From positions 62,001 through 126,000 of the forward strand of contig BGOU01000003.1 in the NCBI GenBank assembly GCA_003569705.1: a stretch of DNA of 64,000 bases. The letters run 5' to 3'. Below the pieces are notes generated by a model. It had not been told where the DNA came from, searched no databases, and worked only from the letters and a program-made list of their open reading frames with translations. Both the position numbers and the translations under genes were made by a program. Below, piece after piece: positions 1 to 64,000 of this stretch. Source of the DNA: Nitrosarchaeum sp. (lineage in GTDB: Archaea > Thermoproteota > Nitrososphaeria > Nitrososphaerales > Nitrosopumilaceae). Each line of letters begins with the position of its first letter. Within the stretch, counting starts at the first letter, position 1.

Positions 1-1151
1 GCTCGAATCGTAGATTCTGATGCTCTATGTACAATAGATGCATGTGGATTATGCATTGGCTCTAAATCCAATGCATGTTTATCCATGAAAATACAATCTG
101 CAAATTTACCATTTTCAATTACTCCAATATCTTTTCTTAAAATTTTTCCACCGTTCACAGTTGCCATTTTTAGAATTTCTTTTGGATTGATTCTTTTCTT
201 GTGAATACCCATGGTTACTTTCCACAAGTAATCCATTTCTCTAAACATATCTGGAGAATTTATCATTACATTATCAGTGCCTAATGCTATTGTACAACCA
301 GCTTTTTTCATCAATTCAATGTTAGGAATTCCTTCAGCAAGTGCAGCGTTTGCTCTAGGACAAATCACAATTCCACGAGTTCTTTTTGTTGCAGCATGTA
401 TATCGCCTGATGAAGCATGAGTCATGTGTACTAGAAAATGAGGTTTTATATTCAGGGCACGTATCGTTTCAGATTTTCCAGTAATCTTCTTTGATATAGA
501 GACACTTTGTTTTGTCTCAGATGAATGAATAGCTCGAATTTTAGGTGTACCAGAATAATAATTTAACACAGAAGAACTATTTTCATTTGCTCCACTTATT
601 CCAATACCATCGCATTTCTTTAGTAATTCTGTGAGTTCATCCATTTTATGTCTAGGTAAAGGAATGTTTTTTTTAATTTCAATTGGTCCTTGATAGAATT
701 CTAGTCTTCCAAGAATAATTGAACGCAGTGGCAATTCAGACAGAACTTGTTTTAGTAGTAAAACACCTTCAATTCCACCCTCTCTAAAATCTACAAACGT
801 TGTAATTCCTTTATTTAACATGGAATGACAAGAATTTTTCATAAAACTTGCAAGATATGTTTTATCGGTATTTTTCAGAATTATTGGTTTAGCACCAGAG
901 ACAGGATGAATTCGTTTATCAACTGAGCTATTCAGAGTAACATCTTTTGCAATAGAATCACCAATATGCGTATGACAGTTCACAAATCCTGGAATTAATA
1001 ACAATCCTTCACAGTCTATTGATTCTTCTTTTGCACTAGCTCCTATATTGGGTTGGATTCGTTTGAATCTTTGATCTTGAATCTGTATATTAGTATTTGA
1101 AACAAAATCTAATTCTTTACCTAATAAGATACTTGCATTTTTGATTAGCAT
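1..1151 (-). CDS. Amidohydrolase (deaminase-type), 3' end outside window
   Basis: About 383 residues are visible and the C-terminus lies beyond the window edge. It is a metal-dependent amidohydrolase of the cytosine/guanine/methylthioadenosine deaminase superfamily: an N-terminal beta segment leads to the HxH metal motif in NCHTHIGDS, a later HMTHASSG supplies another His, and ALGTDN supplies the metal-binding Asp. The ATG at 1151 overlaps the end of the GTP cyclohydrolase III gene by 7 bp, so it is the last visible gene of the riboflavin operon. The family is clear; the substrate is not. Its position suggests a step in pyrimidine or pterin processing, but a nucleoside deaminase is equally possible. 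Confidence 0.8.
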   Translation of the reverse strand, partial: MLIKNASILLGKELDFVSNTNIQIQDQRFKRIQPNIGASAKEESIDCEGLLLIPGFVNCHTHIGDSIAKDVTLNSSVDKRIHPVSGAKPIILKNTDKTYLASFMKNSCHSMLNKGITTFVDFREGGIEGVLLLKQVLSELPLRSIILGRLEFYQGPIEIKKNIPLPRHKMDELTELLKKCDGIGISGANENSSSVLNYYSGTPKIRAIHSSETKQSVSISKKITGKSETIRALNIKPHFLVHMTHASSGDIHAATKRTRGIVICPRANAALAEGIPNIELMKKAGCTIALGTDNVMINSPDMFREMDYLWKVTMGIHKKRINPKEILKMATVNGGKILRKDIGVIENGKFADCIFMDKHALDLEPMHNPHASIVHRASESTIR

Positions 1152-1897
1152 GATAATTCATAAACATCAGGTTTTTCTTTACCTGAATCTCTAATTTCTC
1201 TTATTGTATCAAGAGATTTAGTTGCAAGTTTTACAGCCTCTCTACCAGTTTTTGCATTACCTATTCCACAATTCAAAGTAATATCATCTTCATTTTCGAT
1301 TAATTCAATGAAGTCTTTTACAGAGTTTTTAGCATCATCATTTGCAACGACCATAAAATTATCTCCACCCATAAAAAATGTAAGAGAATTTTTTTTTAGA
1401 AAAAATTTCGACATTTTCGCATATAAATTAAAAATTGTTGAAGTAATCTCATAGGGAGAATTTATTTTTCGCCTAGAAGTAAGATTGTCTACATCAAAGT
1501 GCATTATTGAAACTTTTTGTTCAGATTTGCCATTAATAAAACCAAAAATAGCATATTCCTTACTTAGAAAAGTCTCATTTTTTTTCCCTTCATACGCTTT
1601 GAGATTTGCTTCAAATGGAGAATCAGCATAGCCAAGTGACATAGATAATCTGACATCAAAAGATTTTTCAAGATTTTTTTGAATCTCGATATGATCATCT
1701 AAAGTCAATCCATTAGAAACTACAAAAAATTCATCGGCTCTATTTAAGAAAACAAGGCAATTTTTTTCTGAGAATAATTTTTGAATCTCTTTGTATAGTG
1801 ATGCCTGAAGCATTTGAAGTGCATGTTCTCTGTCACTACCTAGGGTTAGAGTCCAAGGTCCATAGCCATTTATTTTCAATATGCTAAGTTGAATCAT
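1145..1897 (-). CDS. GTP cyclohydrolase III
   Basis: A 250-residue protein matching the archaeal GTP cyclohydrolase III family in length and in its N-terminal signature (MIQLSILKINGYGPWT). This family opens GTP to the formylaminopyrimidine intermediate (FAPy) that feeds riboflavin and F420 synthesis in archaea. It has two related halves with GGDEF-like folds, seen here as LNRADEFFVVSNG and FFMGGDNFMVVAND. The gene overlaps ribH upstream by 4 bp and the amidohydrolase downstream by 7 bp, indicating translational coupling within the riboflavin operon. Confidence 0.9.
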   Translation of the reverse strand: MIQLSILKINGYGPWTLTLGSDREHALQMLQASLYKEIQKLFSEKNCLVFLNRADEFFVVSNGLTLDDHIEIQKNLEKSFDVRLSMSLGYADSPFEANLKAYEGKKNETFLSKEYAIFGFINGKSEQKVSIMHFDVDNLTSRRKINSPYEITSTIFNLYAKMSKFFLKKNSLTFFMGGDNFMVVANDDAKNSVKDFIELIENEDDITLNCGIGNAKTGREAVKLATKSLDTIREIRDSGKEKPDVYELSC

Positions 1898-2310
1898 TTT
1901 TGAATCCTTTGTATTTCATCAAATATTTTTACAACTGCTTCGACTGCACGCTCTGCTACAGGTCGTATTCTAGCATATGCCTGTCTTTCCTGTATTCCAG
2001 GTCCAGTTATTCCTAAAGAGACTGGTTTTTGATATTTAATGGATAGATCAGTTAATGCACGTGCTGTAGAATGAGCAATTACTTCATCATGTTTTGTTTG
2101 TCCTTTAATTATAGCACCAAGAGTAACTACACCATCAACATCTTTTTTTTGTAATAATGCATTAACTATGATTGGCATATCATATGCTCCTGAAACCTTA
2201 CAAGTATAATTTATTTTCAATTTCATCATTTTTGCTTTTTCTTCAGCTACAGAGAGCATTCTAGATGTTACTTTTTCATTAAATTCTGAAACAACTATAG
2301 CAATATTCAA
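1894..2310 (-). CDS. ribH: 6,7-dimethyl-8-ribityllumazine synthase
   Basis: A 138-residue lumazine synthase, which condenses 5-amino-6-ribitylaminouracil with dihydroxybutanone phosphate, the penultimate step of riboflavin synthesis. The N-terminal SEFNEKVT loop, the TLGAIIKGQTKHDE phosphate-binding stretch and PVSLGITGP are characteristic, and the length is normal for the family. It lies 2 bp downstream of ribB and overlaps the GTP cyclohydrolase III gene by 4 bp, so the three are surely cotranscribed. Confidence 0.95.
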   Translation of the reverse strand: MNIAIVVSEFNEKVTSRMLSVAEEKAKMMKLKINYTCKVSGAYDMPIIVNALLQKKDVDGVVTLGAIIKGQTKHDEVIAHSTARALTDLSIKYQKPVSLGITGPGIQERQAYARIRPVAERAVEAVVKIFDEIQRIQK

Positions 2311-2312
2311 AA

Positions 2313-2978
2313 TTAATGCACCTTTGCGAATTCTAAGAGTTCTTTACCATCAATTAATGGAATTGCATTTTGTTTTGCATATTTTTCTGCTTTATCAACA
2401 GATAATGCAATATAAGTTTCAGCATCCATCATTTCACAAATTGCAGTAACAGGGGTTAAACCTGCAATTTGAGTAAGATAAATAGACATTTCAGTATGAC
2501 CCTGTCTTTTTGCCAATAATCCTTTTGATGCAATTAATAATGGAACATGTCCAGGAGTTTTAAAAGAAGAAGCAAATTTTTCCTTTTTATTCTCAACATT
2601 AAAAATATTTGCCATTTCTCTGATAGTTAGTGATCTGTCTTTATCTGTTATGCCAGTATAAGTTTGATAATGATTAACAGAAATTGAAAATGTCGGATGA
2701 TCACCATATGGAGCAAGTCCCATGATCATTTCTTTATTTGAAATTGGTGATTCTGCTAAAATTTCATGCATGTATCTTAATTCTAAAGAATTTGCAAAAT
2801 TATGATCAATTGCAATGCATAAAAGACCTCCAGCATGTTGACGCATTCTTGCAACATGTTCAGGAGTTACAAATTCTGCAGCAACTACCATATCTATTTC
2901 ATTTTCTCTTCCTGCAGAATCAAATAATAATACAAACTCGCCTCGTTTTAGTGATTCAAGTCCTGATTCAAGTGACAT
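2313..2978 (-). CDS. ribB: 3,4-dihydroxy-2-butanone 4-phosphate synthase
   Basis: A 221-residue stand-alone RibB, not fused to GTP cyclohydrolase II as in many bacteria. It converts ribulose 5-phosphate to dihydroxybutanone phosphate, the four-carbon unit used by RibH. The acidic metal loop GRENEIDMV near the N-terminus, the RQHAGGLLCIAI segment and the GHTEMSIYL motif are the family signatures. The ATG at 2978 is preceded by a 79-bp gap from the riboflavin synthase gene, which could hold an internal promoter. Confidence 0.95.
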   Translation of the reverse strand: MSLESGLESLKRGEFVLLFDSAGRENEIDMVVAAEFVTPEHVARMRQHAGGLLCIAIDHNFANSLELRYMHEILAESPISNKEMIMGLAPYGDHPTFSISVNHYQTYTGITDKDRSLTIREMANIFNVENKKEKFASSFKTPGHVPLLIASKGLLAKRQGHTEMSIYLTQIAGLTPVTAICEMMDAETYIALSVDKAEKYAKQNAIPLIDGKELLEFAKVH

Positions 2979-3057
2979 ATATAAAAAATCATCAATAACT
3001 AATTATAAAGTTTACTATAAAATTGGTAATTACCATAAAAGTGGTAGAAGGTCGATT

Positions 3058-3642
3058 TTATTTTAAAATGTATTTTCCAAGAATATCAGTTTCGATGTTA
3101 AGTTTATCACCAACATTCTTTGTTTTGAAATTAGTTATTTCTATTGTATGAGGAATCAAACATACAGAAGCTAGATTATTTTTAACATCTACTACGGTCA
3201 AACTAATTCCATCAACTGCAATTGAACCTTTTTTCACAACATATTTTGATAATTTTTTTGGAATTTCAAACCAAACTTGCACTTCTTTAGGTTTATTTTG
3301 TATTTTTTTAATGATACCAACTCCATCTACATGACCTAAAACAAAGTGTCCCTCTAATCTATCACCAGTTTTTAGACTTCGTTCAATGTTAACAATGTCA
3401 CCAGGTTTTAGATTTCCTAGATCAGTTTTAAGGGTAGTTTCTTCTATCATTTCAAAAATACAATTAGATTTAGATAATTTTGTGGCAGTAAGACAAACTC
3501 CATTCAAAGCTACGCTTTGTCCAATTTTCAAACCTTTTGCATGTTTTCCTAAATTTACAGTCATTTGTATAGCGCTTCTATTTTTAGTGTTTTTGGAAAT
3601 TTTCTCAATTTTTCCAATACCCTCAACTATTCCAGTAAACAT
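3058..3642 (-). CDS. ribE: Riboflavin synthase, bacterial two-barrel (alpha-subunit) type
   Basis: A 194-residue riboflavin synthase that dismutates two lumazines to riboflavin. It has the two tandem lumazine-binding barrels of the bacterial trimeric enzyme: MFTGIVEGIG opens barrel one with GVCLTATK, and barrel two contains VLGHVDGVG and GISLTVVDV. I chose the ATG at 3642 because MFTGIVE is the family's invariant N-terminus; a TTG two codons upstream is less likely. It is the first gene of the operon. Many archaea use an unrelated RibH-like riboflavin synthase, so this bacterial form suggests gene replacement. Confidence 0.93.
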   Translation of the reverse strand: MFTGIVEGIGKIEKISKNTKNRSAIQMTVNLGKHAKGLKIGQSVALNGVCLTATKLSKSNCIFEMIEETTLKTDLGNLKPGDIVNIERSLKTGDRLEGHFVLGHVDGVGIIKKIQNKPKEVQVWFEIPKKLSKYVVKKGSIAVDGISLTVVDVKNNLASVCLIPHTIEITNFKTKNVGDKLNIETDILGKYILK

Positions 3643-3696
3643 TATCAATTATGTAAAATTTCTTTGTATAAATTGATTTTCTTGTTATTATAAATT

Positions 3697-4416
3697 TTAT
3701 TTCATATCCTTTAATTCTTCAAATTCATTTTGACAATATTGATGAAAAACAGAACATTTGTTTTTTTTAGCATCAATTTTAATTTGATCCATATCTTTAA
3801 CTAAAACTCCTTGTGCAGCTAAAAATGCCTCATCTTCCATACCTAATTTTTCAAATGCTTGAGATTTAGCAATAGATGCTTCATGTAAACTGGAATCTAC
3901 CATTTGCGCCTTATCATAGTATTCTATAGATTCTCTATAATTTCTTAAATGGTTTAGAGAAATAGCCTTATTCATCAATGCAGTAATGTCTTTGTTATCA
4001 AGTTTTAATGTTTTATCATAAAATTCTACAGCTTCTTTATGTCTGTCTAATTCATTTAATGATAAGCCCATACTATTGAGTGTCCACATGTCATTACCAT
4101 CTATGTCAAGAATCATTTTACAGCATGTTAAAGCATCATCATATCTCTTTAACTTTTCAAGTGAATAAATTTTATTTTTTAAGGCATAAATGTCAAAATT
4201 TTCTATTTTTAAGACTTTATCACAGTAAATGATTGAATCTTCAAATTTTTCTAAATGCAATAAAGCCAATGCAGAGTTTTGTAATGCTACCATATCATCA
4301 GGGTTGATTTCTAGTAACTTTGTACAATAATTCAACATATCATCAAATTTTCCAGATTCAAACATTCTGGTGATTATAACAGTTGGATCAAGTAAGTCAA
4401 TCAGTTTGGACCACAC
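3697..4416 (-). CDS. Tetratricopeptide-repeat protein
   Basis: A 239-residue protein of about five consecutive 34-residue TPR helical hairpins from residue 20 to 195. The repeated signature is AL-N-A--L--L-K---AI-YYDK, seen for example as ALMNKAISLNHLRNY. It is predicted to be a cytoplasmic protein-protein scaffold; no enzymatic domain, signal peptide or membrane segment is seen. The start is a GTG at 4416. It stands alone between the riboflavin operon and a small ribbon-helix-helix gene, which gives no clue to its partner. Confidence 0.85.
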   Translation of the reverse strand: MWSKLIDLLDPTVIITRMFESGKFDDMLNYCTKLLEINPDDMVALQNSALALLHLEKFEDSIIYCDKVLKIENFDIYALKNKIYSLEKLKRYDDALTCCKMILDIDGNDMWTLNSMGLSLNELDRHKEAVEFYDKTLKLDNKDITALMNKAISLNHLRNYRESIEYYDKAQMVDSSLHEASIAKSQAFEKLGMEDEAFLAAQGVLVKDMDQIKIDAKKNKCSVFHQYCQNEFEELKDMK

Positions 4417-4483
4417 TATAGTAGATCATCACATCTTTATTCTATTCGAAAAGTTGAATTAAAGTAATAAGATTATACAAGAA

Positions 4484-4627
4484 TTATTTTAAAGATTTTC
4501 TAAGTGTTTCATTTAATATTTTAGAATAGCTATATGAAGTCTGTTCCTGTTGAATCATTTTTGCTTGACGAAGTCTTAATTTTTTATCCAGATCTTCATC
4601 AATCATTATTGTTACACGTTTGCTCAT
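4484..4627 (-). CDS. Small ribbon-helix-helix (CopG/Arc-type) DNA-binding protein
   Basis: A 47-residue ORF beginning MSKRVTIMIDEDLDKKLR, the usual beta-strand and first helix of ribbon-helix-helix DNA-binding proteins, followed by a polar helix (ILNETLRKSL). Such proteins bind operators as dimers. The ATG at 4627 lies about 30 bp from a TATA-like element and about 50 bp from a TCCC-N6-GGGA palindrome. The same arrangement recurs upstream of a tiny ORF near 57373. The target is unknown and autoregulation is possible. Confidence 0.7.
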   Translation of the reverse strand: MSKRVTIMIDEDLDKKLRLRQAKMIQQEQTSYSYSKILNETLRKSLK

Positions 4628-4658
4628 GAGACTTCAGAAATATTGTATGAAGATTACA

Positions 4659-4691
4659 ATATAACATTATATGAAAGTCCCAAATATGGGA
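4659..4691 (-). promoter_or_regulatory. TATA box with upstream TCCC-N6-GGGA palindrome
   Basis: Read on the minus strand, the palindrome TCCCATATTTGGGA (4678-4691) is followed about 13 bp later by GTTATATTG (about 4657-4665), a TATA-like element roughly 30 bp from the ATG at 4627. The palindrome sits just outside the basal promoter, where an archaeal activator could bind. An almost identical layout occurs at 57401-57435. Confidence 0.5.
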
Positions 4692-4696
4692 AATGG

Positions 4697-5047
4697 TTAG
4701 GCGTTAATAGCGTCGATAATTTGTTGCAGATTAAACGGTTTTTGTATCAATTGTATAGATAATTTTTCTAGTTTTTCTTCGGTTGAGTAACTACTGTCTC
4801 CACTAACGGCAATGATTTTTGCTTTAGAGTTAATTTCTTGAATTTTTTTAATTGCGTAAAATCCACTGCCGTTAGGCATCATAATATCAATTAATACAAC
4901 ATCAGGTTTTTTTTCTTTGTAAAGTTTGATAGCAGCTACCCCATCATAACCACTTCCTACTACTTTGATGCCCTTTTCTTCCAAAAATTCACTGAATAAA
5001 CGAACAGTATCCTCATCATCATCAATTACAATAACGGAACGTTGCAT
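4697..5047 (-). CDS. CheY-like single-domain response regulator
   Basis: A 116-residue receiver domain with no output domain. The acidic pocket is D9-D10-D11, the phospho-acceptor is D54 in VLIDIMMP, the switch Ser is S82 in AVSGDS, and the conserved Lys-Pro is K103-P104, so it should be phosphorylatable. No histidine kinase is in the window. It is divergent from the HTH gene at 5105, with 57 bp between the starts, and the pair could form a signalling unit, although that is inferred only from position. Confidence 0.92.
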   Translation of the reverse strand: MQRSVIVIDDDEDTVRLFSEFLEEKGIKVVGSGYDGVAAIKLYKEKKPDVVLIDIMMPNGSGFYAIKKIQEINSKAKIIAVSGDSSYSTEEKLEKLSIQLIQKPFNLQQIIDAINA

Positions 5048-5104
5048 CTCTACTCATATTCAATAAAACATCCTTTAATATTTTGTATTATTTTATGAAG
5101 ATAT

Positions 5105-5704
5105 ATGGCTGGAATTGACAGGTTAATTGCCACATCACTATCTAATGTAATTAAAAAGAAACTGGGTTCAAATGAACTAAAAAACATAGAAAGAAAACTA
5201 TTCTTAGAGCATGGAATGTCAATAAAGCTCTCGATAGAATATTTTCCTAAATTTAGTGAAACATTAAAAAATATTTCTAACATAGACAGAAAAAAATTTG
5301 AAAATGAGTGTATTAATAAAATCATTAAAATCAAAAAAACAGATAACGATTATTCTGTTAAGATAATTGATCAAAAATTAATTGATTTAATGTTAGAATT
5401 ATGTGGAGATTCTGAAACTAGAAAAATAATTACTTGTCTTTTTGATAATGATTTAACTATTCCTCAGATACTAAAGGAATCTAAAGTTCCAAAAACATCA
5501 GGATATAGAAAAATTGAAAATTTAATAATAAATGGTTTAATTTTAGAATCAGGAAAAGTTCTTAGTGAAAGTAAAAGGATCTCAAAGTACAAATGTGTTT
5601 TTGATGAAATTAAAATAGGAATGAAGAAAAACGACATTATGATTCAAGGGGTTATAAACAAAAAAACATTTGATAAAAGTACTAGCATCAATATAACTAA
5701 TTAA
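5105..5704 (+). CDS. HTH-containing putative transcriptional regulator
   Basis: A 199-residue Lys-rich protein. Residues about 115-165 (TRKIITCLFDNDLTIPQIL, then KVPKTSGYRKIENLIINGLI) read as a winged helix-turn-helix, with the recognition helix around SGYRKIENL. The N-terminal 100 residues are helical and not recognised. It starts with an ATG 57 bp from the divergent receiver gene. I cannot assign a family more precisely, and its partner or target is unknown. Confidence 0.65.
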   Translation: MAGIDRLIATSLSNVIKKKLGSNELKNIERKLFLEHGMSIKLSIEYFPKFSETLKNISNIDRKKFENECINKIIKIKKTDNDYSVKIIDQKLIDLMLELCGDSETRKIITCLFDNDLTIPQILKESKVPKTSGYRKIENLIINGLILESGKVLSESKRISKYKCVFDEIKIGMKKNDIMIQGVINKKTFDKSTSINITN

Positions 5705-5734
5705 ATAATAATCATTAATAATTTTTTTAAAATA

Positions 5735-6604
5735 CTAAATTATAGAATTATTTTTTATAGTTTCAAGTAATACCTTGGCTTGTTTGAAATGAACCTCATC
5801 AATCATTTTTCCATCTATTGTTGTCGCACCTTTTCCTTTCTTTGTGGATTCTAAATAATATTTGCAAACTTTCTCTGCCCATTGAATTTCATCTTTACTA
5901 GGATAGAAAATTTTATGTGTTGTAGAAATTTGGTCAGGATGGATAATACTTTTTCCAACATAACCCAGACTTTTTCCAATCTTACAATCTTTTTCGAGTC
6001 CTTTGATATCATTAAGATCCTGCCAAATAGCATCAATGGCAGATACTCCTGCTGCTTTTACATCCACGGGAATCTTTGCTCTAGAGTATTTTCCACCTTC
6101 AGATTCTTTCGTGTATTCAATTCCTAAATCATTTAAGAGATCAAAAACTCCAAAAACAACTGCCGGTATTCGCTTACTACAAGATGCAATATTGTATGCA
6201 TTAACTACACCTTCTGCTGATTCAATAGAAGGGATTATTTGGATTGGTTTTAGTTTATGATTTTTTTCCAATAACAAAAGGTTTTTTTCAATTTTCTTTA
6301 TTTCATTAACATTGTTTACTTTTGGAATTACAATTCCATCAATTCCTTTTTGAATTACTTCCTTGAGATCATCTTGGATTTTTCCAGATTTTGGAGAATT
6401 TATGCGAACAAAAACTGAAGCAAGGTAAGATGAGCGTGATTTTAATGCAGTTTGAATTAGAGTTCTAGCGTTTTTTTTTTCTTCATCAGGTACAGAATCT
6501 TCCAAATCAAAACATACTATATCAGCTTGAAGTTTTTTTGCCTTTTCTAAAAATTTAGAATTATTTCCTGGGACAAAAATAAGACTTCGAAAAAGTTGTG
6601 TCAT
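5735..6604 (-). CDS. HpcH/HpaI aldolase family lyase (CitE-like)
   Basis: A 289-residue TIM-barrel lyase related to the citrate lyase beta subunit and malyl-CoA/citramalyl-CoA lyases. The N-terminal RSLIFVPGN and CFDLEDSVPDEEK (Mg-binding acid and catalytic region), VRINSP, GIVIPKV and the C-terminal GKSIIHPDQI segment are all family marks. No citrate lyase alpha or gamma subunit is adjacent, so it is more likely a CoA-thioester lyase than true citrate lyase. It ends its operon 7 bp downstream of the reductase gene at 6612-7691, suggesting a shared acyl-CoA pathway. Confidence 0.8.
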   Translation of the reverse strand: MTQLFRSLIFVPGNNSKFLEKAKKLQADIVCFDLEDSVPDEEKKNARTLIQTALKSRSSYLASVFVRINSPKSGKIQDDLKEVIQKGIDGIVIPKVNNVNEIKKIEKNLLLLEKNHKLKPIQIIPSIESAEGVVNAYNIASCSKRIPAVVFGVFDLLNDLGIEYTKESEGGKYSRAKIPVDVKAAGVSAIDAIWQDLNDIKGLEKDCKIGKSLGYVGKSIIHPDQISTTHKIFYPSKDEIQWAEKVCKYYLESTKKGKGATTIDGKMIDEVHFKQAKVLLETIKNNSII

Positions 6605-6611
6605 TAAATGA

Positions 6612-7691
6612 CTAGACGCCTTCTGGCTTCATTAAGATTTTGCCAAAGAGTCCTTTTCCAGTTAACATCTTTGTATGAGCTTCTGCTGCTTGCTCAAATG
6701 AATAAACAGAGTCTATCGCTGCTTTAATTTTACCTTGACCCATCCAGTAAAGACCTTGATCTAATTCCGCTTTGGTCCCTTGTGTTGAACCAAGAATGTT
6801 TGTTCCTTTAAAGAATACATGTCTAAGATCAGTTTTTGCATCATAACCAGTTGTTGCACCGCATGATACCAATGTTGCACCATATTTGAGTAGTGTAAGT
6901 TGTTGATTCCAGTGAGTTTGACCAATGTGATCAAATGATACATCAATTCCTGGTGCTTCATCTTTTTTCTTTGCCAATTCTTTTGAAATTGCTCTTACTT
7001 CTTTATACCAGTCTTCTTTTCTATGGTCTACTGCAAAATCTGCGCCTAGTTCTAGACATTTATCTAATTTATCAGGACTAGCTGTTGCAATGACATCACA
7101 ATTGTATAATTTTGCAATTTGAATTCCAAAGCTTCCAACTCCAGAACCTCCACCCATAATCAATACAGTTTGTCCTGGTCTAATCTTTGCTCTCCCAACT
7201 AGCATATGCCAAGATGTTAATAGAGTCATAGAGGCAGCTGCTGCTTCATCGTAGCTTACACCTTGTGGAATTTTTGAAATATTAACTTCTGGAAGATGTG
7301 TAATTTCAGAAAATGCACCCCAATTTGGACCAGTCTGAAATCCCCAGATTATTCTATTAATACAATCAAATTCTCTACCATCAGTACATGCTTTGCATAC
7401 TCTACATGACATGTTAGAATGTGAAACTACTTTATCACCAACTTTGATATTTTTTACATCTTCACCAACTGCAATTACATCACCAGCTGCATCAGAACCA
7501 GAAATATGTGGTAATGGAACTGGTACTGGTGCTCCTCGCATTCCCCAAATATCATTATAATTTAGAGCAGCGGCTTTAACCTTGAAAACTACTTCATCAG
7601 CCTTGGGTTTTGGATCAGGTATTTCTTTTACTTTTAAAATTTTTGCATAATTATCATCTGGTGCATATTCTTCATAAACTACGGCTTTCAT
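6612..7691 (-). CDS. Zinc-type medium-chain dehydrogenase/reductase, acryloyl-CoA reductase-like
   Basis: A 359-residue MDR-superfamily oxidoreductase. The N-terminal GroES-like domain carries a structural-zinc lobe with four Cys in the pattern CRVCKACTDGREFDC, and the Rossmann domain carries the nucleotide loop GGGSGVGSFG near residue 180. Relatives act as alcohol dehydrogenases, crotonyl-CoA reductases or, in the 3-hydroxypropionate/4-hydroxybutyrate cycle, acryloyl-CoA reductases. The last is attractive in an ammonia oxidiser but unproven. It is coexpressed with the CitE-like lyase (7 bp apart). Confidence 0.78.
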   Translation of the reverse strand: MKAVVYEEYAPDDNYAKILKVKEIPDPKPKADEVVFKVKAAALNYNDIWGMRGAPVPVPLPHISGSDAAGDVIAVGEDVKNIKVGDKVVSHSNMSCRVCKACTDGREFDCINRIIWGFQTGPNWGAFSEITHLPEVNISKIPQGVSYDEAAAASMTLLTSWHMLVGRAKIRPGQTVLIMGGGSGVGSFGIQIAKLYNCDVIATASPDKLDKCLELGADFAVDHRKEDWYKEVRAISKELAKKKDEAPGIDVSFDHIGQTHWNQQLTLLKYGATLVSCGATTGYDAKTDLRHVFFKGTNILGSTQGTKAELDQGLYWMGQGKIKAAIDSVYSFEQAAEAHTKMLTGKGLFGKILMKPEGV

Positions 7692-7733
7692 GAATAATTT
7701 TGAGTCTCACCCCTAATTATATTTTCTCTGAAA

Positions 7734-8012
7734 TTAGAGACGATTTATCTTAAAATCACGTTTTGGTTGTTGAATAGATAACAAAATTTGTTTGAGTTGA
7801 TCGTCATTAATCTGAGAATTCATCTTTCCCTGTGTAGCTAATCCAATAAGATACTGCTCTACAAGATCAGATAGTTCAGGTTTGACCATTTTGATGTTAT
7901 TTAATCGCATTCTTGCTTCTGGTGAAAGTATCTGTTTGAGCATTTGTTCTTTTTGAGCAGTTAAGTCGTGATTTTGTTTATCGTGAGGATCAGTAGATTC
8001 AGGAAAACTCAT
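7734..8012 (-). CDS. PDCD5-family DNA-binding protein
   Basis: A 92-residue helical protein of the archaeal/eukaryotic PDCD5 (TFAR19) family. Characteristic stretches are QILSPEARMRLNNIKMVKPE and the end KRDFKINRL. The family is usually encoded beside S19e, as here (7 bp apart, same strand). In archaea it binds nucleic acid and may act in translation or as a chaperone cofactor; the exact role is not established. Confidence 0.9.
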   Translation of the reverse strand: MSFPESTDPHDKQNHDLTAQKEQMLKQILSPEARMRLNNIKMVKPELSDLVEQYLIGLATQGKMNSQINDDQLKQILLSIQQPKRDFKINRL

Positions 8013-8019
8013 TTTAAAT

Positions 8020-8472
8020 CTAAGAATATACTTTCAGCTGAGGATTTTCAGTGATAAGTTCATTTAGAATTTCTGTTGATAATCTGTCTAGTTTTTGCAT
8101 TCCTTGTTTTGAAATAATACGACCTTTTTTCTCAACTTTCTCTACATATCCGAGTTTTTCCAATCCTTGAATTGCATTACGAATTATTGCACCGCCTGCA
8201 TCTTTATGATGAGCAGCACCATATCCGGATGGTCTACCACCACCATAAATTTTTCTTAATTCATTAACTCCGAGTGGACCGTGAAGGTAAATTTTTCTCA
8301 TTAATGATGCACATCTTGTATGCCACCATTCTCTATCTTGAGGTGGTTTATCTGCATGAGCACCAGTTTTTACAAATGGAATCCAAGAAGGAGCAGGAAT
8401 GTCTTCATTTTTTAGAGTAGCTGCTAACCTACTAATCAATACATCAGATGGTACATCGTATACCTTTGCCAT
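8020..8472 (-). CDS. rps19e: 30S ribosomal protein S19e
   Basis: A 150-residue S19e, a small-subunit protein found only in archaea and eukaryotes. MAKVYDVPSD, the PSWIPFVKTG region, DREWWHTRCASLMRKIY and the basic glycine-rich loop YGGGRPSGYG match the family. It is the middle gene of an RNase P subunit - S19e - PDCD5 cluster on the minus strand, a common archaeal ribosome-biogenesis grouping. Confidence 0.96.
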   Translation of the reverse strand: MAKVYDVPSDVLISRLAATLKNEDIPAPSWIPFVKTGAHADKPPQDREWWHTRCASLMRKIYLHGPLGVNELRKIYGGGRPSGYGAAHHKDAGGAIIRNAIQGLEKLGYVEKVEKKGRIISKQGMQKLDRLSTEILNELITENPQLKVYS

Positions 8473-8503
8473 GAAGTGAAAAAATCTGGAATCGTCTTAT
8501 AAA

Positions 8504-8806
8504 TCATTGAGGTATTATTTTACGATAAGTATGCCCACATAGGTTACATGTAATTCTGATCGACTTTATTGATACTCTGCCCAGACGAATTCTAGAATTT
8601 ATTCCAGGTGCGATAAATGATTTGCATTTTTTACAAAAAACAATTTTTAGTTCATAAGGCATACGGATTTTGTGCCTCGTGCTAATTCTTCGTGCAATTG
8701 ATGCTTGTCGTTGAGAAAGATCGGGATTCATTTTTGCGTTAGAAATTGCACTGTTGATTAGAATATGCATTCTTTCTAATGCAATTTTTCTAAGAGATGG
8801 TTTCAT
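8504..8806 (-). CDS. rnp4: Ribonuclease P protein component 4 (Rpr2/Rpp21)
   Basis: A 100-residue protein with an N-terminal two-helix region (ALERMHILINSA, then DLSQRQASIARRIS) and a C-terminal zinc ribbon with C58, C61, C87 and C90. This matches RNase P subunit Rnp4 (Rpp21/Rpr2), which pairs with Rnp1 on the catalytic RNA for tRNA 5' processing. It is encoded just downstream of a tRNA on the same strand and upstream of S19e. Confidence 0.9.
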   Translation of the reverse strand: MKPSLRKIALERMHILINSAISNAKMNPDLSQRQASIARRISTRHKIRMPYELKIVFCKKCKSFIAPGINSRIRLGRVSIKSIRITCNLCGHTYRKIIPQ

Positions 8807-8854
8807 AATGACTATTCACATTACACCTAAAAATTGGTTCTCTTTAGATTGAAG

Positions 8855-8928
8855 TGCAGTCAGCGGGATTCGAACCCGCGTCACAGGGTTGGAAACCCCG
8901 AATACTAACCAGGCTATACTATGACTGC
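8855..8928 (-). tRNA. tRNA-Gly (anticodon TCC)
   Basis: The 74-nt minus-strand sequence folds as a cloverleaf. The 7-bp acceptor stem GCAGTCA/TGACTGC is followed by an A discriminator, the T arm is GCGGG-TTCGAAT-CCCGC, and the anticodon stem CGGGG/CCCTG contains one G-T pair. The loop TTTCCAA gives anticodon TCC, which reads GGA glycine codons. No intron is visible and CCA is not encoded. Confidence 0.95.
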
Positions 8929-8950
8929 ACAAGAAAACAAACTTAATTTC

Positions 8951-9619
8951 CTACATAAAAATGGTTTTTTCGTATTCATACAGTATACGTGCAACTACCA
9001 CATGTGCCTCATATGACAAGTTATCAACTGAAAATAAATGAGTTATTTTGCTTTTTATCGATTCGGAAAAATGACCCTTTTGGAATCCACCTATAACTAT
9101 ACAGGTATTATCTATGATTTCAGAACTAATTTTTTCAAATGATTTGAGTTTTCCTTTGGTTGAAAAACCAATAATTTTTGATGGTTTTATTTCATTAATT
9201 AATTCAGAAAATGATTTTTCTTTGATTTCTAATAATATGTTAGTACCAGATCGTATAGTTTTTTCTAAAAATAATTTTTCAATTAAACCTTCAAATCTAT
9301 GATATGATTTTGGGATGTGAACATTTTCTCCAATGTAAATTACTTTATCATCAATAGTGTGAATATAGATTTTAATTTTATTTTGTAAATATAATGGAAT
9401 TGTAGTTGCCTCCAATATAGAAAAATGAACTAAATCAGGCCTTCCTCGTTTGATTTCATTGTTGATTCCTTTCATTGCAGCAAAATGCCAAGAATTATCA
9501 AGTAATATTTCAGATGGATTTTTTCCTAGTTTTTGTGCATGAGATAATACTGAAGGATGATCTTGTAGTTCCAAAGGAACAAGTTCTAATGCAGATTCTG
9601 CTAAGACTAGAGAGAGCAT
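8951..9619 (-). CDS. nep1: Nep1 (Emg1) rRNA pseudouridine N1-methyltransferase
   Basis: A 222-residue SPOUT-class methyltransferase of the Emg1/Nep1 family, which methylates N1 of a pseudouridine in small-subunit rRNA. The stretches SALELVPLELQDHP, LLDNSWHFAAMK, GRPDLVHFSILEA and the knotted C-terminus with IVIGGFQKGHF and YEAHVVVARI are characteristic. It sits 22 bp upstream of tRNA-Gly and 1 bp downstream of the glycosidase-like gene, in a translation-related neighbourhood. Confidence 0.93.
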   Translation of the reverse strand: MLSLVLAESALELVPLELQDHPSVLSHAQKLGKNPSEILLDNSWHFAAMKGINNEIKRGRPDLVHFSILEATTIPLYLQNKIKIYIHTIDDKVIYIGENVHIPKSYHRFEGLIEKLFLEKTIRSGTNILLEIKEKSFSELINEIKPSKIIGFSTKGKLKSFEKISSEIIDNTCIVIGGFQKGHFSESIKSKITHLFSVDNLSYEAHVVVARILYEYEKTIFM

Positions 9620-9620
9620 T

Positions 9621-10739
9621 TTATTTGATCATTTCTATTTGATTTTTAAATTCATTCCAACTAGGTTTTGGGATTCCATTAACATCTACAAATCCAGAAC
9701 TACAAATGTAATGACTTAATCGTTCAATTACATGTTCACTAGTTCCTAAACTAGAACCACCACCTATACTGATAGTTGCATTTCCGATTTCTGATTTTTC
9801 AACAACACATGTACCATCAGGTCTATCATATTGTCTATACCATGTAAGAAATTCCATTTTAGATTCATTTTCTCTATAAAATTCAAATGCTTTTTCTAGA
9901 AACATTTTCTGAGATGTATTATTTCCTCCTACAAAATCAGATGTGCTCCAACTAATTTCAAAAAGCCCAATTTTTTTATCAGGTATGATTTCAAATATTT
10001 TTTGCAAATCCTCTTTAGCCTCTTGAGGAGTTTTGACAATATCATTCAAGGTATCAACTGGTGAATATGAGAAAGCAACAAAATCACCAAGTGCTAGATC
10101 AGTTACAATATGCTCCAAGTTTTTATTAAGTACATTATGTAAGGCAAATGCGTTTCCTATCTTTACATCGGGATGTTTTTCTTTTATTTTGGCATATACT
10201 CCGTTGAATAGTTCCTTATACACAGGAATATTTTGTTCATAATAACGAAATTGTGATTCTGTTTCACCAGCAATTACAACTGTATCTATAATATCATAAC
10301 GAGATAAGATTGCATCAAGAACGTTAACTAGTCTGTCTTCTCCAATTGCATTAAGGGAAGGTTTTCCAATCCAATTTGGGAAAGGTCCTAGTGTTTCTCC
10401 ATTGATCACAGAAAAATATAGTGTAACTTTAAGATCATTTTTTTTATTAAAACTCATCAAAACATCTGGTTGTTTCCAGTCGAATTCTCCTTTTACAGGC
10501 TCAATAGTATTCCAAAATAGATAGACATTGCTTCTTCCAATTCCAGTAGAAGATGCATCAGAGTAAATTTGATTCAAGTCCTTCAAAGTTATGGATGATT
10601 TTGGCGTGTTAATTACAAGACCGATTTTTTCATTATGTTTCTGACTAGTAATTGGTTGTAAGTTTGGCATAATCATTATTATTGCAATTATAGTAATTAC
10701 TGCAATACCAACAGATAATCCTAGAATTTTCTTATTCAT
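9621..10739 (-). CDS. Membrane-anchored glycoside-hydrolase-like TIM-barrel protein
   Basis: A 372-residue protein with an N-terminal hydrophobic anchor (about residues 5-26) followed by an extracytoplasmic domain resembling clan-A glycoside hydrolases. WNTIEPVKGEFDW is the strand-loop typical of GH5/10/39/42 relatives. An acid in VIAGETES and another in GLFEISWS sit where the acid/base and nucleophile are expected. Two C-terminal Cys (in GTCVVEK and YICSSG) could form a disulfide. Activity and substrate are unknown. Confidence 0.6.
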   Translation of the reverse strand: MNKKILGLSVGIAVITIIAIIMIMPNLQPITSQKHNEKIGLVINTPKSSITLKDLNQIYSDASSTGIGRSNVYLFWNTIEPVKGEFDWKQPDVLMSFNKKNDLKVTLYFSVINGETLGPFPNWIGKPSLNAIGEDRLVNVLDAILSRYDIIDTVVIAGETESQFRYYEQNIPVYKELFNGVYAKIKEKHPDVKIGNAFALHNVLNKNLEHIVTDLALGDFVAFSYSPVDTLNDIVKTPQEAKEDLQKIFEIIPDKKIGLFEISWSTSDFVGGNNTSQKMFLEKAFEFYRENESKMEFLTWYRQYDRPDGTCVVEKSEIGNATISIGGGSSLGTSEHVIERLSHYICSSGFVDVNGIPKPSWNEFKNQIEMIK

Positions 10740-10785
10740 ACTAAATTAAAAGTAAAAGGAAGTAAAAGAGTTGTGATTTTATTAT

Positions 10786-13455
10786 CTATCCAGAAGTACA
10801 ACCGCTGAATCCACATTCTATGCAAATGGTACAGCCTTCTACAAATACAAGATTGTTTTTGCATGTTGGACATAGACGATCTTCAGACACTTCTTCTTGT
10901 CTCATAGGTTCAGATGTAATTTCTTCATCATGAACTTTGAGTTCAAGTGCATTATGTACTTGTGATCTGATGTATGGGTTTGAAATCATAGTTGTTACAT
11001 ATTTAGTAACATATTCACTTGGTGTAACCTCAAATGTTTTTTGTGCATTTTCACTTGTCATATGAAGTACTTGTTTATGTCTAGAACCATCACGATATAC
11101 TGTAGTTCCTTTTAGTCCCAATTCATGAGCCAATAGATATGAAGATTTTACATCATCTACGGTAACATCATAAGGCATGTTAATTGTCTTGGCAATCGCA
11201 TTTCCTATCCAATCTTGCCATACACCTTGAGCCATCAGATGATCTGCCCAATGAATATCCATTGCAGTGACAAAGACATCTTGCATCCATTGTGGGATTT
11301 CAGGAATTCCTTTTAGAGATCCATAGTTATCTGCAATCTTTACAAGTAGTTCATCGCTGTATAGACCATGTTCTTTGAGTACTTCTTCAACAATTTTGTT
11401 GGTATAGAAGAATCTACCCACAGTTACTCTCTTTTCAAATACTAGAGCAAATGCTGGTTCCATTCCGTTTGAGCAATCAGCAATCATAGATAGTGTTCCT
11501 GTTGGAGCTACTGTGGTAGTCAAGACATTTCTTATTCCATGTTTCTTAATTTTTTCAATTAGTGCATCCCATTCATAGCAATGTGATTCTTTTGGTTTCT
11601 CATAATATCCTGTAATTGGGATTTTTCCTTCTGGATATTCTGTCTTTGAGCAAAGTGGAAATTCGCCTCTAGATTTTGCAAGGGCTACACTTTCCTCCAT
11701 TGAATAATAAGTTAATGCTTCTGACAGTTTTGATTGTAATTCATATCCTTCTTTGGAGTTGTATGGAATTTTTAATTTGTACAAGAGATCTGCAACACCC
11801 ATTACACCTAATCCAATTCTTCTAGAATCCTTTGATGCAATGTCAATATCTTTTACAGGATAATTATTTACATCAATGATGTTATCCAAGAATCTTGTTG
11901 TCTTTCTGATTGTTTCTTCATATCTTTGCCAATCAAACTCATATTCTCCATCCATCTTTCTTTTTACAAGATTTACCAAGTTAATGGAACCAAGGTTACA
12001 TGATTCGTATGGATATAGACTCTGTTCACCGCATGGATTTGTAGCTCTTAGTGGAGCTTGTCTTGCTTTGGCAAATACATTGTATTTGTTAATATTATCA
12101 AAGAAGATTAATCCAGGCTCTGCACTCTTCCATGCAGACATAGCTATCAAATCAATTAATTGATGTGCACTAATTTCTTTCACTGGTTTTCTGTCACGTG
12201 GACTACGTAACATGTACTTGCCATCATCTGTGTTTACAAGTGCATTCCAAAAGTCTTCCCATATACCTACACTGACATTAAAGTTCTCCAATACACCAGG
12301 TTGTGTTTTATTTGTAATGAATTTTTCAACATCAGGATGCCAAGCTTCAATGATTCCCATGTTAGCTCCTCTTCTCTTTCCACCTTGTTTTACAACTTCA
12401 GTTACGGTATTGATGATATTCATAAAAGAAACAGGACCTGATGCTACACCAGATGTTGATGCAACAATATCGCCTTCTTCACGAAGATCAGAATAGTTGA
12501 TTCCAACTCCTCCTCCAGATTTGAAAATTAGTGCTGCATCTGAAGTTGTTTTCATGATTTGTTCCATGTCATCAGGCATACCAAGAACAAAACAGGCAGA
12601 AAGCTGACCCAATCTACCACCAGCATTCATCATTGTTGGTGAATTTGGTAGGAAATCTTGTGCAGTCATCAATTCAAAGTATTCTGTGATCTTGTCTGTA
12701 TAATCATCGAATTTTTTGGCTGCAAGTAGTGTTAGAAGATCTTTAAAGCTGACTTTCATTTGGCCTTTGTTTGCAAGTGTCACATAATGATTGATTAAAG
12801 ATCTAAAGTGCCATTTGTTGAGGAAGTATTCTCCAATCTTGAATTTGTAATCAAAATTGTCTAGTTTCTCAAGATATGTACGTGCCTCTTCAGTATTTTG
12901 GGTAATGTTTCCAGATTTATCAAATACTTGTGCATCATATAGAATATCACCTATTCCAACTAGAATTGCTACTCTTTCAAACATTTGAGTAGGAGATTCA
13001 ATAATTTCATTTTTATTATTTCTGAAAAGATACCTAGATGCCAATACTCTCAGGCAATTTAGATCAAAATTCTTTGAGACCGGATCTAAAGATTTTGTAT
13101 TTAAGACTTTCATTTTATCATCTCTTAATTTTCTTCGTTCATGTCTGTAAACGATGTACGCCTTTGCAATGTCGCTGTTACCACAATCGATAAGGGTTGA
13201 TTCCACGATATCCTGAATATCCTCAACGCTAGGAGATCGAGAACTTGTAAATCCTTGTTCGACTAATTTTTGCACGACTTTATTTGCAAGTTGATCGGCT
13301 AGTACACGGTCGGCTTTGGAGGTAGCTGCCAACGCTTTGAATATAGCGTTTGAAATTTTATCTTGATTGAAAACCGTTACAGCACCACTACGCTTACGGA
13401 TCTCATTGATTGTGCTTTCTATTTGTGATTTATCCAAATTATAATCTCCCCGCAA
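10786..13455 (-). CDS. nrdJ: Class II (adenosylcobalamin-dependent) ribonucleoside reductase
   Basis: An 889-residue ribonucleotide reductase making dNTP precursors with a cobalamin radical. An ATP-cone allosteric domain covers about residues 15-105. The ten-stranded barrel carries SACFVLG with the substrate-side Cys, the NPCGEQSLYPYESCNLGS catalytic segment (N-x-C-x-E), and PTGTLSMIADCSNG. The C-terminus ends in a zinc-ribbon/redox tail with CPTC, CTIC, CGFSGC. No small radical subunit gene is adjacent, as expected for class II. It is downstream of, and codirectional with, the degenerate NrdD-like regulator. Confidence 0.95.
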   Translation of the reverse strand: MRGDYNLDKSQIESTINEIRKRSGAVTVFNQDKISNAIFKALAATSKADRVLADQLANKVVQKLVEQGFTSSRSPSVEDIQDIVESTLIDCGNSDIAKAYIVYRHERRKLRDDKMKVLNTKSLDPVSKNFDLNCLRVLASRYLFRNNKNEIIESPTQMFERVAILVGIGDILYDAQVFDKSGNITQNTEEARTYLEKLDNFDYKFKIGEYFLNKWHFRSLINHYVTLANKGQMKVSFKDLLTLLAAKKFDDYTDKITEYFELMTAQDFLPNSPTMMNAGGRLGQLSACFVLGMPDDMEQIMKTTSDAALIFKSGGGVGINYSDLREEGDIVASTSGVASGPVSFMNIINTVTEVVKQGGKRRGANMGIIEAWHPDVEKFITNKTQPGVLENFNVSVGIWEDFWNALVNTDDGKYMLRSPRDRKPVKEISAHQLIDLIAMSAWKSAEPGLIFFDNINKYNVFAKARQAPLRATNPCGEQSLYPYESCNLGSINLVNLVKRKMDGEYEFDWQRYEETIRKTTRFLDNIIDVNNYPVKDIDIASKDSRRIGLGVMGVADLLYKLKIPYNSKEGYELQSKLSEALTYYSMEESVALAKSRGEFPLCSKTEYPEGKIPITGYYEKPKESHCYEWDALIEKIKKHGIRNVLTTTVAPTGTLSMIADCSNGMEPAFALVFEKRVTVGRFFYTNKIVEEVLKEHGLYSDELLVKIADNYGSLKGIPEIPQWMQDVFVTAMDIHWADHLMAQGVWQDWIGNAIAKTINMPYDVTVDDVKSSYLLAHELGLKGTTVYRDGSRHKQVLHMTSENAQKTFEVTPSEYVTKYVTTMISNPYIRSQVHNALELKVHDEEITSEPMRQEEVSEDRLCPTCKNNLVFVEGCTICIECGFSGCTSG

Positions 13456-13750
13456 GAGGTTAGAAAGAATACGGTATAAATGATTTGGCAGTATTTTCTG
13501 AAATTTCAGTTCAAAAATATTGACAACGGTCCAATTGATGTTGTAATGGTTTTTATGATCAAATAGTCACGAGTCTAGAACGATGATCGCTCGAGAAATT
13601 TTGATCGTGTACATTTCATGAGTAAATTTTTTAACACAACTATTATGAAAATCATACAGGCGTTACAATAATACGTGATAAAGATCATCTGACTGAAACT
13701 GATCAAAATATTTTCCAAAATGATCGGAACTAGTTTTTGATTTACGAATT
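13456..13750 (-). promoter_or_regulatory. nrdJ upstream region with repeated GATC motifs
   Basis: This 295-bp gap between the regulator-like gene and nrdJ has no convincing ORF. It contains several TGATC elements (near 13556, 13584, 13605, 13701 and 13721), including the opposed pair TGATCG / TTGATCGTG. GAAACTGATCAAAAT at 13695-13709 closely resembles the 19-nt repeat found upstream of the regulator gene. It probably contains the nrdJ promoter and operator sites; the exact promoter was not resolved. Confidence 0.45.
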
Positions 13751-15844
13751 TCAGATTACATATGAAGACTTGCACTTTGGACACTTGTCTACAAAGGGTT
13801 CATCTTTGAATCCACACTCACCACAAAGCGCTACTTTCTTTACAGGCTTGAATGAAGATGTTAGTTCTGCTGCTTTCTCAATTGATTTTTTGATATCAGC
13901 TTGAGTAGCATTCTGATCAATATCAAGTCTAACTAATAAACCACCATTGAGTAATTTAGATAGTTTGTTGCATTCAGATATAATCTCGGTTTTACTTGTA
14001 TAATCGCCTATTTCAGAGGCGTTAAGAACTATACCTTGTGAGTAAGAGTCACTATCCATAGAATTAAGAGCAGAATTTTTACCATATTTCTCACCATCTA
14101 GGTTTGCAAATCTACTAGATCCTTCGGTCTCAATCATGGATATAGCCACAGTATCGCCAAGTTCTTTGCCTTTTTTAGTTGCAACATCAACTGCGGTTTC
14201 TATTACTTTATTGAGTATGTCTCTTCCTTCCTTATTATCTTGGAATCCAAGAATATTGAAAACGGATTCCTTCAGGCCTACAAGATTAACAATCAGTGAC
14301 ACAGAACTTCTTTGCATGTATTGTGTATTCTTTGCAAGAATTGGATTTAGTCCTCTTCGTGTAAGATCAGAGATATCTTTCTTTCTTAACGCCATAGAAG
14401 ATAATGCGGGTTTCATAAGTAATGCAAGTCTTGCTCTAAAGTATGTTTCATCTTTATTGGATTCAAATGCAAGTCTTGGAAGATTGATTGAAACAGATTG
14501 TAGTGTTATTGCAAGTGGACCAGAATTTTTAGTTGTTCCATTTGTGATACCATAACTAGATACTTCACCTTTTGCAAACATCACTTTTCCACCAATTGAA
14601 ATTATTTCTGCTAATGCTTCGGAAACATCAGTAACTTTTCCTTTGTCGAAATCTACAATCAAACCAATTTTTGGAATTGGAGTTATTTTTGTGTAATTCT
14701 TGTATGCATTAATTATTGCATTAACAATTTTTAGATCAGAACCTAATTGAAGTCTAATTGAAACATTAGTGCTTTTTCTATTGTATTTTGATGTAGTAGA
14801 TGCAGTAGCAAATGCATCTGTTAGTTTTTGTTCAAGTTCTGGAATATTCTTTGAGTATTTTGTAAAGAGTGGAATCAATCCATCAAGTACAATTTCTTGC
14901 GAAGCTTCTTTGGAAAGTAATGATATGATTATAGACAATGAAGATGTAATATCATCAATTGATTTTGATGATGTAATTCTTGATACATCAAGATATTTTC
15001 CACCAAGAATAACTCCATCTTCAATCAATTCTTTTACATTAACAAATATTGTATCAGGTATCATCGACCAAATTCCTGGATTTGAAATATGCATGTCACC
15101 AGAAAGATGTGAATCAGCAACGTCTTTTGGTAATACATTGGTGAGTAAATGTTCTGCAAACACTTTCTGACCAGTATTGAAAAGTAGACCTTCTGCACCA
15201 TTATCTACATTATCCAGATTTGTGAGCATTTCTTGAACGTCATAAACAGGCAGACCCAGGCGTGCTAGTTTATTGCGATATTCCTCATGACCGTGTTCTA
15301 AAAGAACAGAATTTACCATTTCTCTGATAAGAGCCCCTGTAAGATAGGTTGTTTGATATTTGTAAATTCTATTTTCAACTTCTTCAGTAATTTTTTGAGC
15401 TAATTCTAATGGAAGACTACCTTCACGTACGAGTGATTGAATAATTTTATGGGAACTAAATTCTTCAATTGATTCATGTGATGTTCTAACATACATTTTT
15501 CCACTTTCAATGATTGATCGTTCCTCAATTTGTCTTGCCAAGCTCAATACAAGTTTTCCAAGATTTGTAATTGTATAACGCCTTTCAGATTTGTTTAGTG
15601 CTACAAGAGATTGTCTTAATAATTTTCTCAAGTGATATGCAAATTTACCACTCTCTTTTTTGGATTTGAATCCTGCTAATGATTTTAATTCGGAATAGGT
15701 TAATGGTCCCTTTGAATTTAAAATTCTCAAAATATCTATTCTGTTTGGACTCGCCATTACAGAAAAGATCATTCTTACACGTTTTGATGTAGATTGAAGA
15801 ATTCCGCTTCGCTTTGGCTCTTCTAGTTCTTCATCCAATTCCAT
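13751..15844 (-). CDS. HTH / ATP-cone / degenerate NrdD-like protein, putative RNR regulator
   Basis: A 697-residue multidomain protein. Residues 20-100 form an ArsR-like winged helix (ASPNRIDILRILNSKGPLTY). Residues 117-195 form an ATP-cone (MYVRTSHESIEEFSSHKI). Residues 205-660 resemble the anaerobic reductase NrdD, with HLSGDMHI at 246-253 and INLPRLA at 453-459. A zinc ribbon (C674, C677, C688, C691) ends the chain. Thr265 lies where NrdD has its first catalytic Cys, the only other Cys is C625, and the chain stops before the glycyl-radical motif. It is therefore unlikely to be an enzyme. With DNA-binding and nucleotide-sensing domains upstream of nrdJ, it probably senses dNTP pools and controls transcription. 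Confidence 0.75.
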   Translation of the reverse strand: MELDEELEEPKRSGILQSTSKRVRMIFSVMASPNRIDILRILNSKGPLTYSELKSLAGFKSKKESGKFAYHLRKLLRQSLVALNKSERRYTITNLGKLVLSLARQIEERSIIESGKMYVRTSHESIEEFSSHKIIQSLVREGSLPLELAQKITEEVENRIYKYQTTYLTGALIREMVNSVLLEHGHEEYRNKLARLGLPVYDVQEMLTNLDNVDNGAEGLLFNTGQKVFAEHLLTNVLPKDVADSHLSGDMHISNPGIWSMIPDTIFVNVKELIEDGVILGGKYLDVSRITSSKSIDDITSSLSIIISLLSKEASQEIVLDGLIPLFTKYSKNIPELEQKLTDAFATASTTSKYNRKSTNVSIRLQLGSDLKIVNAIINAYKNYTKITPIPKIGLIVDFDKGKVTDVSEALAEIISIGGKVMFAKGEVSSYGITNGTTKNSGPLAITLQSVSINLPRLAFESNKDETYFRARLALLMKPALSSMALRKKDISDLTRRGLNPILAKNTQYMQRSSVSLIVNLVGLKESVFNILGFQDNKEGRDILNKVIETAVDVATKKGKELGDTVAISMIETEGSSRFANLDGEKYGKNSALNSMDSDSYSQGIVLNASEIGDYTSKTEIISECNKLSKLLNGGLLVRLDIDQNATQADIKKSIEKAAELTSSFKPVKKVALCGECGFKDEPFVDKCPKCKSSYVI

Positions 15845-15898
15845 GTTATTTCACTAAAAAAGGAGTAAATAAGACTTATGACTGGATCGTTTTAGATC

Positions 15899-15917
15899 TT
15901 TTTAGATCAGTTTTCTT
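15899..15917. repeat. 19-nt GATC-centred direct repeat, copy A
   Basis: TTTTTAGATCAGTTTTCTT occurs here and again, identically, at 15984-16002. Copy A lies 55 bp upstream of the start of the HTH/NrdD-like gene (minus strand) and overlaps a second GATC (TTTTAGATCTTTTT). Position and similarity to a site upstream of nrdJ make it a candidate operator. Confidence 0.5.
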
Positions 15918-15983
15918 ATTCAAATAAAATTTAGATTTATTGTAACATTACAAATATACAAAAAAAATAAAAATTCATAAAGG

Positions 15984-16002
15984 TTTTTAGATCAGTTTTC
16001 TT
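15984..16002. repeat. 19-nt GATC-centred direct repeat, copy B
   Basis: This is an exact copy of the 19-nt sequence at 15899-15917, 85 bp away. Copy B overlaps the last three codons and stop of the zinc-ribbon peptide gene, so part of its conservation could be coding. The same core (GAAA-CTGATC-AAAA on the other strand) recurs upstream of nrdJ. Confidence 0.45.
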
Positions 16003-16153
16003 GTACATCCAGAGAAAATTCAGATGTTGACAACTTTTGTCCACATGATGGACACTTTCCATTGTATGGGTTCATTACATCTTTTAGAGCTTTTAGCATT
16101 TTCATGTTAGCGATCTTTTCTCCACATTTACCACATGTAATTTCTACAGACAT
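15992..16153 (-). CDS. Small zinc-ribbon protein
   Basis: A 53-residue ORF, MSVEITCGKCGEKIANM and onward, with CGKCG near residue 7 and CPSCG near residue 34: two knuckles spaced like a rubredoxin-type zinc ribbon. It lies upstream of and codirectional with the HTH/NrdD-like gene (147 bp apart). Small zinc-ribbon peptides are common in these archaea and mostly uncharacterised. Intact zinc knuckles in an otherwise short ORF support a real gene. Confidence 0.7.
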   Translation of the reverse strand: MSVEITCGKCGEKIANMKMLKALKDVMNPYNGKCPSCGQKLSTSEFSLDVQEN

Positions 16154-16223
16154 CAAAGTGATCATCTTTACAAAATTATTAAGAAATGATTATGATTTTT
16201 TTTAATAATTCAAACAAATAATT

Positions 16224-16589
16224 TTACTGTTTTTCGATGATAATACCACGTTCATCAAAGCCCGTGATTTTTGCTCTAGTTCCAACTGGAAGATCTTTAG
16301 GAGTTGCTATTTTTGCCATAAATCCAGAAATTCGTAAATTGGTCTTATCCAGCTGTAAGACAACAAAGGCATATGGTGTGTATTTTTCAAAGCCTGCTGG
16401 TGGAACTGTAATTATTGTATATGTGGCTACTGAGCCTGTACCATCTAAAATCTCATCTTGAAATTCCTTGCTGCCGCAATTTTGGCAATAGTAGACATTA
16501 GAGAGATGTAGTTGGCTACACTGTGTGCATTTATGAGTAAGAACTTTGCCTTCTTTTGCCTTTTCAATAAGTTGTTCTTTTATAGACAT
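16224..16589 (-). CDS. DUF35 OB-fold / zinc-ribbon acyl-CoA-associated protein
   Basis: A 121-residue protein with an N-terminal rubredoxin-like zinc ribbon (CTQC and CQNCG) and a C-terminal OB fold (TGSVATYTII, PYAFVVLQLD). I chose the ATG at 16589 because MSIKEQLIEKAKEG begins the conserved region; a longer frame would extend into the thiolase gene. DUF35 proteins associate with thiolases and HMG-CoA synthase to channel acetoacetyl-CoA. Here the gene follows the thiolase by 1 bp, which supports a complex. Confidence 0.88.
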   Translation of the reverse strand: MSIKEQLIEKAKEGKVLTHKCTQCSQLHLSNVYYCQNCGSKEFQDEILDGTGSVATYTIITVPPAGFEKYTPYAFVVLQLDKTNLRISGFMAKIATPKDLPVGTRAKITGFDERGIIIEKQ

Positions 16590-16590
16590 T

Positions 16591-17754
16591 TTATACACTT
16601 TGGAATATGTGGACAGCGCAACTAGCTCCAGTCGCACCAAAGTTATGAGTTAAACCAATTTTTGCATCTTTAACAGTTCGTGCTCCAGCTCTACCAGTTA
16701 GTTGATCAAATACTTCTACTACTTGTCCAACACCTGTAGCTCCAATTGGATGTCCTTTTGATTTAAGACCACCTGAGGGATTAATTGAAATATCTGAATT
16801 TAATTTTGTTCTACCTTCACGAACAGCTTGAACTCCTTTTCCTTTTTCAAAGAATCCTAAATCTTCAGTATCAACAATTTCTGCAATTGTAAAACAATCA
16901 TGTACTTCTGCAAAATCAATATCTTTTGCAGTTATTCCTGCCATTTTGTAAGCATTTTCAGCTGCAATCTTCGTACTTGGAATTGTGGTCATGTGTTCAC
17001 GGCCTTGTAATGCAGCAGGTGAACCACCTCTACCAGAACCAATAACTTCAATGTAATTATTACCATTTTCTTTTGCAAATTTTTCAGAGCAAAGAATTAC
17101 AGAACTTGCACCATCAGAGAAAGGACAACAATCATAAAGTTTTAGTGGACTTGCAACAACTGCTGAATTCATTACATCGTCAATTGTGATCTTTTTTTGC
17201 AAATGAGCTTTTGGATTTAAAAGTCCATTTTCATGATTCTTTACTGCAACTCTAGCAAAGTCTTCTTCTGTTGCATTAAATTCTGTCAAGTATGCTCTTG
17301 CCATTGATGCAAACAATCCAGGAAATGATGCACCAGCTTGTCCTTCATAGAAAAAGTCTGAGCAATATGAAAAGTAAGTTGTTGTCCATTCTGTTCCAGT
17401 ATGAGTTACTTTTTCAACTCCTGTCACTACAAGACAATCATAAAAACCGGCTGCAACATTTGCAAATGCTTCTCTAAATGCTACGGAGCCACTTCCACAA
17501 GCTGACTCTATTGATAATGATGGTTTATCTGAAATTCCCAAGTTGCTCATCAAGACAGGTCCAAGATGTACCTGTTTGTCAGCAACTCCGAAAACGTTTG
17601 AAATGTATCCTGCTTTGATATCTTTAGGATCAATTCCTGCACTTTCTATAGCAGCAACAGATGCCTGAGTAGTAATATCGGCTATACTATCGGCTAATTT
17701 TCCATATTTCGTACTACCAGCACCAAGAACACAGACCTTTTCCACTAATGTCAC
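16591..17754 (-). CDS. Thiolase (acetyl-CoA C-acetyltransferase / SCP2-type)
   Basis: A 387-residue thiolase with the nucleophile C86 in SIESACGSGS, the HDCFTIAE segment, the GHPIGATGVGQ catalytic His motif and a second Cys near the C-terminus in GASCAVH. It should condense or cleave acetoacetyl-CoA, serving either mevalonate lipid synthesis with its DUF35 partner or the last step of the 3-hydroxypropionate/4-hydroxybutyrate cycle. Sequence alone does not separate these roles. Confidence 0.9.
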   Translation of the reverse strand: MTLVEKVCVLGAGSTKYGKLADSIADITTQASVAAIESAGIDPKDIKAGYISNVFGVADKQVHLGPVLMSNLGISDKPSLSIESACGSGSVAFREAFANVAAGFYDCLVVTGVEKVTHTGTEWTTTYFSYCSDFFYEGQAGASFPGLFASMARAYLTEFNATEEDFARVAVKNHENGLLNPKAHLQKKITIDDVMNSAVVASPLKLYDCCPFSDGASSVILCSEKFAKENGNNYIEVIGSGRGGSPAALQGREHMTTIPSTKIAAENAYKMAGITAKDIDFAEVHDCFTIAEIVDTEDLGFFEKGKGVQAVREGRTKLNSDISINPSGGLKSKGHPIGATGVGQVVEVFDQLTGRAGARTVKDAKIGLTHNFGATGASCAVHIFQSV

Positions 17755-17801
17755 TGACCAGATTCCCTATAAAAATTGTTTTAGTAAATTCATTACGAAA
17801 A

Positions 17802-18260
17802 ATGCCCTCAAAGAAAATAGATCAAATTGTACAAGTAAAAATAGCAAGACATGTTGTAAAAGCTACAAAGTCAAAAATAGACATTTTCAAAAAAGAGATC
17901 ATACAATATTTGGACACTAATGGATACTTGTCTTGGTCATCAAAAGAGAGAAAATATATGATTCTTGGGACAAATTCTCCAAAAAATGGACTAGTAGAAT
18001 GTCCAGAATGCAGATTAGGTCAATTGATGGTAATTAGATCCAGAACTACTAGAAAGAGATTCATGGGTTGTTCCAATTTTTATGGTGGATGTAAGGCATC
18101 ATCGCCACTTTTACAAAAAGCAAAACTTAGAGCAATAAAGATGTCATGTGATGTATGTAAGTGGCCAATGATAATTTTTCGTTATTCAAGAAAGCAGAAA
18201 TGGACAAAACAGTGTTCCAATTTTAATTGTGACAGTAGAAAGCCTAAGCCTTCAAAGTAG
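17802..18260 (+). CDS. Topoisomerase-type zinc-finger protein
   Basis: A 152-residue basic protein. Residues about 65-150 contain two zinc fingers of the kind found at the C-terminus of bacterial topoisomerase I: CPECRLGQL...GCSNFYGGC, then CDVC...CSNFNC. The N-terminal 60 residues are Lys-rich and helical. The ATG at 17802 is preferred because an in-frame upstream start would overlap the divergent thiolase gene. It is a predicted stand-alone nucleic-acid-binding module. Its 3' end overlaps the convergent nitrilase gene by 17 bp. Confidence 0.75.
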   Translation: MPSKKIDQIVQVKIARHVVKATKSKIDIFKKEIIQYLDTNGYLSWSSKERKYMILGTNSPKNGLVECPECRLGQLMVIRSRTTRKRFMGCSNFYGGCKASSPLLQKAKLRAIKMSCDVCKWPMIIFRYSRKQKWTKQCSNFNCDSRKPKPSK

Positions 18261-19050
18261 GATAGATATCAGTTCGTCTATTTTTCAGCAATGGTAAAAC
18301 TTTACGAATTTGTTTTACATTTTTTAATTCAATGTTAACATAACCAATTCCTTGTTTCTTTTTCATGTCAAGTAAAATTTTTCCATAAGGATCAACTACA
18401 ATACTTCTTCCACAGTAAATATTTCCCACTTGATCTGGTGCTATTACATAACAACCATTTTCAATTGCTCTTGTTGTGTTAATTGTCATCCAATGTTCTT
18501 CTTTCATGTTACCTTTGACCCATGCTGATGGTGCAATTAAAACTTCAGAACCTGCAGCAGCTAATGATCTTGACATCTCTGGAAATCTTAAATCATAACA
18601 AATCATCATTCCTATTTTTCCAATTGAAGTCTTTACAGGTTTTGTAATTTTTGATCCTTGTACCATTTTATCTGATTCTCTGAATCCCAAGGCATCATAA
18701 AGATGAATTTTTCTATATGTTGAGATGACTTTACCTGATTTATCAATGACAAATGAAGTATCATAGACTCGATTTTTTTTTGTACTTTTTTCATAAAATG
18801 AACCTACAACTTGGATGTGATTTTCTTTAGCTGCTTTTGCAATAGTGTTTACAAAATTTCCATTAATTGTTTCAGCCAGCTTTGCAAGTTGTTTTGATGT
18901 TTGTGATGAATTTGTATAAAACATCATAAATTCTGGAAATGCAACCAGTGTTGCTTTTTTTTCTGCTGCTTTTGTAATATAGTTAATAATTTTTTTTAGA
19001 TTAATTTCTTTATCAATAGAAGCCTTGAATTGTACAACTGCAACTTTCAT
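18244..19050 (-). CDS. Nitrilase-superfamily carbon-nitrogen hydrolase
   Basis: A 268-residue member of the nitrilase superfamily. The Glu-Lys-Cys catalytic triad is visible in AFPEFMMF, YRKIHLYD and ICYDLRFPE. MKVAVVQFKAS is the usual N-terminus, so the ATG at 19050 is the likely start. The sequence resembles the Nit1/Nit2 omega-amidase and deaminated-glutathione amidase branch, which repairs side products of metabolism. It overlaps the 3' end of the convergent zinc-finger gene by 17 bp. Confidence 0.87.
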   Translation of the reverse strand: MKVAVVQFKASIDKEINLKKIINYITKAAEKKATLVAFPEFMMFYTNSSQTSKQLAKLAETINGNFVNTIAKAAKENHIQVVGSFYEKSTKKNRVYDTSFVIDKSGKVISTYRKIHLYDALGFRESDKMVQGSKITKPVKTSIGKIGMMICYDLRFPEMSRSLAAAGSEVLIAPSAWVKGNMKEEHWMTINTTRAIENGCYVIAPDQVGNIYCGRSIVVDPYGKILLDMKKKQGIGYVNIELKNVKQIRKVLPLLKNRRTDIYPTLKA

Positions 19051-19172
19051 AAAATTTGTAATTATAAATGAGAATAAAAGGATAAAGCAGTACAAATACA
19101 AAATGTATCACTTTGTTATTATGTAAATTGGTTGTAAGTTGGATAACCGACTAATCTATGTATCTACCCTAT

Positions 19173-19203
19173 GATTGGAAGGGAATTATTCCAATCTTTT
19201 TTT
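19173..19203 (+). terminator. Hairpin plus T-tract, plus-strand terminator-like
   Basis: GATTGGAA, an 8-nt loop, and TTCCAATC form a perfect 8-bp stem immediately followed by seven Ts on the plus strand. No plus-strand protein gene ends here, so it may end a short non-coding transcript starting between about 19080 and 19120. A second hairpin, GTTGG-ATAA-CCGAC, lies shortly upstream. Confidence 0.4.
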
Positions 19204-19211
19204 AAAAAAAA

Positions 19212-19388
19212 TTAAAGTTGGTTTCCTGCTAGAAACCAATTTTCTTTTGGATTATCCTCAAAAACTACAATGACATGAGTTTCTTTTGTTTTAAGAATCT
19301 CTACTGCTGATTTTGTGATTGCTTTTGCATATTCGTCTTTTTGTTGTTGAGTTCTTCCTGGGTACATTGATACTGTAATCAACGGCAT
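19212..19388 (-). CDS. 4-oxalocrotonate tautomerase family protein
   Basis: A 58-residue ORF beginning MPLITVSMYPGRTQQQK. The Pro directly after the initiator Met is the catalytic base of the tautomerase superfamily. The rest fits a beta-alpha-beta monomer (QQQKDEYAKAITKSAVEIL, then HVIVVFEDN) of normal family length; these enzymes work as hexamers. The substrate is unknown. It is encoded just downstream of the rhomboid protease gene on the same strand. Confidence 0.87.
   Translation of the reverse strand: MPLITVSMYPGRTQQQKDEYAKAITKSAVEILKTKETHVIVVFEDNPKENWFLAGNQL
19218..19248 (+). terminator. Second hairpin plus T-rich tail inside the tautomerase gene
   Basis: TTGGTTTC, the loop CTGCTA and GAAACCAA form a perfect 8-bp stem followed by TTTTCTTTT on the plus strand. 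It overlaps the last codons of the minus-strand tautomerase. With the hairpin at 19173 it makes two plus-strand terminator-like structures within 75 bp. It may instead stabilise the 3' end of the minus-strand mRNA. Confidence 0.3.
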
Positions 19389-19433
19389 GAATAGTCTGGA
19401 AAAGTTTCATTGATTTATTCTTTAGAGTGATGA

Positions 19434-20207
19434 CTAGTCAGATCTATATCCATATCTTGTTCCATAAGTAAATTCAGAGCTGTGTGTTTTCTTGTATAGA
19501 TAACCAGTAGCAAGCCCCACTGCAAATCCACCAATATGAGCAAGATATGCAACTCCACCTCCTGCAATACCAAATCCTCCTATGAAAAATGGAAGTAAAT
19601 TTTGGAAGACAAGCCAAAATGGTAAGAACCATCTTGCTTGAATATGCATCATTCTCATAAAGAATCCCATCATCATGGCAGTCTGAATTTTAGCTCTTGG
19701 AAAAATTACAAGATATGCGCCAAGTACTCCAGATATTGCACCAGATGCACCTACTGCAGGAATCACACTTGATGTATCGCCAAGTATGTGGACCAATCCG
19801 GAGGTTATTCCCCACATTAGATAAATTGCCAGATATTTTATTTTTCCAAATTTCAGTTCAATGTTGTCGCCAAATATCCACAAAAACAACATGTTACCAC
19901 CAAGATGCATTGCACCACCATGTAAGAAAACAGAGCTTAGAAGAGAGAGGTATGGTGCATCAGGGCATGCAACTTGTAGTGGACCTTTACCAAAATCTAT
20001 GTTAGATACTGTTCCACCAGCAACACAATTTGGTACTGCACCCCAATTATAAAATAAATTATATGCACTGTCATTTGTAAATTCTATAAATTGTCCAGTA
20101 TATGCAACTTCGATAAAAAATACTAAAACATTAATTGCAATTAGTGCATAAGTTATAATTGGTTTGTATCCCGGAGGATGTGGATTTTCATCTCGTAATG
20201 GTAGCAT
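19434..20207 (-). CDS. Rhomboid intramembrane serine protease
   Basis: A 257-residue, six-helix integral membrane protease. The catalytic Ser is S155 in GASGAISG, the partner is H224 in AHIGGFAVG, and HLGGN at 101-105 supplies the oxyanion-side His and Asn. A large extracytoplasmic loop between helices 1 and 2 carries C61 and C81, possibly disulfide-linked. These proteases cleave substrates within the membrane; the target here is unknown. Confidence 0.93.
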   Translation of the reverse strand: MLPLRDENPHPPGYKPIITYALIAINVLVFFIEVAYTGQFIEFTNDSAYNLFYNWGAVPNCVAGGTVSNIDFGKGPLQVACPDAPYLSLLSSVFLHGGAMHLGGNMLFLWIFGDNIELKFGKIKYLAIYLMWGITSGLVHILGDTSSVIPAVGASGAISGVLGAYLVIFPRAKIQTAMMMGFFMRMMHIQARWFLPFWLVFQNLLPFFIGGFGIAGGGVAYLAHIGGFAVGLATGYLYKKTHSSEFTYGTRYGYRSD

Positions 20208-20256
20208 TAGATATTAAGATTCATCAAAGTTTGTATAATAAGATTTATCAAATTAA

Positions 20257-21546
20257 TTAAATTGTAATTATTTTTCTTTTAACAAGATTTTCAATCATAC
20301 TTAGAAAATCATCATCTGAAATTTTATCTTCAGACCACCAACCAGCAGTTGTTTTGATCCATACTGGAAGTTTCCAATTTGATTTGGCAGTTAGTTCATT
20401 TGACGGTACTACAACAATTCCTTTTTCAAACAAGAAATTTATCCCTTCAAGAAATTCTGAATCAGGTATTTGATCTGTAGACCACCAATTTGCATTTGTT
20501 TTTATCCATTGTGGAATTTTGGAGATTTCAGGAGGTAAGCCTTTTTCAAAACCAGTAATCTTTAGAATTCCTTGTGACGTTGGCCCTACAGTAAATGCAA
20601 CATGCCAAAATTTATTCTCATCGATACTTTGAATAAATTTTACAGGTTTATCGTTTAGAGTTACATTAAATTTTTCTTTACCTGAAATTTGTGGAAATTC
20701 AAAGTTTGCATAAGTTTCAAGTGGATAACTATTGTATCCGCGTATTGTAAGAGTTGTTCCTTCTTCATTGAATTTAGCGGCAGAATACCACGCACCTGAA
20801 TCATATCTAAAATCAAAATCACCTCCATTTTTCTTTGTAGTAACAGGAACAACAGTGGTATCTACGGGTGCAAAGCAACTGTAGAAAGAGATGTGATCAG
20901 TTATTGAAGGATCAGGATACATTGAAAACTCTAGAATTTGACCAGGCTCTATTTTGTCAATATATTCAATATTATGAACAACATCAAGTACTGTTCCATT
21001 ACCATGAGCTATTGCAAGAATTTTTGGGTTGAAGATGGTTTGGTTTCCATTATTATGTATTCTACCTGTAACATGACCGTCATCATGTTTGATTAATGTT
21101 TTATCATAAAGGACTTCAATGGATATTGGATCTTTTTTTGTTTTTACAAATTTGAGCTCAGGTGCTAACAAGATAGGAGCATTTCCTGTAACTTCAGGAA
21201 ATTTTGTCTTAAATGGAATATCTGTTTTTGATGGAATTGGAACATGTGATATTATCTTAGTAAATGTATTTCCTCCATCAATTACAGAAATTGATATGGT
21301 TGGAATCACTGCATAATCATTTTGGTTTTTTACATTACCTCCAACTGTATATACACCCTCATAATCAAAATATCCGATATATTCTTGAGGTGGTATGAAA
21401 ACCTCAGCAAATGCAAATTGAGAAATTAGTAATGAAGCAAATATAATTCCAATTAGAAGAAATGTTATTTTTGATTGTAATAGACTAGATAGTATCTTTG
21501 AATCTAAATGTTGATTTTTCAAATCTATTTGGTGTATAGTCCTCAA
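20257..21546 (-). CDS. Secreted protein with two C-terminal WIK-WW repeats
   Basis: A 429-residue protein with an N-terminal membrane/signal segment (about 28-48), a beta-rich ectodomain, and two copies of a roughly 40-residue helical module at the C-terminus (IPQWIKTNANWW and LPVWIKTTAGWW, each followed by an acidic I-D-F--I--L segment). The same module ends the proteins at 21621 and 23965. The start is a TTG at 21546 and is uncertain. The function is unknown; it is probably a cell-surface protein. Confidence 0.7.
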   Translation of the reverse strand: MRTIHQIDLKNQHLDSKILSSLLQSKITFLLIGIIFASLLISQFAFAEVFIPPQEYIGYFDYEGVYTVGGNVKNQNDYAVIPTISISVIDGGNTFTKIISHVPIPSKTDIPFKTKFPEVTGNAPILLAPELKFVKTKKDPISIEVLYDKTLIKHDDGHVTGRIHNNGNQTIFNPKILAIAHGNGTVLDVVHNIEYIDKIEPGQILEFSMYPDPSITDHISFYSCFAPVDTTVVPVTTKKNGGDFDFRYDSGAWYSAAKFNEEGTTLTIRGYNSYPLETYANFEFPQISGKEKFNVTLNDKPVKFIQSIDENKFWHVAFTVGPTSQGILKITGFEKGLPPEISKIPQWIKTNANWWSTDQIPDSEFLEGINFLFEKGIVVVPSNELTAKSNWKLPVWIKTTAGWWSEDKISDDDFLSMIENLVKRKIITI

Positions 21547-21620
21547 TTAATTGATCTGTTATTTCTCTTGTTTTAGTAGAATATGTATTTTATAGATTTG
21601 AGCAGACTAAATGTTTGAGA

Positions 21621-23186
21621 CTAGACATGAAGAATTCTATTTTGTATCAAGTATTGTATACCTTGAACAAATGTTTCATCATCAATCTGCCCATCTGACC
21701 ACCACTTTGCATTATTTTTAATCCAGGATGGAATTTCGTTTGCTTTTGTGCCTGTATCTTGAGAAGTTGGTGGAATCTTCATTATTTTTTCTTTAATTAA
21801 ATATTGAATTCCCTGTACAAATGAACTATCATCAATCTGCCCACCCCACCAGGATGCATTGTTTCGTATCCATTTGGGTATTGAAATATCATTATTTTCA
21901 TGTGTTATGTTATTAATTATAATTGGAATAGATGTTTTTGCAAGATCATTATCTCCAAGGTTTAGAAAATTCAGATGTACAATTCCAGTTACATCATCAG
22001 GTATTGTAAATTCTGCTGTGTTATGTTTTTCTTTAGAATCGCTACTTAGTCCACTTTTTTCAAAAATTATTTTATTGTTTTGAGTAACTGAAAAATCATA
22101 ATTCACTGCTATCGGTCTATTTTTTAGAAAAATATCAGTAACATCAAAATAGATTGTTGCTTTGGAATTTGATTGTAAATTTTCGGGTTCCCAAGACACA
22201 AGAACTCGAAATTGTCCATTTTCAGTTACTGAACTTAATTGAATGTTATCTGAATTTGGCTTGATAAGAAAATTCATTCCTTTTTGATTTGTATCATGTT
22301 TGTAAACATTCCATAATTCTTTTTGACTAATAATAAAATGGACTGCTCTTCCATCAGAAAAAAAATCATCAATTGTGGAAATATCATCAGATAATTTTAT
22401 TCCATTTACATATATAGAAAATCCAGATACTAGCAGATCACCAAATGTCTTTGGAATTACTAATTCTTCATGTACTACGGATGTTTGATTAATATTATTT
22501 ACACTCCATTCAAAAGGCATTGAAAAAGTGATTTCTTTGGATTCAATGTCATATTGAAAGTTCTTTATTTCATCATAATATGTAACAACATTAATTATTT
22601 GAGAGCCAAAAATAGGATGCTTAATTTCATGTTTAGATGTTTGTGCAATTGAAATTCCGGCATTAAAAGTCAATGCTACATCTAATTTCTTTGAATAACC
22701 ATCAGCTGCAAGTATACGTATATCAAACTTGTATAGTCCCCCCTCACTTAGTTTTGGACCCTTTACATTTATCACTCTATTTTCTAATCCAAGTAACGAA
22801 CCAAAGAAATCTTGTTTGTTTTCTTCTTGAATTTGAATTGTATCAGTGTTTTCAGATATAAAATTAAAGATCATTATACCATTATGACTTTGAAATTCTT
22901 TTTCAAAAAGAAATTGTTCACCACGACTAGATTTTATCAAAAATGTGACATCTCTAAGTGTAATTTTTGAATCAAAATCAATCAACGAAATAGTTATTTG
23001 TTGTTCATTGTTTTTATCTGGATTATTTGGAGATGATGAAACTTCTAAACTTACTTGTTTTCCATATAGGTCAACAGGTGGAAATATTTCACTTCCTACA
23101 CCATGACCATAAACATTTACAACTGTTAGTGGAAGAATGATAGAAATTGATAGTAAAATTAGTAGATGTAAAAATTTTCGCCCCAA
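21621..23186 (-). CDS. Secreted beta-sandwich protein with two C-terminal WIK-WW repeats
   Basis: A 521-residue protein with an N-terminal signal peptide (hydrophobic 5-22, ending VYGHG). The ectodomain shares landmarks with the proteins at 23965 and 34856: GGLYKFDIRI, YYDEIKNFQYD, FSMPFEW and VHEEL. The C-terminus holds two repeats (IPKWIRNNASWW and IPSWIKNNAKWW, each followed by FVQGIQYLI). It starts at a TTG. It is a probable surface protein of unknown function and part of a paralogous family in this window. Confidence 0.72.
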   Translation of the reverse strand: MGRKFLHLLILLSISIILPLTVVNVYGHGVGSEIFPPVDLYGKQVSLEVSSSPNNPDKNNEQQITISLIDFDSKITLRDVTFLIKSSRGEQFLFEKEFQSHNGIMIFNFISENTDTIQIQEENKQDFFGSLLGLENRVINVKGPKLSEGGLYKFDIRILAADGYSKKLDVALTFNAGISIAQTSKHEIKHPIFGSQIINVVTYYDEIKNFQYDIESKEITFSMPFEWSVNNINQTSVVHEELVIPKTFGDLLVSGFSIYVNGIKLSDDISTIDDFFSDGRAVHFIISQKELWNVYKHDTNQKGMNFLIKPNSDNIQLSSVTENGQFRVLVSWEPENLQSNSKATIYFDVTDIFLKNRPIAVNYDFSVTQNNKIIFEKSGLSSDSKEKHNTAEFTIPDDVTGIVHLNFLNLGDNDLAKTSIPIIINNITHENNDISIPKWIRNNASWWGGQIDDSSFVQGIQYLIKEKIMKIPPTSQDTGTKANEIPSWIKNNAKWWSDGQIDDETFVQGIQYLIQNRILHV

Positions 23187-23270
23187 ATCTTCCTTTGTTT
23201 CCTGATTGTCTATTTAAAAATCTAGATTAAATTATTCTCAAATATTCTTTATTTGAATTAAAATAAATGA

Positions 23271-23663
23271 TTAGGGATGCATCATGTGACCAGTCATGTT
23301 TGAACCCATCATTGTACCGTTCATCAAATTCATCATGTATTGCATCATTTGTGGATTATTTCTCATCATATCAGACATTTTTTGCATATGTTGAGGATCA
23401 TTCATCATGGTATTATGAAATTGATTCATTAATTGAGGATCATTCATCATGGTATTCATCCAACTATTCACATATGCCGAATTACTCATCATGGTATTAT
23501 GCCATTGATTCATGAATTGAGGATCATTCATCATTTGTTGCATTTGTTGTGTATTCATCATATGTTGAGGTTGTTGTGTAGATTGTAATACACCATAACC
23601 AATACCAATACCAGCAAAAAAGACTCCTATAGTTACACCAATCCAGATATATTGATTTACCAT
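23271..23663 (-). CDS. Membrane-anchored methionine-rich protein
   Basis: A 130-residue protein with one N-terminal membrane helix (about 5-24), then an extracytoplasmic tail extremely rich in Met, Asn, Gln and His and arranged in degenerate repeats of the form NTMMNDPQLMNQFH. Met/His-rich periplasmic tails often bind Cu(I) or Ag(I). Copper delivery to cupredoxins or ammonia monooxygenase is plausible, since copper-protein genes lie 4-6 kb away, but it is not proven. Repeated DNA (GGATCATTCATCATGGTATT) suggests internal duplication. Confidence 0.7.
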   Translation of the reverse strand: MVNQYIWIGVTIGVFFAGIGIGYGVLQSTQQPQHMMNTQQMQQMMNDPQFMNQWHNTMMSNSAYVNSWMNTMMNDPQLMNQFHNTMMNDPQHMQKMSDMMRNNPQMMQYMMNLMNGTMMGSNMTGHMMHP

Positions 23664-23730
23664 GAAAAATTTACAGATATTTTATGTATTAACATACAAG
23701 TTGTTTCTCAATGTTGAGAGTAAATAACAG

Positions 23731-23937
23731 TCAAGTCCACTTACTTGGATCTTTTTTCCAAATTTGCTTGCCATCAACAGTTACTTGATCTTTTTCTTCA
23801 AAGACAGTATGCCATTTTCCATTGTGAGGAAAAATTTTATTCATTTCTTCTACTTTTTTGTTAGTTGGTGCTTTGTTCATTAAAGCTCCCCATCTCATGT
23901 TAGGTACCTTTGGAAGAATATCATTAATGTCTTTCAT
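23731..23937 (-). CDS. Conserved-looking 68-residue hypothetical protein
   Basis: A small soluble protein (MKDINDILPKVPNMRWGALM...) rich in Lys and Trp, with no signal peptide, membrane helix or Cys. It is codirectional with the Met-rich and repeat-protein genes and lies 27 bp from the end of the gene at 23965. I do not recognise its family. Balanced composition and snug placement support a real gene. Confidence 0.55.
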   Translation of the reverse strand: MKDINDILPKVPNMRWGALMNKAPTNKKVEEMNKIFPHNGKWHTVFEEKDQVTVDGKQIWKKDPSKWT

Positions 23938-23964
23938 ATTTTATCACTTTAGAGATTACTAAAA

Positions 23965-25632
23965 TTATTGCTCAATTTTCATTATTCCCTCTTTGATCAA
24001 ATATTGTATACCTTGAACAAATGATTTATCATCAATTTTACCATCTGACCACCATCCAGCATTGTTTTTAATCCAAGATGGAATTTGATTGCTTCCTGAT
24101 GATGAGCCTTGAGAAGTTTGTGGGATTTTCATTATTTTTTCTTTAATTAAATATTGAATTCCCTGTACAAATGATTTATCATCAATTTTACCATCTGACC
24201 ACCATCCAGCATTGTTTTTAATCCAAGATGGAATTTGATTGCTTCCTGAACCGTCTGTATTAGGGGATGGAGTTTGATTGCTTCCTGAACCTATATCAAA
24301 AGATGTACTAGCTATTCCAGCAAATGTTTGTAAATTATCTAATCCATGACTAAAAATTGCCAACGTCATTTTGTATTTACCTACAGATTTGAAATTAAAT
24401 TCTGGTTTGTCAATACCTTCTGTAACAAGTATGCCGGGTCTATTAGGATCAGTATTTTTTGATTCATAGATTTTAGCTCCTGAAGAGTCTTCTATTCTGT
24501 AACCATATGTGACCCATTTTAGTAACTTGCTGTTTTTATCAAAAAAGGTTATCTCAAATGGTATTTTTTCGCCCGAAATTAATTTAGAGTCATATTGCAC
24601 TCTAGCAAATGCACCACTATCAAATTTAATATCAAATGAATTTTTTTCTCCCATCAAACCAGTATCTGGAGATAGACTGAATTCCATTGTTTTTGTTCCA
24701 GGTTTGTTAATTTTTGCTATATCCAAAATGTTTTCTTTGCTTAACAAAAAGTGAAGAATTAACGTATTATCCATTGAGTATGGATCAGCAATTAACATTC
24801 TTCCGGTAACAGGAAATCCATTTACATATGCTTTGTAGGTTCCAGCTTGTGAAAATTCTTTAAATGAAGTTGGAAAATGAATTTCTTCATGAACAAAAAT
24901 GTTTTGTGTTTCTAGTCTTGATGTATCCCAGTTAAATGGCATTGAAAATGAGACTGATTTTTTGGTTTCATCATAGTTAAAATTATTTATTTTATCATAA
25001 TATGATGTAACAGTCAAATCATAAGATTTGCCTCCAGTTGAAACTACTTGATCAAAAATATCTCCAACACTAAGCCAAGAATCGAATCGTGGTGCATCAG
25101 ATTGAATAAAGATATTTTTGTCATGATCTATCCCAAAAATTTCTATTTCAAAATGGTACAATCCTGCATCAAGTAAAATAGGAGCCTTTACAGTAATTTT
25201 ATCATTTATTGAAGTCCATCCTCCTTGAAATGGTTCTTCATCACCATACACAATAACATCATTTACATCTAGATCTTCAGATTGAATTTTAATGCTTAAA
25301 TTACCAGAATGTGTATGAAACAAATCTCTCATCAAAAGTTTTCCGTCTTTGTCAACCGTCACAAAAAATGATGTATGTTTGATTGTTTCTCCCGTTTTAG
25401 CATCAAAAAGACGTAATTCTAAAAATTTATCACCAACTGTATCTTTGGTAAGAATTGGTGGGCTAATTTTGATAAACAAACTAGCATCTCTATCACCTAC
25501 ACTTGCCGGAGGAAGATTTTCTTGTGTAAAACCATCACCATAAACATATGAAGGAATCTGTGAAATTATCAATAGAGATATAGAAAAAATCAGAACAGTA
25601 GAATTATTCATAATAATATCTAATTTGGACAT
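23965..25632 (-). CDS. Secreted beta-sandwich protein with two near-identical WIK-WW repeats
   Basis: A 555-residue protein with a signal peptide (about 10-32, ending YVYGDG; ATG at 25632, alternative at 25611). Its ectodomain parallels the 21621 protein: GLYHFEIEI, YYDKINNFNYD, FSMPFNW and VHEEI. The C-terminus carries two repeats (IPSWIKNNAGWW followed by FVQGIQYLI) joined by Ser/Gly/Asn-rich linkers. An 83-bp stretch is exactly repeated at DNA level, so the second copy arose recently or is kept by recombination. The function is unknown. Confidence 0.72.
   Translation of the reverse strand: MSKLDIIMNNSTVLIFSISLLIISQIPSYVYGDGFTQENLPPASVGDRDASLFIKISPPILTKDTVGDKFLELRLFDAKTGETIKHTSFFVTVDKDGKLLMRDLFHTHSGNLSIKIQSEDLDVNDVIVYGDEEPFQGGWTSINDKITVKAPILLDAGLYHFEIEIFGIDHDKNIFIQSDAPRFDSWLSVGDIFDQVVSTGGKSYDLTVTSYYDKINNFNYDETKKSVSFSMPFNWDTSRLETQNIFVHEEIHFPTSFKEFSQAGTYKAYVNGFPVTGRMLIADPYSMDNTLILHFLLSKENILDIAKINKPGTKTMEFSLSPDTGLMGEKNSFDIKFDSGAFARVQYDSKLISGEKIPFEITFFDKNSKLLKWVTYGYRIEDSSGAKIYESKNTDPNRPGILVTEGIDKPEFNFKSVGKYKMTLAIFSHGLDNLQTFAGIASTSFDIGSGSNQTPSPNTDGSGSNQIPSWIKNNAGWWSDGKIDDKSFVQGIQYLIKEKIMKIPQTSQGSSSGSNQIPSWIKNNAGWWSDGKIDDKSFVQGIQYLIKEGIMKIEQ
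24017..24249. repeat. 83-bp exact direct repeat inside the 555-residue protein gene
   Basis: The segments 24017-24099 and 24167-24249 are identical over 83 bp and offset by 150 bp. They encode the core of the WIK-WW C-terminal module. The linker between them has diverged, and a shorter echo (TTTGATTGCTTCCTGA) follows at about 24273. Confidence 0.85.
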
Positions 25633-25659
25633 GTATGACTTGACAATTTAAAAATATCT

Positions 25660-26481
25660 CTATTTTTCATTCTGTGGATAGACTTGTGGTTTGACTATAC
25701 TTAGTGAAATTGCATGATCATCTATCATGGAACCAACTCCTACTGAGACATTTTTTATCCTAATCTCTATTTTATCAAATTCATTTTCAGAAATATCATA
25801 TGTTGAAGATAAAATTTCCTTTACTTTTCTTTCAGTGTCAGATATTACATTTAGTTTTGAATTCAGTGTAACATCCAATGTAGTTTTTATCATCTGTTTT
25901 GGAATCTTGCCAGTTTCATCACTAATTATATAAAAGGATATTTTTTCAAGAACTACTTCATGTGGTAATGTATCCAAGGCATTTGCAGTAAAGAAGACTT
26001 GGACATCTAACAAGTTTATGTCATCTAAAGAATATTGAACTACAGTATTTGGATTAGCAGGATTATAATTTTGAGGGATTGTAACATATACAAATCCTCC
26101 TACTTGAGTATTATTTTCTAAGCCTATTACTTTTTTAATATCTCTACAATCAAGTCCTGTTGATTTTTGATGATCTAGTGTCATTAAAGTTGAATGAGAT
26201 GTTGGTCCATCATTTACCGATACAGTCCATAAGAAAGAAATTTTAGATAATTGTTTGTTAGTAATACTGATATCGGTATTATAGTGGCCTGGTCGTAGTG
26301 GGCCGTTATCATCTATAATAGAACCGCATACAAATTTTGCCACATATGTTATGTCCTTATTGTCAGCACCAGAAATTACTTTATCTTCTGCAAAAATTGC
26401 ATCTAGATAAATTGGAGAAATAGTGAAAAAAATAATACTGAAAATCACAATCACATAAGAGTAAATAGAAAAATGGTTCAA
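25660..26481 (-). CDS. Secreted protein of unknown function
   Basis: A 273-residue protein with an N-terminal hydrophobic signal (about 8-30), then a beta-rich ectodomain with no recognised catalytic motif and two Cys (FVCGSI and LDCRDI) that could pair. The C-terminal third (STYDISENEFDKIEIRI) looks like a separate small beta domain. It lies 27 bp upstream of the 555-residue gene on the same strand and is probably cotranscribed with it. Confidence 0.6.
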   Translation of the reverse strand: MNHFSIYSYVIVIFSIIFFTISPIYLDAIFAEDKVISGADNKDITYVAKFVCGSIIDDNGPLRPGHYNTDISITNKQLSKISFLWTVSVNDGPTSHSTLMTLDHQKSTGLDCRDIKKVIGLENNTQVGGFVYVTIPQNYNPANPNTVVQYSLDDINLLDVQVFFTANALDTLPHEVVLEKISFYIISDETGKIPKQMIKTTLDVTLNSKLNVISDTERKVKEILSSTYDISENEFDKIEIRIKNVSVGVGSMIDDHAISLSIVKPQVYPQNEK

Positions 26482-26576
26482 GTTACAATACAGGATATTA
26501 TTTAGTTATTAATCTCTGTTACTATTGTAAAAGAATTAAATCAGAAAATAATTTGTTTTAGATTAATATTTAAAAA

Positions 26577-26613
26577 TTAACAAATATTTTTGCAGTTTAA
26601 CAAAATATTTTTG
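26577..26613. repeat. Tandem AT-rich 16-17-bp repeat in divergent promoter region
   Basis: TTAACAAATATTTTTG (26577-26592) and TTAACAAAATATTTTTG (26597-26613) are direct near-repeats with starts 20 bp apart, between the secreted-protein gene ending its 5' region at 26481 and the CFI-box gene at 26672. This could be a regulator site or simple AT-rich sequence. Confidence 0.3.
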
Positions 26614-26671
26614 AGAATCAAAAGACTAGATGAGCGTGTAATTTTTATTCATGTATCAAAAAAGAGAATTT

Positions 26672-27496
26672 ATGAGATTTCTAATCGCATTACTCTTAAT
26701 TCCATTATTAATCACTCCAGCATTTGCTCAAACAAACTCACAAACTCTACCAACAGAAAAAGGAACACTAGATGTTAAATTATCATATGATAAAATTGTT
26801 CCAGGAGACCAGACTAAACTTTTAATTGAATTTATCAATCCTCAAACAAAAAAAATTCAGGAACACGTTGATTATAAAATAACAGTTTCAAAAGATGGTA
26901 AAACAGTATTTGGACCAATACCATTAACTCATACTTCAGTAGGTTCAGTAAAAATTCCAGTTGAATTTGTTAATGAGGGAGTTTATTCTGTAGAATTTGA
27001 AATTGAAGGAATATTATTCCAACCAATTCCTTCCGAAAAGGTTTCATTTGATGTTACAGTTGGAGAATCTTTTGCACAACCTATACCAACTCCTGAAGAT
27101 AAAAAAGGTGGATGTCTAATTGCCACTGCAACATTTGGTTCCGAGTTATCTTCACAGGTGCAACAACTTAGAGAATTACGAGACAATACAATTCTAAATA
27201 CAAAATCTGGAATGGCATTCATGACAACGTTTAATCAATTTTATTATTCATTTTCACCAACAGTTGCAGACTTTGAAAGAGAACAGCCAATTTTCAAAGA
27301 AGTTGTTAAACTAACACTAACGCCAATGTTGACATCATTATCCATACTAAATCATGTCAATATTGATTCAGAACAAGAAATGTTAGGATATGGGATAGGA
27401 ATTATTTTGATGAATGTTGGAATGTATGTTGGAATTCCGGTCTTTGGAATTTTAAAAATATATCAGTTTAAAAGAAAAGAAGATTTACAATTATAA
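26672..27496 (+). CDS. Secreted protein with CFI-box-like C-terminal domain
   Basis: A 274-residue protein. The ATG at 26672 gives a classical signal peptide ending PAFAQT. A beta-sandwich domain (about 25-140) leads, after a Pro-rich linker, to GGCLIATATFGS and a helical region (VQQLRELRDNTIL, FYYSFSP) ending in a membrane segment and a basic tail. This C-terminus matches the CFI-box C-terminal domain (C-[FL]-I-A-T) common in these archaea, probably an anchoring or processing module. The function of the ectodomain is unknown. Confidence 0.72.
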   Translation: MRFLIALLLIPLLITPAFAQTNSQTLPTEKGTLDVKLSYDKIVPGDQTKLLIEFINPQTKKIQEHVDYKITVSKDGKTVFGPIPLTHTSVGSVKIPVEFVNEGVYSVEFEIEGILFQPIPSEKVSFDVTVGESFAQPIPTPEDKKGGCLIATATFGSELSSQVQQLRELRDNTILNTKSGMAFMTTFNQFYYSFSPTVADFEREQPIFKEVVKLTLTPMLTSLSILNHVNIDSEQEMLGYGIGIILMNVGMYVGIPVFGILKIYQFKRKEDLQL

Positions 27497-27508
27497 TTTC
27501 TAGTCAGG

Positions 27509-27520
27509 TTTTTATTTATG
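27509..27520 (+). promoter_or_regulatory. TATA box of the cupredoxin gene
   Basis: TTTTTATTTATG lies about 20-30 bp upstream of the ATG at 27539, at the archaeal TATA position for a nearly leaderless transcript. Confidence 0.45.
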
Positions 27521-27538
27521 TGAGCAAGACATGAGTTA

Positions 27539-28393
27539 ATGAAGACTATAAGATCTCTCTTCGTATTATTTGCCATTGTAGCAGGATTAGTTGCAATAAC
27601 ACCAGCTGCATTTGCAGATCATATGGAAGTTACAATTAGCACTGCACCAGGTTCCAATACACCAGGATGTGAAGATACTGCAGAAGGATGTTACCTTCCA
27701 AAAGAAGCAACAGCAGATGTTGGGAGTAAAGTAATATTTTCTAACACAGATACTGCCGCACATACATTCACAGCAGGTACTGCAGAATTAGGCCCATCTG
27801 GAGCATTTGATTCCGGTCTAGTAATTGTTGGAAGTTCATACGAATGGACACCAACAACTGCAGGCGAAGTACCATACTTTTGTATGGTTCATCCATGGAT
27901 GGCAGGATTAATTGTAGTACAAGAAGCAGGAGCAGATGATCATGATATGGTCAATGACGATGATATGGTCATGGACAATGCATCAACAAGTGGAATGTTA
28001 TCTGATGGCACAAAAGTTGAAATCTATGCTTCGGCATTAACTGCAGGTGAAAAAATGAACATCTCAGTTGATTTTGAAGATTCAAAACATGTCAACTATG
28101 ACATCATGGTAACACAAAATGGTGCAGAAATACTAAATGATATGGCTGCTCATTCACATGATGGAAAAGGTATGCATGAAACAGCATCACTTATCTCATC
28201 AGATCCAGTAGAGATCACCATTACCTTCCAAGGTTATGGAGTAGATGATCCAAAAACAGGACCTATCGGTGAACAAGTAGTATTCTCAAACATTGTTCCA
28301 GAATTTGGTACAATTGCAATGATGATACTAGCTGTTGCAATCATAAGTATTGTTGCCGTTACTGCAAAATCTAAAGTAATTCCAAGATTTTAG
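27539..28393 (+). CDS. Plastocyanin-like blue copper protein with PEFG sorting tail
   Basis: A 284-residue secreted cupredoxin. The signal peptide ends PAAFADH. Type-1 copper ligands are H75 (AAHTF), C115, H118 and M121 (YFCMVHPWM), with a likely C44-C51 disulfide. A His/Asp/Met-rich linker precedes a second beta domain (about 150-250). The C-terminus has PEFG at about 254-257, a hydrophobic helix and a basic end, matching the thaumarchaeal PEFG-CTERM sorting signal. It is a probable surface-bound electron carrier in the copper-based respiratory chain. Confidence 0.92.
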   Translation: MKTIRSLFVLFAIVAGLVAITPAAFADHMEVTISTAPGSNTPGCEDTAEGCYLPKEATADVGSKVIFSNTDTAAHTFTAGTAELGPSGAFDSGLVIVGSSYEWTPTTAGEVPYFCMVHPWMAGLIVVQEAGADDHDMVNDDDMVMDNASTSGMLSDGTKVEIYASALTAGEKMNISVDFEDSKHVNYDIMVTQNGAEILNDMAAHSHDGKGMHETASLISSDPVEITITFQGYGVDDPKTGPIGEQVVFSNIVPEFGTIAMMILAVAIISIVAVTAKSKVIPRF

Positions 28394-28407
28394 GAATTAA
28401 CTTTTTT

Positions 28408-29034
28408 CTATTTTCTTTTTATTAATGCAACTATTGCCAAGATTATTGCGGCTGCTGCAATAGACATACCAAAAATTGCAAAGTTATATGCTGCACCACC
28501 ATTAACATTTTCTGAACCATCTTTCATGGAGGAAATTTCTCTTTGTAGTGATGAGATTGCATTTTTGAGTACAGTTACATCTTGATTCGATGAGGAACCA
28601 CTAGTTTGTGGAAAATCTAAGACGGTAGTACTTCCTACATCTTCAACTGGAATTTGCACATCAATTGGAACTCCATTAATGTCTCCTTTCAAATCCATGA
28701 TGTATGTTCCAGTTTTTGTTGGAATTACAGGTGAAAAATAATATCCTATTTTTGGATCTGAATTTATATCAATTTTTTTAGAAATACCACCAAATAATGC
28801 AGTAACTTCTAGGTTTTTGAATGCGTTTGTAACTCCTTTGTATTGACCGGAAGTATCACCAGGTTCAGTTATTTTAAAAACAAAATCATTTCTAATTCCA
28901 ACTACCGGAGGTTCTAGTCCCCAACCTGCTTCAAGTTTGTAAGGTTTTACCTCAACTGTTGTATGAGCAAAAGATTGAGATACAAATCCAATAGAAAATA
29001 ACAGTACCATAAAACCTAAGATAATAACTTTCAT
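28408..29034 (-). CDS. Membrane-anchored extracytoplasmic protein, function unknown
   Basis: A 208-residue protein with a signal peptide (about 1-23, ending SFAHT), a beta-sandwich region with KTGTYIMDLKG, a short coiled stretch (LKNAISSLQREISSM) and one C-terminal membrane helix with a basic tail (IVALIKRK). The N-terminal HTTVEVKPY resembles CopC-like or YtkA-like secreted domains, but I cannot assign it. It is convergent with the cupredoxin gene and divergent from the CopC-CopD fusion gene, so a copper-related role is possible. Confidence 0.6.
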   Translation of the reverse strand: MKVIILGFMVLLFSIGFVSQSFAHTTVEVKPYKLEAGWGLEPPVVGIRNDFVFKITEPGDTSGQYKGVTNAFKNLEVTALFGGISKKIDINSDPKIGYYFSPVIPTKTGTYIMDLKGDINGVPIDVQIPVEDVGSTTVLDFPQTSGSSSNQDVTVLKNAISSLQREISSMKDGSENVNGGAAYNFAIFGMSIAAAAIILAIVALIKRK

Positions 29035-29137
29035 GACTGTTATTTCATTGTCACATGTTATTATCTTTACGTGAATTGGTACAAACTTCGAATTAAATGA
29101 AAACTGTTTAAATTGTCAAATATGACCTGAAAAGTAA

Positions 29138-31924
29138 ATGAGGAAATTTTTAATTATTTTACTTTTCATTTTATCAATGTCCATTCCATATGCTGCAGCT
29201 CATCCGTTTATTGTAGAGACTAGTCCAAATTTAGCATCAAATGCACCAGTAGGTACTACAAAAATTATTGCTCATTTTTCTGAATCAGTTGAACTTGATT
29301 TTAGCTCTCTTAAGGTATTAGATAGTAATGGAGAACAAATAGATAACAAAGATTCTAAATATTATGACGGTAATGATTCTCTGATTGTTACTACACCTCC
29401 ATTAGATAATGGGGTTTATACTGTAACTAGTAAAGTTCTATCAAAAGTTGATGGGCATCTTGTATCTGCCGCATTTATTTTTGCAGTGGGTGATGCGAAA
29501 ATTGATGTAGGATCAAGTCATAATCAAAATGTTTCTGAACTGGTATTTTTGCCTGAAGCAGGATCAAGATTTCCAGGTCTTGTAGGTCAAACCATTGTTT
29601 TAGGTGTTATAATTGCCTCAATGGTAATCTGGGGAACTCAAAATAAACAATTAATCAGAAAGGAATTAGACAAAATAGAATCTTTCCATCATGGAAAATT
29701 CATGACAATTACAGGTATTGGACTAGTACTAATTTTTGTATCAAATATTTTGATGTTAGCAATGCAAACCATAAGATTAGAAATTTCAGTTTTTGAAGTA
29801 ATTCAAACTAGTTTTGGAAATATGTGGCTGATCAGAATGATAATTACAGTTATTCTTCTTGGTTTGTGGTTTTGGATGGATAGAAAAAAAAGTCTGTCTA
29901 TGAAAAATAAAATTCCAATGCTTGCAGCTGCACTTGGATTGATTGGAACTTCAAGTTTGATTGGACACGGTGCAGCCAGTGGAGAGACACCTGCAGTTAT
30001 TCTAGATTATATTCATAATTTTGTGGCTGCAGTTTGGATCGGTGGCATAATTTATTTTGTATTTACGTTACTACCTACATTTTCACAATTAGAAGAAGCA
30101 AAACGTGAGAGGATGACTCTTGTTTTAATTCCAAGATTTTCAATCATGTTTATCATTGCAGTAGGAATTGTGATAATCACCGGACCAACATTGATGTGGT
30201 TTTTGGAAAGTGATGTAGGTTTAATCACCGGATCTATATATGGAAAATTAATTCTTGTAAAAATTTCAATTGCGGCAATTATGGTTGGATTGGGAGGATA
30301 TTTCCAGTTTAAGATTCAAAATAAGGCTGAAAAAGATTTACAGTTAGGATCTATTGCAGTATACAAGAAACTAAAAAGATCATTGAAATTCGATGTTGTA
30401 TTAGGAATTGCTCTTTTAGGGGTTGTTGCACTACTTACTAATGGAACATTACCAGAAGGAGAAATCAAACAAGTTGATGCTCAAAAAATTTCATATGATT
30501 TTGGTACAACAGAATTTTCAGAAAATATAAAATTTGATATTAAAATAACACCATTTTCTAGCGGTGCAAATTCAATTTTAGTCAAAGTTAGCGATCTGGA
30601 AAACAAGCCGTTGAATGATTCAAACGAAATCAAAGTAAAGATTTCCAATCCACAGAGAAATATTTCCCCAATAGAAGTACCCATGAAAATCATCAAACAG
30701 GAAGCAGGTAAACCAGTTGAATTTCAAGGAGAACTGACATTTGGATTTTCAGGCCAGTGGCAGGTGGAGATAGAGACTCAAAGAAATCAGAATGCAAATG
30801 AATCAATTTTGATGAATTTACTAGTCAAGCCGAGATTAACAGATCTTAAAACAGAAATCATAGAATACAAGTTACCTGAATCTTCAAAACCTCTTTACCC
30901 TTTGTATGATGGAAAGAATTCAATTTGGGTAAGTGATCCGTCTTCGCCTAGATTATGGCAATTCTCACTTGATACACAAGAATTTACATCATATTCATTT
31001 GACGGATTAACCACCATATTCCTTACACAAGATAATCAAGGAAAAATTTGGTTTACTGATACACCAAGAAATCAGATCGGGTATTTTGATCCAAGCAATA
31101 AACAAATTACCACAAAAAGTTTACCAAAAATAGCACCTGTGATTTCTGATAATATTCCTACTTTCATACAAGCAGATTTTGATGGAAATATTTGGATTTC
31201 AATTACCAACAAAGGTATGATTTTAAAATATCAACCAGAATCAGATACATTTGAAGAAATTAAGATGCCTGCGAGAGAATCACTACCATTTGCCTTGACA
31301 ATTGATGATGAAGGAAAAATTTGGTTTACTGAATCAGCCTCTGGTAAAATAGGATTTATCAATCCAAAAAATAATCACATTACAGAATTTACACCTGAAA
31401 AGCCTCTTGCGTCACCAGAGGCTTTAGTTTTTGATGATGAAGGGAATTTGTGGATTGCAGAACATACAGGTACGGCAATTACCAAATTCAATCCAATTCT
31501 TGAAACATTTGAGAGAATTTCAGTTCCAAATCAAGAAGCAGCGCCTAATGGAATGTCATTTGACAGATATGGAAATATTTGGATTGCAGAACATACGGTA
31601 GACAAGATTGCTGCATATGATCCATATAACAAAAATTTAATTGAGGTTCCAATTCTAACTGCAACATCGTTTGTACAATTTTCAACGTCTGATGATAAAG
31701 ACAATGTTTGGTTTGTTGAACAACAAGGAAACAAATTAGCAATGATAAAGACTACAGAAATTCCCATAACAGTATCTCAAATACCAAACACAGATAATTT
31801 TCAACTAAAATATACTGAGATTGTATCTCCATTAATTGCAATGGGAATAATTGCAACATCATTATTTTTTGTCAAAAGTCTAAAAGATAAAAGAAGATTA
31901 AATGAATTAATTATGTCTGGATAA
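29138..31924 (+). CDS. CopC-CopD-beta-propeller fusion protein
   Basis: A 928-residue membrane protein. The signal peptide (1-21) ends AAAHP, leaving an N-terminal His as in CopC. A CopC domain (about 22-118, with SPNLAS and VDGHL) is followed by about eight membrane helices of the CopD type (about 145-440), an Ig-like domain (about 445-570), a streptogramin-lyase/NHL-type beta-propeller (about 575-880; repeated GKIWFTE, GNIWIAEH) and a final membrane helix. CopC/CopD handle copper outside and across the membrane. A TATA-like TTTAAATT at about 29107 suits the ATG. Confidence 0.85.
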   Translation: MRKFLIILLFILSMSIPYAAAHPFIVETSPNLASNAPVGTTKIIAHFSESVELDFSSLKVLDSNGEQIDNKDSKYYDGNDSLIVTTPPLDNGVYTVTSKVLSKVDGHLVSAAFIFAVGDAKIDVGSSHNQNVSELVFLPEAGSRFPGLVGQTIVLGVIIASMVIWGTQNKQLIRKELDKIESFHHGKFMTITGIGLVLIFVSNILMLAMQTIRLEISVFEVIQTSFGNMWLIRMIITVILLGLWFWMDRKKSLSMKNKIPMLAAALGLIGTSSLIGHGAASGETPAVILDYIHNFVAAVWIGGIIYFVFTLLPTFSQLEEAKRERMTLVLIPRFSIMFIIAVGIVIITGPTLMWFLESDVGLITGSIYGKLILVKISIAAIMVGLGGYFQFKIQNKAEKDLQLGSIAVYKKLKRSLKFDVVLGIALLGVVALLTNGTLPEGEIKQVDAQKISYDFGTTEFSENIKFDIKITPFSSGANSILVKVSDLENKPLNDSNEIKVKISNPQRNISPIEVPMKIIKQEAGKPVEFQGELTFGFSGQWQVEIETQRNQNANESILMNLLVKPRLTDLKTEIIEYKLPESSKPLYPLYDGKNSIWVSDPSSPRLWQFSLDTQEFTSYSFDGLTTIFLTQDNQGKIWFTDTPRNQIGYFDPSNKQITTKSLPKIAPVISDNIPTFIQADFDGNIWISITNKGMILKYQPESDTFEEIKMPARESLPFALTIDDEGKIWFTESASGKIGFINPKNNHITEFTPEKPLASPEALVFDDEGNLWIAEHTGTAITKFNPILETFERISVPNQEAAPNGMSFDRYGNIWIAEHTVDKIAAYDPYNKNLIEVPILTATSFVQFSTSDDKDNVWFVEQQGNKLAMIKTTEIPITVSQIPNTDNFQLKYTEIVSPLIAMGIIATSLFFVKSLKDKRRLNELIMSG

Positions 31925-32728
31925 TAGTCCAGTAGATTTTATTCCCATTGTACATGCAAATATTCCAATTGCAAATAATACAATTGTTCCCGCTGGTGTT
32001 ATATCAAAAATATATGAGATTAATATTCCCGCAACCACAGAAAATATAGAAAAACTCATTGAAATTATTGCAGTTTGTTTGAATCCCCTTCCATACATTA
32101 TTGCAGTTACATTTGGAATTACAAAGAGTGCAGAAATTAGTAAAACACCAACTAGTTGTATCGAAGTTACAACAGTAATTCCTGCCATAAAGACAATAAG
32201 ATAATTGATTTTTTCAACTGGTACGCCACTGACTTTGGCCTGTTCTTCGTTAAATGTAGAGTAAAGAAGTTGGCGATATAGTAAAAGAATTACAATTAGA
32301 ATAATTCCTGTTAATGATAAAATCAGAATTGTGTCATTAACGCTAACAAGTAAGATGCTTCCAAAAAGAAAGCTGAAAATATCAAGAGTAAATCCTCCAG
32401 ATAACCCAATAATTACAAGACCTACAGCAATTCCTGATGATAAAAGAACTGCTATTGATGCATCTCCAGATATGTTGAATCTGTCTTTAATTCGTGTCAT
32501 AATTAGCGCACTAACTATTGAAACACCATATGCAGTCCAAAGTGGATAGATTCCTGCCATCAAACCTAATGCAATTCCACCAAATGATGAGTGGGCAATA
32601 GCGTCACCAAATAACGAATAACGTCTTAAGACTAAGAAAAGACCTACTATTGAACATAAAATTGCAATTGCAATACCTGAAATGATTGCTCTGTGCATAA
32701 AACTAAAAGTAAAAATTTCAAAAGTCAT
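31907..32728 (-). CDS. znuB: Metal (Zn/Mn) ABC transporter permease
   Basis: A 273-residue integral membrane protein with about eight helices of the ZnuB/MntB (ABC-3) family, marked by LVLRRYSLFGDAIAHSSFGG and the EAA-like coupling segment. It forms the channel of the importer with the ATPase and binding protein encoded upstream (2-bp gap). Its 3' end overlaps the convergent CopC-CopD gene by 18 bp. Confidence 0.92.
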   Translation of the reverse strand: MTFEIFTFSFMHRAIISGIAIAILCSIVGLFLVLRRYSLFGDAIAHSSFGGIALGLMAGIYPLWTAYGVSIVSALIMTRIKDRFNISGDASIAVLLSSGIAVGLVIIGLSGGFTLDIFSFLFGSILLVSVNDTILILSLTGIILIVILLLYRQLLYSTFNEEQAKVSGVPVEKINYLIVFMAGITVVTSIQLVGVLLISALFVIPNVTAIMYGRGFKQTAIISMSFSIFSVVAGILISYIFDITPAGTIVLFAIGIFACTMGIKSTGLLSRHN

Positions 32729-32730
32729 TT

Positions 32731-33453
32731 CTAATGATGATGCATGTGTTCCTGCATAGAAGCTTCAGAATATTGTTTTACAAGATCATCATTGCTAAAG
32801 AAATCATCAGATTCTCCATGAAAGAAAAGAGTTCGGTTAAGACAAGCAACATGATTTGCTAATTTATTTACTGCATCTAGATCATGGGAAGACCAAATTA
32901 TCGTAATGTTTTGTTTGGAGTTTAGTTCTTTTAAAATACTATAAAAAAGATCGATGCTTTGTTGATCTATACCTGTAACAGGTTCATCTAAAATCAAAAC
33001 TTTAGGATTGTTAACTAAGGCTTTTGCAATAAATACACGTTGTTGTTGTCCACCAGATAATTCACCTATTCTTTTTTTACTTAGTTCATGTATCCAAAGT
33101 TGTTGCAGGATTTCATCAATTTTACTTTCATCGGATTCTTTTTGTAATCCCATTTTAACAACATCATTAACTGTTGCAGGAAAGTTTTTCTCAAAGATTG
33201 GTTTCTGTGGTACATAACCAATCTCTTTAAGATAGTTTCTTGATTTTCTAATATCAGTACCAAAAAATTTGATTGTGCCTTTGTATTTTGTATTAAGACT
33301 AAGCATTGAAGCGAAAAGTGTGGATTTTCCTGCTCCGTTAGGGCCAATTATGCCTAGAAAGTCACCTTGATTAACCGTAAAACTAACATCATCTATAGCT
33401 TTTACATCAGGATATTCAATTGTAAGATGATCAATTTCAACTACCTTCAACAT
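32731..33453 (-). CDS. znuC: Metal (Zn/Mn) ABC transporter ATPase
   Basis: A 240-residue ABC ATPase with Walker A GPNGAGKST, signature LSGGQQQRV, Walker B VLILDEPVTG and switch His in WSSHD. The C-terminus ends in a Met/His tail (MQEHMHHH) that may sense metal. It overlaps the binding-protein gene by 7 bp and is followed 2 bp later by the permease gene, so the three form one operon. Confidence 0.93.
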   Translation of the reverse strand: MLKVVEIDHLTIEYPDVKAIDDVSFTVNQGDFLGIIGPNGAGKSTLFASMLSLNTKYKGTIKFFGTDIRKSRNYLKEIGYVPQKPIFEKNFPATVNDVVKMGLQKESDESKIDEILQQLWIHELSKKRIGELSGGQQQRVFIAKALVNNPKVLILDEPVTGIDQQSIDLFYSILKELNSKQNITIIWSSHDLDAVNKLANHVACLNRTLFFHGESDDFFSNDDLVKQYSEASMQEHMHHH

Positions 33454-34382
33454 AATGCCTCCTTCAGATGATTTAGATTCTCAGTCATTCTAGAAATATA
33501 AGTTCCATCATTACCGATTTCTAACGGAGATAAAACTAGTATTTTTCCTCCAATTTCATTTGCAATTACTTGAGAAGTTTTAGGATCAGCCGTTTCTTCA
33601 GTAAAAATAACTTTAACATTAAGCTGTTTGGCTTTATTGATTACATTTTCTAAAGTCTTGGCAGTGGGTTCTGTATGTGGTGCATATGAAGAAATTATAG
33701 TATGTTGGTTGAGATCATATTCATCTGCAAAATATGAAAAGGCATGATGAAATACTATGAAATCATGATTACACCCAGATAGTTCATTACGAATTTTTAA
33801 ATCAAGTAAATCTAATTTGTTGATGTAATTTGCAGCATTTTCTTGAAAATATTGTCTATTTGCAGGATCTGAATTAGAAAATGCATTTGCAATATTTTGA
33901 ACTTGAATTTTTGCAAAAACTGGATTTAGCCAAATATGGGGATCTCCAGATTCATCAACATGTTTTTCATGTATTGAAGATTCGTTGTTCATATTTTTTA
34001 TAATAATTCCATCACTAGTATCAACTATCACTCCTTGGTAATTCATTTCATGTAATTTATCAACCCAACTTTCAAATCCAATTCCATTAATTACGATAAG
34101 ATCAGATTTTTGCATTTGTTGTACATCTTTTATTGTTGGTTCCCAATCATGAGGTTCAACTCCAACTGGAACTAACAATTTTACATCGACTTTTTCTTTA
34201 CCAACATTTTGTGAAAATTCATGTAATGGGTAAAATGATGACATAACTTGCAGTTTTGATTCATTTGTTTTCTTGAATTGGTTTGAATCACTTGAAAAAA
34301 CAGCAAATGAGATTAAAGGAATTGTAATTGCAATTGTAATTATTGCTAGTTTTACTTGGTTATTCACACTCGATTTTGACAT
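33447..34382 (-). CDS. znuA: Metal-binding lipoprotein-like substrate-binding protein (ZnuA family)
   Basis: A 311-residue periplasmic-type binding protein with an N-terminal membrane anchor (about 10-28). The metal ligands typical of cluster A-I are present: His in GVEPHDWEP, His in GDPHIWLNP, His in FHHAFSYFADEY and an acid in EETADPKT. It lacks the long His-rich loop of many ZnuA proteins, so the metal (Zn, Mn or another) is open. It is the first gene of the importer operon, divergent from the NikR-like regulator. Confidence 0.9.
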   Translation of the reverse strand: MSKSSVNNQVKLAIITIAITIPLISFAVFSSDSNQFKKTNESKLQVMSSFYPLHEFSQNVGKEKVDVKLLVPVGVEPHDWEPTIKDVQQMQKSDLIVINGIGFESWVDKLHEMNYQGVIVDTSDGIIIKNMNNESSIHEKHVDESGDPHIWLNPVFAKIQVQNIANAFSNSDPANRQYFQENAANYINKLDLLDLKIRNELSGCNHDFIVFHHAFSYFADEYDLNQHTIISSYAPHTEPTAKTLENVINKAKQLNVKVIFTEETADPKTSQVIANEIGGKILVLSPLEIGNDGTYISRMTENLNHLKEALC

Positions 34383-34384
34383 AA

Positions 34385-34454
34385 GTTATTAATAACTTTA
34401 TAAAATGTTAATAACTTTAATGCTAAACTTATAAGATAATTAATAACAATTATC
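34385..34454. promoter_or_regulatory. Palindromic operator region between znuA and the NikR-like gene
   Basis: The 76-bp divergent spacer holds a perfect 12-bp palindrome, GTTATTAATAAC (34385-34396), a partial copy, GTTAATAAC (34407-34415), and GATAATTAATAACAATTATC (34435-34454) with perfect 7-bp arms. The TTAATAAC core appears three times. It is the natural binding region for the adjacent ribbon-helix-helix metal regulator. Confidence 0.6.
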
Positions 34455-34458
34455 ATTT

Positions 34459-34842
34459 ATGCCAATAGTTTCAATTTCATTGAATCAAGAGATTTTATCA
34501 GAATTAGACAGGTTACAAAAAACTATGGGCTTTTCAGGTAGGTCTGAAGCAATAAGGGCAGGAATCAGAACTTTTGTTTCAGAAGAAAAACAAAAATCTA
34601 AATTAACAGGAAACATTCATGCTATTCTTTTAGTTGTTCATAATGATGAGTTTGATCATGTCGTATCTGGAATAAAACATAATTTTGAAGATCTGATTAC
34701 AACACATCTACACAGTAAGATTGAGGGAGAAAAATGCATGGAATTATTTGTAATTGACGGCGATGCAGAAAGAGTATCAACTATTACAAAAGATTTTCAA
34801 GTAAACAAAAACATGAATACTGTAAAATTAGTAACATTATAA
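34459..34842 (+). CDS. NikR-like metal-responsive ribbon-helix-helix regulator
   Basis: A 127-residue protein. Residues 1-45 form a ribbon-helix-helix DNA-binding domain (VSISLNQEILSELDRL, GRSEAIRAGIR) and residues 52-127 an ACT-like metal-sensing domain. H74, H83, H85 and C93 correspond to the His-His-His-Cys nickel site of NikR, with slightly altered spacing. Because it is divergent from a zinc/manganese-type importer, it may respond to zinc or another metal rather than nickel. Confidence 0.85.
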   Translation: MPIVSISLNQEILSELDRLQKTMGFSGRSEAIRAGIRTFVSEEKQKSKLTGNIHAILLVVHNDEFDHVVSGIKHNFEDLITTHLHSKIEGEKCMELFVIDGDAERVSTITKDFQVNKNMNTVKLVTL

Positions 34843-34855
34843 AATTAGTTAAAAA

Positions 34856-36226
34856 TTAGGTTTTTGAAAAACGATTTCTTGATACCAAAACTACTACCAA
34901 TAATGTAGAAAAGAGGATCATAGTTGCAATGGTTCCAAATTCAGGAGCAACAGCAACTCCAAAATCAGTTTCTTGACCGGTATTTCGAATGTTTTCAAAT
35001 CTAATAATTGTGGGACCTGTTTGATCCTTGGTAAATTCATACCGTTCAAATTCCCCACCAACTTGTGCTGTTCCAGTTGTTTTATAAATTTCCTTACCAT
35101 TCTGTATGATTACAAAAGTATAATCGGAATTACGTAATGGTTCTCCAGTTTTGCCATCTCTGATTGTAAAGATAAAATTTGTATTTTGTCCAGGTACAAT
35201 TTTTATTGGATCCCATGAGAGATTTACTTGAAAGTCTTCACTTTTTGTAAATGAAGTTAATGGGAATCCTATATTTTCAGATCTAGAAAGAGTAAAAGTG
35301 ATCGTATCAGGTAATGGTTCTCCTGATTTTTGTAGTTGATTCTTTATGAATCTGAGATGATCCTGTAGTAAAACAAAATGAACTATTCTTTCATCATCTT
35401 CAGTGTAATCGTCAATTGTAACTGATGCTTTAAACACGTCAATTCCATTTATTTTGCCTGTATAGCTTGGAGACAGAAATTCAGCAAAATTCTTAGGAAA
35501 ATGTACTTCTTCATGTACAACTGGAATGTGGGACATTTGTTTTTCGCTCCAATCAAAAGGCATCTCAAATGTTACTTGTTTGGCAATAGGATCATACTCA
35601 AAATTGGAAATATTATCAAAATAGGACTTTATTTTAAACTGAATATCTTGATTTTCGGCGTCTTTTTGTAAAAATTTAGTGCTATCTGCAATGCTCAGAT
35701 TTGCATTATAAACGCCAGAATTTTCAATTATGTTTGTTGGCTCATCAATTGTTCTTACCTCGATTTCAAAATTGTATAATCCACCTGAATTGAAAATAGG
35801 ACCAGAAATCATTATTGGATTAGATTCTGTTCCATGCCATGCACCTAGCAAAGAATCCTGCTCTCCATGAATTGTAATTTCACCTTCTTGTGTAGAATTT
35901 ACTTTGATTGGAAGAACTCCATTAGGTGCAAAAAAATAATTTCTAAATATCATTTTATTTTCATGAAATAAACCAATTAGAAATGTAACGTTTTTTGCAT
36001 TTTCTTTTGTTTCATCTTCAGTTGCTGTAATTGTAATTTGTTTTTCGCTGGTTTGCTCAAAAACCGTTGGAAGTTCAACTGAAATTGAAATTTTTTTTCC
36101 TTGTACATCAACTGAACGAATAGTATCAATGCCCAATCCATGGCCATATACACTAGATACTGGAAATAGTAAAGATACCGCTATTGCAGATATTGCAAGT
36201 ATTCCGAATTTTGATAATGACAACAT
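34856..36226 (-). CDS. Secreted beta-sandwich protein with PEFG sorting tail
   Basis: A 456-residue paralogue of the 21621 and 23965 proteins: signal peptide ending SSVYGHG, GGLYNFEIEV, YFDNISNFEYD, FEMPFDW and VHEEV. Its C-terminus differs. Instead of WIK-WW repeats it has a PEFG motif, a hydrophobic helix and a basic end, the thaumarchaeal PEFG-CTERM signal. It is probably attached to the cell surface after processing. The function is unknown. It is convergent with the NikR-like gene. Confidence 0.75.
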   Translation of the reverse strand: MLSLSKFGILAISAIAVSLLFPVSSVYGHGLGIDTIRSVDVQGKKISISVELPTVFEQTSEKQITITATEDETKENAKNVTFLIGLFHENKMIFRNYFFAPNGVLPIKVNSTQEGEITIHGEQDSLLGAWHGTESNPIMISGPIFNSGGLYNFEIEVRTIDEPTNIIENSGVYNANLSIADSTKFLQKDAENQDIQFKIKSYFDNISNFEYDPIAKQVTFEMPFDWSEKQMSHIPVVHEEVHFPKNFAEFLSPSYTGKINGIDVFKASVTIDDYTEDDERIVHFVLLQDHLRFIKNQLQKSGEPLPDTITFTLSRSENIGFPLTSFTKSEDFQVNLSWDPIKIVPGQNTNFIFTIRDGKTGEPLRNSDYTFVIIQNGKEIYKTTGTAQVGGEFERYEFTKDQTGPTIIRFENIRNTGQETDFGVAVAPEFGTIATMILFSTLLVVVLVSRNRFSKT

Positions 36227-36245
36227 CGTTCTGTTAATGTTGGGC

Positions 36246-36956
36246 TTATTTTACTTTCAGTAATTCTTGAACTTTTTGAATTAAATCATCCATGGTGTTA
36301 GCTTCCAGTATTGGTTGTAATTCATTTGGATCTTTAGCTCCAAGTGCAGATAAAGAATAGACATAATCAATTGTAGGCATGTCTGTAGTAAGATAGTATT
36401 TTTCTAAAACCTGATCTAATGCATGTGATTCAACAATTTGTGGTAATGCTTGTCTAACAATTTTATTTTTCCACATCTCAACTAATTTTTCCCATTTGTC
36501 TAATGGTATATTATCATCAATTTCAGGAATTAATTCAACTTCAGCACGAATGTACATTTTTTCTTCAGTTCCTAATTTTTCATGTAATTCTGAAATACTC
36601 TGATGGCCTTCTACAGTGTATGGATCATAATTAGAAGGCTGCACCAATGATGGTGGAATTATTTTATTGATTTTGAATTTATTACGACCAACAGTCTCAA
36701 TATGTAACTGCATTCCATCCAATTCAATATCTTTGCATTTGGTTATCTTTGCAATTGTACCTATTGATTTTGGTGCAGTCCAACCACTAATCGAGTTATT
36801 TGCATCAATCAGACATACACCGAATTGACCATCACCTAACATACAATCATCAACTAATTGCTTGTAGCGGGGTTCAAAAATTCTGAGTGGTAATTCTTGT
36901 CTAGGAAACAGTACTAAATCCAAAGGAAAAATAGGTAGAATTTTTGTTTGTGTCAA
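36246..36956 (-). CDS. LON substrate-binding domain protein
   Basis: A 236-residue protein homologous to the N-terminal substrate-binding domain of Lon protease, without ATPase or protease domains. ILPIFPLDLVLFPRQELPLRIFEPRY is a hallmark start, split here by no gap, and GQFGVCLID and IGTIAKI follow. The C-terminal 80 residues are helical. Stand-alone LON-domain proteins are widespread and poorly understood; a role in protein quality control is only inferred. Confidence 0.85.
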   Translation of the reverse strand: MTQTKILPIFPLDLVLFPRQELPLRIFEPRYKQLVDDCMLGDGQFGVCLIDANNSISGWTAPKSIGTIAKITKCKDIELDGMQLHIETVGRNKFKINKIIPPSLVQPSNYDPYTVEGHQSISELHEKLGTEEKMYIRAEVELIPEIDDNIPLDKWEKLVEMWKNKIVRQALPQIVESHALDQVLEKYYLTTDMPTIDYVYSLSALGAKDPNELQPILEANTMDDLIQKVQELLKVK

Positions 36957-37030
36957 ACTGTTGTTATTTAATATGTCTCTAGATATATGGAATACGCAAT
37001 CAATTTTAATTATAAAATAGATCTTAAGAT

Positions 37031-37960
37031 TTAGAATCCATTTTCATTGAGGATTAATCCCAATAACGCAGCTCGTGTATGCTTTCCATATTCAGCTTGC
37101 TCAAAATATTTTGCATGTTTTGTATTATCAACATCAGTTGAAATTTCATCTAATCTAGGCAATGGATGTAATATGATAGAATCATCTTTCATTTTTTGCA
37201 ATAAATCTAGCCCCACAACATAACTTCCTTTTACCTTGAGATATTCTTCTTCATCAGGAAATCTTTCTTTTTGGATTCGTGTTACATAAAGAACATCAAG
37301 ATCATCAATGTATTCTTCAATGTTAGTGGATTCGGTAAAAGACAATCTCTTTTTTATTTCATAAACAGAATCAGATCTAATTCTTAATGATTCAGGAGAA
37401 ATTAAATGGACATCAACATCGTAATTTCCAAGACCATATAAAAGAGAATAAACCGTTCGTCCATATTTTAGATCACCAATAATTCCTATTTTAAGACCGT
37501 CGATCTTTTTCTTTTCTTTTCTTATTGTAAACAAATCTTGTATGGCTTGTGTTGGATGCTCTTCTGTTCCACTTCCAGCATTGATAACTGGTTTTGAAGA
37601 AACTTCAGATGCAAATCTACTTGAACCATCAAGAGGATGTCGTAATACAAGTATATCAGAATAAATCGACATTATTCTTACAGTATCTGCAAGACTCTCA
37701 CCTTTTTGGGCAGACGATGATGAGATGTTAGAGATTCCTAAAGAATTACCACCAATTGAGGCCATGGCAGCATCAAAACTAAGACGAGTTCTAGTACTTG
37801 GCTCATAAAATAGATAACCCAGTGTGTTTCCTTTACAAATCTCCCTTCTTTCTATGGGGTTAAGTTTCATTATTTTATCAGTAGATACAAAGATTTGTTC
37901 AAGTTGAGCCTTGTCAAAATCCTTGATAGAAATTATGTCTTTTTGATAGAACTCGTTCAA
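37031..37960 (-). CDS. pyrB: Aspartate carbamoyltransferase catalytic chain
   Basis: A 309-residue enzyme making carbamoyl-aspartate in pyrimidine synthesis. The carbamoyl-phosphate loop YEPSTRTR, the 80s loop with SSSAQKGESL, EHPTQAIQD and HPLPRLDEI are the active-site marks. The start appears to be a TTG at 37960 (MNEFYQKDI). It is head-to-head with pyrI rather than cotranscribed with it; the two encode the catalytic and regulatory chains of one complex. Confidence 0.95.
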   Translation of the reverse strand: MNEFYQKDIISIKDFDKAQLEQIFVSTDKIMKLNPIERREICKGNTLGYLFYEPSTRTRLSFDAAMASIGGNSLGISNISSSSAQKGESLADTVRIMSIYSDILVLRHPLDGSSRFASEVSSKPVINAGSGTEEHPTQAIQDLFTIRKEKKKIDGLKIGIIGDLKYGRTVYSLLYGLGNYDVDVHLISPESLRIRSDSVYEIKKRLSFTESTNIEEYIDDLDVLYVTRIQKERFPDEEEYLKVKGSYVVGLDLLQKMKDDSIILHPLPRLDEISTDVDNTKHAKYFEQAEYGKHTRAALLGLILNENGF

Positions 37961-37969
37961 TCTTTCAAT

Positions 37970-37977
37970 GATATATA
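37970..37977 (+). promoter_or_regulatory. TATA box of pyrI
   Basis: GATATATA-type sequence in the pyrB/pyrI spacer, about 25 bp upstream of the ATG at 38002. This suits a leaderless pyrI transcript and argues against the GTG at 37981 as the start. A second TATA-like element near 37984-37990 on the other strand could serve pyrB. Confidence 0.45.
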
Positions 37978-38001
37978 CGGGTGACTATACAAAGTATTCT
38001 G

Positions 38002-38463
38002 ATGCAAGAGTCCGAACTCATGGTTCGACGAATTAAGGAAGGCACTGTGTTGGACCACATTGACGAGGGAAAAGGTCTTCAGGTCCTAAATGCTTTAAGG
38101 ATTGATGGAAAGGATGGTAGTCTCATAACTATTGCTCTTAACGTACCTAGTGGAAAATTCAAGAAAAAAGATATTATCAAAGTTGAGAATAAATTTCTAA
38201 AAGATGATGATACAAACAAGCTAGCAGTAATTGCTCCAAAAGCAACTATCAACATTATCAAAGATTACAAACTAATTGAAAAGAGAAGAGTTTCACTTCC
38301 AAATGAAATAGACAGAATTTTCCGTTGTTCAAATCCAGATTGTATTACTAACAGCACTGAACATATTGAATCAGTGATGGATGTAATTGACAAACAGGGA
38401 AGAGTACTCAAATGTAGATATTGTGCAAGAGTATTAGACGTTAACAAACTAAAATATAATTAA
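38002..38463 (+). CDS. pyrI: Aspartate carbamoyltransferase regulatory chain
   Basis: A 153-residue PyrI. The allosteric nucleotide-binding domain starts LMVRRIKEGTVLDHI. The C-terminal zinc domain, which contacts the catalytic chain, has four Cys in CSNPDC and CRYC. The ATG at 38002 is preferred from the TATA box 25 bp upstream; a GTG at 37981 or ATG at 38020 are alternatives. It is transcribed divergently from pyrB. Confidence 0.93.
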   Translation: MQESELMVRRIKEGTVLDHIDEGKGLQVLNALRIDGKDGSLITIALNVPSGKFKKKDIIKVENKFLKDDDTNKLAVIAPKATINIIKDYKLIEKRRVSLPNEIDRIFRCSNPDCITNSTEHIESVMDVIDKQGRVLKCRYCARVLDVNKLKYN

Positions 38464-38496
38464 ATTAAAAATTTGAAAAAGATAATGCTTTTGTGT

Positions 38497-38805
38497 TTAT
38501 TGTCCAAGGATGATAAACATCATGACTATACCGTAGATAGCGATTGATTCAACCATACCTACGAAAATGAATACTTTTGACTGCAATGCTGGGTTTTCAC
38601 TAATTACTGCAAGACCTGCTGCACCTACTTGACCCAAACCTATACCTGCTCCAGCTGCGGCCAAACCAAAGGCTAAACCTGCACCTAGAAGTTTCATAGA
38701 ACCTGCACTACCTGCTGCTGATTCTTCCTGAGCATAAGCAACACCAGTCAATCCAGTTGCAGATATTGCAATTGTTGCCAAAAGTAGCAATATGATAGGT
38801 TTCAT
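38497..38805 (-). CDS. atpK: A/V-type ATP synthase subunit K (c-ring)
   Basis: A 102-residue proteolipid with a signal-peptide-like N-terminus (ends VAYAQ) and one two-helix hairpin (about 36-102). The ion-binding carboxylate is E86 in FVGMVESIAIYG, with S87 and Y91 near it and Q59 in the first helix (GLGQVG). A monomeric hairpin of this size means a c-ring with one carboxylate per two helices. It is the last gene of the ATP synthase operon. Confidence 0.93.
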   Translation of the reverse strand: MKPIILLLLATIAISATGLTGVAYAQEESAAGSAGSMKLLGAGLAFGLAAAGAGIGLGQVGAAGLAVISENPALQSKVFIFVGMVESIAIYGIVMMFIILGQ

Positions 38806-38857
38806 TAATGTACCAACTTTTCTAGTTCCATATTTAAATCATGATGATGTTTTAATG

Positions 38858-38989
38858 TTAAATTCGATCTAGTGTTTTCTTTTTGAATGATGCCAAATCA
38901 TTTTTAATTGATTTAGCAGAATTTTCATGATCCTGTTCTAATACCTTCTTGGAGCTTTCAACTAGTTTTTTAATTTCTTCTTTTGCCAT
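38858..38989 (-). CDS. 43-residue ATP-synthase-operon protein
   Basis: MAKEEIKKLVESSKKVLEQD and onward: a highly charged, wholly helical 43-residue peptide. Its ATG overlaps the stop codon of the subunit D gene by one base (TAATG), so translation is coupled, and subunit K follows 52 bp later. It could be a small stalk subunit or an assembly factor. I do not recognise its family, but the overlap makes a real gene likely. Confidence 0.7.
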   Translation of the reverse strand: MAKEEIKKLVESSKKVLEQDHENSAKSIKNDLASFKKKTLDRI

Positions 38990-39621
38990 TATTTCCTACT
39001 TACCATCTTAGCTTTCACTTTTTTTAACTTTGCGAATTCCTCTCTTTCTCTTTCTTCAAGAGTTGCAAGAATAAATCGTATTTTTTGTTGATATTGTGGG
39101 ATAATGACATTTTCTAGTGCATTAAGTAATTTTTGTGTTTTTTCAAGTGCTTTTGCGAGGCTAAAAATTGAATTTTCATATTCCGCCGCTTTACAGATTT
39201 TTGGAAGTAATTCTTTGATCTGTTTTGCTGCTCTATCTATTGATGAGTTGGTATCGGCAAAACCATAAGGCATTGATTTTGTATCTTTTTCAGTAACTGT
39301 AAGTGTTGGAATTTTAACATCTACAACTCTTCGTACATGAACATCAACTTGCATTACAGGTGGTGTAGATTCAGCAACAGAATCAACCGTATTAGTTCCC
39401 AATGCAAGATATGCCTCATTAACTGATTTGTAAATATCTTGTAATGGATCCCAAATTCCACCTCTTGCTTTAGAGGCTTCATCAATCATTTCTTCAATAT
39501 TTTTTAAAAGAACTTTACGTTTATCATCTAAAATTTTTTGAACCATTATTGCAACTTGACTAGATTTTTTATATTTTAGAAGTTCAATTTTTGTTGCAAC
39601 TGCATTTTGTCCAAATGACAT
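38989..39621 (-). CDS. atpD: A/V-type ATP synthase subunit D
   Basis: A 210-residue central-stalk subunit with the long N- and C-terminal coiled coils of the D/gamma family. ATKIELLKYKKSSQVA opens the first helix, and ALENVIIPQYQQKIRFI with LEEREREEFAKLKK forms the last. It rotates inside the A3B3 head and links it to the membrane ring. It follows atpB by 4 bp. Confidence 0.93.
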   Translation of the reverse strand: MSFGQNAVATKIELLKYKKSSQVAIMVQKILDDKRKVLLKNIEEMIDEASKARGGIWDPLQDIYKSVNEAYLALGTNTVDSVAESTPPVMQVDVHVRRVVDVKIPTLTVTEKDTKSMPYGFADTNSSIDRAAKQIKELLPKICKAAEYENSIFSLAKALEKTQKLLNALENVIIPQYQQKIRFILATLEEREREEFAKLKKVKAKMVSRK

Positions 39622-39625
39622 TCTG

Positions 39626-41011
39626 CTATTTTCCCTGATAATATTGATCTATGTATTTGTCTTTAATCTTAGTAATCTCATTCTTTGGAAGTTTTGAAAC
39701 AATTTTCCATAAGAGATTAAGAGTTTCTTCTATGGTTCTATTTTCATCAGTTGCCTGAGTAAGGAATTCTTTTTCAAAGACATCACCAACATCCATGTAC
39801 TTCAAATCAATTTCTGTTAATCCTGCTTTACCTACAATTCCAGCTAGTGCTCTAACTTCTTGTGCTCTAGAATATGCATCATAAACTTGATTTGAGACTT
39901 CACTGTGATCTGCCCTTGTACTTCCTTCACCGATTCCATCTTTCATTAATCTGCTAAGACTCATCAAGATATTGATTGGTGGATAAACACCCTGTCGGAA
40001 TAAATCTCTTCCAAGTACAACTTGACCCTCTGTGATGTATCCAGTGAGATCAGGAATTGGATGAGTGATATCATCAGATGGCATTGATAAAATTGGAACT
40101 TGTGTAACACTGCCTTTTCTTCCATTTAATTTTCCTGCTCTTTCATAAATTGTTGAAAGATCAGTGTAAAGATAACCAGGGTAACCTTTTCTTCCAGGTA
40201 CTTCTTCTCTTGCTGCACTGATTTCTCTTAGTGCTTCTGCATAATTTGTCATATCAGTTAGTATAACAAGAACATGCATTCCAAGATCAAATGCCAAGTA
40301 TTCTGCAACAGTTAATGCTACACGCGGAGTGATAATTCTTTCAATTGCAGGATCATCTGCTGTATTTAGAAATAGAACACTTCTTTTTAGCGCGCCTGAT
40401 TCTTCAAGACTTCTTCTAAAATATTCTGCCTCACTGTATTGCACACCAATTGCTGCAAATACTACTGCAAAATCATCTTTTGTACCAACAACACTTGCTT
40501 GTCTTGCAATTTGTGCTGCAAGAATGTTATGTGACATACCAGAACCAGAAAATATCGGTAGTTTTTGTCCTCGTACTAGAGTAATCATTCCATCAATAAC
40601 AGAAACACCAGTTTGAATGAAGTCTTTAGGATATTCACGTTGTTCTGGATTCATTGGTTCACCGTTGATGTCAATGAATTTATCAGCAATCGGATCTGGG
40701 AGTCCATCTTTTGGTCTACCTAATCCATCAAATACTCTACCAAGTACTTCTTTTGATACGGGCATTTCCATAAGTTTACCTACAAATTTTGCACTAGTAC
40801 CAGAAATTGATAATCCAGATGTTCCCTCAAATACTTGAACTATTGCTTTGCCATTTCCAACTTCAAGAACTTTGCCTAATCTTCTTTCTCCTTCTTTAGT
40901 TTCAATTTCTACAAGTTCATCAAATGCTGCATTTTCAACATCATCAACAACTACTAGTGGACCTTTGATTTCTGCAATCTTGCTGTATTGAACTCCACCT
41001 TTATCTGTCAA
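39626..41011 (-). CDS. atpB: A/V-type ATP synthase subunit B
   Basis: A 461-residue non-catalytic nucleotide-binding subunit of the A3B3 head. It lacks a canonical P-loop (GSGMSHN replaces it), as normal for subunit B, and has the typical [13 protein letters not shown] and [13 protein letters not shown] segments. Its ATG overlaps the end of atpA by 4 bp, and atpD follows 4 bp downstream. Confidence 0.96.
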
Positions 41012-42786
41012 TTTGAAACTTTCACTCCCATGATAGATTTGAATTGTTCTTTCATATCAATATCTAATTGATCAAGTTTTGATATTTCATTATCTTTGAT
41101 ATCCATCCTTGCTTTGAGTAATGTGGTAATTATCGGCATTGCACGAATATCAGCTAATGCTGTACCTTCTTTTAATGCCTGTTGACCTCGTCTATAGAAT
41201 TCAACTAGTAGTTTTAGTAATTTGTATTGTTTTTGTGGACTGCAATAAGTATCGACATCATCAAATGAATTTTGTTGTAATAAACCAATCTTTATCATTC
41301 TTGCAACTTCAAGAATTAGTTTTTCTTCATCCGGTAATGCTTCTGGACCTAAGAGTCTAACAATTTCTTTTAGTGTATCTTCTCTTTGTAAAATACCATA
41401 AGCTTCACTTCTGAGAGATAGCCAATCTTCATTGATATTTTCACCCCACCATTTTGCAATGTCGCCAAGATAGCCAGAATAGCTATTCATCCAATTAATT
41501 GAAGGATAGTGTCTAGAGTAAGCAAGTTTTGCATCCAAAGCCCAGAATGTTTTGATAAATCTCATTGTGTGTGTTGTTACTGGCTCAGTAAAGTCTCCAC
41601 CTGATGGTGAAACAGCACCAACCAGAGTAACTGAACCATCACGATCAGGACTTCCAATAGCTCTAACACGGCCTGCTCTTTCATAAAATTCTGCTAATCT
41701 TGATGCAAGATATGATGGATAGCCTTCTTCTGCTGGCATCTCTTCTAATCTTCCACTCATTTCTCTAAGTGACTCTGCCCATCGACTAGTAGAATCTGCT
41801 ACAAGTACAACGTCTTTACCCATATCTCTATAATATTCAGCAATTGTTACACCAGTGTAGATACTTGCTTCTCTTGCAGCTACTGGCATGTTACTTGTGT
41901 TTGCAACCAAAACTGTTCTATCCATAAGTGGTTTGCCACTACGTGGATCTTTAAGATGTGGAAATTCAACAAGTACTTCAGTCATTTCGTTTCCTCTCTC
42001 ACCACATCCGATGTAAACTACAACTTGTGAATCAGCCCATTTTGCAATTTGGTGTAGTGTAACTGTCTTTCCTGTTCCAAATGCACCTGGAATAGAACCA
42101 GTACCACCCTTTGCAATTGGGAAAAATGTGTCAATAACACGCTGTCCTGTTATAAGTGGAACTGTTGGATCGTATCTATTTTTGTATGGTCGTGGTTTTC
42201 TAACAGGCCATCTATGATACATTTTAAGAGAGGTTTTTTGTCCATCTTTTTCAGTAGTAGCTAGTACAGTTTCTAGATTATAATCTCCCTCACTTACCAT
42301 ATTTGATATTTTTCCACCAAGGTGATCCGGTGGAACCATAATAGAGTTCTCAATGAGGTCTGTCTCTTTGACAGTACCAATGACATTTCCTGCTTCAACT
42401 TGTTCACCATTACTTACAGTTGGTACAAAATGATATTTTTTTGTCATATCTACTGGAGTTGTTGTAATGCCTTTGCCAATAAATGAGCCTGAAACTTTTG
42501 ATAATTCTTTTAATGGTCTTTGAATTCCATCATAAATTTGTCCAATAATACCTGGACCTAATAGAACACTAAGTGGATTCCCTGTACCAACAACTGGTTC
42601 ACCAGGTTTTAGTCCACTTGTGGATTCATAAACTTGAATAAATGCAACATCGCCAGTTAGACGAATAACTTCACCAACTAATTTTGAGTTACCAACAACT
42701 ACAGTCTCATACATTTTTGCATCAGACATTCCATCAGCTCTAACTGCTGGACCGCTTACCCAAACAATTCTACCTTTAGCTGCCAT
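41008..42786 (-). CDS. atpA: A/V-type ATP synthase subunit A (catalytic)
   Basis: A 592-residue catalytic subunit with the P-loop [11 protein letters not shown], the Walker B/catalytic region [13 protein letters not shown] and the A-subunit-specific non-homologous region (about 100-200, with [13 protein letters not shown]). The sequence [18 protein letters not shown] is invariant in the family. It lies between the subunit E gene (ending at 42787) and atpB, with a 4-bp overlap with the latter. No intein is present. Confidence 0.97.
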
Positions 42787-43385
42787 CTAATTACCCACTC
42801 CGAATTTTGTGGCTATTTCTTTCCTTATTAAAGGCTTCATACGTTGAATTCTTGCATCAAGAGTATTATCAAATTTCATTGCACCATCTTTTGATTTTAC
42901 TGTAATACCACCAAGACAATTAATTGTTTCAGGAGATATTTCTGCACCAGGATATTTAGACAATACATCTTGTACTACATTTTTGTCTTTAGAATTTGTA
43001 TAAATTATAACTTTAGTTGTACCTAAAATTTCAGTTGATTCATCTAATAAAGTCTTGATTAGATTAGAATAATCACCACTACGAGCCATATTTGAAATTT
43101 GATCTATTGCTTTTGTAAACACTTTATCAATTGCTTCTTCTAATGCTAAAAGTTGTTTATTTCTTGCTTCTAAATCAGAACTACCAATGATTGTTTTTCA
43201 ATCTTATCTGCTTCTTTTTTACCATCTGAAATAACTTTCTCATATTCTTGTTCTAGTTTAGGAATAGCATTATCAAGGGTTTTCTGTGATTCTGAAAGAG
43301 CTGACTGAATATTTGATAAAATACTCTTTTCAGTTTGAGTAAGAATTTTATCAATTGTGTGTTCTAATGCAGAATTAGATCCCAA
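42787..43385 (-). pseudogene. atpE: A/V-type ATP synthase subunit E, frameshifted
   Basis: The two halves of subunit E lie in different frames. The N-terminal helix (MGSNSALEHTIDKIL, TTG start at 43385) runs to about 43190 and then hits a stop. The other frame continues IIGSSDLEARNKQLLALEEA and reaches the normal C-terminus (IRKEIATKFGVGN). Restoring one A to the five-A run at 43194-43198 (minus strand) joins them into about 199 residues, the usual length. As the only E copy in an essential operon, a sequence error is more likely than real loss. Confidence 0.8.
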
Positions 43386-43468
43386 TATAACGCGTCAATC
43401 CATAATTAGATTTTAATGTTTGTGAAAAGGACAGTTTCAGAAAGATATTAAACTAAATAAAACTACAG

Positions 43469-45577
43469 ATGAGTGTCTTGGGAACAGCCGATCTAAAACT
43501 AGGAACTATAATTTTACCAAGAAATGACTCTCCAAAGGCAATTTCTAGATTAACTGAGTTTGAATGGTTTCATAAGATTGATTCTACAAGTGATCTAGTA
43601 ACACCTGAAATTGATGATCTTCTCTTAGAAGCACAAAAAACATTCCAATCAATAGATGATGTGATTAAAGGAATGGGAATTCCATTGATGGTAGGAATTA
43701 TGGAGATACTCTTCAAAGGTACTGTAATCAAGAAAAAAGATTATGAAATCGATGAAATTGAAGATATGATAAATGATCTAAGAAAAACAACTCCTTCAAT
43801 TATTGACAAACCTGCTCAGCTATTAGAAGAAGCTGCAAACACTAGACTTTCCATTGAGGAATACAAATCTCTCAAAGATACTTTAGAAGTAATTAGAAAG
43901 ATGCAGATAAATCTTACAGGATTTGGATTAATGAAATATTTTTTTACAAATCTTTTTGTTATCAATTCTGCAGACTATGAAGAAATCAGTCGTTCCCTTG
44001 AAGGTATTACAATGTACAAATATGATTTAGAAAGTAAAGACAAGTCTGCTCTTTTAATAATTTCAGACATTGCGGAATCTGATAAAGTTTTCAAAGTTCT
44101 AAGAAGTTTCAATTCTAATTCATTTAAAATTCCTGAAGGATTTCCACAGATTCCAAGTGAAGCTTATGCATTAGCAGAGTCTAAAATAAAAGATCTAACT
44201 GCAAAACAGGTCTCAATAACTAAAGAAATTTCAGCATTAAAAAAGAAAATACGTAGAGATATTCTCGCTATTCATGAAAAAGCACTAATTGCAAAAGATG
44301 TACTTGAGATGTTAAGAAAGCCTGGAGGCACTAAACATTTTGCAGTAATACAAGGATATATTCCAAAAAAAATGGAAGAAAAATTTAAAGATTCTACAAA
44401 ACAGTGGATGTCAGTAATTGAAGATGTTACAGATCCAAAACTCAGAGATAGTTCACCCACATTATTTGAAAATAAAAAATTTGTCAGAACGTTTGAAGTA
44501 ATTACAAAAAGCCAAGGCATTCCAAAAAAAGGAGAGCCAGATCCTACTCCTATGATTGCCCTAATGTGGCCAATTTTCTATGGATTGATGTTTGCAGATA
44601 TGGGTCATGGGTTATTGCTAATGGGATTAGGTCTATTATTCAAAGTCAAGGGACAAGGAGACCTTTCAAGATGGGGGATGTTAATTGCAATTTCTGGTGC
44701 ATCAGCTGCAATTGCAGGTGTGGGTACAGGAGAGATGTTTGGATATCATATTGATCATATGGGTCCATTTGAAGGACTTTTAGAAGAAGGTGGAGCGTTA
44801 CATTCAGTTAGTTGGATTGTTGGAATACTGAGTGTTGCAGAGCTCACATTTGATCAGGTCATAAATATTCTCAAAGTTTCATTGTTCATTGGAATTATTC
44901 ATCTAGTTTGGGCAATGGTTCTACGTGTCAGAAGATTAGCTCAAGAAGGACATAAACTCGTAATGTTTACAGAAGCAATTCCAAATATCACACTTTATGG
45001 AGGAATTGTTGTAGTTATGATGTGTGCAATTGGTTCACAATATGATGTAATGAACATGTATTCAAAAATACATACTGAAGCTGTTCCTTGGGTAACAATA
45101 TTTCTAGGTGATTGGGCGCAAGTTTGGATTATTACAAGAATTGCAGTAATAATTGTAATTGCATCAATGGTATTGATGATGGTTGGTGGAATTTTACATG
45201 CAAAAAAACATCCAGAAGGAGGAGGAGATCCAGCCAGTGTTCTAATGGAAGTGTTGCTTGGAAAAACTGTAGAGAGTTTAGCTCATACAATTAGTTATGC
45301 TCGACTTGGAATTATGTTACTTGTACATGCAGCATTGTTAATGACAGTAAATAATGCATTTGCATCATTAGGTGGTCCACAATCAGGTGCTGCAATGGCA
45401 ATGATTATTGGTGGAAACTTGGGAATTATGATGATTGAGGGATTAATTGTATACATTCAATCACTCAGATTGCATCTATACGAATTCTTTACAAAATGGT
45501 ATGTAGGTGGAGCTCAACCATTTAGACAAATCAGACCAGAGTTAATTTACAATCAATTTATTTGGAAACGAAAATAA
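43469..45577 (+). CDS. atpI: A/V-type ATP synthase subunit I
   Basis: A 702-residue membrane subunit (a-subunit equivalent) that forms the ion half-channels. The N-terminal half (1-350) is a cytoplasmic coiled-coil arm. The C-terminal half has about eight helices, starting at ALMWPIFYGLMFADMGHG and including ISYARLGIML with the conserved helix-7 Arg. It is divergent from subunit E; the 83-bp spacer probably holds both promoters. Confidence 0.95.
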   Translation: MSVLGTADLKLGTIILPRNDSPKAISRLTEFEWFHKIDSTSDLVTPEIDDLLLEAQKTFQSIDDVIKGMGIPLMVGIMEILFKGTVIKKKDYEIDEIEDMINDLRKTTPSIIDKPAQLLEEAANTRLSIEEYKSLKDTLEVIRKMQINLTGFGLMKYFFTNLFVINSADYEEISRSLEGITMYKYDLESKDKSALLIISDIAESDKVFKVLRSFNSNSFKIPEGFPQIPSEAYALAESKIKDLTAKQVSITKEISALKKKIRRDILAIHEKALIAKDVLEMLRKPGGTKHFAVIQGYIPKKMEEKFKDSTKQWMSVIEDVTDPKLRDSSPTLFENKKFVRTFEVITKSQGIPKKGEPDPTPMIALMWPIFYGLMFADMGHGLLLMGLGLLFKVKGQGDLSRWGMLIAISGASAAIAGVGTGEMFGYHIDHMGPFEGLLEEGGALHSVSWIVGILSVAELTFDQVINILKVSLFIGIIHLVWAMVLRVRRLAQEGHKLVMFTEAIPNITLYGGIVVVMMCAIGSQYDVMNMYSKIHTEAVPWVTIFLGDWAQVWIITRIAVIIVIASMVLMMVGGILHAKKHPEGGGDPASVLMEVLLGKTVESLAHTISYARLGIMLLVHAALLMTVNNAFASLGGPQSGAAMAMIIGGNLGIMMIEGLIVYIQSLRLHLYEFFTKWYVGGAQPFRQIRPELIYNQFIWKRK

Positions 45578-45592
45578 AATTTTATAAAAAAT

Positions 45593-46369
45593 CTATTTTT
45601 TCACAGGAAGTTCCAATTTATTTCCCCATTCGCCCCATGAACCTAGATAGACACGTACATTTTCAAAACCAAGTTTTTTTAATACAAGAAATGTATTAGC
45701 AGCACGATATGCTCCTTGACAATAAGTTACAATTTCAGAGTTTTTTGGGATATCATATAATTTTGATAATTCTTCATTATTTTTGAAAGTCCCATCTTCA
45801 TTGAGATTAAGATTCCAATCTATGTTCATAGCATGTGGAATATGTCCTACTTGAGCTGCTCTGATGACATTTCCATTGAATTCTCCTTGTGATCTTGCAT
45901 CAAGTATTTTGAGATGATTAAGATTATCATGAATATATTCAAATCCAGAGATAATTTCTGGATTAATTTTTCCAGAAAATTTGGAAGGTTTGAAACCATT
46001 TGATTTTGTTTCAAGTGGAAGATTTTCTTTTTTCCATTTTTTCATTCCGCCATCTAATATAGATACATCTGGATGTGAAAAATACATTAACATCCAAACA
46101 CCTCTTGCAGCTAACATACCAGAAACATCATCATAAAATACAACTTTTTTTTCTGGAGTAATTCCAACAAATGAAAAGAGAGTCTCGGCTTGTCTGTTAA
46201 AATTTTCAATTCCTTCCTTAGTTGTATCAATCCAGTGAAACGCAAATAGATCCAGATTTACAGCTCTTGGAATATGACCTTCAGAGTATTCTTTGAAAGA
46301 ACGCGTATCAATTATTACAATATTTGAATTATTTAGAATTGAATTAAGGTTTGTTGTAGAAATTATCAT
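45593..46369 (-). CDS. Two-domain rhodanese sulfurtransferase
   Basis: A 258-residue protein with two tandem rhodanese domains. The N-terminal one (IDTRSFKEYSEGHIPRAVNLD) lacks the active Cys. The C-terminal one carries it in CQGAYRAAN. This arrangement fits thiosulfate or 3-mercaptopyruvate sulfurtransferases. The ATG at 46369 (MIISTTNL) is preferred over an upstream start. It is convergent with atpI and downstream of amtB on the same strand. Confidence 0.9.
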   Translation of the reverse strand: MIISTTNLNSILNNSNIVIIDTRSFKEYSEGHIPRAVNLDLFAFHWIDTTKEGIENFNRQAETLFSFVGITPEKKVVFYDDVSGMLAARGVWMLMYFSHPDVSILDGGMKKWKKENLPLETKSNGFKPSKFSGKINPEIISGFEYIHDNLNHLKILDARSQGEFNGNVIRAAQVGHIPHAMNIDWNLNLNEDGTFKNNEELSKLYDIPKNSEIVTYCQGAYRAANTFLVLKKLGFENVRVYLGSWGEWGNKLELPVKK

Positions 46370-46440
46370 GATCAAATAAAACATAACAAATGTAAATTCA
46401 TTTGGTTTGAATAATAAAAAGAAAAGAAAGGGAATTTTCC

Positions 46441-47985
46441 TTATTCGTTAACGTATGCTCTTTCTCCGTGCTGTGCCAAATCAAGACCAATCTCCTCTTC
46501 TTTAGGAGTGACTCTGATTCCGCCAGGCCAAACGGTATCCATTATTTTGAGGATTACAATTGTAACACCAAACGCATAGCCTACTGATATAGCTGCAGCG
46601 ATGATGTTGATTGCTTGCTGTTCCATTCCTTCTGCAGTACCAGTCCATGCGCCGATACCGTCACCGCTATCCCAAATATGTGGACTAGCTAATGTACCAG
46701 TCAAAATTGCACCTGTAAGACCACCCATTCCATGTACTCCCCATACATCTAATGCATCGTCCCATTTGCGTGCGTTCTTGAATGATACACATCCATAACA
46801 AACTGTTCCAGCTGCAATACCAATTATAATCGAAGCCATTGGACCAACCCAACCTGATGCTGGAGTGATTGCTACCAATCCTGCTACTGCACCTGATGCA
46901 GCTCCTACAATACTTGGTTTTCCTGTATGTGCCCATGACATCAAGACCCAAGTAAGAGCAGCCATACCTGTTGCAGTATTTGTAACAGTCCATGCGCTTA
47001 CAGTAATGCCGTCGACTCCTACTTCACTTCCTGCGTTAAAACCAAACCATCCAAACCAGAGCAATGATGCTCCTAGTATTACCATTGGAATGTTATGTGG
47101 TTCCATTGGTACCTTACCATATCCGAGTCTTCTACCAAGGACTAAGGCACCTGCTAAAGCAGAGAATCCTGAAGTAATGTGTACTACAGTACCACCAGCA
47201 AAGTCTAACCCGTATGACGGAGATAAGTCAGGATTAAGATCTATTGCGCCTCCTCCAATGTAACCTCCTCCCCAAACCCAGTGTGCAACTGGATCGTAAA
47301 CGAAGGTAGCCCATAGGAGTATGAATATTATTAATGCGCTGAACTTAATTCTATCAATTATTCCACCAATGATTAGAGCTGGTGTAATAATTGCGAATGT
47401 TGCCTGGAACATTGCGAATAACTGATGTGAAACTCCTCCTGTCCAATTGTCGCTACATACTTCACCTGGCGCTGCTGCAAATCTTGTATCAGAACATGCA
47501 GTAGGTGCTCCTAATGGAGCCCAAGGTGAAACTTCGTTGAATCCAACATATTCAAGAGATCCCATGAACATGTTAGCATCACTATCGACTGGACCAAATG
47601 CTAGAGAATATCCCCATAGAACCCATTGTACTGAGATTAGACCCATAATGATTATGGTCATACCAAGTACGTTGACGATGTTCTTTGATCTGGCTAAACC
47701 GCCATAAAAGAATCCGACTCCGGGTGTCATGAGAAGTACCAATGAAGTAGCTGATAGCATCCATGCTGAAGCACCTGTATCAATTTTACAGGGTAGCATT
47801 TTACCATCGGCATCTTTGTACCAACATTCGTTAGGATTTCCAGTGTAAATTCCACTAGTTCCTTTAACGTATCCGTCCATACCATCATTAACACTCTGTG
47901 CAAATGCTTGTGACATTGCACTTGTTGCTGTAATGGCTACTGTGACCACAAGTAATAGAGCATACTTGCGATTCCTAGAATTCAT
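46441..47985 (-). CDS. amtB: Ammonium transporter, Amt/Rh family
   Basis: A 514-residue transporter with a signal peptide (ends QAFAQS), an extracellular N-terminal segment holding two Cys, and 11 membrane helices. GFFYGGLARSKN and the late DVWGVHGMGG with the second pore His are family landmarks, and the first pore His lies in FAGGTVVHITSG. It imports or senses ammonium, the energy source and nitrogen source of this organism. No GlnK gene adjoins it. Confidence 0.96.
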   Translation of the reverse strand: MNSRNRKYALLLVVTVAITATSAMSQAFAQSVNDGMDGYVKGTSGIYTGNPNECWYKDADGKMLPCKIDTGASAWMLSATSLVLLMTPGVGFFYGGLARSKNIVNVLGMTIIIMGLISVQWVLWGYSLAFGPVDSDANMFMGSLEYVGFNEVSPWAPLGAPTACSDTRFAAAPGEVCSDNWTGGVSHQLFAMFQATFAIITPALIIGGIIDRIKFSALIIFILLWATFVYDPVAHWVWGGGYIGGGAIDLNPDLSPSYGLDFAGGTVVHITSGFSALAGALVLGRRLGYGKVPMEPHNIPMVILGASLLWFGWFGFNAGSEVGVDGITVSAWTVTNTATGMAALTWVLMSWAHTGKPSIVGAASGAVAGLVAITPASGWVGPMASIIIGIAAGTVCYGCVSFKNARKWDDALDVWGVHGMGGLTGAILTGTLASPHIWDSGDGIGAWTGTAEGMEQQAINIIAAAISVGYAFGVTIVILKIMDTVWPGGIRVTPKEEEIGLDLAQHGERAYVNE

Positions 47986-48005
47986 TAAATTAATCGAAAT
48001 TGAAA

Positions 48006-48016
48006 ATTATTTAAGG
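48006..48016 (-). promoter_or_regulatory. TATA box of amtB
   Basis: On the minus strand CCTTAAATAAT lies about 22-31 bp from the ATG at 47985, as expected for a short-leader archaeal promoter. Confidence 0.45.
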
Positions 48017-48113
48017 ATTGAAGATGTAAAAATTGGTAAAAATGTAAGTTATTATATTTCAGTTTATTCTGATACTATCATAAGAAATGAAAATTATGTC
48101 ATGTGGTAATTAA

Positions 48114-48778
48114 ATGAAGATAAAATCAGATACAAATCTCTCGATTTTTAATACATTTAAGATAAAAGGAGAACTTACAGGAGAGGCCAATAGGCAAAGA
48201 TCAATTATTACAATATTAGCAAGTAATACTAATCCAGCTGAAAGAACAAGAACAGGAATTTCTCAAAGAATTGCAAAGAGACAAGACATTGCCTGGAAGA
48301 ATATCTATTCTGGAATTTTCGAGATCTAGATGAAATTTTGATTCCTTTGGAAATTGCTGAAGAGGATGGAAGATTACCTTTGAGACGTGGTCCAAAGGCG
48401 CTTCAAGAAAAGGGAATTCCATATTACAAACTAACAAAAAAAGGAGTACTAGTTGCGTTATCCATAAGTGAAGTCAAAAATAGAGAGAAACTACTAAAAG
48501 AATTTTTTTCAAAGTCTGATTCAAAGGAAAAAGAATATGAAAGAATTATTACAAGTCTATTAGAGACTAGTCCAAATTTTACATATTCAATTTTTCAAAA
48601 ATATGTCAAAGCATTTTGTGATAATAAAATCAAAGATTTACTCCCATTTGATCTCTCAAAACTCAAAGATGTTTCTGATGAGTCTTTAATGATTCAAAAG
48701 GAGATTTTAGAGGCTTTTTTGAAACTATCAAAGCAGGATAAAGAAGAAGCCATTAGATTTCTTAATGAAATTACTTAA
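48114..48778 (+). pseudogene. HTH-like regulator, frameshifted
   Basis: Two adjoining frames make one protein. The first (48114-48329) encodes TGEANRQRSIITILASN with a helix-turn-helix-like ISQRIAKRQDIAWKNIYSGIF, then stops. The second continues RDLDEILIPLEIAEEDG, KLTKKGVLVAL (winged-helix character) and a charged C-terminus to 48778. Adding one T to the four-T run at 48316-48319 restores about 221 residues. It is probably a DNA-binding protein, divergent from amtB. A sequence error is the simplest explanation. Confidence 0.7.
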
Positions 48779-48842
48779 AAATCATGTTTTTAGGAAGAGA
48801 ACGCCAAACATTAAAATCGGTTATCTGTTGAGATTTACCTAA

Positions 48843-49877
48843 ATGGGTGGATCAAAAAATGTCTATGCATCTGTAAAATCATATAGTAAGCGAGGTAAAT
48901 TATTAAAAAAATCTGATTTCCAAACACTAGCAGAATCAAGGGATCTTGATGAATTAATGACTAGGATTAAAAATACAATTTATGGTGACTCTGTAGCAGA
49001 AGTACAAAAACCATATACATCACAAGGTATTGAATCGGCTCTAAGAAGTCATCTAGCAGACACACATTATTCTATTGCAAAAACATCAGGCAATTCTGGC
49101 GTGTTAGATGCATATTATATGAAATTCATTGTTTCTAATTTGAAATCAATTCTGAAAGGAAAAGTATTAGGAAAATCTCAAGAAGAAATTGAAACTCACG
49201 TAAATCTTCATGCTGAGGAATTAATCAAACAAAGAGACATTGTCATTAAGGCATTAGTTTCAAAAGATCTTGAAGAAGCAGTTGCAAGTTTGAATTCAGT
49301 AGAGTTTGGTGAGGAGATTGCAAAGGCTGCAGCATTATACAATGAGGGGAAAAATATACAAATTTTTGATACATATTTTGATAAAATTTTATATCAACGT
49401 TTAGCTGGTGCAATGAAAAATTATACAGACAAGGATGCAACCAAATTAGTTGGAATGGATGTGGATTTTTACAATATTTTAAGTGTGATTAGAGGAAAAT
49501 TTTGGGGATTACAAGAAGAACAAATTCAAGATTTGATTGTTTCTCAAACTCCAGCTGCCAGAGATCTACTTGGAAGAATGATAGCAGCTGCAACAATAAG
49601 AGATGCATTCAATGAATTATCCAATACAAAATACAAAAGTTTGATTCCTCAGACTGAAAATGAATTAGATGCAATTGCAGAATTTGAAAGAGCCTTTGAA
49701 ATGGCAATTTACCAAACAGCATTAAGATCTTTCACGAAAATGTTTAGCTTTGCAACAATTGTAGGAATTACTAAATTAACTGCATTTGAAGTCAGAAATT
49801 TGGCAGCTATTGCATTTGCAGTTGAACAAAAAATACCAACAGAAATTACCATGGCAAAGTTAATTCTGGAAGAATAA
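48843..49877 (+). CDS. atpC: A/V-type ATP synthase subunit C
   Basis: A 344-residue helical funnel subunit linking the central stalk to the c-ring. VYASVKSYSKRGKLL at the N-terminus, LKSILKGKVLG, and the repeated YFDKILYQRLAG and DFYNILSVIRGK segments are the family's internal repeats. It is detached from the main ATP synthase cluster, about 3.3 kb beyond the end of atpI, with a different neighbourhood (HTH-like gene upstream, small membrane protein downstream). Confidence 0.92.
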   Translation: MGGSKNVYASVKSYSKRGKLLKKSDFQTLAESRDLDELMTRIKNTIYGDSVAEVQKPYTSQGIESALRSHLADTHYSIAKTSGNSGVLDAYYMKFIVSNLKSILKGKVLGKSQEEIETHVNLHAEELIKQRDIVIKALVSKDLEEAVASLNSVEFGEEIAKAAALYNEGKNIQIFDTYFDKILYQRLAGAMKNYTDKDATKLVGMDVDFYNILSVIRGKFWGLQEEQIQDLIVSQTPAARDLLGRMIAAATIRDAFNELSNTKYKSLIPQTENELDAIAEFERAFEMAIYQTALRSFTKMFSFATIVGITKLTAFEVRNLAAIAFAVEQKIPTEITMAKLILEE

Positions 49878-49931
49878 AATTCTGAAAATGATTAGATTCC
49901 CAAATAAAAAACTAAAATCTCTACAGAGATT

Positions 49932-50123
49932 GTGACTAATACAATTTGGATTAGTACATTTTTAGCCATGATTTTATCATTACCGCCATTAGGGTTATTC
50001 CTTGGAATTTATTTCGGAACAGGAAATCTCATAATAGGCGCAATTGTAGGGTTTGGAGTCCATTTTATCATATTAGTATTTTCAAGTAAAATTTCAAAAT
50101 TTTTGACTAGTATCATGAGTTAA
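49932..50123 (+). CDS. Small membrane protein (two helices)
   Basis: A 63-residue hydrophobic protein starting at a GTG, with two membrane helices (about 6-27 and 32-53) and a short basic tail. It lies 54 bp downstream of atpC on the same strand. No family is recognised; the position would allow cotranscription with atpC. Confidence 0.5.
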   Translation: MTNTIWISTFLAMILSLPPLGLFLGIYFGTGNLIIGAIVGFGVHFIILVFSSKISKFLTSIMS

Positions 50124-50155
50124 TCTATAAAGATGGATTTGTTAAGTGAATTATC

Positions 50156-50800
50156 ATGATGGGTGATAGAGATTTTCGCAGTTTAGTAAAAAATGCAATA
50201 GACTCTATTGGAAGAGAATTGGAAATTGAAATTGATGTAAAAGACATCAAAACTATCCATCTCAAAGAAGTGGTTCAATGTTTAAGACGATCATATTATG
50301 ATAGAGTAGATTCTAAAGAAGTTGAAAGAAGAAGTTTCAATGATCTTCTTTCGGGTTTACTTCGAAAATTACAATATGGTAGTATCCCAAAAGAATTTGC
50401 AATTGATGATATCAAATTAAGAGGACATGCAGATATGATTGCAGATGATTCCATTGTTCTATTTAGACCTGCTAATACTATTCTAGAAATGCCTCTAGCA
50501 AATGATCTGCTTTACCTTAATGCTTGCATGTGGATTTATGATAAAACCGATGGAGTGATTATTTACATTACTGGAAATAAGGAAGAAACCATGTTTTCAT
50601 TAACACGTGATAAGAAAATGTTTGAAGAAGTTATTAGAAGAGTTAGAGTTCTAAATGATCTTCTTAAAGAACAAAAAACTCCAATTTTAGAGCCATCTAA
50701 TGATTGCACTGATTGTCAATACTATCAAAGATGCTTTATCACAAAGAAAAATAGCAAACAGGTATCATTATCTGAAATGCTAGGTCTAAGCAAAGACTAG
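50156..50800 (+). CDS. Cas4-like iron-sulfur protein with degenerate nuclease motif
   Basis: A 214-residue protein of the Cas4/RecB-like PD-(D/E)XK family. Four Cys for an iron-sulfur cluster are present: C42 in EVVQCLRRSYYDR and C184, C187, C193 in CTDCQYYQRC. RGHAD at 89-93 matches the first nuclease Asp, but the following E-x-K is replaced by L-F-R (102-104), so cleavage activity is doubtful. No cas genes or CRISPR arrays are in the window. A DNA-repair or replication role is more likely than immunity. Confidence 0.7.
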   Translation: MMGDRDFRSLVKNAIDSIGRELEIEIDVKDIKTIHLKEVVQCLRRSYYDRVDSKEVERRSFNDLLSGLLRKLQYGSIPKEFAIDDIKLRGHADMIADDSIVLFRPANTILEMPLANDLLYLNACMWIYDKTDGVIIYITGNKEETMFSLTRDKKMFEEVIRRVRVLNDLLKEQKTPILEPSNDCTDCQYYQRCFITKKNSKQVSLSEMLGLSKD

Positions 50801-50842
50801 TAAGATAAATGAAAAATATTGTAAAGGAATAATTTCCTTTGA

Positions 50843-50953
50843 TTAATCTAGTGGTTCTGGATGTCCTTTACCACGAAGTGCAAAACACACAACTGCTAGT
50901 GCAATTGCTACTCCTATTGCTGAGCCATATGCGGCTATTCCTGCTTCTGCCAT
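50843..50953 (-). CDS. 36-residue single-helix membrane peptide
   Basis: MAEAGIAAYGSAIGVAIALA followed by VVCFALRGKGHPEPLD: one hydrophobic helix rich in Ala/Gly, then a short positively charged tail. The upstream region to 51068 is AT-rich with an inverted repeat (CCCACTTTACGGG at about 50970-50982) that could be a leader structure. Such tiny helices often are accessory subunits of respiratory or transport complexes, but nothing here says which. Confidence 0.5.
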   Translation of the reverse strand: MAEAGIAAYGSAIGVAIALAVVCFALRGKGHPEPLD

Positions 50954-51068
50954 TTGATAAAGACCCACTTTACGGGCTTTTATAATTTTGCCAATATTTT
51001 TTCTCTAAAAACAAATTATCATAATTTTCAATTTTTATGATACATTAATCAAATTATGTCGTTTTTGA

Positions 51069-51633
51069 TTATTTTACAAATTCAAAATGAAGTTCATTTT
51101 CTTGTCCCTGAGTCATTGAGCTTTGATTAAAGAAAATATCTCCACTAACTCGCCATTTTGCAGTATTACTTTCAAGAGCAGACCATAATTCAGGAGTATT
51201 ACCGGTATTTTTCAATACTATTCTGTCTTTCAAAGAATTGAGTGTTCACCAAGAAGTGTATAGTAATTTGATTCAAACTCTACCATTCCTTCTGGCCTAC
51301 TACCAATTTGACCACCTGAAATTTGTTTCTCGTTAGAAAATCAGTTTCAAATAGTTGATAATCCATAACTTGTACAATCACAGAACCAGGGTTAGGATTA
51401 CTAACTTTGAATGTTATCTCGATTGTAGCATCTCTTTTGTTGACTTCAATTATTGAAATATCATCTAATTCAACAGATATTGGTCGTATTTTTTGTGGAA
51501 CTTTTTGTGATGTTTCTTGAGTGATATTTTTTTCTAATGTAGGACTAACAAAGGATGAACCAGACAAAAGAATTACACCCATAGCTGCAGCTAATGCGAT
51601 AATTGCCACAAAAACAAAGATTTTGGTGTTCAC
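51069..51633 (-). pseudogene. Membrane-anchored extracytoplasmic protein, two frameshifts
   Basis: The N-terminus (MNTKIFVFVAIIALAAAMG) is a signal anchor, followed by a beta-sandwich resembling LEA/FixG-type domains (IEITFKVSNPNPGSVIVQVMDY). The frame is lost at the four-T run 51337-51340 and again at the three-T run 51232-51234 (minus strand). Adding one T at each restores a continuous chain through NEKQISGGQIGSRPEG and ending NELHFEFVK, about 188 residues. Intact surrounding coding character argues for sequence errors rather than decay. Confidence 0.7.
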
Positions 51634-51704
51634 TAAATTTACTCATTTTTTAGATATCTTAAATGTTGAGATAGTTATTATAATATTAGAGAGTAAAAGT
51701 AATC

Positions 51705-52061
51705 ATGCAATATTTTCAAGCCGTACAGCAGGGAAAACAAATAGCTAGTAAATCACAAATGAAGATGTTCGAAGCTGCAGGATTTGGAATGCTAACATTG
51801 ACTACAAAAAAAATAGATGGTAAATTTCATCCAGTTGGAGAAGAGGATTTTGTTGCAGTAATTAGTTCGCCTGAGGGATATGTTGCTATATTAGCAGATA
51901 AAGATGGATTTACAAAAGCTCAATCAAAATCACTAGAAAAAAAAGAAGCACTGATAATTTACAAGAAATTAAGAGAGTCTGGAATTCCAGAATATACTGA
52001 AAATGAGATTCAGATTTGGTCAGAGCGACGTCCAACAGTGCAAAACGAAATTTCTGAGTAA
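51705..52061 (+). CDS. Hypothetical protein, 118 residues
   Basis: A soluble, charged protein (MQYFQAVQQGKQIASKSQ...) with a short beta-rich middle (FVAVISSPEGYVAILADKD) and a helical end. There is no Cys, signal or membrane segment, and I recognise no family. It is convergent with pyrH (they meet without a gap) and divergent from the frameshifted anchored protein. Confidence 0.65.
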   Translation: MQYFQAVQQGKQIASKSQMKMFEAAGFGMLTLTTKKIDGKFHPVGEEDFVAVISSPEGYVAILADKDGFTKAQSKSLEKKEALIIYKKLRESGIPEYTENEIQIWSERRPTVQNEISE

Positions 52062-52745
52062 TTATTTTGATGGTAAAACTATTTCAGTTCCAACATCTAC
52101 GCCTTTGATTGCTTTTTCAAGTGTTTTGATATCAGCTTTTAATATTCGTGTCTTTATTTTAGAGCGTTCAATAATTTTTAGAGCTACTATATCCATCAAA
52201 TCATAACCTCCTGCAATAGAATCTTCATGAACAAGCATGTTTTTTAAATTCTTGAGTTCAATTCGTTTGAATTTTTTTGCATTTTTGAATTTGTTAGGGT
52301 CCTTATCATAAACACCATCAACATCAGTAGCATTAAGAAATTGTTCTGCATTGATTTTTTCAGCAATAAGAGCTGCTGTTCCATTGGTACTTTGTCCAGG
52401 ATGTAAACCACCTGTAACTACAATCAACCCATCATCTACTGCATGTCTTACTTCTTGTAATGTTGTTGGAGGATGGGAATACGCTTTATTTTTTAGGGCA
52501 TAAATCAAGAGTTTTGCATTTAATCTAGAGATTTCTATTCCAAGTTCATCCAGTGTAGATTCATCAGCTCCTGAAGATCTTGCATGAGTAATGTAATGTC
52601 TGGCAATATTTCCACCACCTGCAATAACTATTGGTTGACATATCTTACTAATTTTGACTAGAAATGAGGCATAGTCCTTTAGCATTTTTACATTATCCAT
52701 ACTAAAAATTCGTCCTGAAAGTTTGATGACAATTCTTTTTTTCAT
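52062..52745 (-). CDS. pyrH: UMP kinase (archaeal type)
   Basis: A 227-residue amino-acid-kinase-fold enzyme phosphorylating UMP to [14 protein letters not shown], the glycine loop [29 protein letters not shown] and [13 protein letters not shown] are the family marks. It overlaps the HD-protein gene by 1 bp in a tmk-HD-pyrH operon. Confidence 0.93.
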
Positions 52746-53980
52746 TATTTTAAACCACCAAGGATTGATTTTGCGGCAATTTCAACTTTTTTTCTGTTCT
52801 TTTGATGTGTGTATATTCTAAGAATATTCATAAAACCAGATATTGCTGAAACTACAGGAATTTGGGATATAGGCATCTCTTGTGCAGTTGATTTTCCATT
52901 TTCATTTGTAATCAAAATTATATATTTTGATTCATTTTTTGATGGAGCAAGTGGAATTGATGGAGTAACTGAACTATCAACAAAAATTTCACTTTCATCA
53001 ACTTTGGATTTTTTTGATATAGATGTTCTTAGTTCATTAGTTCTAGATTTTCCTAAATTAGTTCTACTAGTTAAAATTCGTTCAAATACACATTTTAACA
53101 ATTTTCTATTTTGATAATCTTCGGCAAATTGTCTAGCGCGTTTTAATTTAGATGATTTTGATGAAATAAGTTGGGCTAGAACGTATTCATCTGTAAGTTT
53201 CACATATTCATTAATGTTAAAAGAGGTAAAACCGAATTCGTCATCAGATAACCGTAATGCCTCTAAAAGCATAACTTCTGCTGCTCTTACTGTTTTATGA
53301 AAATATACAGCCTTGAACATTTGATAACGAGAATGCATCATAGATTCAAAAGAATATAGTGCTGATCTTTCTAGAGCAAGTTTTTTCTTATGCACATCTA
53401 AGGATTGTGTTATTCTTTTGTGATCAATTTGTGCATGTTCTGCACCAGTAAAGTAACCATCTCTTAACAAGTAATCCATCATGTCAGCACTTAATGCTCC
53501 TGAAATAATTTCATTCATGTATTGTAATTTAGAATCACCAAAAGCTACTTTTACGATGAGTTTCTTATCATACCCATTTTTTGATAAGCTATCACCAATT
53601 TCAGATTTTAGAATAATTTCTTTACCAAAACATTCATGTGAAAATTTCTTTTGTTGTATAATTTCCTCAAAAATATGTGAAAAAGGTCCATGACCTATAT
53701 CATGTAAAAGCCCTGCAAGCCTCAAAATTTCTATATCATCGAATTTCAAAATTCCTTTTTCATTTAAAGCCTGACCAGCTTGACTTGCAATATGCATAAC
53801 ACCCAAAGAATGCTCAAATCTAGTATGTTGTGCTGCAGGATATGTTAAGTGAGCACCAGAAAGTTGACGTATTCGTCTTAGTCTTTGAAATATAGGAGTA
53901 TCAATTATTTTTAATTCATGATCATAAACACGAATAAAATCATGTATTGGATCAACTATATCTAGATAATTTTTTTTCAT
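52745..53980 (-). CDS. HD-domain phosphohydrolase (SAMHD1/dGTPase-like)
   Basis: A 411-residue HD-superfamily protein. The metal ligands are H57 ([10 protein letters not shown]), H93-D94 ([12 protein letters not shown]) and D166 ([12 protein letters not shown]), and the layout with [11 protein letters not shown] near the N-terminus matches SAMHD1-like dNTP triphosphohydrolases. It is cotranscribed with thymidylate kinase (4-bp overlap) and UMP kinase (1-bp overlap), which supports a role in balancing nucleotide pools. The nucleotide specificity is unknown. Confidence 0.88.
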
Positions 53981-54558
53981 AATCCTATTTTCTTTGTAAA
54001 TACTTTCAAAATATCTTTATGAACTTCTTGTTTTGGTTTTGATGCATCAATAATTTTCCAATGTTCATTCTTTGCAGTAGCTCTATAAATTTTTGATATT
54101 TTTCTTAGGAATTCTTCATTTTTTTCAAATTTATCTCTGTTAGTTTTTTTCCTACGAAATGATTCTGTTTGAGTTACATCTAGTAAAATGACAAGATCAG
54201 CCTTTGGAAGTCCAGCATCTAAATTTTCTAACCATTCACGTTTCATTCCATTTGCTAAACCATAGATTAGATTAGATTGGTAGTAACGATTCATTATCAA
54301 AACAGAATTTTTTGATTGTGCTGCTAAAATTTCATTTAGTTTTTCCCACCTATTTGCAGCTAAAAGACAGTGAATTACTTGAAGAGGAAATTTTCTCTGA
54401 CCATTAAGATATTTTGCAATTTCTTTTCCTATGGGTGTCTTATAATCAGGAAAGCTAAAGGTAGTAGTTTTGATTTTTCTTTGTTTTAATGCTTTTACCA
54501 ATAATGCAGTTTGAGTTTTCTTTCCTGCTTGGTCCCCACCTTCAATAACAATTATCAT
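53977..54558 (-). CDS. tmk: Thymidylate kinase
   Basis: A 193-residue P-loop kinase that phosphorylates dTMP. The P-loop is at 7-15 (GGDQAGKKT), the DR(Y/H)-type motif is NRYYQSNLIYG, and DLVILLDVTQTESFRRK precedes the LID. It is the first gene of the tmk-HD-pyrH operon, divergent from the Hsp20 gene. Confidence 0.92.
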   Translation of the reverse strand: MIIVIEGGDQAGKKTQTALLVKALKQRKIKTTTFSFPDYKTPIGKEIAKYLNGQRKFPLQVIHCLLAANRWEKLNEILAAQSKNSVLIMNRYYQSNLIYGLANGMKREWLENLDAGLPKADLVILLDVTQTESFRRKKTNRDKFEKNEEFLRKISKIYRATAKNEHWKIIDASKPKQEVHKDILKVFTKKIGL

Positions 54559-54603
54559 AAGTTACAAAAACAGAGAAATTAATTGATTAAAAATCTATCA
54601 AGG

Positions 54604-54610
54604 TTTATAA
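54604..54610 (+). promoter_or_regulatory. TATA box of the Hsp20 gene
   Basis: TTTATAA ends about 25 bp upstream of the ATG at 54636, consistent with a nearly leaderless archaeal transcript. Confidence 0.5.
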
Positions 54611-54635
54611 CCAAAAATTAAGCACGTATCTCAAA

Positions 54636-55028
54636 ATGGGACTAGTAAAATCCATGGCAAAAGAAATGATTAAAGAAATTGGGAATAAATCAAGAGAATT
54701 TTATGAATTTGTTTTACCGCCTATAGATATGTTTCTTGATAATGACAAATTAACATTATTAATTGACTTGCCAGGATTTGCAAAAAAAGATATCAAATTA
54801 TCACTAGATGGAAATATTTTATCCATTCAGGCATGTAAAGAAATTTCTGATGAAAAAAATCACAACATGATCTGCAATCAAAGACCCAACATCATAGATA
54901 AGAAAATAAGACTACCTATTGATCTTAGAGAAGGAGAAGAAGGAGTAAATTCTGCAAAATATGAACATGGTGTATTAACAATTACAATTCCTGTTAAAAA
55001 ACATGGAAAAGATATTTCGGTAGAATAA
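54636..55028 (+). CDS. Hsp20/alpha-crystallin small heat shock protein
   Basis: A 130-residue holdase chaperone with an alpha-crystallin beta-sandwich (about 38-130): LTLLIDLPGFAKKDIKLSL, then KYEHGVLTITIPV, the GVLTI motif of the family. The C-terminal I-x-I tail is short. It is a single gene, divergent from tmk, and convergent with the UbiB-type kinase gene. Confidence 0.92.
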   Translation: MGLVKSMAKEMIKEIGNKSREFYEFVLPPIDMFLDNDKLTLLIDLPGFAKKDIKLSLDGNILSIQACKEISDEKNHNMICNQRPNIIDKKIRLPIDLREGEEGVNSAKYEHGVLTITIPVKKHGKDISVE

Positions 55029-56579
55029 TCAATGTTTTCTAAAAATTGTAAAGATACTCATTATTATCATTGAACATATCATTCCAGTAATTCCCAAGGA
55101 TTCATTTGATGTATACAAAACAGTAGAACCTACAAAGATTGCAGATGAGAGAATACTTCCAGAAAGTAAAATATTAGATTTTGGTTTAGCGTTTAAGAAT
55201 TGAATTGATCTGTTTTCATCAAGAAATTTTTTTAATTCTGGTGCAATTGAAATAGTAGCATCAATTGATTTTACAAATCTTTGAAAAGAATACTTTAGTT
55301 CTTCGATATATGCATCTTTGATCAAATTTTCTTCTTCTAAAATTTCTCTTAATACTTTAACAAATTTGAAATCAACTTTATGTGTTTTGTAAATTCCCTC
55401 TATGATTGATGCCATTCTCATGTACAACGCTAAGTTCTTTGGAAGAATAAATGGAAATTTACTCATTGTTTTGTTTGCAAGTTCCATCAAACTTTGTACC
55501 TCCATTTCATCAGGTTTTTTTCCATGCATTGCACCGACAGCTAATTCTATTCCTTTCTCAATTACTGATCTGTTAAAATCAGGAGTTAACATTCCAAGGT
55601 CAGCCATTGCATTGACAGTTCTTGGAGGATCTTTCTCAACTAAGGCAAGATAAAGTCTGATTAGTCTTAATCTAGTTTCATTATCTAATCGTCCAACCAT
55701 TCCATAGTCATAAAGAATGAGTTTACCATCATCAGTTACTGAAATGTTTCCAGGATGAGGATCTGCATGAAATAATGAATGACGTAAAAGCATTGTAAAA
55801 AAGACCTTATGAACATCAATTACTAGTTTCTGCCTGTCAATTCCCTTCTCATCAAGTGCTTCTATATTGGTAATTTTGATACCAGGAAGATATTCCATAG
55901 TAAGTACGTTTTTTGAAGAATAATCATCATAAACTGAAGGAACTAATATGTTACTTTTTTTCATATCATGTTTAATTTTTTTAAGATTTGATGATTCAAT
56001 TGTATAATCCATCTCCTCATGAATTGTTTCGATAAATTGAGAAAGCATTGCTCTTGCAGAAAAACGCAGGTTTGGATCTACAAATCTTAATGCCATTGGA
56101 AGAATTTTTTTTAAGACTTTGAGATCTTCTTCAACAACTTTTTCAATCCCGGGTCTTTTTACTTTAACAACAATTTCCTGACCAGAAATTCTTCCACGAT
56201 AAACTTGGCCTAAAGATGCACCAGAAATAGGATTTGGATCTATGTCATCAAATTTTTCATTAATTGGTCCTATGTCATTTTCTATTATGGGTTTTACCTG
56301 ATCAAATGGAGCTGCTGGAACATTGTCTTGTAGTTTAGCAAGTTCTTCCAAGTAAGGTTGTGGTAAAATATCAGCTCGTGATGAAAGCCATTGTCCTAAT
56401 TTTATGTAAACAGGTCCTAATGAAATGAAAGTGTTTAGAACTTTACGTGCATTCTTACGATATTTTTCTAAATCAACATCTTTACCTTCTTTTTTTACCC
56501 ATTTTCTTCTATCTTTTCGTAATGCCAAAATTGAAGGAATTAGTTTAATGAATACCTGAATTGTTCTTGTAGTAGACAT
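55029..56579 (-). CDS. ABC1/UbiB/COQ8-family atypical kinase
   Basis: A 516-residue protein with the family's KxGQ motif in YIKLGQWLSSRADILP, the Ala-rich nucleotide loop in ISGASLGQVYRG, the invariant Lys in VVKVKRPG, the catalytic HADPHPGNI and the metal DYG in LYDYGMVG. Two C-terminal membrane helices anchor it. UbiB proteins support isoprenoid-quinone synthesis, which fits a menaquinone-using archaeon. It follows a small membrane-protein gene by 2 bp. Confidence 0.92.
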   Translation of the reverse strand: MSTTRTIQVFIKLIPSILALRKDRRKWVKKEGKDVDLEKYRKNARKVLNTFISLGPVYIKLGQWLSSRADILPQPYLEELAKLQDNVPAAPFDQVKPIIENDIGPINEKFDDIDPNPISGASLGQVYRGRISGQEIVVKVKRPGIEKVVEEDLKVLKKILPMALRFVDPNLRFSARAMLSQFIETIHEEMDYTIESSNLKKIKHDMKKSNILVPSVYDDYSSKNVLTMEYLPGIKITNIEALDEKGIDRQKLVIDVHKVFFTMLLRHSLFHADPHPGNISVTDDGKLILYDYGMVGRLDNETRLRLIRLYLALVEKDPPRTVNAMADLGMLTPDFNRSVIEKGIELAVGAMHGKKPDEMEVQSLMELANKTMSKFPFILPKNLALYMRMASIIEGIYKTHKVDFKFVKVLREILEEENLIKDAYIEELKYSFQRFVKSIDATISIAPELKKFLDENRSIQFLNAKPKSNILLSGSILSSAIFVGSTVLYTSNESLGITGMICSMIIMSIFTIFRKH

Positions 56580-56581
56580 GT

Positions 56582-56983
56582 TTACTCTAAATAATTTTTG
56601 ATTTTTTTAGTTACAACATATCCAACATATCCTGCAACGATAGAAGAGAGAAGAGTAGCTGCTATAGTTGATTTTTTTGATTTGTTATTATTTAGAAATT
56701 TTTTTGCAATTTCTGAACCACCTAGAATTGAACATGCTAATCCAATCAGAATTTCTGGAGCATCACAGACTAAATGACCAAGTGGATCTTTTCTAGGATC
56801 AATTTTATCAGTATGAACTAGAAATTTATTGTCGTATTCTCTAATGTGTAAATTACCATATCGAAATTGTCTTTTTGCACCATTTTTTTGTCCAAGCGTA
56901 GTTTCTTCTGCTTCTTCAAGCATAAATTCTCGTAATTCTTTTGGTACTTCAATTTCATCTCTTGGCATGAACGCAAGATCCAT
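56582..56983 (-). CDS. Hypothetical membrane-associated protein, 133 residues
   Basis: The N-terminal 85 residues are soluble (MPRDEIEVPKELREFML, YGNLHIREYDNKF, HTDKIDPRKDPLGH). The C-terminal part has two hydrophobic segments (about 78-92 and 106-126) and a basic end. It lies 2 bp upstream of the UbiB-type kinase gene and 7 bp downstream of another small membrane gene, so the three form an operon. No family is recognised. Confidence 0.65.
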   Translation of the reverse strand: MDLAFMPRDEIEVPKELREFMLEEAEETTLGQKNGAKRQFRYGNLHIREYDNKFLVHTDKIDPRKDPLGHLVCDAPEILIGLACSILGGSEIAKKFLNNNKSKKSTIAATLLSSIVAGYVGYVVTKKIKNYLE

Positions 56984-56990
56984 TATTTGC

Positions 56991-57239
56991 TTATAATCTT
57001 AGCCATAACAAAAATAGAAAATCAGTATCTTTTTCATGCTTGTTTAGTGAAAATTTATTTTTGGATTTTGATTCTTTTATTTTATCCTCATCAAACAATA
57101 CAAAACTTGTAATAAATGCAATCAACATAGAAATTCCAGTAATGTAATCATATCTGAATCTGATTTCAGGATGAACCGTTTCATGATAAGTAGAGATCAT
57201 ATATGTAATAACAAATAAGATTACACCAACAATTATCAA
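56991..57239 (-). CDS. Hypothetical two-helix membrane protein
   Basis: An 82-residue ORF starting at a TTG, with helices at about 2-15 and 32-50 and a charged Lys-rich middle. It is probably the first gene of the operon leading to the UbiB-type kinase. No recognised family; the start is uncertain. Confidence 0.5.
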   Translation of the reverse strand: MIIVGVILFVITYMISTYHETVHPEIRFRYDYITGISMLIAFITSFVLFDEDKIKESKSKNKFSLNKHEKDTDFLFLLWLRL

Positions 57240-57304
57240 TTGTTGATGAAATTACAATAATTTGGGTTTTTTTCTACGTATATGAATTGGGAATTAAAAA
57301 AGAT

Positions 57305-57373
57305 TCAAAGAAGGGGTGTTGTTATGAATCCCACTACACATCCTACTAGAAAGAGAAATGTACCTTTTGACAT
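57305..57373 (-). CDS. Putative 22-residue membrane peptide
   Basis: MSKGTFLFLVGCVVGFITTP then LL: a single hydrophobic helix with a short polar start. It is very short, but it has a TATA-like element about 30 bp upstream and a TCCC-N6-GGGA palindrome about 50 bp upstream, the same arrangement as the ribbon-helix-helix gene at 4484-4627. That makes expression plausible. The function is unknown. Confidence 0.4.
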   Translation of the reverse strand: MSKGTFLFLVGCVVGFITTPLL

Positions 57374-57400
57374 ACCTAATTCATACTATCTCAACATAAT

Positions 57401-57435
57401 CATATAACAATAATGTAAATGTCCCAAAATAGGGA
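57401..57435 (-). promoter_or_regulatory. TATA box with upstream TCCC-N6-GGGA palindrome, second copy
   Basis: On the minus strand TCCCTATTTTGGGA (57422-57435) is followed about 14 bp later by GTTATATG (57401-57408). Spacing and sequence closely match the element at 4659-4691, including the A/T-rich stretch between palindrome and TATA box. Confidence 0.5.
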
Positions 57436-57679
57436 ATTAGAAATTAATAAAATAATATTACAGTTTTGATTTCATCACGGAGAGTTTTTTTATTACTTGT
57501 TCAAGATCTATTTGTCATCAACAATTACATGTTTTAGTACTTTAATCTCTTGATTTAGTTGTTCTAAATGAAATCATCAAAATAACTACCTTACTTTCTA
57601 ATTCAAAAAATAATTGTTGACTAATTTTTTCTAATTCTTCTTTACAGTTTCTTATTTTTTCGAATTTAAAATTTGATTC

Positions 57680-58972
57680 TTAGCTAGCCTGAATTTTTGA
57701 TTTTTTACGCCTACGAATCATATAGATTCCTATTGCAGCTACTATTATTATTGGAATAATGATTAGTTGTGAATAATTTATAGATTCAATTTTTGGTGGT
57801 TCTTTTACAAATATTGTGGCAGTATGTGTGAGAAATACTTCATCTCTAATACTGTCTTTGTATCTTACAGTAAGTTTAATGTTATGTTCTCCATATCGTG
57901 GTTGACCATCAAATTCCAGTGGAATGTTAAATGGAATTGGAGAATCAATTTCTACTTCGTCAATAAATTGAGTTTGGTTTTTGATGTTTGAATCACCTAA
58001 TGGCTCAAGAGTTACAAAACCAAACAAGGCATTTTCATTTCCTTCGTTAATTATTTCTCCAACAACCATTTGTTTACCAGATAATTCAATTACTCCAACA
58101 TCATATATGGAAAGATCAATCAATCCTTTAATGTAAAAATCAACAGTTTCAGAGACAGTTTTTAGTGCACCCTGTGCAGTATAATATTTAATAGTCAATG
58201 GAACTCGTAAAGTTTCATCTTTAAGATTTGCTGGTACGTATACTGTAGCAGTGAGATATCTAGAAGATTTTGGTGCTATATTTCCAACATCCCAATTAGA
58301 TTCTAGAATTACTACACCAGATCTTGTTGAAGTTGTGGTAAGTTCTGTCCCAGTGTTGGTAGCTACAATACTCACAGTAGAAAGCGGTGCAGTTCCATTA
58401 TTTGAAAGCTCAATTACTACGTTATTTGATTTCAAAGATATAAGAAATGGATCTAATGCTTTGACATTGAGTATACTGTTTCCAGTAACTTTGAAGTTAA
58501 AATCAGAAAAAGAAGTTCTTACTCCAGATTCTCTCAATCTAGAATAATCAACTTTAACAGTACCTGGATATTGTTGAATTCTAACATTTTTATCAATATT
58601 AACATAAAATGTCATGTGGAAATTATCACCTGCCAAAGAATTAGAATTGCTATCAGCAATGATTAATGAACCATGACCATCTGCTGCGGAAAATCCCATA
58701 GGAAGAGATAGCTGACCTTTAATTCCAGTAATATCTTGTGTACCTACATTTGCAAATATTACTGTAAATGGTACATTTTCATCACCAGGATCAATCTCAA
58801 TTTTCTCACCAATAGTTCCAAAATATGCATTGAGAAATTTTACATCTCCAAAATGTCTTTCAAATGGAGACTGACCAAAACCACCCGATTTAATTTGAGC
58901 AAATGAATTATCAGTAACTAATGGAATAAGAAACAATATTGTTAATGAAAATAGAATCTTATAATTTATCAT
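57680..58972 (-). CDS. Secreted CARDB/NEW3-like protein, exporter partner
   Basis: A 430-residue protein with a signal peptide (ends NSFAQI), three or more Ig-like domains of the S-layer-associated CARDB/NPCBM-associated type (PFTVIFANVGTQDITG, VVIELSNNGTAPLS, VVGEIINEGNENALF), and a C-terminal membrane helix with a basic tail. Its start overlaps the ABC ATPase gene by 4 bp. It is likely an extracytoplasmic component working with the exporter encoded upstream. Confidence 0.8.
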   Translation of the reverse strand: MINYKILFSLTILFLIPLVTDNSFAQIKSGGFGQSPFERHFGDVKFLNAYFGTIGEKIEIDPGDENVPFTVIFANVGTQDITGIKGQLSLPMGFSAADGHGSLIIADSNSNSLAGDNFHMTFYVNIDKNVRIQQYPGTVKVDYSRLRESGVRTSFSDFNFKVTGNSILNVKALDPFLISLKSNNVVIELSNNGTAPLSTVSIVATNTGTELTTTSTRSGVVILESNWDVGNIAPKSSRYLTATVYVPANLKDETLRVPLTIKYYTAQGALKTVSETVDFYIKGLIDLSIYDVGVIELSGKQMVVGEIINEGNENALFGFVTLEPLGDSNIKNQTQFIDEVEIDSPIPFNIPLEFDGQPRYGEHNIKLTVRYKDSIRDEVFLTHTATIFVKEPPKIESINYSQLIIIPIIIVAAIGIYMIRRRKKSKIQAS

Positions 58973-59673
58973 GCCAAAACCCCCATCTCAGATGGTAAAT
59001 TTCCTTCAAATGCCTTTCCATCTTTAATTGTAATCACTCTATCAACATCTCCAAAATGTTGTCGGTCGTGAGTAACAACAATGAATGTTTGATTTAGTTT
59101 TTTTGCCATTGATTTCATTAATTGAATTATCTTTTCAGATGTAACAGAATCCAAGTTACCAGTTGGTTCATCAGCTAAAACAATCGAAGGATTATTTATC
59201 AGTCCTCTAGCAATTGCCGCTCTTTGTGCTTGTCCACCTGAAATTTTATTTGCTCTTTTATCTATTTGATCATCTAATCCAACTGCTTTTAGTAATTCTC
59301 TGGCATTTTTTTCTGCAGAATCAGTGGTTCCTGCAATTTCTCTTGGCAATAATACATTTTCAAGAACAGTCAAATCAGTTAATAGATTTGAAAATTGAAA
59401 AATGAATCCTAATTTTTTGTTTCTAAATGACGAGATTTTGTTATCTGATAGATTTGTTGTATCTGTTTCATCAATGAAGACCTTACCATTTGTCGGACGA
59501 TCTAATAGTCCTATCATGTTAAGTAAAGTTGATTTTCCCGAACCGGAACTGCCTACAATTAATACAAATTCTCCTTTTTCAATTGAAAGTGATACATTAT
59601 CTAATGCATTTACCTTGTTTTCCCCTGTTCCATAAATTTTACTCAAATTAATAATTTCAAGTACTTTAGACAT
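58969..59673 (-). CDS. ABC exporter ATPase (LolD/MacB type)
   Basis: A 234-residue ATPase of the LolD/FtsE/MacB group: Walker A GSSGSGKST, Q-loop FIFQFSNLL, signature ISGGQAQR, Walker B IVLADEPTGNLD, switch VVTHD. It overlaps the permease gene by 8 bp and the CARDB-like gene by 4 bp. It should power mechanotransmission or export by the FtsX-type permease. Confidence 0.93.
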   Translation of the reverse strand: MSKVLEIINLSKIYGTGENKVNALDNVSLSIEKGEFVLIVGSSGSGKSTLLNMIGLLDRPTNGKVFIDETDTTNLSDNKISSFRNKKLGFIFQFSNLLTDLTVLENVLLPREIAGTTDSAEKNARELLKAVGLDDQIDKRANKISGGQAQRAAIARGLINNPSIVLADEPTGNLDSVTSEKIIQLMKSMAKKLNQTFIVVTHDRQHFGDVDRVITIKDGKAFEGNLPSEMGVLA

Positions 59674-60853
59674 TTCTCATTGCCTCCACTGGTAATAATT
59701 TAGTCGCTCTATATGATGGGTATAGCGAAGCAATTATTGCTAAAATAAACGATAATACAGCTGTCTGAATAATTTTTTCCCAGTTGTAGCTCACTTCTAG
59801 TGGGAGACTATTATTGAATGACATTTTTGTTTCCTTTGCATAAAATGTATAGCCTAATCCTGCCGCAGTTCCTACTCCAGCACCAATTGCACCAATTATC
59901 ATTCCCTGAAAAATAAAAATAAGCAAAATGTCTTTTCTTGTTGCACCTATTGATCTCATCACACCTATTTCTCTAGTTTTTCCATTAACCAACATCATTT
60001 GAATTGTAACAATAGCAAATGCAGATGACATCATTCCAAAATATCCAATCATGTTTATCATTGCAATACCAGATCTAAATCCTGCTAGTTGTTGTTCAGC
60101 AGATTCTTCTATTGTTTCTGCAACAAAACCATCATTAGGAAAAGAAGCTAAAAAGAAATTTTTTACATCACTTGCTTTAGATGGATCTTTTAGTTTTACC
60201 ATAATTGAACCTGTATCACCAGGTCTATTCATTAAATCACGTAAAGTATCAATGTGAACAACTACACTATAATCAAAGCCTTGACCGCCAGGCGATTTTG
60301 CTATTCCAGTAACTACAAATCTCTTAATTTGATCCTGTCCGTATCTATCAACAATCTTTAATTTTATACTATCACCAACCTGAGCACCTCCAAGATCTCT
60401 TGCGACATTAGAGCCTAGTACGATAGAATTTCTTGAAAAAACATATTGTCCATCAGATACAGTCTCATGAACAGTAGAAGCTCGAATATCTCGTAATGGA
60501 TTAACTCCTACAATAGGAATTCTTGTTTTTTCATGTAATGTGCCAAATTTTGTCATGTTAATTGATGCCGTCGATGACAACCGTGGTGTAGCCGCTTCTA
60601 CATATGGAATTCTTTCAAACCAATTAACTAATGCTTGATCTGATTTATCGATGTAATTTTCCTCATCTGTAACTAGAACATCGCCATTTCTATAATTTGA
60701 GATATCTCTAACAATTGCATCAAACAATCCCTGAAAAATTACAAAATTAACATGAATTACCAAAATTCCAATTGTTACAGCTAAAACTGCACCAATGAGA
60801 CTTCCTTTTTTGTTGAATAGCATTCTTTTTGCTAAACGAAATCTATATTCCAC
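59666..60853 (-). CDS. ABC exporter permease (FtsX/MacB type)
   Basis: A 395-residue protein with one N-terminal helix, a large extracytoplasmic domain (about 45-265) and three C-terminal helices, the FtsX/MacB layout. REIGVMRSIGATRKDIL and the end YPSYRATKLLPVEAMRN are conserved. It is the first gene of the three-gene exporter operon. The substrate is unknown; candidates are lipids, peptides or surface proteins. Confidence 0.9.
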   Translation of the reverse strand: MEYRFRLAKRMLFNKKGSLIGAVLAVTIGILVIHVNFVIFQGLFDAIVRDISNYRNGDVLVTDEENYIDKSDQALVNWFERIPYVEAATPRLSSTASINMTKFGTLHEKTRIPIVGVNPLRDIRASTVHETVSDGQYVFSRNSIVLGSNVARDLGGAQVGDSIKLKIVDRYGQDQIKRFVVTGIAKSPGGQGFDYSVVVHIDTLRDLMNRPGDTGSIMVKLKDPSKASDVKNFFLASFPNDGFVAETIEESAEQQLAGFRSGIAMINMIGYFGMMSSAFAIVTIQMMLVNGKTREIGVMRSIGATRKDILLIFIFQGMIIGAIGAGVGTAAGLGYTFYAKETKMSFNNSLPLEVSYNWEKIIQTAVLSFILAIIASLYPSYRATKLLPVEAMRNV

Positions 60854-60970
60854 AAGAAGATTAGAAATAGTCTAATATTTAATGTATTTTATGTATAGTG
60901 CTAATAATATAGACAATTTTATATTTTATTAGTTATTTACAAACATTATGAGATTGATTTAGGTGAGAGA

Positions 60971-61873
60971 TTGGACAATTTAGATATAAAAATTCTAAGC
61001 AGGCTCTTGAATAATTGTAGAGAAGCAGATAGACAGATTGGAAAAGAATTAGGGATTTCAGGAGGTGCAGTTAGAGCACGAATTAAAAAAATGCAGAAGC
61101 GGAAAATAATTGAGAAATTTACTATTAAAGTTGAGCCACCAGTTTTGGGACTAGGTGTTTTGTATATAGTAGTTTCAGGTCAAAACATCAAAGAAATTTT
61201 AGAGCAAATTAGTTTAGTCGGAGAGCCATTTTTTGTTGTACCATGTATTGGTGGAATTACAGTTTGCAGTATTGTAGTAAAAGAAAATTTACAACAAAAA
61301 ATCACACTGGCAAATAAATTAATGAAAGATGTTAAAGTATTATCTATTTTTGAAGCAGAAAATCCAGGATTTAATTCTAATTTAACTAAAACAGATTTAG
61401 AAATTTTAGAACAGTTAATAAAAGAACCAAGACAAAAAATTGAAAAGATATCAAAAGATACAGGTTTATCTACAAAAACAGTTACAAGATGTATTGATAA
61501 ATTACAAGAAAATGACGGTATTCAATTTACAGTGATTTATGATCCAACAAAAATCGAGAATTTTATTCCACATGCTATACTTGCATGGATTGAGGGAGAT
61601 CTTAGAGAAATATTAGAAAAAATGAATGGTGAGTTTTATGAGTCATTTATGCAGATACCGTTTATTGCAAAAAATCAAATCGTATTATTCATGTATAGTC
61701 ATGATATATTTGAAATGGATGAATTAACTCAAAGAGTTAGAAATATGGATGGTGTAATGTCTGCAGATCTATTTATTCCAAAAATGATATCTTTTCCATT
61801 AAAATGGTTAGAACAAGCTATCAACGATGCTAAGAAATCATCTACACTTCATCTTTCATATCAAATAAATTAA
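60971..61873 (+). CDS. Lrp/AsnC-type regulator with two HTH segments
   Basis: A 300-residue protein. An N-terminal HTH (LDIKILSRLLNNCREADRQIG, continuing into KELGISGGAVRARIKKMQ) is followed by an alpha-beta segment, a second HTH (LEILEQLIKEPRQKIEKIS, then TGLSTKTVTRCIDKL) and a C-terminal domain. Duplicated Lrp-like halves are common in these archaea. The TTG start at 60971 is supported by GGTGA at 60962-60966. It is divergent from the exporter operon and precedes the Nudix gene. The ligand is unknown. Confidence 0.82.
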   Translation: MDNLDIKILSRLLNNCREADRQIGKELGISGGAVRARIKKMQKRKIIEKFTIKVEPPVLGLGVLYIVVSGQNIKEILEQISLVGEPFFVVPCIGGITVCSIVVKENLQQKITLANKLMKDVKVLSIFEAENPGFNSNLTKTDLEILEQLIKEPRQKIEKISKDTGLSTKTVTRCIDKLQENDGIQFTVIYDPTKIENFIPHAILAWIEGDLREILEKMNGEFYESFMQIPFIAKNQIVLFMYSHDIFEMDELTQRVRNMDGVMSADLFIPKMISFPLKWLEQAINDAKKSSTLHLSYQIN

Positions 61874-61898
61874 ATAATAAGAAAATTCAGACTCTAGT

Positions 61899-62414
61899 AT
61901 GAAAAAGAAAAAGATCTATGAAGGTAAAATTTTAGGTCTTAGTATTTATGATTTAGTAATTGAAGGTAGAAAAGTAAAACGAGAGATAATAGAGCATAGA
62001 GGAGCGGCTGCAATGTTAGCATTTGATGAAGATAACAAAGTAATTCTTGTAAAACAACATAGGTTTCCTCATGGGTATGTAATTGAGATTCCTGCAGGAA
62101 CACTAGAAAAAAAAGAAGAACCAAAGAAATGTGCATTTAGAGAATTAGAAGAAGAAACTGGGTATAGAGCTAAAAAAATGACACCGCTAATCACCTACTA
62201 TCCATCCATAGGCTACAATACTGAGGCTATTCACTGCTTTGTAGCCTCAGGATTAAAGAAAATTGCAGATTTAAAACTAGATGAAGATGAAATATTATCT
62301 GTTGTAAAGATAGATCTTGAAAAATTGATTTTAATGATAAAAAATGGAAAAATTCAAGATTCAAAAACTATTTGTGCAGTATTAACATATGCTGCCAAAA
62401 AGAAATTGTATTAA
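61899..62414 (+). CDS. Nudix hydrolase, ADP-ribose pyrophosphatase-like
   Basis: A 171-residue Nudix protein with the complete box from G67 to G88 (G-x5-E73-x7-R81-E-L-E-E-E-x-G). VILVKQHRFPHGYVIEIPAG just before it and the overall layout match ADP-ribose pyrophosphatases. It follows the Lrp-like gene by 25 bp and ends exactly where the convergent AbrB-PhoU gene ends. The substrate is assigned only by similarity. Confidence 0.88.
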   Translation: MKKKKIYEGKILGLSIYDLVIEGRKVKREIIEHRGAAAMLAFDEDNKVILVKQHRFPHGYVIEIPAGTLEKKEEPKKCAFRELEEETGYRAKKMTPLITYYPSIGYNTEAIHCFVASGLKKIADLKLDEDEILSVVKIDLEKLILMIKNGKIQDSKTICAVLTYAAKKKLY

Positions 62415-63395
62415 TTATTTATTGTATATAGGCTTTACAAGATCTACAATATCAGCCCAAGATTTTGCAATTCGTTCAAACATATAAACAAGATCAAGAA
62501 GATCAATAGGAATTTGTTTTTTATTTCCTATTGTACTTCTAAGTTTAGAAAGATTTTCCTGATATTTTTTATGTAATATTATAGCTTCTATGGCTAAACG
62601 TCTATCAGGTTTGATAAAGGCATCAATTGATTTTTCTGCAAGAATATTAAAATTTTGTACTACATCAAAAATTTTCTTTAAATGTTCATTAGATAAAGAA
62701 GAATCATAAATAAAATTAGCAAGCTCCACTATTGTATCACCTGCATTTTCTAAAAGATTAGCAGCTACTCTATAATCTAAAATATCAATATTTTCTAAAT
62801 TAAATACATTAGCTAATCTTTTATCAACAAGTGTACTCCTGATTAAACGTACAAGAAGAAAATATTGTCTATTAACCTCAACATCTCTTTTTGATAATGT
62901 TTGCAAATTAGATTTATCATCTAAAATTAATCCATTTGATACATCATCGTACATTCCAAGTGCAATAGAACTCATTCTTTTTAGAATTTTTTCTGGATTT
63001 AGTGTTGTTGCATCTAAAAGAAATTGCATGTTAATATTTGAAGCATCTTCTTCAATAATCTCCATACCAACTAATCGTCTCATTGAATTTCGAATTTGTT
63101 CTCTATCCTCACCTGGTATGATTGATTTTGAAGTAATTTGAATAACGTCATATCCTAAAAGATAAGCTCCAGTGATGTCAGCTACAATATTTTCATCTTT
63201 AGGTAATGGATATGAAATTACAAGTTCTTTTGTAGGACGCATTTCTTTGTTTGCAGAAATTGAGATGGTATCTTGTCCTGTTTCAAGTTCAACTTGGCTA
63301 CCTTTATCTAAATTATTGGCAACTATCCATTCTTTAGGTAATGAAACTAGAATACTGCTACCAATCCTTTGCAGGCGTCGAATAAATTTAGTCAA
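62415..63395 (-). CDS. AbrB-like/PhoU-domain phosphate regulator
   Basis: A 326-residue protein with an N-terminal AbrB/SpoVT swapped-hairpin domain (MTKFIRRLQRIGSSILVSLP, KEWI) and two PhoU-type helical bundles (about 110-320). Archaeal proteins of this layout are thought to regulate phosphate uptake, the AbrB part binding DNA or a partner. No phosphate transporter gene is in the window. It is divergent from the pantoate kinase gene with a 65-bp spacer. Confidence 0.85.
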   Translation of the reverse strand: MTKFIRRLQRIGSSILVSLPKEWIVANNLDKGSQVELETGQDTISISANKEMRPTKELVISYPLPKDENIVADITGAYLLGYDVIQITSKSIIPGEDREQIRNSMRRLVGMEIIEEDASNINMQFLLDATTLNPEKILKRMSSIALGMYDDVSNGLILDDKSNLQTLSKRDVEVNRQYFLLVRLIRSTLVDKRLANVFNLENIDILDYRVAANLLENAGDTIVELANFIYDSSLSNEHLKKIFDVVQNFNILAEKSIDAFIKPDRRLAIEAIILHKKYQENLSKLRSTIGNKKQIPIDLLDLVYMFERIAKSWADIVDLVKPIYNK

Positions 63396-63460
63396 TTTAT
63401 ACTAATTTAATTAATTTAAGCCATATTCTTATATTTTATGTAAAATTTAAACTGAGATCA

Positions 63461-64000
63461 ATGGAGGCAACTGCATTTTGTCCTGCACATATTACAGGTT
63501 TTTTCAAAGCTTACTTAGAGAAAGATAATCAAAAAAATCCTGAAAAATTAGGTTCTATGGGAGCAGGATTTTCAATTAGAGAAGGCGTTACTACTCATAT
63601 CAATATTTTACCTAAAATTGATCAAAATTCTAACTTTAAAATTACTACTATAGGCTATCAATCAGATAAGACAGATGTTTCAGAATATGTATTAAATGAA
63701 TTTTTGAAGCTTGGAAATTTTGAAAATATATTTTTTGATATTCAACATGAGATTACCATACCAGTTGGATATGGTTTAGGTTCTAGCAGTGCTGTTGCAT
63801 TGTCATTATCATATGCATTAGATCATGTTCTTAAAACAAGATTAGAACAGACAGTCATTGGTCAGATTGCACATAATGCTGAGATAAATTGCAAGACAGG
63901 GTTGGGTGATGTTTTGGCATCATATCATGGCGGTTTTGAAATAAGAATTAAACCAGGAGCACCAGGAATAGGTCAAGTAGAAAAAATCAACATAAAAGAT
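63461..64000 (+). CDS. Pantoate kinase (GHMP family), 3' end outside window
   Basis: The first 180 residues are visible. MEATAFCPAHITGFFKAY is the distinctive start of archaeal pantoate kinase, and PVGYGLGSSSAVALSLSYA is the GHMP ATP-binding motif, followed by GLGDVLASYHGG. The enzyme phosphorylates pantoate in the archaeal coenzyme A pathway. The ATG at 63461 is preceded by a short AT-rich leader, and the gene continues past the window edge. Confidence 0.88.
   Translation, partial: MEATAFCPAHITGFFKAYLEKDNQKNPEKLGSMGAGFSIREGVTTHINILPKIDQNSNFKITTIGYQSDKTDVSEYVLNEFLKLGNFENIFFDIQHEITIPVGYGLGSSSAVALSLSYALDHVLKTRLEQTVIGQIAHNAEINCKTGLGDVLASYHGGFEIRIKPGAPGIGQVEKINIKD

Follow-up and report, generated by a model that had tools for sequence, protein, structure and literature searches.

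Several transcription regulators join a metabolic enzyme fold to a DNA-binding domain, among them BirA, NadR, PutA and the ROK repressors; none of these is known to derive from a ribonucleotide reductase (RNR), and we know of no regulator that does, nor did the literature searched reveal one. NrdR, a protein of about 150 amino acids, binds palindromic NrdR boxes via an N-terminal zinc ribbon (PMC9110341, PMC12176259); its nucleotide-binding residues are V48, K50, E56 and K62 in S. coelicolor numbering, and it is rare in archaea (PMC9110341). Transcriptional control of the archaeal dNTP supply is largely unknown. Here, we analyzed a 64-kb stretch of Nitrosarchaeum sp. DNA (the window) that encodes a pseudo-RNR, a candidate regulator proposed in an original prediction to be an anaerobic reductase (NrdD) without catalytic function that senses dNTPs and controls the neighboring class II RNR. 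No earlier description of this family was found in the literature searched, which was mostly non-subscription; elsewhere, a passing mention of archaeal HTH-ATP-cone-NrdD proteins is possible.

The open reading frame is real: it extends from a start codon at 15844 to 13751 on the minus strand and encodes 697 amino acids, as confirmed by an ORF and translation check and further characterized by Pfam, an AF2 model and dN/dS. The original coordinates were correct, with the strand to be given as minus. Pfam and the ORF also bear out the domain content that had been read from the sequence, an ArsR-like winged helix-turn-helix (wHTH), an ATP-cone, an NrdD-like core and a zinc ribbon in a single 697-residue chain. 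All four lie on the minus strand. The wHTH spans residues 26-100 (15545..15769) and matches DUF7347 (PF24038, 2.6e-10, score 40.8 versus a cut-off of 27.6) and HTH_20 (PF12840, 6.1e-8, 32.9 versus 27). It is followed by the ATP-cone at residues 117-189 (15278..15496; PF03477, 6.2e-8) and by the inactive NrdD barrel at residues about 206-669 (13838..15229), within which HLSGDMHI begins at residue 246 and INLPRLA at 453; the NRDD model PF13597 matches in two stretches, the best covering residues 442-693 (8.5e-26). The zinc ribbon is formed by Cys674, Cys677, Cys688 and Cys691 (13772..13825), and the chain stops short of the glycyl-radical motif.

Structure prediction and comparison agree with the proposed NrdD fold. 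Built from the window protein, 13 genuine NrdDs and 75 relatives from Bathyarchaeia, the AF2 model has a mean pLDDT of 84.7 and a pTM of 0.75, with low confidence confined to residues 1-14, 432-441 and 594-596. Its 36 best fold matches in the PDB are, every one, class III RNRs, with E-values from 8.7e-21 and TM scores of 0.50-0.58 on the query and 0.53-0.66 on the target. Barrels of glycyl-radical enzymes and class I RNRs come next, and NrdR and SmtB after those.

Class III chemistry has been lost throughout the family. Aligning 134 regulators with 13 genuine NrdDs shows the thiyl-radical cysteine (Cys1) in 13/13 NrdDs and 0/134 regulators, a contrast beyond chance; in the window protein, its position is taken by Thr265 (codon 15050..15052, minus strand). 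A conserved Cys pair (C393/C394 in the L044 protein) is likewise found in 13/13 NrdDs and 0/134 regulators, and the four ribbon cysteines are retained in 117/134 regulators. The glycyl-radical Gly occurs in all NrdDs reaching that column and is missing from nearly all regulators; four regulators have a Gly there but lack the Cys. Residues and alignment thus agree with the original account of a Thr at the first Cys position, five cysteines in total (625, 674, 677, 688 and 691, all but Cys625 in the ribbon) and a chain ending at the ribbon. Neither catalytic motif was found in any of 80 named Bathyarchaeia-type members, and orthologues retaining both catalytic cysteines and the glycyl motif, the finding that would speak against a regulator, were seen neither among these 80 nor among the 134 relatives. 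Bathyarchaeia members retain the tail at the C-terminus but with the glycyl motif overwritten (FSRVSAKHLPAPF versus WSRVTGYYQAVSGWN, for example), which by sequence looks like an intermediate stage. NCBIfam NrdD equivalogs gave exclusively weak matches, far under cut-off (TIGR02487, 81 versus 326 bits). The premise that NrdD requires two catalytic cysteines needs correcting for the second one, as Thermotoga NrdD structures have no suitably placed Cys (PMC4390871). Since this residue is not universal in class III enzymes, the loss of Cys1 and of the glycyl motif are the stronger criteria. With Thr265 at Cys1, the Cys pair gone and the glycyl motif absent, the protein cannot be a working class III RNR; as judged from its residues and predicted fold, it belongs to this class by fold and not by chemistry.

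Its domains invite comparison with three described systems. Like NrdD, the regulator has an ATP-cone, a barrel fold and a C-terminal zinc ribbon, but an N-terminal wHTH has been added, and Cys1, the Cys pair and the glycyl-radical motif have been lost. ArsR/SmtB-type regulators share the wHTH fold and lack the RNR-derived sensor; the curated subfamily model NF033788 scores 23.5 bits against a cut-off of 55. With NrdR it shares a zinc ribbon and an ATP-cone as the putative sensor of nucleotides and, probably, control of RNR genes and autoregulation. In contrast to NrdR, DNA binding is predicted to reside in the wHTH, the ribbon is C-terminal and a whole dead NrdD barrel is retained. ATP-cone residues V119, R120, E127, F129 and K133, among them the equivalents of NrdR V48, E56, F58 and K62 (PMC9110341), are kept in 108-128 of 134 relatives. 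The position of NrdR K50 is T121 here and mostly Thr among the 134 members, so that nucleotide binding may differ from that of NrdR. The NrdR model TIGR00244 is not among the matches listed for the regulator, nor does NrdR appear among those listed for its own genome or the genomes of the window's family. No match to the NrdR box consensus, with up to three mismatches, occurs in the 64-kb window. By analogy, the regulator would work like NrdR, yet it fails NrdR membership by model, architecture and boxes, in keeping with the original notion of an NrdR analogue of different architecture. Across the phylum, NrdR is above cut-off in 7/151 genomes, all in one family. In a genome of this family (G112), an nrdR match and an NrdD match lie ~1.3 kb apart on one strand (C33:7956-8381 and 9671 onward), and the pseudo-RNR is located on another contig.

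Of 151 genomes sampled across the phylum, 111 contain relatives, a number that includes some genuine NrdDs; within the class, the figure is 186 of 200 genomes (166/170 good ones). The genomes searched are species representatives, many of them incomplete and not independent of one another, and counts across them are descriptive, not probabilities. A named scan returned 580 relatives, the best 80 of which are nearly all labeled Bathyarchaeota or Bathyarchaeia; viral contigs contained none, and carriage by viruses was therefore rejected. In a set of 54 diverse members, the wHTH model PF24038 matches 53, the ATP-cone model 51 and NRDD 50. The tree separates regulators cleanly from NrdD with a support of only 0.18, and a single origin of the regulators is for this reason not demonstrated. 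The dN/dS ratio is 0.03-0.06 overall and lowest in the wHTH (0.000-0.015), the ATP-cone (0.000-0.036) and the ribbon, with 0.04-0.08 in the barrel. Purifying selection is strongest on the wHTH and ATP-cone, on which DNA binding and nucleotide sensing would depend. The regulator is a core gene of ammonia-oxidizing archaea and their class, and one that automatic annotation easily misreads as an anaerobic reductase. One family of the class has only ORFs of 470-490 residues that start like a wHTH and ATP-cone and give hardly any NrdD signal (L128:4977-6386, minus strand; L129:1701-3143, plus strand), possibly a further reduced form. Homologues with a single in-frame stop, reflecting frameshift, assembly error or loss, occur in two genomes (G217:C1:1756579-1758075 and G295:C20:34-2031).

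As originally described, the next gene downstream is nrdJ, codirectional on the minus strand (10786..13455) across a 295-bp gap. Its product is a class II RNR of 889 amino acids that carries an ATP-cone of its own; no other RNR barrel was found in the genome, where the regulator is likewise the only NRDD protein. Synteny with nrdJ, whose conservation had been put forward as a check, is nearly absolute in the window's family and order. nrdJ lies directly downstream and codirectional in 46/48 loci with usable flanks in the family, both exceptions belonging to one genus, and in 19/20 loci of sister families of the order; it is directly downstream in 14 further loci of a large family that we take to be Nitrososphaeraceae-like. 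Yet another family of the class has nrdJ next to the regulator in convergent orientation (L114, L115 and L117). Two NrdJ frames adjoining the regulator are long, with 1046 and 1149 residues (L100:2807-5947 and L103:2262-5711). In some of these families, NrdJ is only 32-39% identical to that of the window over part of its length, and the regulator 39-44% over its full length; the link between the two genes thus outlasts divergence or replacement of the enzyme. In Bathyarchaeia, the RNR within reach is nrdD in 13/13 loci, codirectional and 189-899 bp downstream of the regulator; all 13 of these enzymes keep the glycyl motif and 12/13 match the Cys1 pattern used. Among 121 loci without an adjacent RNR gene, the commonest neighbor is pyrB (64 loci; pyrI in five more), next door, downstream and convergent in 56 of the 64 and divergent upstream, in a different arrangement, in six; these pyrB/pyrI loci include L035, L036, L038, L039, L055, L056, L058, L141 and Bathyarchaeia loci. 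Regulation of class II RNR, as first proposed, suits the window's lineage and is too narrow for a family that adjoins nrdD in some Bathyarchaeia and pyrB elsewhere. In about 19 loci, a nascent-polypeptide-associated complex gene is convergent with the regulator homologue. Just upstream of the regulator, in the window (15992-16153, minus strand) and in most genomes of the family, sits a gene whose 53-residue product contains two CxxC pairs (MSVEITCGKCGEK...CPSCGQKL...).

Both intergenic regions flanking the regulator, exactly those named in the original prediction as regions for DNA-binding assays, contain arrays of the word GATC. Six GATC words lie between regulator and nrdJ (13557..13725), a candidate nrdJ operator, and an array upstream of the regulator (15885..15993, with words at 15885, 15895, 15905 and 15990) is a candidate autoregulatory operator; the stop codon of the 53-residue CxxC protein falls within a GATC word of the latter. 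Of all 150-bp windows in the 64 kb, the one richest in GATC lies in the regulator-nrdJ gap, and the second richest upstream of the regulator. Together, the two regions hold 12 GATC in 674 bp, versus 2.8 per kb in the window's other intergenic DNA. Across 43 genomes of the family, GATC reaches 14.75 per kb in the nrdJ gap and 13.55 per kb over the 400 bp that precede the regulator. Relative to base composition, it is enriched 5.1 times at the nrdJ promoter and 9.6 times at the regulator promoter, with a background of 1.03. Spacings in these 43 genomes peak at 10-13, 18-22 and 39-41 bp. The window has only two GATC-N6-GATC sites, an overlapping pair at 15885-15908, a number not improbable in itself. 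In a 400-kb sample from another genus, the single densest 200-bp GATC window is again upstream of the regulator. Strong arrays are confined to the window's own family. In Nitrososphaeraceae-like genomes, AGCT rather than GATC is weakly enriched (3.0-fold in the nrdJ gap, 4.8-fold at the mcm promoter; L093-L099, L107 and L304-L344), although the recognition helix is conserved. A search for a shared motif in that family was discarded, as AGCT words came out on top but weak.

A search of the window's own genome for GATC triplets pointed at an array of seven GATC between the divergent genes rfcS and GINS-mcm (L156; G000:C2 90380-90500); no denser GATC cluster was seen in this genome. Summed over 30 genomes of the family (L264-L293), the 150 bp of this promoter contain 178 GATC against an expectation of 19, a 9-fold excess over flanking DNA; at least three GATC are present in 26/30 genomes, and in the 26 loci with a clean start the count is 13.7 times the composition expectation. 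Positions are nearly fixed at about -81, -73, -47, -43, -28 and -9, even where GINS is <50% identical. The architecture of the arrays varies among the regulator, nrdJ and GINS-MCM/RFC promoters. We rejected a genome-wide triple-GATC pattern as a regulon finder: it matched 38 times per strand versus 28 for the control, with 7 of the 38 forward matches in the three promoters, and is not specific alone. Other intergenic GATC triplets of the genome (L153, L159 and L160) include one upstream of a phosphoglucomutase-type gene and one at the start of a 133-residue protein of unknown function.

All checks put forward in the original prediction that lend themselves to computation turned out in its favor. 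We consider it likely that the protein is a nucleotide-sensing transcription regulator of RNR that controls its own gene and perhaps also replication genes. On this model, a class III RNR stripped of its chemistry would have become a one-component regulator with a wHTH that recognizes operators containing GATC, in front of both its own gene and nrdJ. The ATP-cone, probably together with the retained NrdD fold, would read ATP/dATP or the wider dNTP state, and the ligand would act on DNA binding by altering the oligomer, whether dimeric or larger. Plentiful dNTPs would turn the cell's only RNR down and scarce dNTPs release it; repression by dATP would follow the logic of NrdR, from which the sign of regulation is taken. 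Architecture, loss of catalytic residues, constraint, synteny and the shared GATC arrays are computational findings, and from these we infer DNA binding and nucleotide sensing.

Two other accounts of the protein deserve next to no credence. A working but unconventional enzyme would explain the retained NrdD fold, and we rejected it because the thiyl-radical Cys and the Cys pair are absent from 134 relatives and the glycyl-radical motif is lost; the genome moreover has a complete nrdJ. A decaying nrdD pseudogene would fit a barrel that is degenerate and, in several families, shortened, but distribution and dN/dS reject it, with the gene found in nearly all good genomes of the class and under purifying selection. 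Control at the protein level, in which the dead subunit pairs with or blocks NrdJ and the wHTH is structural, draws on the RNR fold, the ATP-cone and the nearly constant proximity to the enzyme gene. We regard it as improbable, as the regulator stays beside RNRs of different classes and subtypes, its wHTH evolves slowest and operator-like arrays exist.

The remaining alternatives concern what the regulator senses and what binds GATC. A general regulator of nucleotide biosynthesis, responding to purine/pyrimidine or NTP state and serving pyrBI or RNR by lineage, overlaps with the reading preferred here; the frequency of pyrB and pyrI at loci without an RNR neighbor speaks for it, and the pyrB link makes it possible that the regulon, if not the ligand itself, extends beyond dNTPs. 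However, nrdJ and not pyrB adjoins the regulator in the window's family and order, and most pyrB cases are convergent and may represent inherited gene order, which leaves this account possible but rather doubtful. Comparably doubtful is the idea that the arrays serve a different factor, be it a regulator of the cell cycle or of replication or a system linked to methylation, with the pseudo-RNR gene as one target. The strongest array is indeed at GINS-MCM/RFC, far from the regulator gene, and the position pattern varies among promoters; on the other side, an autoregulated local regulator usually shows just this arrangement, with arrays concentrated at its own promoter and at a conserved neighbor. 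It is this autoregulatory placement that suggests the regulator itself, not another factor, as the GATC-binding protein.

If a nucleotide-sensing regulator of RNR is the right description, the GATC element shared with GINS-MCM/RFC indicates that its control may reach replication genes, and the same type of operator there suggests that dNTP supply and replication would be tuned together. More tentatively, and with the balance of our judgment against rather than for it, we envisage RNR-descended transcription factors throughout the Thermoproteota and, in ammonia-oxidizing archaea, an S-phase-like regulon in which a protein reading dNTPs with its dead reductase body acts via GATC arrays on its own gene, the only RNR and the replicative helicase and clamp loader. 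The GATC arrays offer a testable link between control of RNR and of replication genes in these organisms. If true, the family would represent a second, independent solution to the task of NrdR, in which the enzyme itself has become the sensor governing its successor.
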